A stretch of 21,378 nt of DNA from a virus. Both the position numbers and the translations under genes were made by a program. Under the pieces are notes generated by a model. That model made no database searches, had not been told where the DNA came from, and worked only from the letters and a program-made list of their open reading frames with translations. Each line of letters begins with the position of its first letter. Position 1 is the first letter of the stretch. Below, piece after piece: positions 1-21,378 of this stretch. The DNA lies in the IMG/VR virus record IMGVR_UViG_3300042304_000172, positions 1 through 21,378 of that record; one strand, 5' to 3'.

Positions 1-224
1 ATGGCACTCACAAGCGTTCACGATTCCACCACGGTCTCATTGCTCAGGAGGTTAAGGAACTGATCGACGCAACTGGAGTTGATTTCGGTGGCTTCCAAGA
101 TCACTCAGTCAAAGGTGGCGATGATGTGCTGTCAGTTGGTTATGAAGAATTGATCGGGCCAATGATTAAGGCTATCCAACAACTATCCGCCAAAGTGGCA
201 GAACTTGAAAATCCTACAGCCTAA
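1..224 (+). CDS. Tail fibre or tailspike, C-terminal end with S74-type intramolecular chaperone (5' truncated)
   Basis: The reading frame is open from base 3 to the TAA at 222-224, giving about 73 residues that end ...VAELENPTA. The fragment contains HHGLIAQEV near its start and GYEELIGPMIKAIQQL near its end. Both are hallmarks of the C-terminal intramolecular chaperone (peptidase S74, endosialidase-type) found on phage fibres and spikes. In this family the chaperone drives trimer folding and is then cut off by autoproteolysis. The catalytic Ser/Lys region lies upstream, outside the window. The stop overlaps the next start (TAATG). The upstream body would be the receptor-binding part. The fibre at 16404-17540 lacks this domain, so the phage probably carries at least two adhesins. 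The domain call is strong; the nature of the missing N-terminus is inference. Confidence 0.85.
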   Translation, partial: GTHKRSRFHHGLIAQEVKELIDATGVDFGGFQDHSVKGGDDVLSVGYEELIGPMIKAIQQLSAKVAELENPTA

Positions 225-544
225 TGATCGACTACCTACTTAAATTCCCATCGAAAGACGTAGCGATCCAATTCGGAGCGTCCACTGGTCTGGCATCTCA
301 AGATGAAGATGGCAACTGGCAAGCCTCAACGGCAACCCACAACCACTGCCTGCTTGAGATCGGAGAATACAACGGATCGGATTACTGGATCTTGTACCGT
401 GACTTTACTGGTATCCCTGTGCCTGAAGGTGCTGACCAATTTATCTACTGGTGTTCCGAATGGACTACTGGCGAAGGTGACGATACCCATCCAGTTCCAC
501 GTCCTACCGACGATACTCTAGCCCCTACTGTGTTCTGGGCATAA
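224..544 (+). CDS. Hypothetical protein, 106 aa, between fibre and portal
   Basis: I do not recognise this protein. It is acidic and rich in aromatic residues (for example DYWILYRDF near residue 53 and FIYWCSEW near residue 73). It has no signal peptide or membrane segment and ends in a Pro/Asp/Thr-rich tail. Its ATG overlaps the stop of the fibre gene by one base (TAATG), so the two are probably translated together. A small protein straight after a fibre gene is often a fibre-assembly factor or a minor tail component, but nothing in the sequence proves that. The tight packing with both neighbours supports a real gene. Confidence 0.7.
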   Translation: MIDYLLKFPSKDVAIQFGASTGLASQDEDGNWQASTATHNHCLLEIGEYNGSDYWILYRDFTGIPVPEGADQFIYWCSEWTTGEGDDTHPVPRPTDDTLAPTVFWA

Positions 545-553
545 ACCATCAAC

Positions 554-2122
554 ATGACAGCTCAACAAACTTATTCACGACTTGAAGGTCTCCGTTATTC
601 CTACTTGGATCGCGGTCGTACCTCGTCGAAACTTACGTTGCCCTATGTGCTTCCCGAAGAATCCTTTGGGCCACACAGTCGGCTTAACACCCCCTTTCAG
701 AGCGTTGGTGCTAGAGGAGTAAATAACCTCGCCAGTAAATTACTGTTAGCACTCCTACCACCCAACGCTCCGTTCTTTCGTCTGCAAGCAGACACCGCTG
801 AACTCGCCAAGAATGGAACCCCAGAGGAAGTCCTTAGTGAGATCGAGAATTCCCTTCAGCGCGTTGAAGATCTGGTGATGAGTGAGATCGCTAAAGAGGC
901 GTACCGAGTAGCCCTCCATGAGGCACTTAAGCATCTCATCATCGCTGGTAACGCTCTCCTGTACATGCCTGAAGAAGGCGGCCTTCGTGTGTTTAACCTG
1001 AACCGCTTTGTCATTGAGCGCGACCCAATGGGTAACGTCTTGACGATTGCAACCAAGGAAACCATCTCACGTAAGGCGCTTGACCCAGAAGTCCATGAAC
1101 TCCTAGAAACCCACGGTGCTTCCGAGGATGAGTCCATGGAAGGTGATGTCAATCTGTACACAAGTATTCGACGTGACGATAATATGTGGGAAATCACTCA
1201 GGACATTAACGGGATTGTTCTTCCTAAGTCCGGTGGTAAGGTTCCCCTTGATCGTAGTCCTTATATCCCTTTGCGTTTTTCTCGTATTGATGGAGAATCC
1301 TACGGTCGTGGATACGTTGAAGAATACTTAGGAGATGTCCAATCACTTGAAGCCCTCACTCAGGCAATCGTTGAAGGTTCTGCTGCTGCTGCCAAAGTTC
1401 TTTTCCTTGTATCTCCTAATGGCACTACTCGCGCCCGTACTCTTGCTGACAGTCCTAACGGAGCCATTGTTCAAGGCAACGCAGCGGATGTTACGACGCT
1501 TCAAGTAAACAAGTTCAACGACTTCAAGGTCGCTCAGATGACAATGGATGGAATCAGGGATCGCCTTGGTGCTGCCTTCTTGTTGACCTCTGGTGTTGTC
1601 CGCAGTGCTGAACGTGTTACCGCTGAGGAGATCCGTATGTTGTCACAGGAGCTTGAGAGTTCCCTTGGCGGTCTTTATTCGTTGTTGTCCAATGAGCTTC
1701 AGCTTCCGTTGATTGAACGGTTGATGTTCGTCATGTCGAAGTCCAAGAAACTTCCTAAGCTTCCTAAGAATCTTGTACAGCCTGTGATTGTCACTGGTGT
1801 CGAAGCTCTTGGTCGTGGTAATGATCTCAACAAGCTTGACCAGTTCCTTGCAGGTGCTGCTCAGGTCGTAGGCCCACAAGCGGTTGCTCAGTTTGTCAAC
1901 GTACAAGAGTACTTCAAGCGTCGTGCAACTGCCCTTGGGATTAAAACCCTTGGTCTTATTAAGACAGAAGAACAACTTGCTCAAGAAGCCCAACAACAAA
2001 TGGCATCTCAGATGAGTCAGAAACTTGGCCCTGCTGGAATAAAAGCCTTGAGTGATCAATACCAACAGGCTAATAGTCCTGAGCAACAGCAATTAGATGC
2101 TGCCCAAGCTGAACAACAATAA
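554..2122 (+). CDS. Portal / head-tail connector protein (T7 gp8-like)
   Basis: At 522 aa it is close to T7 gp8 (536 aa). It forms the dodecameric portal ring at the capsid vertex, which docks the terminase during packaging and the tail tube afterwards. The N-terminal third contains the family signature around residues 42-75 (FQSVGARGVNNLASKLLLAL, then PPNAPFFRL). The middle has RIDGESYGRGY and EALTQAIVEG, also typical of podovirus connectors. The C-terminus is a Gln/Ala-rich helical tail (residues about 475-522). The ATG follows an A/T-rich stretch with no clear Shine-Dalgarno sequence. It is followed 8 bp later by the scaffold gene, the usual gp8-gp9 order. The identification is secure. Confidence 0.97.
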   Translation: MTAQQTYSRLEGLRYSYLDRGRTSSKLTLPYVLPEESFGPHSRLNTPFQSVGARGVNNLASKLLLALLPPNAPFFRLQADTAELAKNGTPEEVLSEIENSLQRVEDLVMSEIAKEAYRVALHEALKHLIIAGNALLYMPEEGGLRVFNLNRFVIERDPMGNVLTIATKETISRKALDPEVHELLETHGASEDESMEGDVNLYTSIRRDDNMWEITQDINGIVLPKSGGKVPLDRSPYIPLRFSRIDGESYGRGYVEEYLGDVQSLEALTQAIVEGSAAAAKVLFLVSPNGTTRARTLADSPNGAIVQGNAADVTTLQVNKFNDFKVAQMTMDGIRDRLGAAFLLTSGVVRSAERVTAEEIRMLSQELESSLGGLYSLLSNELQLPLIERLMFVMSKSKKLPKLPKNLVQPVIVTGVEALGRGNDLNKLDQFLAGAAQVVGPQAVAQFVNVQEYFKRRATALGIKTLGLIKTEEQLAQEAQQQMASQMSQKLGPAGIKALSDQYQQANSPEQQQLDAAQAEQQ

Positions 2123-2130
2123 CAATTATT

Positions 2131-2922
2131 ATGGCTGAATTACATACGACCTCCGTGAATGAACCTACTGCCCGTGAGCAGATGAGCCTTGAACAACAAG
2201 AAGCTCTCATGGATGAAGCAAAGGGTCAACAAGCGCAACAACAACAACCTAAGGAAGTTCTTGAAGAGCAACCTAAAAGTGATGAGCGTCCCCAGTGGCT
2301 CCCTGAGAAGTTTGAGTCACCCGAGGAACTCGCTAAGGCATACGCCAATCTTGAAAAGGAGTATCACACAAAGAACCGTGAAGAGGAGAAGACTCAGGTA
2401 AAGCTTGAGGCATCCGATGTTCAGACTCGTGTTGGTGATGCTCTGAATTCTGCAAGCTCTGAGTATGCTGAACGTGGTGATCTCACTGAGGCATCCTATG
2501 CTGCCCTAGAGAAGAATGGTATCTCCCGTGAGCTTGTTAAGACCTACGTCGATGGCTACAAGGCTTCCCAAGAGGCCAACACGAATGCCATCATGAATGA
2601 GGTAGGAGGCAAGGACAACTACGGTGCAATGACTGAGTGGGCCGCTGGTTCCCTTACGGACTCCGAGCTTGCTACCTTTAACCGTGTTGTTGAATCCAAC
2701 GATGCTGACACAGCCAAGATGGCTATCAAGGGTCTCTATGCTCGCTTCTTGTCCGATGGTGGATCACCCGTGAAACTCATGCAAGGCCAAGTGGCCGGTG
2801 CTGGGATCACTCCGTTTAATTCCAACGCTCAGATGGTTGACGCAATGAAGGACTCTAGGTACGCCAAAGATCCTGCTTATCGCGCTCAAGTTGAGAAGCG
2901 TATTTCAATCTCACGCATTTAA
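2131..2922 (+). CDS. Capsid assembly scaffolding protein (T7 gp9-like)
   Basis: 263 aa, acidic and Gln/Glu-rich at the N-terminus, predicted to be largely helical. Residues 50-76 carry RPQWLPEKFESPEELAKAY, the typical start of T7-like scaffolding proteins. Scaffold copolymerises with the capsid protein to give the procapsid and is expelled during DNA packaging. The C-terminal end is basic (YRAQVEKRISISRI), matching the capsid-binding end of known scaffolds. The start (ATTATTATGG) has no Shine-Dalgarno sequence. In T7 the capsid gene follows directly; here about 1 kb of extra material (2928-3956) separates the two. Confidence 0.93.
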   Translation: MAELHTTSVNEPTAREQMSLEQQEALMDEAKGQQAQQQQPKEVLEEQPKSDERPQWLPEKFESPEELAKAYANLEKEYHTKNREEEKTQVKLEASDVQTRVGDALNSASSEYAERGDLTEASYAALEKNGISRELVKTYVDGYKASQEANTNAIMNEVGGKDNYGAMTEWAAGSLTDSELATFNRVVESNDADTAKMAIKGLYARFLSDGGSPVKLMQGQVAGAGITPFNSNAQMVDAMKDSRYAKDPAYRAQVEKRISISRI

Positions 2923-2927
2923 GAATC

Positions 2928-3113
2928 ATGCAAATTATCTCTTACCTAGTTGACAATGCTTCGGCTATCGTCCAAGCTTTGACCGCAGTCGTTACCGCGG
3001 CTTCACTTATTGCTGCACTTACTCCCACTCCGAAAGATGATGGGTTTGTTAAGTGGGGCTATAAGCTCCTCGATCTTCTGGCATTGAATGTCGGTAAGGC
3101 TAAACAAAAATAA
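2928..3113 (+). CDS. Small membrane protein, possible holin-like or lysis-related (61 aa)
   Basis: 61 aa with one hydrophobic, Ala/Thr/Val-rich segment at about residues 12-32 (AIVQALTAVVTAASLIAAL). It is followed by PTPKDDGFVKWGY and an amphipathic Lys-rich end. Small proteins with the TPTPKDD motif occur in many tailed phages and are sometimes annotated as holins, but the function is not established. It starts 5 bp after the scaffold stop and comes just before a spanin-like pair, which makes a lysis role plausible. A second and better holin candidate lies at 17544-17717 beside the terminases, so this protein may be an antiholin, an accessory holin or something else. Confidence 0.7.
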   Translation: MQIISYLVDNASAIVQALTAVVTAASLIAALTPTPKDDGFVKWGYKLLDLLALNVGKAKQK

Positions 3114-3143
3114 TTTCTCGGTATCTGTCTATCTGTTTGTGTT

Positions 3144-3311
3144 ATGGTGTTTGTAGGTCTCCTAGTAAAGGTCTTGTGTGTTTTCCCGAAGCTAGGAGAC
3201 CTACTATTCCAGCTGTACAATGAGTATGAAGAAGAGATTATTCGTCGTTCTTACAACAGCAACTCTGAGTCTATCGATGACTGGGTGCGTACCGACGATC
3301 AAGCAAAGTAA
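3144..3311 (+). CDS. Putative i-spanin-like (Rz-like) small protein, overlapping the lipoprotein gene
   Basis: 55 aa, starting MVFVGLLVKVLCVFPKLGDL. It has a hydrophobic N-terminal segment (about residues 2-23) followed by a charged, probably helical region (QLYNEYEEEIIRRSYN, then IDDWVRTDD). It fills the otherwise unexplained gap 3114-3219 and overlaps the lipoprotein gene at 3220-3420 by 92 bp in a different frame. That is the classic Rz/Rz1 arrangement, in which an inner-membrane spanin and an outer-membrane lipoprotein are encoded in overlapping frames. The protein is shorter than most Rz proteins, its membrane segment is interrupted by Lys9 and Pro15-Lys16, and there is no Shine-Dalgarno site. 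The assignment rests on architecture and context, not on recognised homology. Confidence 0.5.
   Translation: MVFVGLLVKVLCVFPKLGDLLFQLYNEYEEEIIRRSYNSNSESIDDWVRTDDQAK
3153..3204. repeat. 13-bp perfect inverted repeat inside the i-spanin-like ORF
   Basis: GTAGGTCTCCTAG (3153-3165) is the exact reverse complement of CTAGGAGACCTAC (3192-3204), with a 26-base loop. It sits 15 bases before the lipoprotein ATG. No T-run follows, so it is not a standard terminator. As RNA it would be a strong stem suited to RNase III processing or to controlling translation of the lipoprotein gene. Confidence 0.85.
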
Positions 3312-3420
3312 GATTCCAAGTTTCCTTGAGCGTCTCAAAAGCGAGAAGTTCTCAAAGGAACAAAAGGTTATCGTAGGTGATCTACTTCACTACGTTAACG
3401 ACCTAGAAACCAATTTATGA
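3220..3420 (+). CDS. Small lipoprotein, putative o-spanin (Rz1-like)
   Basis: 66 aa with a bacterial lipoprotein signal: basic MKKR, a hydrophobic core FVVLTTATLSLS, and a lipobox MTGC with the acylated Cys at residue 23. The mature part is about 44 aa, ending VGDLLHYVNDLETNL. A small lipoprotein encoded out of frame with an overlapping small membrane protein fits an outer-membrane spanin. Together the pair would fuse inner and outer membranes in the last step of lysis of a Gram-negative host. The true start could be the first Met or Met3 (ATGAGTATGAAG). The stop overlaps the next ORF (ATGA). The lipoprotein is certain from the motif; the spanin role is inferred. The mature part is not notably Pro-rich, unlike lambda Rz1. 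Confidence 0.75.
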   Translation: MSMKKRLFVVLTTATLSLSMTGCVPTIKQSKIPSFLERLKSEKFSKEQKVIVGDLLHYVNDLETNL

Positions 3421-3524
3421 TTACAGAACCAATTACTATTTCCGAAGAAGACGATGACTTCAATGAGCCACTCCCAGTTCGCACTGGTGGATGTGATGGT
3501 GAAGTCTGTGAGTCTTGTCAGTAA
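3417..3524 (+). CDS. Cys-rich miniprotein, 35 aa
   Basis: The ORF starts at an ATG that overlaps the lipoprotein stop by 4 bp (ATGA), which suggests coupled translation. The product is MITEPITISEEDDDFNEPL followed by PVRTGGCDGEVCESCQ. It has an acidic first half and a C-terminal Cys motif C-x4-C-x2-C (Cys26, Cys31, Cys34), which could bind a metal or form a disulfide. The function is unknown. It lies between the lipoprotein and the structured non-coding region before the capsid gene. The coupled start and the compact Cys motif argue for a real gene; the short length keeps the confidence moderate. Confidence 0.5.
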   Translation: MITEPITISEEDDDFNEPLPVRTGGCDGEVCESCQ

Positions 3525-3956
3525 TACTTTTGTGGTGGTTAGTTCAATAGAGAACCCGTAGTCGTCTACGGCAATGTGGGAATCGAATCCCTCACCATCG
3601 CACCAATCTACCCCTTGAGACTACCAACGAGTGTTGACTAGCCGCGCTACTATTATCCTGTGAGGTTTTTAAAAGTGACCAGACACGGGATCAATAGGGC
3701 AAAGGGGAATCCCTTTTCTCAGTAAATCTCCCGCGCCTCTCAATGATGCGTAATTCGGGAGGTATCCCTTTCTCATCCACAATGGATGGAAATCGTCCAC
3801 AAATAATAAAAGGACGACCGTCGTAACCTTGAAAGCAAGGACTAGGCCCAGTACGCTGGACAACCGATTGTTCTCTTTAGGCAAGAAAAGATAGTCGAAC
3901 ATAAAAAACACGGACATCGTTTGTTAAACCTAAAAAACTAAAAATAGAATAATTAT
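3525..3956 (+). other. Structured non-coding interval upstream of the capsid gene
   Basis: About 430 bases without a credible gene, in a genome otherwise packed with coding sequence. It holds a tRNA-like cloverleaf (3532-3605) and then a chain of local hairpins: AAAGGG/CCCTTT (3701-3706 with 3711-3716), CTCCCG/CGGGAG (3728-3733 with 3756-3761), ATCCA/TGGAT (3775-3779 with 3783-3787), TCGTCC/GGACGA (3793-3798 with 3812-3817), CCTTG/CAAGG (3827-3831 with 3836-3840) and CCAG/CTGG (3848-3851 with 3856-3859). The last 50 bases are A-rich and lead to the capsid ATG. It would lie in the 5' leader of the capsid mRNA and may be a processing or stability element. Confidence 0.6.
3532..3605 (+). tRNA. 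tRNA-like cloverleaf, possibly degenerate; isotype not assignable
   Basis: The acceptor stem GTGGTGG (3532-3538) pairs over 7 bp with CCATCGC (3595-3601), followed by A and an encoded CCA. The D stem is GTTC/GAAC (3542-3545 with 3552-3555). The anticodon stem is CCGTA/TACGG (3556-3560 with 3567-3571). The T stem is GTGGG/CCCTC (3576-3580 with 3589-3593, one mismatch) with the TCGAAT core in its loop. Oddities: the anticodon loop has 6 bases (GTCGTC, possibly reading CGT after U33), the T loop has 8, and position 26 is missing. The G.U pairs in the acceptor favour the + strand. It may be a decayed tRNA or a tRNA mimic cleaved by host RNase P within the late transcript. The cloverleaf is seen; the function is inferred. 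Confidence 0.5.
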
Positions 3957-4979
3957 ATGGCTAATGGTGCTACTACCCCGTCCAACCTAGGACAAATCAA
4001 CGGAGCTGGCGATCGCGATGCTCTATTCCTTAAGGTGTTCTCTGGAGAAATCCTGACTACCTTTGAAGAGATGAACGTGATGAAAGATTTGCACATGGTG
4101 CGAACCATTCAAAGCGGCAAGTCTGCTCAGTTCCCTGTTACAGGAATCGCAACTGCTAAATATCATACCCCCGGAGATAACATTGCAGACGCTGGTGCTG
4201 GCTATCTGAGTGGTATTAAACACGCAGAAAAGATCATCACTATCGATGACCTGTTGGTTGCCTCGACGTTCATTGCGAATGTTGATGAACTCAAGAACCA
4301 CTACGATGTCCGTAGCATTTACGCTAAGGAACTCGGTAAGGCTCTTGCGAAGCGTTTCGACATTGCAACGATGAAGACCCTGATTGCTGCTGCTTTGACT
4401 CCACAAAGTATTACTGGTACTGCTGGTGTTGATGGAACTTATGGCGGTACAAGTCTTACTTCTAAGCTTGCTGCTACCCCAACCGCTGCTGAGATCGTTG
4501 ATGCACTCATGCTGGCTGCTCAAAACTTGGATGAAAAGGATGTCCCAGAGGACGAGCGTTTCGCTATCCTTAAGCCTCGTGATTTCTACACGCTGCTCTC
4601 CTCGGATGAGACTGTTATCAACAACCTTTATGGTGGTTCGGGTAACGTCGCTACGGGTCAAATCCCAACGATTGCTGGTATCCGTATCTTCAAGTCGAAT
4701 CACTTGACGAGTGTTACTAAGCTTCTTGCCGATCAAATTGCAGACGACTCGAATTCTAAGAATGATGTGTTCGGTACTGCTGGTGCTGGCTATAACCCAA
4801 CCGACGCTACGTCTTACGAGATGATTGTTGCTCACCCATCGGCTATCGGTACGGTCAAGCTTCTTGATCTTGCCACTGAGTCCGAGTATCAAATCGAGCG
4901 TCAAGGCACTCTGTTTGTTGCTAAGTACGCAATGGGCCACGGTGTCCTTCGTCCTGAGGCTTCGGTCGTAATCGGTTAA
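3957..4979 (+). CDS. Major capsid protein (T7 gp10A-like, HK97 fold)
   Basis: 340 aa, close to T7 gp10A (345 aa). The N-terminus is rich in Gly/Ala/Asn, followed by DALFLKVFSGEILTTFEE, a segment conserved across T7-like capsids. Further hallmarks are IQSGKSAQFPVTG and HTPGD (residues about 52-75), and KPRDFYTLL in the second half. It builds the icosahedral head on the scaffold. The ATG follows an A-rich leader without a Shine-Dalgarno sequence, although this should be the most highly expressed gene; the structured region upstream may compensate. A strong terminator follows directly, as in T7. I see no obvious 10B-type frameshift extension. Confidence 0.97.
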   Translation: MANGATTPSNLGQINGAGDRDALFLKVFSGEILTTFEEMNVMKDLHMVRTIQSGKSAQFPVTGIATAKYHTPGDNIADAGAGYLSGIKHAEKIITIDDLLVASTFIANVDELKNHYDVRSIYAKELGKALAKRFDIATMKTLIAAALTPQSITGTAGVDGTYGGTSLTSKLAATPTAAEIVDALMLAAQNLDEKDVPEDERFAILKPRDFYTLLSSDETVINNLYGGSGNVATGQIPTIAGIRIFKSNHLTSVTKLLADQIADDSNSKNDVFGTAGAGYNPTDATSYEMIVAHPSAIGTVKLLDLATESEYQIERQGTLFVAKYAMGHGVLRPEASVVIG

Positions 4980-4997
4980 TCGATAAAACCCCTAATT

Positions 4998-5045
4998 GGC
5001 CCCCTTTAGTTCGTAAAAGTTCTAAAGGGGGCTTTCCTTTTGTTT
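4998..5045 (+). terminator. Rho-independent terminator after the capsid gene (T-phi position)
   Basis: A perfect 11-bp stem GCCCCCTTTAG (4999-5009) / CTAAAGGGGGC (5022-5032) with a 12-base loop is followed by a T-rich tract (TTTCCTTTTGTTT). It begins about 20 bases after the capsid stop. T7 has its single late terminator at the same place, where partial read-through sets the ratio of capsid to downstream tail proteins. Confidence 0.9.
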
Positions 5046-5046
5046 G

Positions 5047-5068
5047 GGATTTACACTGTAGATCAAGG
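5047..5068 (+). promoter_or_regulatory. Candidate phage RNA polymerase promoter upstream of tail tubular A
   Basis: The sequence GGATTTACACTGTAGATC lies between the capsid terminator and the gp11-like gene. Its core ACACTGTAGA resembles the SP6 and T7 single-subunit polymerase promoter cores (ACACTATAGA and TCACTATAGG). The ACTGTA core after a T-rich run recurs at 20638-20651 and 21270-21278. The position after a terminator is sensible for restarting late transcription. A host-type reading (TTGACC at 5079 and the later TATACA/TATACT) has poor spacing. This is inference from motif similarity. Confidence 0.35.
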
Positions 5069-5122
5069 CGCACTTGACCTATGCTGTAAGTTCTATACAA
5101 CTATACTTAAAATCACATATAC

Positions 5123-5722
5123 ATGGCTACACTTACATCAAAACTAGAGGCAGTTAATACGATGCTTGGGTACATTGGAGAATCTCCAGTGAACAGCATT
5201 GCCACAGCCACAGCACTTCCTCATTCTGCTGCGTTGGCTAAGAACATCCTTGATGAAGTAAGCCGTGAAGTCCAATCGGATGGTTGGCAATTCAACACCG
5301 TAGAGAACTTCAAGCTCGCCCAAGGAATCCCTGCTGGAACTTTCCAAGTACCCGCGAATACCCTTCAGGTTGACGCTGTGGATCGAAGTGTTGACATCGT
5401 TCAGCGTGGTCTAAATATCTGGGATCGCGCTAATAACACAAGTACGTTCACTGTGGATACACTCACGGTCAACATGACTTTCCTTTTGGACTGGGAAGAT
5501 CTCCCAGAACAAGCACGTCGCTACATTGCAATCAAAGCTGGAAGAACCCTTCAGTCACGTTTGGTTGGCTCACGGGAGCTTGAGAGTCTTATCATGCGTG
5601 ATGAGATCATGGCAAAGGCTCGCCTAGAAGAGACCGATGGTCGTAACTCTGACATCACCATCTTCGACAACTATGATGTGGCTTCTCGAATTGGCATCAA
5701 TCGTAACAACGATATTTCCTAA
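5123..5722 (+). CDS. Tail tubular protein A (T7 gp11-like)
   Basis: 199 aa, against 196 aa for T7 gp11. It forms the dodecameric gatekeeper ring joining the portal to the tail nozzle. The N-terminal LEAVNTMLGYIGESPVNS and ILDEVSREVQSDGWQFNT (residues about 41-58) are family hallmarks. LPEQARRYIAIKAGRTLQ sits in the second half. It starts after a 140-bp intergenic stretch holding the terminator and a candidate promoter. The start context (CACATATACATGG) lacks a Shine-Dalgarno sequence. The next gene begins 6 bp after its stop, as expected for the gp11-gp12 pair. Confidence 0.96.
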   Translation: MATLTSKLEAVNTMLGYIGESPVNSIATATALPHSAALAKNILDEVSREVQSDGWQFNTVENFKLAQGIPAGTFQVPANTLQVDAVDRSVDIVQRGLNIWDRANNTSTFTVDTLTVNMTFLLDWEDLPEQARRYIAIKAGRTLQSRLVGSRELESLIMRDEIMAKARLEETDGRNSDITIFDNYDVASRIGINRNNDIS

Positions 5723-5728
5723 ATCTAC

Positions 5729-8368
5729 ATGGCTAACATCACAACATCTGTTTCTAATCTTGTCCAAGGAGTCTCTCAACAATCTCCTAAAGTCCGCTTT
5801 GTTGGTCAGTGCGAGGAACAGATAAACGCCCTTAGTTCGGTCAGTGATGGCCTTAAAAAGCGTCCTTGTACCCGTGTGATCTCCAACCTGTATGACACAG
5901 TGATCCACCCTACGGACTTCATTCACTTCATCAATCGTTCCGATACTGAGCGGTATGCTGTTGTGTTGAACTCTACGGTTGCCAGAGCTTTCAATCTTGC
6001 TGATGGAACTGAGGCTACGATTGATGGAACTACTGGGGGTATGGCTCTTCCTGACTATCTTAAAACAGCTAACTCACGGAAGTTCCTTAAGTCGATGACG
6101 TTGGCTGACACTACGTTCTTTTTGAACACTCAGGTGACACCAGCGATGACCTCGGATCTTTCTGCTCTACTTGATGAATCCAAGGCTCTAGTGTTTATTA
6201 AACAAGGTGACTATCAGAAGAAGTACGAGTTGATCTTTAACGGTCAAAATGCTGTGAGAGCTACGGTTACTCTTAACTTTCTTGTAGATGAAGGCTACGA
6301 TGATCGTTATTACATCAGTAGTGTCACAGTCACAAACGCAGGATCTGGGTATTCCTCAGCGTATCCTCCTACGATAACCGTAGCTAAGACTGGAACTTCT
6401 ACACGATATTCAGCAGCTAAATTTCAAATAAATGTTAACGATAGCACTGGTCAAATTACAAGTGTTACCGTTCTTAACGTTGGTAGTTACTCTAACGATA
6501 ACTGGGCGGCGACTATAAGCTACCCAGAATCTGATGCAGGTTCAGTGGAAATCAGTTACACATCAGGAGTTTCTACGACAGCTTCAAATTCTGATACCTC
6601 TGTTATTGCTACTGGGATCAATGCTGTTTGTACGGCTAATACAGCCTTTAATGATGTGTATACCCACACGACAAATGGAAGCTCTTTGATTCTGGATAAG
6701 AATACAGGGGAAACTTTCTACCTTACAAGTCGTGATGGATTAGCCAACAGTGCCATTGGTGTTGTCTTCAAAACTGTCGATGATATTTCTGATCTTCCTG
6801 TCCAAGCACCTAATGGATTCTCTGTGTCAGTCCGTGGTGCTATCGACAGCAAGGAGGACGACTATTACGTTACCTTCAAAACAAACGATGATGGATCATT
6901 TGGTATTGGTGGTTGGATTGAGTCCCTTGGGTACAATATCTCCTACAAGATCGACTCAGCGACAATGCCACAGCGACTCGTGAATACTGGGTTGAATACC
7001 TTTGAGTTATCTGAGGTTGTTTGGAATGACCGTATCGTTGGCGACAATGATTCTAATCCTCTTCCATCGTTCGTTGGGAAACCCATCAACAACCTTTTCT
7101 TCTTCAAGAATCGCCTTGGTCTCCTCACGGACGACACGGTGATCTTCAGTGAAGCTGGGCAGTTCTTTAATTTCTTCAGAACAACCGTGCGTACCTTGTT
7201 GGACTCAGATCCAATCGATGTCTCTGCGGTTTCTACTACGATCTCTAAGCTGTCATCTGCTGTTGCTTTCCAAGAGAACCTTATTCTGTTTGCTGATCGT
7301 GGTCAGTTCGTTGTTAAGAGTGGTGACACTTTGACCTCTAAGAACATCAGCATCACCGCAGTAACCAACTACGACGTTGATACATCTGCGGAACCTATGG
7401 GCCTTGGGTCGTATGTTTACTTCCCGTTTAACCGTGGAAAGTATCTAGGACTCCGTGAGTTCAAACTAGATGCTGCATCGTCAACCTACGACTCTGCTGA
7501 TATTACCTCACAGATTCCATCGTACATCCCAGCGAATGACGTTACAAAACTTGTTTCATCTTCCACTGAGAATCTCATCTGTGTTCTTACCCAAGACGCA
7601 ATAGCGAATACAATCTACGTTTACAAGTTCTACTGGAGCGGTAACGAAAAGGTGATCTCCAGTTGGTCTAAGTTTACGTTCGCAATGGACATCCAAGGGA
7701 TTGAGTTTATGAACAGTAAGCTCTACATCGTTGGTAACAAGAACGGTAACGCTATCTTGACCTTTATTAACATGGAGGAACAAAGGACTGAGTTGGATAC
7801 CACTGGTAATTTCTCATACCATCTTGATCTACTTACTAAGGTAACCAGTGGGCCTACGGACGTTATCACGCTTCCCTATCACCTAGAGGACTCAGATGTT
7901 GTTGAAGCCTACGATGAGAATGGAATCAACATTAAGATCACCAATTCTGTTGGTAACACGGTATACCTAGCACGTCCTTCAACCTGCTTCATTGGCATCC
8001 GTTACAACATGGAGTACACCTTCAGTGAGCCTACGTTCAAGCAACAGGGAGGCCCACAAGGGACACCATCGGGTCTTACAAGATTCATCCTTCGTAATGG
8101 TTCTGTGTTCTACTCTAAGGCTGCTTCGTTCCGCATTGAAGTCACTCCTGTGGCTCGTGATGTAACTAGGTTGGATTTCAGTCCATCTATCATTGATGTC
8201 ACCCGTGCTGGCTCCATGATCTTCAAGGATGGTGTTGCTCGTTTTTCAATCTTTACAGAGGCTAAGGATTGCGTTATCAAGATCATCAATGACAGCGCAT
8301 TCTCAGCAAACTTCCAGTCCGCAGAATTCGAAGCAAATGCACACACAAGATCCTCTCGATATTCTTAG
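5729..8368 (+). CDS. Tail tubular protein B / tail nozzle (T7 gp12-like) with an inserted beta-rich module
   Basis: 879 aa, against 794 aa for T7 gp12. It forms the hexameric nozzle. The N-terminus (SVSNLVQGVSQQSPKVRFVG, then INALSSVSDGLKKRP) is diagnostic. KNRLGLLTDDTVIFSEAG near residue 457 and FADRGQFVVKSGDTL near residue 518 are also conserved. Residues about 195-280 look like an insertion that explains the extra length. They contain SSVTVTNAGSGYSS..PPTITV and then TSVTVLNVGSYS, two copies of a Gly-x-Gly/Ser-Tyr beta motif seen in decorative modules of phage structural proteins. The 3' end overlaps the gp13-like gene by 32 bp. Identification is certain; the module call is inference. Confidence 0.95.
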   Translation: MANITTSVSNLVQGVSQQSPKVRFVGQCEEQINALSSVSDGLKKRPCTRVISNLYDTVIHPTDFIHFINRSDTERYAVVLNSTVARAFNLADGTEATIDGTTGGMALPDYLKTANSRKFLKSMTLADTTFFLNTQVTPAMTSDLSALLDESKALVFIKQGDYQKKYELIFNGQNAVRATVTLNFLVDEGYDDRYYISSVTVTNAGSGYSSAYPPTITVAKTGTSTRYSAAKFQINVNDSTGQITSVTVLNVGSYSNDNWAATISYPESDAGSVEISYTSGVSTTASNSDTSVIATGINAVCTANTAFNDVYTHTTNGSSLILDKNTGETFYLTSRDGLANSAIGVVFKTVDDISDLPVQAPNGFSVSVRGAIDSKEDDYYVTFKTNDDGSFGIGGWIESLGYNISYKIDSATMPQRLVNTGLNTFELSEVVWNDRIVGDNDSNPLPSFVGKPINNLFFFKNRLGLLTDDTVIFSEAGQFFNFFRTTVRTLLDSDPIDVSAVSTTISKLSSAVAFQENLILFADRGQFVVKSGDTLTSKNISITAVTNYDVDTSAEPMGLGSYVYFPFNRGKYLGLREFKLDAASSTYDSADITSQIPSYIPANDVTKLVSSSTENLICVLTQDAIANTIYVYKFYWSGNEKVISSWSKFTFAMDIQGIEFMNSKLYIVGNKNGNAILTFINMEEQRTELDTTGNFSYHLDLLTKVTSGPTDVITLPYHLEDSDVVEAYDENGINIKITNSVGNTVYLARPSTCFIGIRYNMEYTFSEPTFKQQGGPQGTPSGLTRFILRNGSVFYSKAASFRIEVTPVARDVTRLDFSPSIIDVTRAGSMIFKDGVARFSIFTEAKDCVIKIINDSAFSANFQSAEFEANAHTRSSRYS

Positions 8369-8840
8369 AAGCTACCAGAAGTGCATTATTAGGTCAGCGG
8401 TGATTACCGACGTGGAACCTATTGCTGAGTCCATGAGACCTATGGATCTTTTAGAGTGTCACTGTGGTGGTCATTCACCTGAGGATGCACTGCGTATTGG
8501 TCTTACACTTGATCTGTGTACCTTCACAATTTGTGATAGGTTCGATGGGACACCCTTGGCTATGTTTGGCTGTGGTGGAGAAGATACCGATGAGCCTTAC
8601 ATCTGGGCATTAGCAAGTGACCTATTGGTTCCTAGAGCTGGTCGGGATTTCACAAGGCACAGCCCTGAGTGGATTAAAGCGATGCTTAAAGCAATCGGTG
8701 GTAAGGCTTCAAACTACATCCATATTGAGAATACCGACGCAACCCGCTGGTTGCTCTATTGTGGCGCTGAGTTCAGCCCTGAGATCACCCTTAAAAACAA
8801 TCAACCTTTCATAAAATTTACAATTACCAATCATGTGTGA
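8337..8840 (+). CDS. gp13-like protein with GNAT (acetyltransferase)-like fold
   Basis: 167 aa. I chose the ATG at 8337 (MHTQDPLDILRSYQKC) over an upstream in-frame ATG at 8229, because the longer form would lie deep inside the gp12-like gene and its extra residues look like out-of-frame shadow sequence. The protein has the layout of a GNAT-like fold: an N-terminal RSAVITDVEPIAESMRPMD, a middle FDGTPLAMFGCGG strand pair, and a C-terminal IHIENTDATRWLLYCGAEF. T7 gp13 sits at the same place and is needed for making proper virions. Related podovirus proteins are often annotated as acyltransferases. Catalysis is not shown. The 3' end overlaps the next gene by 8 bp, so translation is probably coupled. 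Confidence 0.8.
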   Translation: MHTQDPLDILRSYQKCIIRSAVITDVEPIAESMRPMDLLECHCGGHSPEDALRIGLTLDLCTFTICDRFDGTPLAMFGCGGEDTDEPYIWALASDLLVPRAGRDFTRHSPEWIKAMLKAIGGKASNYIHIENTDATRWLLYCGAEFSPEITLKNNQPFIKFTITNHV

Positions 8841-9393
8841 ACCGATAACTATTACAGCAACTACAATGGCGTACATTAGCGCGGCTACTGCTGCTGCTAG
8901 TATTGCTTCATCTATTGTTGCACAAAAACAACAAGGGGATGCCCAAGAGAAACAACAGAAGCTAGCGTCACAACAGGAACGCCAGCGGTATCTTGAGGAG
9001 GTTACTTCGTTACGATCACAGCAAGCTCAAGAACAAGCAGCACGTTCACAACGTATGCAAGAGGCTGAAATCAAGGGCAAGGAAGCTAAGGCTGCTGCTG
9101 TTGTTGCTGCTGGTGAAGGAGGTGTTTCTGGTCTCAGTGTGGAAGCGTTAGTCGCCAACATCTCTCGTAAACAAGCTACCTATGCGTTCTCTGAACAGAA
9201 GCAAGCTGAGATGGTTAATACAGCACGTCAGTTTGAACTTCAATCGGTTGGTTCTGGTTATCAAAGGAATCTTCTAAGCATCAATAAACCTATCGCTCAA
9301 CCTGACTATATTGGATCTACAATTCAAGGAGTCCAAACTGGGATGAGTATCTACTCTGGAGGACAAAAGGCTGGCCTTACAACACCTAAATAA
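8833..9393 (+). CDS. Internal virion protein B (T7 gp14-like)
   Basis: 186 aa, against 196 aa for T7 gp14. It has a hydrophobic, Ala-rich N-terminal segment (about residues 6-29, TATTMAYISAATAAASIASS). A long Gln/Glu/Ala-rich coiled-coil region follows (KQQGDAQEKQQKLASQQERQ onward), then a Gly-rich patch (AAGEGGVSGLSVEALVANI). In T7, gp14 leaves the virion first and builds the pore in the outer membrane. The gene order (between gp13- and gp15-like genes), length and composition support the call. The start overlaps the gp13-like gene. Confidence 0.9.
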   Translation: MCEPITITATTMAYISAATAAASIASSIVAQKQQGDAQEKQQKLASQQERQRYLEEVTSLRSQQAQEQAARSQRMQEAEIKGKEAKAAAVVAAGEGGVSGLSVEALVANISRKQATYAFSEQKQAEMVNTARQFELQSVGSGYQRNLLSINKPIAQPDYIGSTIQGVQTGMSIYSGGQKAGLTTPK

Positions 9394-9398
9394 TTTTT

Positions 9399-12209
9399 AT
9401 GGCAACTCAACAAGAAGAACTTCTTAAAGCACTCAAAGGCGGCAGTAGTCGCAAGGAAACTCAAGTCGACTTTGGTCAGATTGGGTTGCGTCCTACGATT
9501 CAACGTGGTGGTCAATACAACGTACAGGTTCAACAAGCACCTCAAACCAACCCAGCACTGGAGCTTGCTCGTGCGCTCAAAGGGGGATCACAGTTACTTG
9601 GGGACTTTGTTGACATCCAAACGAAGCGAGGGGAGATCGAAGCGAACGCCTTGACTCCACAGGAGGTTAAGAACTTGGTGGAACAAGGAGACCCTAATGC
9701 CAAGAGTTTCCTTGATAAGCTCGGTAAGGAGAAGACGTTTGTTGAGACGACCTATAAGCGGTACTACAACTCCACGGTTCAACCAGAGCTTACGGCCCTT
9801 CAAGAGGAACTTAAGAATAAGCCTGTTCACGAATACGCTGACCAAGGGATTACGACACCAGAAGATTTCAAGGTGTACACTGAAGGTCGTGTGAAGCAAT
9901 TGACGGATAAGTTTGGTGAGTACACCTCAAAGAGTCCCTATGCGAACACCTTGCACAACCAGTTGCTTGAGGAGGTTGTTCCTAAACTTGTTCAACAACA
10001 GACATCGTACTTCGATGAGAACGTAGGGAAGTTCAACGAGGAAGAGGCACTTAAAAGTCTTATTGGGTTTACCCCTGAGAACGGCGTTAATTTAGCTCCC
10101 AATGCGACCACTCAAAGTGGAACAATGAACAAGGTGTCCAATGATGATGCTCGTGTTACAATCTTTGGATACTCAAGTGACCCCTATAAGGACAAAGCTT
10201 CTCTTCAAGGAATTGGAGCGAACGTATCGCCAGAAGAGGCGGCCTTGATCAAAGCTGGGAAACCTACTTCTGCCAAGATGATCGATGGACAAGACTTTGC
10301 TGTGTCTTCGGATATTGAAGAATTGTTCAAGTCTCAAGGGATCAAGATGCGTGACACGGTTACTCTTAAGACGGCCGATGGTAAGACCCACACAGGACGT
10401 TGGATGGATCGAACAGCCACCGATGTTGATGGAAAACCTTTGAGCGGTCGCTTTGACATTTACAGTCCGTCAGGGAATCATCCACTTAAGGACGCTAAGA
10501 TTGACGGCTTTACTCGTGATGCAGCCTCGGCTGAACAAGGGTTCAATGATCAGATCAACAATATCATTGAGGTCAACGCAGCGAATCTATCAAGCAAGAC
10601 CAAGCTGAGTCCTACGGCTATCTCTAAGAAACTACGAGACGACTCGTCACTTCAGATCCAAACCTTGACAAAGGAAGCTAAATTCATGGAGGCACGTAAG
10701 CTTATGGCAGCCTTGGACATTGCAAAGATCGGAGGACAGCCGTTGTTTGGATCTACTGAAGGTCGTTTCGCAATGGCTTCGTTGGATGAAATTATCGACC
10801 GTGAGGAAGAACAATTTTCGGCAAAGAACGAAAGGACTTCCAAGGAAAAGATCGATAACATCATCGCACCTCAGTTGATCGGTTTTAGACAAGATTTAAC
10901 TGCTGGAGTTAATCCTGACGATGCGTACACAAAGCGTGTAGATAATATCATGAAAGATGAGAGTCTTACTCCTGCTGATCAAGAGAAAGCTTTGAATCGC
11001 CTTGATACGTTGTCCTCGAATATGGCTGCGTTGGAGTTCACGAGAGCAAGTAACGGTGATAAGGAGATCACAAAGCTTCAACAAGATGGCGGTAGTGCGT
11101 TGGCTGTGAAAGATGTTGTTTCGATTACATCCGATCAAGGCTCAAAAAGTTTCATTGCAGCTAATCCTGACCTACAAGAGATAGCTTATAAAACCGCAAT
11201 CGATGGAACCAAGATTATTAATCCAGCGTTCACGACTATTGCTGACGGTGTTGTTGGTCGTTTACTCCCTAAATATAGTCGCTTGAATCAAGATCAAACT
11301 CAAATGATTCAGGATGGGCAGTCGTTTGACTATGAGGTAGCTGGGAAAACTATTCGGTTTGAAGGAACCAACGACAAGAATGCCCAAAAGGATCTTCATA
11401 TGCGACTTGCAAATGCTTTTCGACAAGACTTTGGAGATGCAGTTAAGAACGAATTAATGAAGGATATGCAGACGAATCCTGTGTTTAACAAGGTTCAAGA
11501 GGCTCCAGTGACTTCCCAGACGCAGATGATGCGTGACCTAGAGAAACAATATGAGGCAGCCGGTGCTACACCTGAAGAAGCAAAGAAGGCTACTCTTCAA
11601 CAAAGCATTGCGGAAGCTAAAGGAGATACCTTGTTTGACACAGGTGGTAAACCTAGGCTGTCAAATAATTTGTTTGAAAGTGATGCCCAGTTTATCAAAC
11701 GATACCAGAATGATCTTACGTCAGCTCGTTTAACAAACCCTGTGGATCACACGCCAGTTTACAAGTCTGTTAAGAACAAGTGGAACACTGAGGCTCCTAA
11801 GATTGCTGTAAAAGCTGCAACTGCATTGCCTATGGATAAGCTCAAAGCTCGTCAAGAACTCACAAGTGGATTTAAGACCATTGGAATTCCTTGGGATGCT
11901 GTTCAAAAAGGATTCATTGAATCAGAGGTTCCTGAAAGTATTTCTGGTTTTGGTATGTTTGGTACAGGTCAAATGACTCAAGTAACAAATCGAAAAGTTT
12001 TATATCCTATCGATTACGTTTTCACCCAAGCGAACAGCGAGTCAACCTATCAGATCCTTCCTACGTTCATCATGCGTAACCTCGATCAACCAGAAGCTCG
12101 TGCTGCTGCTGAAAAGATTGCTAATGACCGCTATGACGGCGATTATAACCGCTTGATTAAAGGCCAACAAGAGTGGTACTCTGCTAACAACATCGAAATC
12201 TCTAAGTAA
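9399..12209 (+). CDS. Internal virion protein C (T7 gp15-like) with an inserted 3D/double-psi-barrel-like domain
   Basis: 936 aa, longer than T7 gp15 (747 aa). Like gp15, it is predicted to be mostly helical and should form the periplasmic tube of the ejectosome. Residues about 252-370 differ: VTIFGYSSDP, then GIGANVSP, a strand rich in VTLKTADGKTHTGRWMDRTA (D337, R338) and GRFDIYSPSG (D353). This order (aromatic-S-S strand, G-x-G-A, G....G.W.DR, RxDIY.P) resembles 3D/RlpA-type double-psi barrels that act as peptidoglycan lytic transglycosylases. The domain would open the cell wall during DNA entry. The C-terminus (RNLDQPEARAAAEKIANDRY) is helical. The gp15 assignment is good; the domain is inferred from pattern only. 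Confidence 0.87.
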   Translation: MATQQEELLKALKGGSSRKETQVDFGQIGLRPTIQRGGQYNVQVQQAPQTNPALELARALKGGSQLLGDFVDIQTKRGEIEANALTPQEVKNLVEQGDPNAKSFLDKLGKEKTFVETTYKRYYNSTVQPELTALQEELKNKPVHEYADQGITTPEDFKVYTEGRVKQLTDKFGEYTSKSPYANTLHNQLLEEVVPKLVQQQTSYFDENVGKFNEEEALKSLIGFTPENGVNLAPNATTQSGTMNKVSNDDARVTIFGYSSDPYKDKASLQGIGANVSPEEAALIKAGKPTSAKMIDGQDFAVSSDIEELFKSQGIKMRDTVTLKTADGKTHTGRWMDRTATDVDGKPLSGRFDIYSPSGNHPLKDAKIDGFTRDAASAEQGFNDQINNIIEVNAANLSSKTKLSPTAISKKLRDDSSLQIQTLTKEAKFMEARKLMAALDIAKIGGQPLFGSTEGRFAMASLDEIIDREEEQFSAKNERTSKEKIDNIIAPQLIGFRQDLTAGVNPDDAYTKRVDNIMKDESLTPADQEKALNRLDTLSSNMAALEFTRASNGDKEITKLQQDGGSALAVKDVVSITSDQGSKSFIAANPDLQEIAYKTAIDGTKIINPAFTTIADGVVGRLLPKYSRLNQDQTQMIQDGQSFDYEVAGKTIRFEGTNDKNAQKDLHMRLANAFRQDFGDAVKNELMKDMQTNPVFNKVQEAPVTSQTQMMRDLEKQYEAAGATPEEAKKATLQQSIAEAKGDTLFDTGGKPRLSNNLFESDAQFIKRYQNDLTSARLTNPVDHTPVYKSVKNKWNTEAPKIAVKAATALPMDKLKARQELTSGFKTIGIPWDAVQKGFIESEVPESISGFGMFGTGQMTQVTNRKVLYPIDYVFTQANSESTYQILPTFIMRNLDQPEARAAAEKIANDRYDGDYNRLIKGQQEWYSANNIEISK

Positions 12210-12214
12210 AAATC

Positions 12215-15200
12215 ATGTCTCTTATTTCCAATATCCTAGAAGATAACGCAGCACAAGCTGCATCTGCTGCAACCGAAGCGGCCGCTCGTGGTTTCACTGA
12301 TGCCCCTTTTGCTAACGATCCACAGCAAGAAGAAGGAAGTTTCTTTGATGCCAAGGACGTTTTCTTAGCTCCACTACGAGGAATCGAAGGATTTGCTAAA
12401 AGCATCTATGACCTAGGGGACTTCGTGACTGGCGATGCGTTGCCCAACTGGGACACAAGGTTCCTTGGGAAGTCTGAGTCAACCGTAGGTGGATTCGTTG
12501 AGGGAGCTACCCAGTTCCTTACAGGATTCATTCCTGTCGGTGGTGCGCTAGGGAAGATCGGTCAAGGTGTTGGTATTCTTCAGAAGGGTGCTAAGGGTCT
12601 TGAGGCTGCTGGTATGTTGGCTGAAGCAAGCGTAGGCGTTAAGAAGGCCGCTAGTATCGGCAAGCAGTTCCTTCAAGGAGCCGTGACTGACTTCATTGCA
12701 TTTGATGGTCAAGACGAACGCTTATCGAATCTTATCGATGCTTATCCTGCGTTGAAGAATCCTGTCACGGATTACCTTAAGGCCAACAAGGACGACAACG
12801 AAGTCGAAGGACGATTCAAGAACGTCATTGAGGGTCTCTTTATGGAGGGAGGGCAACAGGCATTGGCTCCGTTGTTCACCAAGGGCATCAAGGCGATGAA
12901 AGAGTTTAAGACCAACGTAGACTCTGGGATGCTTCCAGACGAGGCTGCTAAGGTCGCTAACAATGCCATGCAAGCTACTGAGGGGGACTTTAAGACACTC
13001 AATGCTCCTGTGATTTTTGCACCTGCTACGGAGACTCCTGTGGGTGCTGGAATGATCATCGAGCCACAAGCACCGAAGGTGTCCGTAGGTGAGCCTATTG
13101 TTCCCTCAGATCCTAAGATTGATCCTACTACTCTTAATCCTCAGAAACTCAAAGGCGGCCCACAGGCTATAGGAACTCTTGCATCAGATATTTTTGCAAA
13201 TGCTAATAGTCCTAAAGAGATTATTGATATTATTGCAAAACAAGCTGAGCTTCCAGATTTTACTAAAATTCCATACGAATCACAAGCTGAGTTACGAGCA
13301 AGCGGACGATCACGTTATGCTTCTTTAGGATTAGATCCCGATGACTGGGATAAAGCAGTAGCAAGTGCAGACCCAACACAACTTAAGGATGTTCTAGTTC
13401 AACAATCTTTAGCTGCAAATGGAGCCAGAAAAGCGGCCGAAGTTTTACTTGCGCTTGCTAAGAAGTCCCAAGGATTAACTGGAGATGCTGCTTTAGAAGC
13501 TGAAACTCAAATGCTTGATGCAGGAATTAAATTCAAAGATTTCTTGTCTGCTTATTCAGTTTACGGCACAGTTGGTTCTCGTATTCTTTTAGATCGTAAG
13601 ATTAAAAATGGTGGAAAGATTCCAACAGATGCACTGGCTGACCTTGTTGACGACGGTAAAACTCGTATAAAGATAATTGATACCAAGAACACAGACGTTG
13701 AAGCAATCGTTAAGGACATCGAAGGGATCAACCCAGATGCTCCAGATGTTGTCATTCCGAAAGAAGGAGAGACTCCAGTAGCACGAGTAATTGACACAGA
13801 GAAAATCGCTAAGTCCTACGAGGATAAGATCGCTAAACTTGAGGGAGACCTTGCTGTTGAGCGTCAACTAGCCTTTACGGATGTTGATAGTGCTGCTTAT
13901 AAAACCACCGTAGATGATGCTGGGAACACGATTCCTGCAAAAAAAGTGCGAGAAAAGACGGTAAAAGAGCGTTATCTTCAAGAAACCATCGCGTCTTACA
14001 AGAAGATGAAGAAGGAACACGTCAAACTTACGGCGGCTCTTAAAGAGCTCGAAGACATTAGCAAGATGGGGCCAGAGCGTCTTAAGGAACTTGAATTGGA
14101 ACAAAAAGCTAAAAAGGATCTTAATATCAAGCTTCCTTCAAGCAGAGCTGCGGAACTAAAGAAGCAGATCAACAAGTACAAGCAGAACCTTATTGCTGAA
14201 GGAAACCAACGCATGACTGCTGACAAGATTCTTCGTCGTGAAGACTTTGCAAAGAATGGGCCAAAGATGATTGGTTCCAAGTCGATGCAGGAGTACAAGA
14301 ATCATCTCGCGTTGATCAGTAATGTTGATGACCTTGAAAAACGTGTAGCGATGACTACTGCGACTGAGAGTGCGACTTTAGGTGGTAAGTTACTTAACGC
14401 TACCCACGAGTGGTTTATCAATAGCTTGTTCAGTCCTACGACTCAAGTTGTCAACGCCCTTGGGAACATTATGACAAACGTCCTTAGAAACGCTGAGATG
14501 ACTGTTGGTCACGCTCTTGTTGGGGACTTTGACTACGTTAAGGCTCAAGTAAACGCATTCACCACTGTCCAAGGGTTTGGAGAAGTCCTTGATGCTGCTG
14601 TTGTGGCCATGAAAGCTGGGGAAAGCACTTTGAATAGTAGATCTTCTGGATCGTTTAGTGACAGTCGAGTTGCTGGCGGTGCTATTTCATCCCAAGCATT
14701 CGGTCTTGATCCTGATGGAACCTTTGGAACTGTAATCAACTGGCTTGGAAAGACTGCTAGAATTCACTCCACGTTGATGATGGGTGGTGATGAGATTGCC
14801 AAACAAGTAGCCTATCGTCAGTTTCTTCGTAAGGAACTCACTGTTGAAGCACTTCAAAAGGGAATCAAAGATGGCACTCAACTCACTGAGTATGTTGAAC
14901 GAAAGCTTTCTGGGTTTGTCCTTCAAGGCGGTAAGATGTACAACGAAAAGAGTTTGTTCCAAGAGTACAATGCGCGAGCTAAGGCTGCTGGATTGACTGC
15001 TGACATGGGTGTTGAGTACGACCGCTTCATCGCTAAGGAGTACGAAAAGAATCCATTCAATAAGCAAAAGAGTGCCTTGGCCGATGCTGCTCTTGAGTAC
15101 GCTGAAAAGGTAACCTTCTCAAATGCAACTGGTGATGCGTTTACGACTGGTGTTATGAACGTCTTGGATAAACACCCGATTCTTAAGTTTGTTCTTCCGT

Positions 15201-16387
15201 TCGTGAAGACTCCTACAAACATCCTTAAGTTTGGTCTTAGTCGTTCACCGCTTGGTCTTGCAAAGGATTCCATCTTGCTTGCAACAAGCTCTAAGTTCCG
15301 TGATGCGTTTACCAATGGAACCCCTGCTTACAAAGCGGAACTTGCAGGTCGCATGAGTGTTGCTTCGGTATTTACCACCAGCGTGATGTACTACTTGATG
15401 AACAACGAAGGTGCAATCACAGGTGGTGGCCCACGGAACAAGGAGGAAAAGGATGCCCTTAAGTCCACTGGTTGGCAACCTTACTCGATCAAGATTGGAG
15501 GTAAGTATGTTAGTTACAACCGTCTTGATCCTTTGGCTACTCCGTTGGGAATCATGGCTGACATCATGGAGTTCAACAAAGTGAATGCACCTAAGAGCGA
15601 TGATGCAATCCAGAATGCCATGTCAGGACTCTTGGTTACCTTGACGTACAACTTGACTGACAAGAGTTACCTTCGCGGTTTGAACAACTTGATGAACTGT
15701 GCGCGTGATCCAGAAACCTATGGGCCTAAGTTACTTCAAGATATTGCAGGTGGATTTGTTCCGAATACTTTGAATCAACTTCAAAACACGGAGAACATGG
15801 TGATCCAACGTGAAAGCCGTAGCATGGCCGATTCGGTTCTTCGTCGTATTCCAATCGCAAGTGAAGCCCTTCCACCACAAAGAACCTTCCTTGGTGATGT
15901 TGTTTACAAAGAGAATCCATTGGGTCTCTTGAACAGTTTGAGTCCTGTGTACCTATCGACACCAAAGAACGACATCGTTGACCAAGAGGTTGGTGCGTTG
16001 CTCCATGGGTTCACGATGCCTCCTGCAAAGATCCACGGGTTGGACGACTTGGACATGAGAAGTTTCACTAATGGGAACGGAACCCAAGCATACGATAGGT
16101 TCCTTGAGCTTTCTGGGACTACTCAGATCGACGGTAAAAACCTTCGTCAAGCGTTGTCCTCAATGATGAAAAACTCAGAGTACAAGGCGCTTCCAAAAGG
16201 AAACATCGAGGATCAAATCGGAAAGTCCTCGCCTCGTATTACGTTGATCAACAAGGTTGTTAAGCGTTATCGCAACAAGGCTCAACTTGAAATGCTTGGA
16301 GAATTCCCTGAGCTTTACAAGAAGATTGGTGAGATCACCCAGAAACAAAACGACTATCGCTTGGGTAAATTTGAGAAACAACAATAA
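12215..16387 (+). CDS. Internal virion protein D (T7 gp16-like), no transglycosylase domain seen
   Basis: 1390 aa, against 1318 aa for T7 gp16. It would be the large ejectosome protein that spans the cytoplasmic membrane. The N-terminal SLT transglycosylase typical of T7 gp16 is not visible. Instead there are Ala/Gly-rich hydrophobic stretches (residues about 85-140). Then comes a segment seen in many large phage internal proteins (DFIAFDGQDERLSNLI and EGRFKNVIEG, residues about 158-207). Residues about 525-690 are charged coiled coil. Near residues 1084-1115 lies another conserved block (GWQPYSIKIGG, then SYNRLDPLATPLGIMADI). Bases 13150-13620 are more A/T-rich than their flanks. The gene starts 5 bp after the gp15-like stop. 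Confidence 0.88.
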   Translation: MSLISNILEDNAAQAASAATEAAARGFTDAPFANDPQQEEGSFFDAKDVFLAPLRGIEGFAKSIYDLGDFVTGDALPNWDTRFLGKSESTVGGFVEGATQFLTGFIPVGGALGKIGQGVGILQKGAKGLEAAGMLAEASVGVKKAASIGKQFLQGAVTDFIAFDGQDERLSNLIDAYPALKNPVTDYLKANKDDNEVEGRFKNVIEGLFMEGGQQALAPLFTKGIKAMKEFKTNVDSGMLPDEAAKVANNAMQATEGDFKTLNAPVIFAPATETPVGAGMIIEPQAPKVSVGEPIVPSDPKIDPTTLNPQKLKGGPQAIGTLASDIFANANSPKEIIDIIAKQAELPDFTKIPYESQAELRASGRSRYASLGLDPDDWDKAVASADPTQLKDVLVQQSLAANGARKAAEVLLALAKKSQGLTGDAALEAETQMLDAGIKFKDFLSAYSVYGTVGSRILLDRKIKNGGKIPTDALADLVDDGKTRIKIIDTKNTDVEAIVKDIEGINPDAPDVVIPKEGETPVARVIDTEKIAKSYEDKIAKLEGDLAVERQLAFTDVDSAAYKTTVDDAGNTIPAKKVREKTVKERYLQETIASYKKMKKEHVKLTAALKELEDISKMGPERLKELELEQKAKKDLNIKLPSSRAAELKKQINKYKQNLIAEGNQRMTADKILRREDFAKNGPKMIGSKSMQEYKNHLALISNVDDLEKRVAMTTATESATLGGKLLNATHEWFINSLFSPTTQVVNALGNIMTNVLRNAEMTVGHALVGDFDYVKAQVNAFTTVQGFGEVLDAAVVAMKAGESTLNSRSSGSFSDSRVAGGAISSQAFGLDPDGTFGTVINWLGKTARIHSTLMMGGDEIAKQVAYRQFLRKELTVEALQKGIKDGTQLTEYVERKLSGFVLQGGKMYNEKSLFQEYNARAKAAGLTADMGVEYDRFIAKEYEKNPFNKQKSALADAALEYAEKVTFSNATGDAFTTGVMNVLDKHPILKFVLPFVKTPTNILKFGLSRSPLGLAKDSILLATSSKFRDAFTNGTPAYKAELAGRMSVASVFTTSVMYYLMNNEGAITGGGPRNKEEKDALKSTGWQPYSIKIGGKYVSYNRLDPLATPLGIMADIMEFNKVNAPKSDDAIQNAMSGLLVTLTYNLTDKSYLRGLNNLMNCARDPETYGPKLLQDIAGGFVPNTLNQLQNTENMVIQRESRSMADSVLRRIPIASEALPPQRTFLGDVVYKENPLGLLNSLSPVYLSTPKNDIVDQEVGALLHGFTMPPAKIHGLDDLDMRSFTNGNGTQAYDRFLELSGTTQIDGKNLRQALSSMMKNSEYKALPKGNIEDQIGKSSPRITLINKVVKRYRNKAQLEMLGEFPELYKKIGEITQKQNDYRLGKFEKQQ

Positions 16388-16403
16388 CTAACAACTACTA
16401 AAA

Positions 16404-17540
16404 ATGGCTACTACTTACGAACTTTCGTATTTTCAAACTGACACTGGGCTTTCTGGAACTTCTTTTGTTTACGGATTCGATGCTTTGACTTCTGCTGATG
16501 TTCGAGTAATCGGATACAGCGGTGCAGGTGGAGTAACTAAGACGGATCTTACAAGCACTATTGCGACAGTCAATACGACCACAAAGACTCTGACGTTCAC
16601 TACGGCTCCCTCTGCGTACTCTAAGATTCGCATCTATCGATCAACCACAGTCCTTCCGTTGATTGAGTTTACGAGTGGTGCTGTGTTGTCCGAGGATGCC
16701 CTTAACACGGCCTATAGGCACTCGTTGTTTGCAGCTCAAGAGGTCTCACAAGACGCTAGTGATTCCTCAAATCGTTCTGTGATATTTACGGCTGACATCA
16801 ACAACGGAGCTGTAACTGCTGATAAGCTTGCTATTGATTCTGTTACAGCAACAAAGATTGCGGATAATGCCATCCTAGATGAACACATCAACACAGGAGC
16901 CGTTACAAACACGAAGTTAGCAAACGCATCCGTTGGTGCTACAAAACTAGCTAGCGATTCTGTTACAACCGTAAAAATCCTTGATGCCAACGTAACCGCA
17001 GCAAAGCTTGCAAGTACCTTAGATCTTTCAAGTAAGACACTTACGCTTCCTGACATCAATCAACCATTCTCCAAACAACTTTTCTACATGGTTGAAGAGC
17101 TTGCTACAAACACCGCTGGAGGTTCTTCTGTGGCTTTAACTCAAAACATTCGAGCTATCAATACGGTTGTTGAAAATGGAATTACTGGTGCATCCTTAAA
17201 CGCTGGAACGTACCAAGTAACTCTTCCTGCTGGTAAATACCTGTTTGATTACTCTTGCCCAGCTTATAAAACAAACGCTCACGTTGCTTTAATTTATCAA
17301 GTATCTCCCGCAACTGCTGGTATTATTGGTAATGGAAATAATTCTTATTCTCACAGTACGGATGGAACTGTTACAAACAGTAGTGGTTCAAGCATTATCA
17401 CTTTAACAGCAAGTAGTACTGTAATTGAGCTTAGGCATTATACGGTAACTGCTCAAGCAACTAATGGTCTTGGATTACAAGTCAATCTTGCAGGACGCAG
17501 CGAACGCTACTCATTCCTTAAAATCTGGAAGATCGCCTAA
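16404..17540 (+). CDS. Tail fibre protein with T7 gp17-type N-terminal domain
   Basis: 378 aa. Residues 1-115 match the tail-attachment domain of T7-like fibres: ELSYFQTDTGLSGTSFVYGF, IRIYRSTTVLPLIEF, and ALNTAYRHSLFAAQEVSQDA. Next come imperfect repeats built on GAVTADKLA / SVTATKIA / GAVTNTKLA / SVGATKLA / NVTAAKLA (about residues 137-207), a pattern expected for a trimeric coiled-coil or beta-helical shaft. The C-terminal 150 residues are beta-rich (AGTYQVTLPAGKYLFDYSCP to YSFLKIWKIA) and could be a jelly-roll-like tip. At 378 aa it is shorter than T7 gp17 (553 aa). It may be an adaptor or side fibre, with the S74-bearing adhesin at the window start as the main receptor binder. Confidence 0.9.
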   Translation: MATTYELSYFQTDTGLSGTSFVYGFDALTSADVRVIGYSGAGGVTKTDLTSTIATVNTTTKTLTFTTAPSAYSKIRIYRSTTVLPLIEFTSGAVLSEDALNTAYRHSLFAAQEVSQDASDSSNRSVIFTADINNGAVTADKLAIDSVTATKIADNAILDEHINTGAVTNTKLANASVGATKLASDSVTTVKILDANVTAAKLASTLDLSSKTLTLPDINQPFSKQLFYMVEELATNTAGGSSVALTQNIRAINTVVENGITGASLNAGTYQVTLPAGKYLFDYSCPAYKTNAHVALIYQVSPATAGIIGNGNNSYSHSTDGTVTNSSGSSIITLTASSTVIELRHYTVTAQATNGLGLQVNLAGRSERYSFLKIWKIA

Positions 17541-17543
17541 TCG

Positions 17544-17717
17544 ATGAACGACAACACTCATCCTCCAGCACTTATAGGCATCACAGGACTCATTGCAAAC
17601 ATCTCTCTTGAACAAGTGAACACAGGTATTGCAATCCTTGTTGGTCTAGCTACCTTGGCTTACATGATTATTAAGATCCTTAAGGAACTCAAACAAAACA
17701 ACAAAGATGAACAATGA
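17544..17717 (+). CDS. Holin (T7 gp17.5-like, class II)
   Basis: 57 aa: MNDNTHPPALIGITGLIANI, then SLEQVNTGIAILVGLATLAYMIIKILKELKQNNKDEQ in two parts. It has a weakly hydrophobic N-terminal segment and a strong membrane segment (about residues 27-44), followed by a Lys-rich cytoplasmic tail, the usual layout of T7 gp17.5-type holins. It starts 3 bp after the fibre stop and overlaps the small terminase by 11 bp, the T7 order 17-17.5-18. It would make the inner-membrane holes that trigger lysis and let the amidase at 19634-20284 reach the wall. Confidence 0.85.
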   Translation: MNDNTHPPALIGITGLIANISLEQVNTGIAILVGLATLAYMIIKILKELKQNNKDEQ

Positions 17718-17952
17718 AGAAGTAAGTTTTGACCGTGCGTTAAAAATGGAGGGTCTTCAAGACCTTTTGATTGACGAGTTTATCCAACAAATTAAATCTG
17801 GTGAATCTTCTCCAGCACTCCTTAACGCCGCCCGTCAGATGCTTAAGGACAACGGAATCTACGCAACAGTAACCAAGAGTAGCCCATTGGGTGAACTGGT
17901 AAACCTGCTGCCGTTCCGTGACGACTCTCTTGACCTAGCTGTCGGAGAATAA
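17707..17952 (+). CDS. Small terminase subunit / DNA maturase A (T7 gp18-like)
   Basis: 81 aa, against 89 aa for T7 gp18. It is helical and acidic: EEVSFDRALKMEGLQDLLID, then FIQQIKSGESSPALLNAARQMLKDNGI. The last part is characteristic of podovirus small terminases (a short helix-turn-helix-like segment). It recognises concatemeric phage DNA and works with the large subunit to start packaging. Its start lies inside the holin gene. The large terminase starts 17 bp after its stop, with AGAAGGA in the gap as one of the few Shine-Dalgarno-like sites in the window. Confidence 0.9.
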   Translation: MNNEEVSFDRALKMEGLQDLLIDEFIQQIKSGESSPALLNAARQMLKDNGIYATVTKSSPLGELVNLLPFRDDSLDLAVGE

Positions 17953-17969
17953 GAAGGATTGCCTACATT

Positions 17970-19643
17970 ATGCAACAAGTTCCCAATCAACTTAAAGACT
18001 TTAGAAACTTCCTGTACCTTTGCTGGAAACACCTGAAGCTCCCCGATCCAACACCCATTCAGTACGAAATCGCTGACTGGATGCAACATGGCCCCAAGCG
18101 GGCAGTCTTGCAAGGCTTTCGGGGCGTTGGGAAATCTTGGATCTGTTCGGCTTACGTTGTCCACCAGTTGCTCCTTGATCCCTCTAAGAACATCCTTGTG
18201 GTCTCTGCGTCTAAGACTCGTGCCGATGACTTCTCTACGTTCACGTTGAGGTTGATCCACGAAATGCCGATGTTGGAACACCTAAAGCCCACAGACAAAC
18301 AACGGTTCTCTAAAATATCCTTTGATGTTGGGCCAGCCCCTGCATCCCACGCCCCCTCTGTGAAGTCCCTAGGGATCACCTCGCAGCTCACAGGTTCCCG
18401 TGCTGACATCATTGTGGCCGACGACGTGGAAGTCCCAAACAACTCAGCAACCCAGTCGCTTCGGGATAAACTTGGGGAACAAGTGCGAGAGTTCGAGGCT
18501 ATCCTTAAACCCCTTAAGTCATCACGGATCTTGTTTCTTGGGACTCCCCAGTGTGAAGACTCGATCTACAACAAGCTGATTGAACGGGATTACTCGTGTC
18601 GTGTTTGGCCTTCTAAGATCATCACGGTTGCCAAGAACGAGAAGTCCTACAACAGCAACGTAAGTGCCTCGTGTGTCGATGACGCTCGTGAGGGACTTCC
18701 AAGTGAACCTCTTAGATTCTCTGAGCTAGACCTTGCTGAACGTGAGGTGTCCTATGGTCGCACAGGGTTTGCCATGCAGTTCATGCTTGATCCTAAGCTC
18801 TCTGACTTGGATAGGTATCCCCTAAAGATCAACGACCTGATTGTGATGGACATCGACAGGGACAAGGCTCCTGAGAAACTTGTGTGGGCTCAAACACCTG
18901 ACCTCATGTGGGACTCATCGGTTCCTAACGTAGGCTTCACGGGTGATCGCTTCTATCGACCCTTCAGGACTATTGGTGACCATGTGGACTACCAAGGCTC
19001 CGTGTTGTCTATCGACCCGTCTGGACGTGGTAAGGATGAAACAGCTTGGGCAGTCGTGAAGATGCTCAATGGATACCTGTACGTCAGCGAGTTCGGAGGT
19101 CTACAAGGAGGCTACGGTGCTGACGTGTTGAAGACCCTCGCCCTTAAGGCTCACCATCACAACGTCAACGAGATCATTGTGGAGTCCAACTTCGGTGATG
19201 GGATGTTCACGGAGATCTTTAAGCCTTACCTTGAGAAAGTCCACCCGTGTTCCATCAAGGAAGTCCGTCACAGCACCCAAAAGGAGAAACGTATCGTGGA
19301 CACCTTGGAACCCGTGATGAACCAACACAGACTTGTGTTCGACCCTAAGTCCATCAAAAGGGACTACGAGTCTTGCTCGGTGTACCCAACGGACTCCCAG
19401 CTTCGCTACCAGTTGATGTACCAGTTGTCACGGATCACAAGAGACCGTGGTGCGTTAACCCACGATGACCGCTTGGATGCCCTTGCAATCGCTGTAGCCT
19501 ACTGGGCAGAACACATGGCCCAAGATGCCAATAGGCGCATCGATGACCGCAAGGATGACCTCTTGAAGGAGGAACTCACAAAACTTGCAGACTCTTACTT
19601 CAAACGAACCAACAATCAACGTAATCTAAACCAATGGATGTAA
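17970..19643 (+). CDS. Large terminase subunit (T7 gp19-like), ATPase and nuclease
   Basis: 557 aa, against 586 aa for T7 gp19. It is the motor that drives DNA into the procapsid and cuts it. The N-terminal ATPase has a Walker A at residues 49-56 (GFRGVGKS), a Walker B at about 147-154 (IIVADDVE) and a coupling motif LFLGTP at 188-193. The C-terminal nuclease has SIDPSGRGKDETAW (Asp349), a conserved IIVESNFGDG (Glu405) and HDDRLDAL (Asp500, Asp503), all expected metal ligands of the RNase H-like nuclease. AGAAGGA about 11 bases upstream is a plausible ribosome-binding site. Third codon positions look more G/C-rich than in the internal virion genes. The last 10 bases overlap the amidase gene. 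Confidence 0.97.
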   Translation: MQQVPNQLKDFRNFLYLCWKHLKLPDPTPIQYEIADWMQHGPKRAVLQGFRGVGKSWICSAYVVHQLLLDPSKNILVVSASKTRADDFSTFTLRLIHEMPMLEHLKPTDKQRFSKISFDVGPAPASHAPSVKSLGITSQLTGSRADIIVADDVEVPNNSATQSLRDKLGEQVREFEAILKPLKSSRILFLGTPQCEDSIYNKLIERDYSCRVWPSKIITVAKNEKSYNSNVSASCVDDAREGLPSEPLRFSELDLAEREVSYGRTGFAMQFMLDPKLSDLDRYPLKINDLIVMDIDRDKAPEKLVWAQTPDLMWDSSVPNVGFTGDRFYRPFRTIGDHVDYQGSVLSIDPSGRGKDETAWAVVKMLNGYLYVSEFGGLQGGYGADVLKTLALKAHHHNVNEIIVESNFGDGMFTEIFKPYLEKVHPCSIKEVRHSTQKEKRIVDTLEPVMNQHRLVFDPKSIKRDYESCSVYPTDSQLRYQLMYQLSRITRDRGALTHDDRLDALAIAVAYWAEHMAQDANRRIDDRKDDLLKEELTKLADSYFKRTNNQRNLNQWM

Positions 19644-20284
19644 AAACAAGTATAACAAAGATCGCCGAGTCACTACTACCCCCATACGGAGTCTCTAAGG
19701 GGTCTAGGAGGCCTTTGGTTGCTCTTTGTGTAGGTCACAGTCGAAAAGGGGATAGCGGGGCTTCTAGCGTCTCTGGAGCCTCAGAGTGGACTTACAACCA
19801 AAAGATCACTGAGTTCCTTAGGATGGACTTGGAGAAACGTGGGATCAACTGTGTGGTCTTTACTCACTACGATGGCCAAGGGTACGGAGGGGCCATGACG
19901 TGGATCACTGCTCAACTTGAGTTACTTAAGGTGGACTTTGCGGTGGAACTTCACTTCAACTGTGCCGATAACGTGTTGGCTAAGGGCTACGAGTTCCTTT
20001 ATTGGGTCAACTCAAGGAAATCCAAGATCATCGCGGATACCTTTGGGGAAGTCTTCAAGAAGAACTACCCAGACCTCTTGAATAGAGGAAGCAAGGGGCT
20101 GACCAAGGACGACCGTGGTGCTTTGTTTGTAAGACTGCCATCGATGCCCTCGGTAATCCTTGAGCCATTCTTCGGAAGCAACAAGCGTGAGTGGGAGATC
20201 TTCGGTAACGAAGTAGGTCAGAAAGATCTTGCTAGATCTTACGGTGATGCCATTGAGGTGAGTTGTCGATCCTTGGGCCTCTAG
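19634..20284 (+). CDS. Endolysin: zinc-dependent N-acetylmuramoyl-L-alanine amidase (Amidase_3 family)
   Basis: 216 aa. It should cleave the bond between MurNAc and the stem peptide of peptidoglycan during lysis. The metal ligands of the LytC/AmiC-type fold are visible: His35 in LCVGHSRKGD, Glu51 in GASEWTYN and His107 in AVELHFNC. Glu177 in VILEPFFGS is the catalytic acid. There is no signal peptide, so release depends on the holin. T7 itself uses a different amidase family (gp3.5) in the early-middle region, so this is a non-T7 endolysin placed right after the terminase. It overlaps the terminase by 10 bp (ATG within CAATGGATGTAA) and is likely translationally coupled. Confidence 0.93.
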   Translation: MDVKTSITKIAESLLPPYGVSKGSRRPLVALCVGHSRKGDSGASSVSGASEWTYNQKITEFLRMDLEKRGINCVVFTHYDGQGYGGAMTWITAQLELLKVDFAVELHFNCADNVLAKGYEFLYWVNSRKSKIIADTFGEVFKKNYPDLLNRGSKGLTKDDRGALFVRLPSMPSVILEPFFGSNKREWEIFGNEVGQKDLARSYGDAIEVSCRSLGL

Positions 20285-20297
20285 GGGGTCTATAATG

Positions 20298-20346
20298 GCT
20301 TCTAGGTTGTGGTCATGGTAGATGACAGCGGAAATGACCTAGAAGC
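20298..20346. repeat. 10-bp inverted repeat with an alternative internal pairing
   Basis: GCTTCTAGGT (20298-20307) is the exact reverse complement of ACCTAGAAGC (20337-20346). Inside, GGTCAT (20311-20316) can pair with either of two ATGAC copies, at 20322-20326 or 20334-20339. The second choice would break the outer stem, so two exclusive folds are possible. Confidence 0.6.
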
Positions 20347-20372
20347 TCTCAGAATTGATCCTAGGAGCTATT

Positions 20373-20428
20373 ATTGAGTTCACCCTTTGCGATTGCACGA
20401 ACGTGGATGGCCAAAGGGGCAACTCAAT
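20373..20428. repeat. Long imperfect hairpin ATTGAGTT/AACTCAAT
   Basis: ATTGAGTT (20373-20380) pairs with AACTCAAT (20421-20428) over 8 bp. After a 3-base internal loop, CCTTTG (20384-20389) pairs with CAAAGG (20412-20417). No T-run follows, so it is not an obvious terminator. It could be an RNase III-type processing site or a DNA-level site near the genome end. Confidence 0.55.
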
Positions 20429-20570
20429 GGAGCCTTGGGTCTCTTCGTTACGGTCGTTACCCTCCCTCCACTACGTTCCGTTTTCAACAAAATCCTCCTT
20501 CGGATGTTACCTTTTAGGTTGATTGTTAATGATTTACCCTAAAAAGACCCTTGATCGATGCACTACTAGG

Positions 20571-20594
20571 AAAAGAAACTTCGGTTTTTTCTTC
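20571..20594 (+). terminator. Terminator-like hairpin with a C(TTCG)G tetraloop
   Basis: AAGAAAC (20573-20579) pairs with GTTTTTT (20584-20590), with one G.U pair, around a TTCG loop closed by C-G, the very stable UUCG tetraloop. The 3' arm itself is a T-run, followed by CTTCTT. The stem is short and A/T-rich, so efficiency may be modest. It would end transcripts reading out of the lysis genes. Confidence 0.5.
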
Positions 20595-20739
20595 TTAAGT
20601 TGATCTTAAGTTGCCTTGTTTTGGTTTAATGTTGTGGTTTTAACTGTAACAATTGTCCTTAAGAGACCTTAAGGTGGGGGTAAGGGGGTAAGATTTTCGA
20701 TAAGATACTCTAAGATAACTTAAAGTAACTTAAAGTAAC
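20593..20739. repeat. Tandem short repeats based on CTTAAG / CTTAAAG / GGGGGTAA
   Basis: TCTTAAGTTG occurs at 20593-20602 and 20604-20613 (11-bp step). CCTTAAG occurs at 20657-20663 and 20667-20673 (10-bp step). GGGGGTAA occurs at 20676-20683 and 20684-20691. TAACTTAAAG occurs at 20716-20725 and 20726-20735, followed by TAAC. Most steps equal about one helical turn. T7 carries arrays of a similar 7-bp repeat (CCTAAAG) next to its terminal redundancy, so this zone may be the equivalent. Confidence 0.65.
20638..20655 (+). promoter_or_regulatory. Candidate phage promoter motif (TTTTAACTGTA)
   Basis: TTTTAACTGTAACAATTG shares the ACTGTA core after a T-run with the sites at 5047-5068 and 21265-21287. 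It lies 109 bases upstream of the small acidic ORF. This is a weak, motif-based inference. Confidence 0.22.
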
Positions 20740-20763
20740 CACTAGTAACTACTTGTTCTCCGT

Positions 20764-20991
20764 ATGATCTCCTTGGCTGAAGTCGAATATTCTAACAACT
20801 GTTTGAATCCTGAGAGTTCCTCATCGGAGATCGTGGATACTGCTGTGAAGTTCCTTGAAAAGAGCTTCAAAGGCTTCGTGTTGACCGTGGTTGATGACAA
20901 CGACAATCAATACACAGCCACGAATCTTGAGAATCTTGAGGCTTTTGAGGTGATCGACACGATGCTTGATGTCTTAAATGAGGATCCTTGA
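20764..20991 (+). CDS. Small acidic hypothetical protein (75 aa)
   Basis: I do not recognise it. The product has about 16 Asp/Glu and 3 Lys/Arg, hence strongly negative, with VVDDNDNQ in the middle and VIDTMLDVLNEDP at the end. No membrane segment or signal is visible. It is the only ORF of gene-like size between the endolysin and the window end, flanked by non-coding DNA on both sides. If the genome terminus lies at 20285-20763, this would be the first gene of the left (early) end, where T7 has its anti-restriction DNA mimic gp0.3. That parallel is position and charge only. No Shine-Dalgarno sequence precedes the ATG (TTCTCCGTATG). Confidence 0.55.
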   Translation: MISLAEVEYSNNCLNPESSSSEIVDTAVKFLEKSFKGFVLTVVDDNDNQYTATNLENLEAFEVIDTMLDVLNEDP

Positions 20992-21084
20992 GGTGTTCTT
21001 AAGAATTTGGTGAAAAAATCTGTTACACTGACGTTATGATTCGGGCCGGTGAATACCCCCATTAGGGCACTCAAATCGCTGTTT

Positions 21085-21214
21085 GGACGCCGACGGCACC
21101 GCAGGCCGCCAGAATGCCTTAGATACTACAGCATCTGCGGGACTCTCCAAGTGTCTAGTGAGGTGAAACAAGGGTCGTTTTGAGATGGTCGATCCTTGTT
21201 AGCCGGAGGCGTCC
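21085..21214 (+). ncRNA. Candidate structured non-coding RNA (three-way junction), family unknown
   Basis: A closing helix pairs GGACGCC (21085-21091) with GGCGTCC (21208-21214). It continues through a tandem G.A mismatch into CGGC/GCCG (21094-21097 with 21202-21205). Inside are CCGCAG/CTGCGG (21099-21104 with 21135-21140), extended by ATGC/GCAT (21114-21117 with 21131-21134), and an 11-bp stem AACAAGGGTCG/CGATCCTTGTT (21167-21177 with 21190-21200). The joints between the closing helix and both inner helices are single As, which suggests stacking. The one G.U pair and the tandem G.A favour the + strand. It matches no riboswitch, ribozyme or tmRNA I know. A downstream hairpin (21219-21233) could end the transcript. 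Confidence 0.55.
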
Positions 21215-21218
21215 TTAT

Positions 21219-21247
21219 TGAGAATGGTTCTCATTAGTGCATTTTTG
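21219..21247 (+). terminator. Weak terminator-like hairpin after the structured RNA
   Basis: TGAGAA/TTCTCA forms a 6-bp stem around TGG. A T-run (ATTTTTG) follows about 8 bases later, not directly, so termination would be inefficient. Its place just after the structured RNA makes it the natural 3' end. Confidence 0.3.
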
Positions 21248-21264
21248 AGTTTTGTCCCCGTTTT

Positions 21265-21287
21265 GATTTTTTACTGTATGCACAAAG
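21265..21287 (+). promoter_or_regulatory. Candidate phage promoter motif (TTTTTTACTGTA)
   Basis: GATTTTTTACTGTATGCAC shares the ACTGTA core with the two other intergenic sites. It lies upstream of the repeat-encoded ORF at 21301. Motif similarity is the only support. Confidence 0.22.
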
Positions 21288-21297
21288 TAAATACCAA

Positions 21298-21378
21298 GGG
21301 ATGACCAAGGGGAGACCAGAGGGGAGACCAGAGGGGAGACCAGAGGGGAGACCAGAGGGGAGACCAAGAGGAGACCAA
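21298..21378. repeat. 12-bp tandem repeat GGGGAGACCAGA
   Basis: Four perfect copies start at 21309, 21321, 21333 and 21345. Degenerate copies follow at 21357 (ending AAG) and 21369, and a degenerate unit precedes (GGGATGACCAAG). The array is cut by the window end, so total length is unknown. The purine-rich unit looks like a product of replication slippage. Confidence 0.95.
21301..21378 (+). CDS. Possible ORF start encoded by 12-bp repeats (3' truncated by window end)
   Basis: From the ATG at 21301 the frame stays open to the window end. It reads MTKGRPEGRPEGRPEG, two further repeat units, then RGDQ. The repeat length (12 bp) is a multiple of three, so expansion would keep the frame. The N-terminus is strongly basic and low in complexity. 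The start lies inside the repeat array itself and has no good ribosome site (AAGGG is immediately adjacent), so it may be accidental. Basic tails ending in RGD-type motifs occur at the start of some phage HNH endonucleases, but nothing downstream is visible to test that. Confidence 0.3.
   Translation, partial: MTKGRPEGRPEGRPEGRPEGRPRGDQ

Follow-up and report, generated by a model that had tools for sequence, protein, structure and literature searches.

What is the 130-nucleotide stretch at 21085-21214, close to the right end of a 21,378-nucleotide viral DNA fragment (IMG/VR record IMGVR_UViG_3300042304_000172; this whole fragment is hereafter the window)? The original prediction was a structured RNA of no recognised kind, built around a three-way junction and situated near the presumed early region. 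Comparison with related phages suggests instead a T7-like (autographivirus) phage whose terminal direct repeat very probably contains the stretch, with the concatemer junction directly to its left.

The predicted RNA fold in the window and in its homologues

The minimum-energy RNA fold of 21085-21214 indeed comprises a closing helix, a bulged stem and an 11-bp stem, with -53.3 kcal/mol and z -2.97, the latter a value for bounds that were picked after the sequence had been seen. The four helices are thus present as originally described. Two inverted repeats lie in the stretch, one of 13 nt at 21085-21097/21202-21214 (85% complementary, carrying the GA/GA step) and one of 11 nt at 21167-21177/21190-21200 (91% complementary). 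However, the fold is not exceptional: among 654 130-nt tiles that cover both strands of the window, 1.5% had z <= -2.9. The minus strand of the stretch gave z -2.62, and therefore the folding signal is not strand-specific. For the wider stretch 20992-21300 the z value was -0.31, and 37 of 100 shuffles folded equally well. With cmscan, Rfam gave no match in 20992-21300 up to E 5; a tRNA/tmRNA search also gave none.

Homologues were collected by a terminase search of IMG/VR and by blastn of the region, which yielded ten further distinct phages, 69-91% identical where alignable, so that the locus is present in 11 phages including the window. Their alignment is a patchwork of highly conserved blocks between stretches that do not align, and RNAalifold found no consensus structure on it. 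The mean z of the 11 phages was -0.65 on the plus and -0.60 on the minus strand, or about -0.4 on either strand with the window left out. L003, a relative with 90% identity, departs from the window at only two of the 45 pairs, both times by a one-sided change, and has AA in place of the 3' GA of the GA step. Across the nine other relatives, 49% of cells were paired in the closing helix, 42% in the inner helix and 56% in the bulged stem, as compared with 26-46% in slid-partner controls. The 11-bp stem did better (63%; L009 100%, L008 91%, L007 89%), although it was poorly kept in several homologues (36% in L011 and L006). In L008 and L009 this stem is re-formed with a different sequence. Over the whole alignment the window structure paired 67.1% of cells versus 62.7% in column shuffles, and two-sided changes numbered 32 cells versus 20, an excess that comes in part from the window, from which the structure itself was derived, and its close relative L003.

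Taken together, the phages do not conserve the three-way junction as an RNA, and a hairpin at 21167-21200 is possible in some of them. What remains of the pairing signal comes mostly from that one stem, and the headline claim of a structured RNA is not supported. The RNA fold appears to be mostly incidental to a GC-rich sequence with inverted repeats. Since it is not common to related phages, the stretch is probably ordinary as RNA.

A conserved, probable left-end signal upstream of the stretch

The strongest conserved block at this locus is CTTAAGAATTTGGTnnAAAAATCTGAAAGGGTATACG, followed by CCCCC about 33 nt after TCTG, and it lies upstream of 21085-21214. It was also found in distant relatives (terminase identity down to 73%) and in another phage group, in each case with the late genes on one side of it and the early region on the other. 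The features of the locus are as follows.

20998-21022, plus strand: conserved left-end signal CTTAAGAATTTGGTGAAAAAATCTG; its T3 counterpart CTTTAAGAATTTACCACAAAAATCTG is at the mapped genome end
21014-21022, plus strand: AAAAATCTG core, part of the conserved signal
21023-21030, plus strand: 8-nt spacer TTACACTG from TG to the predicted cut
21031, plus strand: position where, judged from homologous phages with mapped ends, the mature genome and with it the left copy of the terminal repeat are predicted to begin
21056-21060, plus strand: CCCCC tract, 33 nt after TG and 25 nt after the predicted cut, as in T7 GTTCCCCCATAGGGGG
21031-21272, plus strand: presumed terminal direct repeat of about 242 bp, with the left end placed by the signature and the right boundary a guess
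21085-21214, plus strand: stretch under study, predicted terminal-repeat positions 55-184; fold not conserved as a whole
21142-21154, plus strand: dyad ACTCT-CCA-AGTGT, then TCTAGTG; ACACT-NNN-AGTGT in most relatives in the alignment of 11 phages
21167-21200, plus strand: 11-bp stem, weakly supported; no other helix retains some of its pairing where the sequence changes in other phages
21216-21246, plus strand: palindrome TATTGAGAA-TGG-TTCTCATTA, then a T run; below the threshold of the terminator scan
21298-21377, plus strand: 12-bp tandem repeats GGGAGACCAGAG, adjoining the repeat; other units occupy the same place in relatives

About 45 phages have the signature AAAAATCTG-N33-CCCC where the terminase gene meets the early region, and the TG-to-CCCC spacing was 32-35 nt in all 46 aligned junctions. 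AAATCTG-N30-35-CCCC occurs once in the window, where 0.04 occurrences are expected. The window spacer departs from the AAAGGGTA of most relatives. Additional matches to the core pattern in L103 and L104 were attributed to chance. Among the roles first suggested for the stretch, that of a packaging signal points to the right place, next to a concatemer junction of the T7 type; what is conserved as a signal, however, is the upstream DNA at 20998-21060 and not the fold.

Agreement with phages of known genome ends

The genome left end lies exactly 8 nt after TG in T7, T3, Syn5 and P-SSP7. T7 and T3 (NC_001604, NC_003298) resemble the window in carrying the signal between the terminase gene and the early region, with AAAAATCTG, 8 nt to the end and CCCCC a further 25 nt on. 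Across the T7 genome end the sequence is AAAAATCTGAGTGACTA to the left and TCTCACAG..GTTCCCCCATAGGGGG to the right; at the right junction of T7, ATAAAAATCTGAGTGACTA is followed by TCTCACAGTG at genome base 1 and by GTTCCCCCATAGGGGG 25 nt later. The T3 genome end falls between TTTAAGAATTTACCACAAAAATCTGAATGGGTA and TCTCATAG, with the annotated repeat at 37978, and T3 TTTAAGAATTT..ACAAAAATCTGAATGGGTA matches CTTAAGAATTT..ACAAAAATCTGAAAGGGTA of the relatives. Unlike the window, T7 and T3 have an otherwise unrelated repeat with CCTAAAG-type repeats and the end CTCTRTGTGTCCCT, whereas the window has ACACT-NNN-AGTGT, TCTAGTG and the 12-bp repeats. CTAGTG is also found in the terminal repeats of T3 and LUZ100.

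P-SSP7 and Syn5 (NC_006882, NC_009531) share the signature and the 8-nt spacing with the window but infect a different host, and their repeats are otherwise unrelated in sequence. The Syn5 cut was placed from a published repeat length that we take to be 237 bp. The junctions of Syn5 and gh-1 agree with the signature, with a spacing of 7 nt in gh-1, and the Syn5 repeat also holds TTATTGAGAAT. P-SSP7, the ends of which were sequenced directly from virion DNA (PMC3350473), agrees to the base: AAATGTCTGAGGTCATA is followed at the cut by TATACG..AAAAACCCCC, that is, TCTG, AGGTCATA and then TATACG..CCCCC. Its genome starts with TATACG, like the window's relatives.

The nearest named phage by TerL (72.9%), Ayaqvirus S45C18 (AP013544), has the junction AAAAATGTGAAGGGGTATAAATCG..ATCCCCCC and a different repeat body. 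LUZ100 (OP329100, PMC10134795) is T7-like with 57% TerL identity and shows AAAAATGCG-N33-CCCCCC, a 244-bp terminal repeat and termination sites at the repeat; it differs from the window in that its annotated repeat starts 20 nt rather than 8 nt after the signal and is GC-rich and unrelated. AAATGCG-N33-CCCCCC is present in both LUZ100 and RHEph01. The deposited CRP-227 genome is opened at the left-end signal, and SP6 retains the C-tract part only. A blastn search with the window's repeat gave no match in the phage collection.

A sequence-only model was trained on 31 junctions, among which the window, T7, T3, gh-1, Syn5 and HTVC011P were not included. It matched the window at 20998-21060 (E 2.8e-6) and T3 at 37945-38009 (E 7.2e-8), where it spans the start of the annotated repeat. 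The window also gave a weaker match at 19650-19688 (E 0.0014), which extends over only half of the model. In nearly all other whole records one site was found; G006 carries two at a distance of 38.8 kb, or one genome unit, which is what a contig exceeding that length should show. T7, gh-1, Syn5, LUZ100 and HTVC011P escaped the full model in the genome search, and these phages match in a direct comparison of the short signature and its spacing only.

Gene context and extent of the presumed terminal repeat

The order of genes is terminase, amidase, small ORF, junction, tandem repeats and early genes with an integrase, as seen in L008, L014 and L001; the window stops to the right of the repeat. 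The original placement of the stretch near the early region was correct; it lies between the late genes and that region. TerL, encoded at 17970-19643, has full-length matches to T7-like maturase B proteins, with 73% identity to Ayaqvirus S45C18. To the left of the junction, 20764-20991 encodes a 75-aa ORF with 41-52% identity in relatives and no significant Pfam or PHROG match.

As a 21.4-kb fragment, the window record holds a single copy of the junction, and the direct repeat itself is not visible in it. Known terminal repeats are 160 (T7), 206 (P-SSP7), 217 (gh-1), 231 (T3), 237 (Syn5) and 244 bp (LUZ100) long; with such lengths, most or all of 21085-21214 would belong to the repeat. The right ends of T7 (CCCT/ATCTGTT) and P-SSP7 (AAGCG/ACCTGTT; slashes mark the ends) are without a clear counterpart in the window, in which ACTGTATGC at 21273 weakly resembles right-end T7 ATCTGTTAC and P-SSP7 ACCTGTTGC. 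Contig ends gave no consistent marker of the right boundary, with L011 ending 250 bp after the cut and others disagreeing. The 12-bp tandem repeats, similar to short repeats that flank the terminal repeat of T7, are the probable reason for contigs breaking here.

We infer the following mechanism. During replication, genomes would be joined end to end through the terminal repeat. Terminase would then cut the concatemer at a fixed distance from AAAAATCTG (21014-21022), 8 nt on at 21030/21031, to produce the left end, with CCCCC lying 25 nt after the cut. The stretch 21085-21214 would correspond to bases 55-184 of the mature genome and recur at the other genome end. The conserved DNA elements (cut signal, C tract and ACACT-NNN-AGTGT/TCTAGTG) are plausibly read by packaging proteins.

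Elements inside and beside the presumed repeat

In the dyad at 21142-21154 the half-sites are fixed and the centre is variable. Taken as a small hairpin, it was 87% paired in the nine relatives, and four of its five pairs were without any change. It reads as a DNA site rather than a hairpin because the stem pairs do not vary; the dyad together with TCTAGTG is thus a candidate protein-binding DNA site, which the sequences fit better than a hairpin.

The palindrome at 21216-21246 may end transcription. In L004 and L006 it is replaced before the T run by unrelated palindromes (CCTTAGT..CTAAGG). A consensus scan passed no sigma-70 promoter or intrinsic terminator, unusual promoters being outside its reach. 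The upstream motif was also considered as a phage RNA polymerase promoter, but a late promoter of this kind would recur and the motif was found just once in the window. Long-range CCCCC/GGGGG pairing, inspected by eye (e.g. in L007, L004 and L008), had no consistent partner in all phages. Two further candidates, a boxA element as in rRNA leaders and a GGA-loop site for CsrA (GCC-GGA-GGC), were set aside.

Several palindromes were observed in this region and in other phages. That at 21216-21238, TTATTGAGAATGGTTCTCATTAG, was likewise noted in Syn5 (L116), L053, L074 and L087; a terminator or the dyads of Fur boxes are what it looks like. The Syn5 repeat holds two copies of TTATTGAGAATC, and palindromes similar to TTATTGCAAGTTAGTTGCATTAG are present in the junctions of other phages. 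A further palindrome at 21276-21294, GTATGCACAAAGTAAATAC, has GTATTCACTTTGTAAATAC-like versions at the same position to the right of the junction in many relatives (L025, L027, L032, L055, L077 and L079), sometimes in several copies, and may be an operator with which the early region begins.

Alternative readings of the locus

Could 21085-21214 nevertheless yield a discrete structured RNA with a three-way junction, such as a small RNA or an RNase decoy? The minimum-energy fold at its exact bounds, and the excess of pairing and two-sided changes over shuffles and slid controls, would be in keeping with this. However, one of the compared sequences was itself the source of the structure, the residual signal is mostly that of one stem, no consensus structure emerged and the homologues have z near zero on both strands. 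A sigma-70-like promoter, a strict terminator and an Rfam match are all lacking. In LUZ100, the transcripts of which were mapped by long reads (PMC10134795), the annotation has no promoter in the terminal repeat or anywhere between the late-region end and P1, which is to the right of the repeat. We consider such an RNA very improbable. Even less credible is that the conserved motif at 21000-21035 is a host sigma-70 early promoter (TTGGTR-16-TATACG) driving RNA from the repeat: the motif does resemble a weak promoter in relatives, but the window lacks TATACG, the promoter scan found none, and T3 and T7 carry the same motif at their mapped DNA ends while their early promoters are elsewhere. It is because of this location in T7 and T3 that the promoter reading was dropped.

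It is less easy to dismiss that the repeat acts partly as RNA, with late transcripts forming the 21167-21200 hairpin and/or the 21216-21236 palindrome with its T run and thereby pausing or stopping RNA polymerase, in a manner comparable to the pause site at the T7 concatemer junction. The re-formed 11-bp stem in L008 and L009, the exchanged palindromes in L004 and L006, and the LUZ100 termination sites T21 and T22, which are annotated at or in the terminal repeat, all point this way. On the other hand, the terminator scan was empty at its threshold, the 11-bp stem is missing in several homologues such as L011 and L006, and the mean homologue z is near zero; we therefore regard this as unlikely, with a small but real chance. 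A more elaborate form, in which the junction element beyond the cut signal (ACACT-NNN-AGTGT with TCTAGTG, the covarying hairpin at 21167-21200 and the exchangeable palindrome before the T run) acts partly as RNA and the folding of late transcripts couples the stop of transcription to packaging, seems to us improbable. The terminal-repeat reading explains the locus as a conserved DNA landmark, which was mistaken for RNA because the stretch is non-coding, GC-rich and filled with repeats. Counting against it are the unusual spacer of the window, the single junction copy in the record, the five phages missed by the full model, the 20-nt distance in LUZ100 and the partial signature in SP6.

Assemblers lose or circularise the ends of T7-like genomes. 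The portable signature AAAAATCTG-N8-cut-N25-CCCCC, which held for T7, T3, Syn5, P-SSP7 and tens of metagenomic phages, places the physical left end in uncultivated T7-like phages. We found no earlier statement of a general left-end signature in the open-access papers searched.

An abiF-type RNA upstream of the major capsid gene

Elsewhere in the window, cmscan detected an abiF RNA (RF03085) at 3727-3763 on the plus strand, 194 bases upstream of the major capsid gene (34.7 bits, E 0.0055). Counterparts are present in relatives (L138 854-890, L135/L136 953-991, L125 971-1007 and L126 963-998), and that of L138 passes the curated cut-off. Their outer stem varies with its complementarity kept, and the loop core GCCUCUCAAxGAUGC is also kept. 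A run of about 50 C directly follows the abiF RNA in L138 (near 891) and in L139, possibly as an assembly artefact. One abiF RNA of C. difficile acts in trans to neutralise the AbiF toxin (PMC12373285). A search for Abi_2 (PF07751) in 45 viral records, comprising the window and 44 others with such sites, gave no match. A phage abiF RNA without the toxin gene could therefore serve as a decoy, which makes the abiF-type RNA a candidate orphan antitoxin RNA against AbiF defence. A pattern scan of IMG/VR revealed at least 65 distinct abiF-type hairpins with complementary outer stems; in unrelated viral contigs (loci L205-L322), at least 60 distinct ones have covarying outer stems and apparently no AbiF gene beside them. 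One relative, L127/L128, carries an exact abiF core at 753-776 without the usual outer stem.
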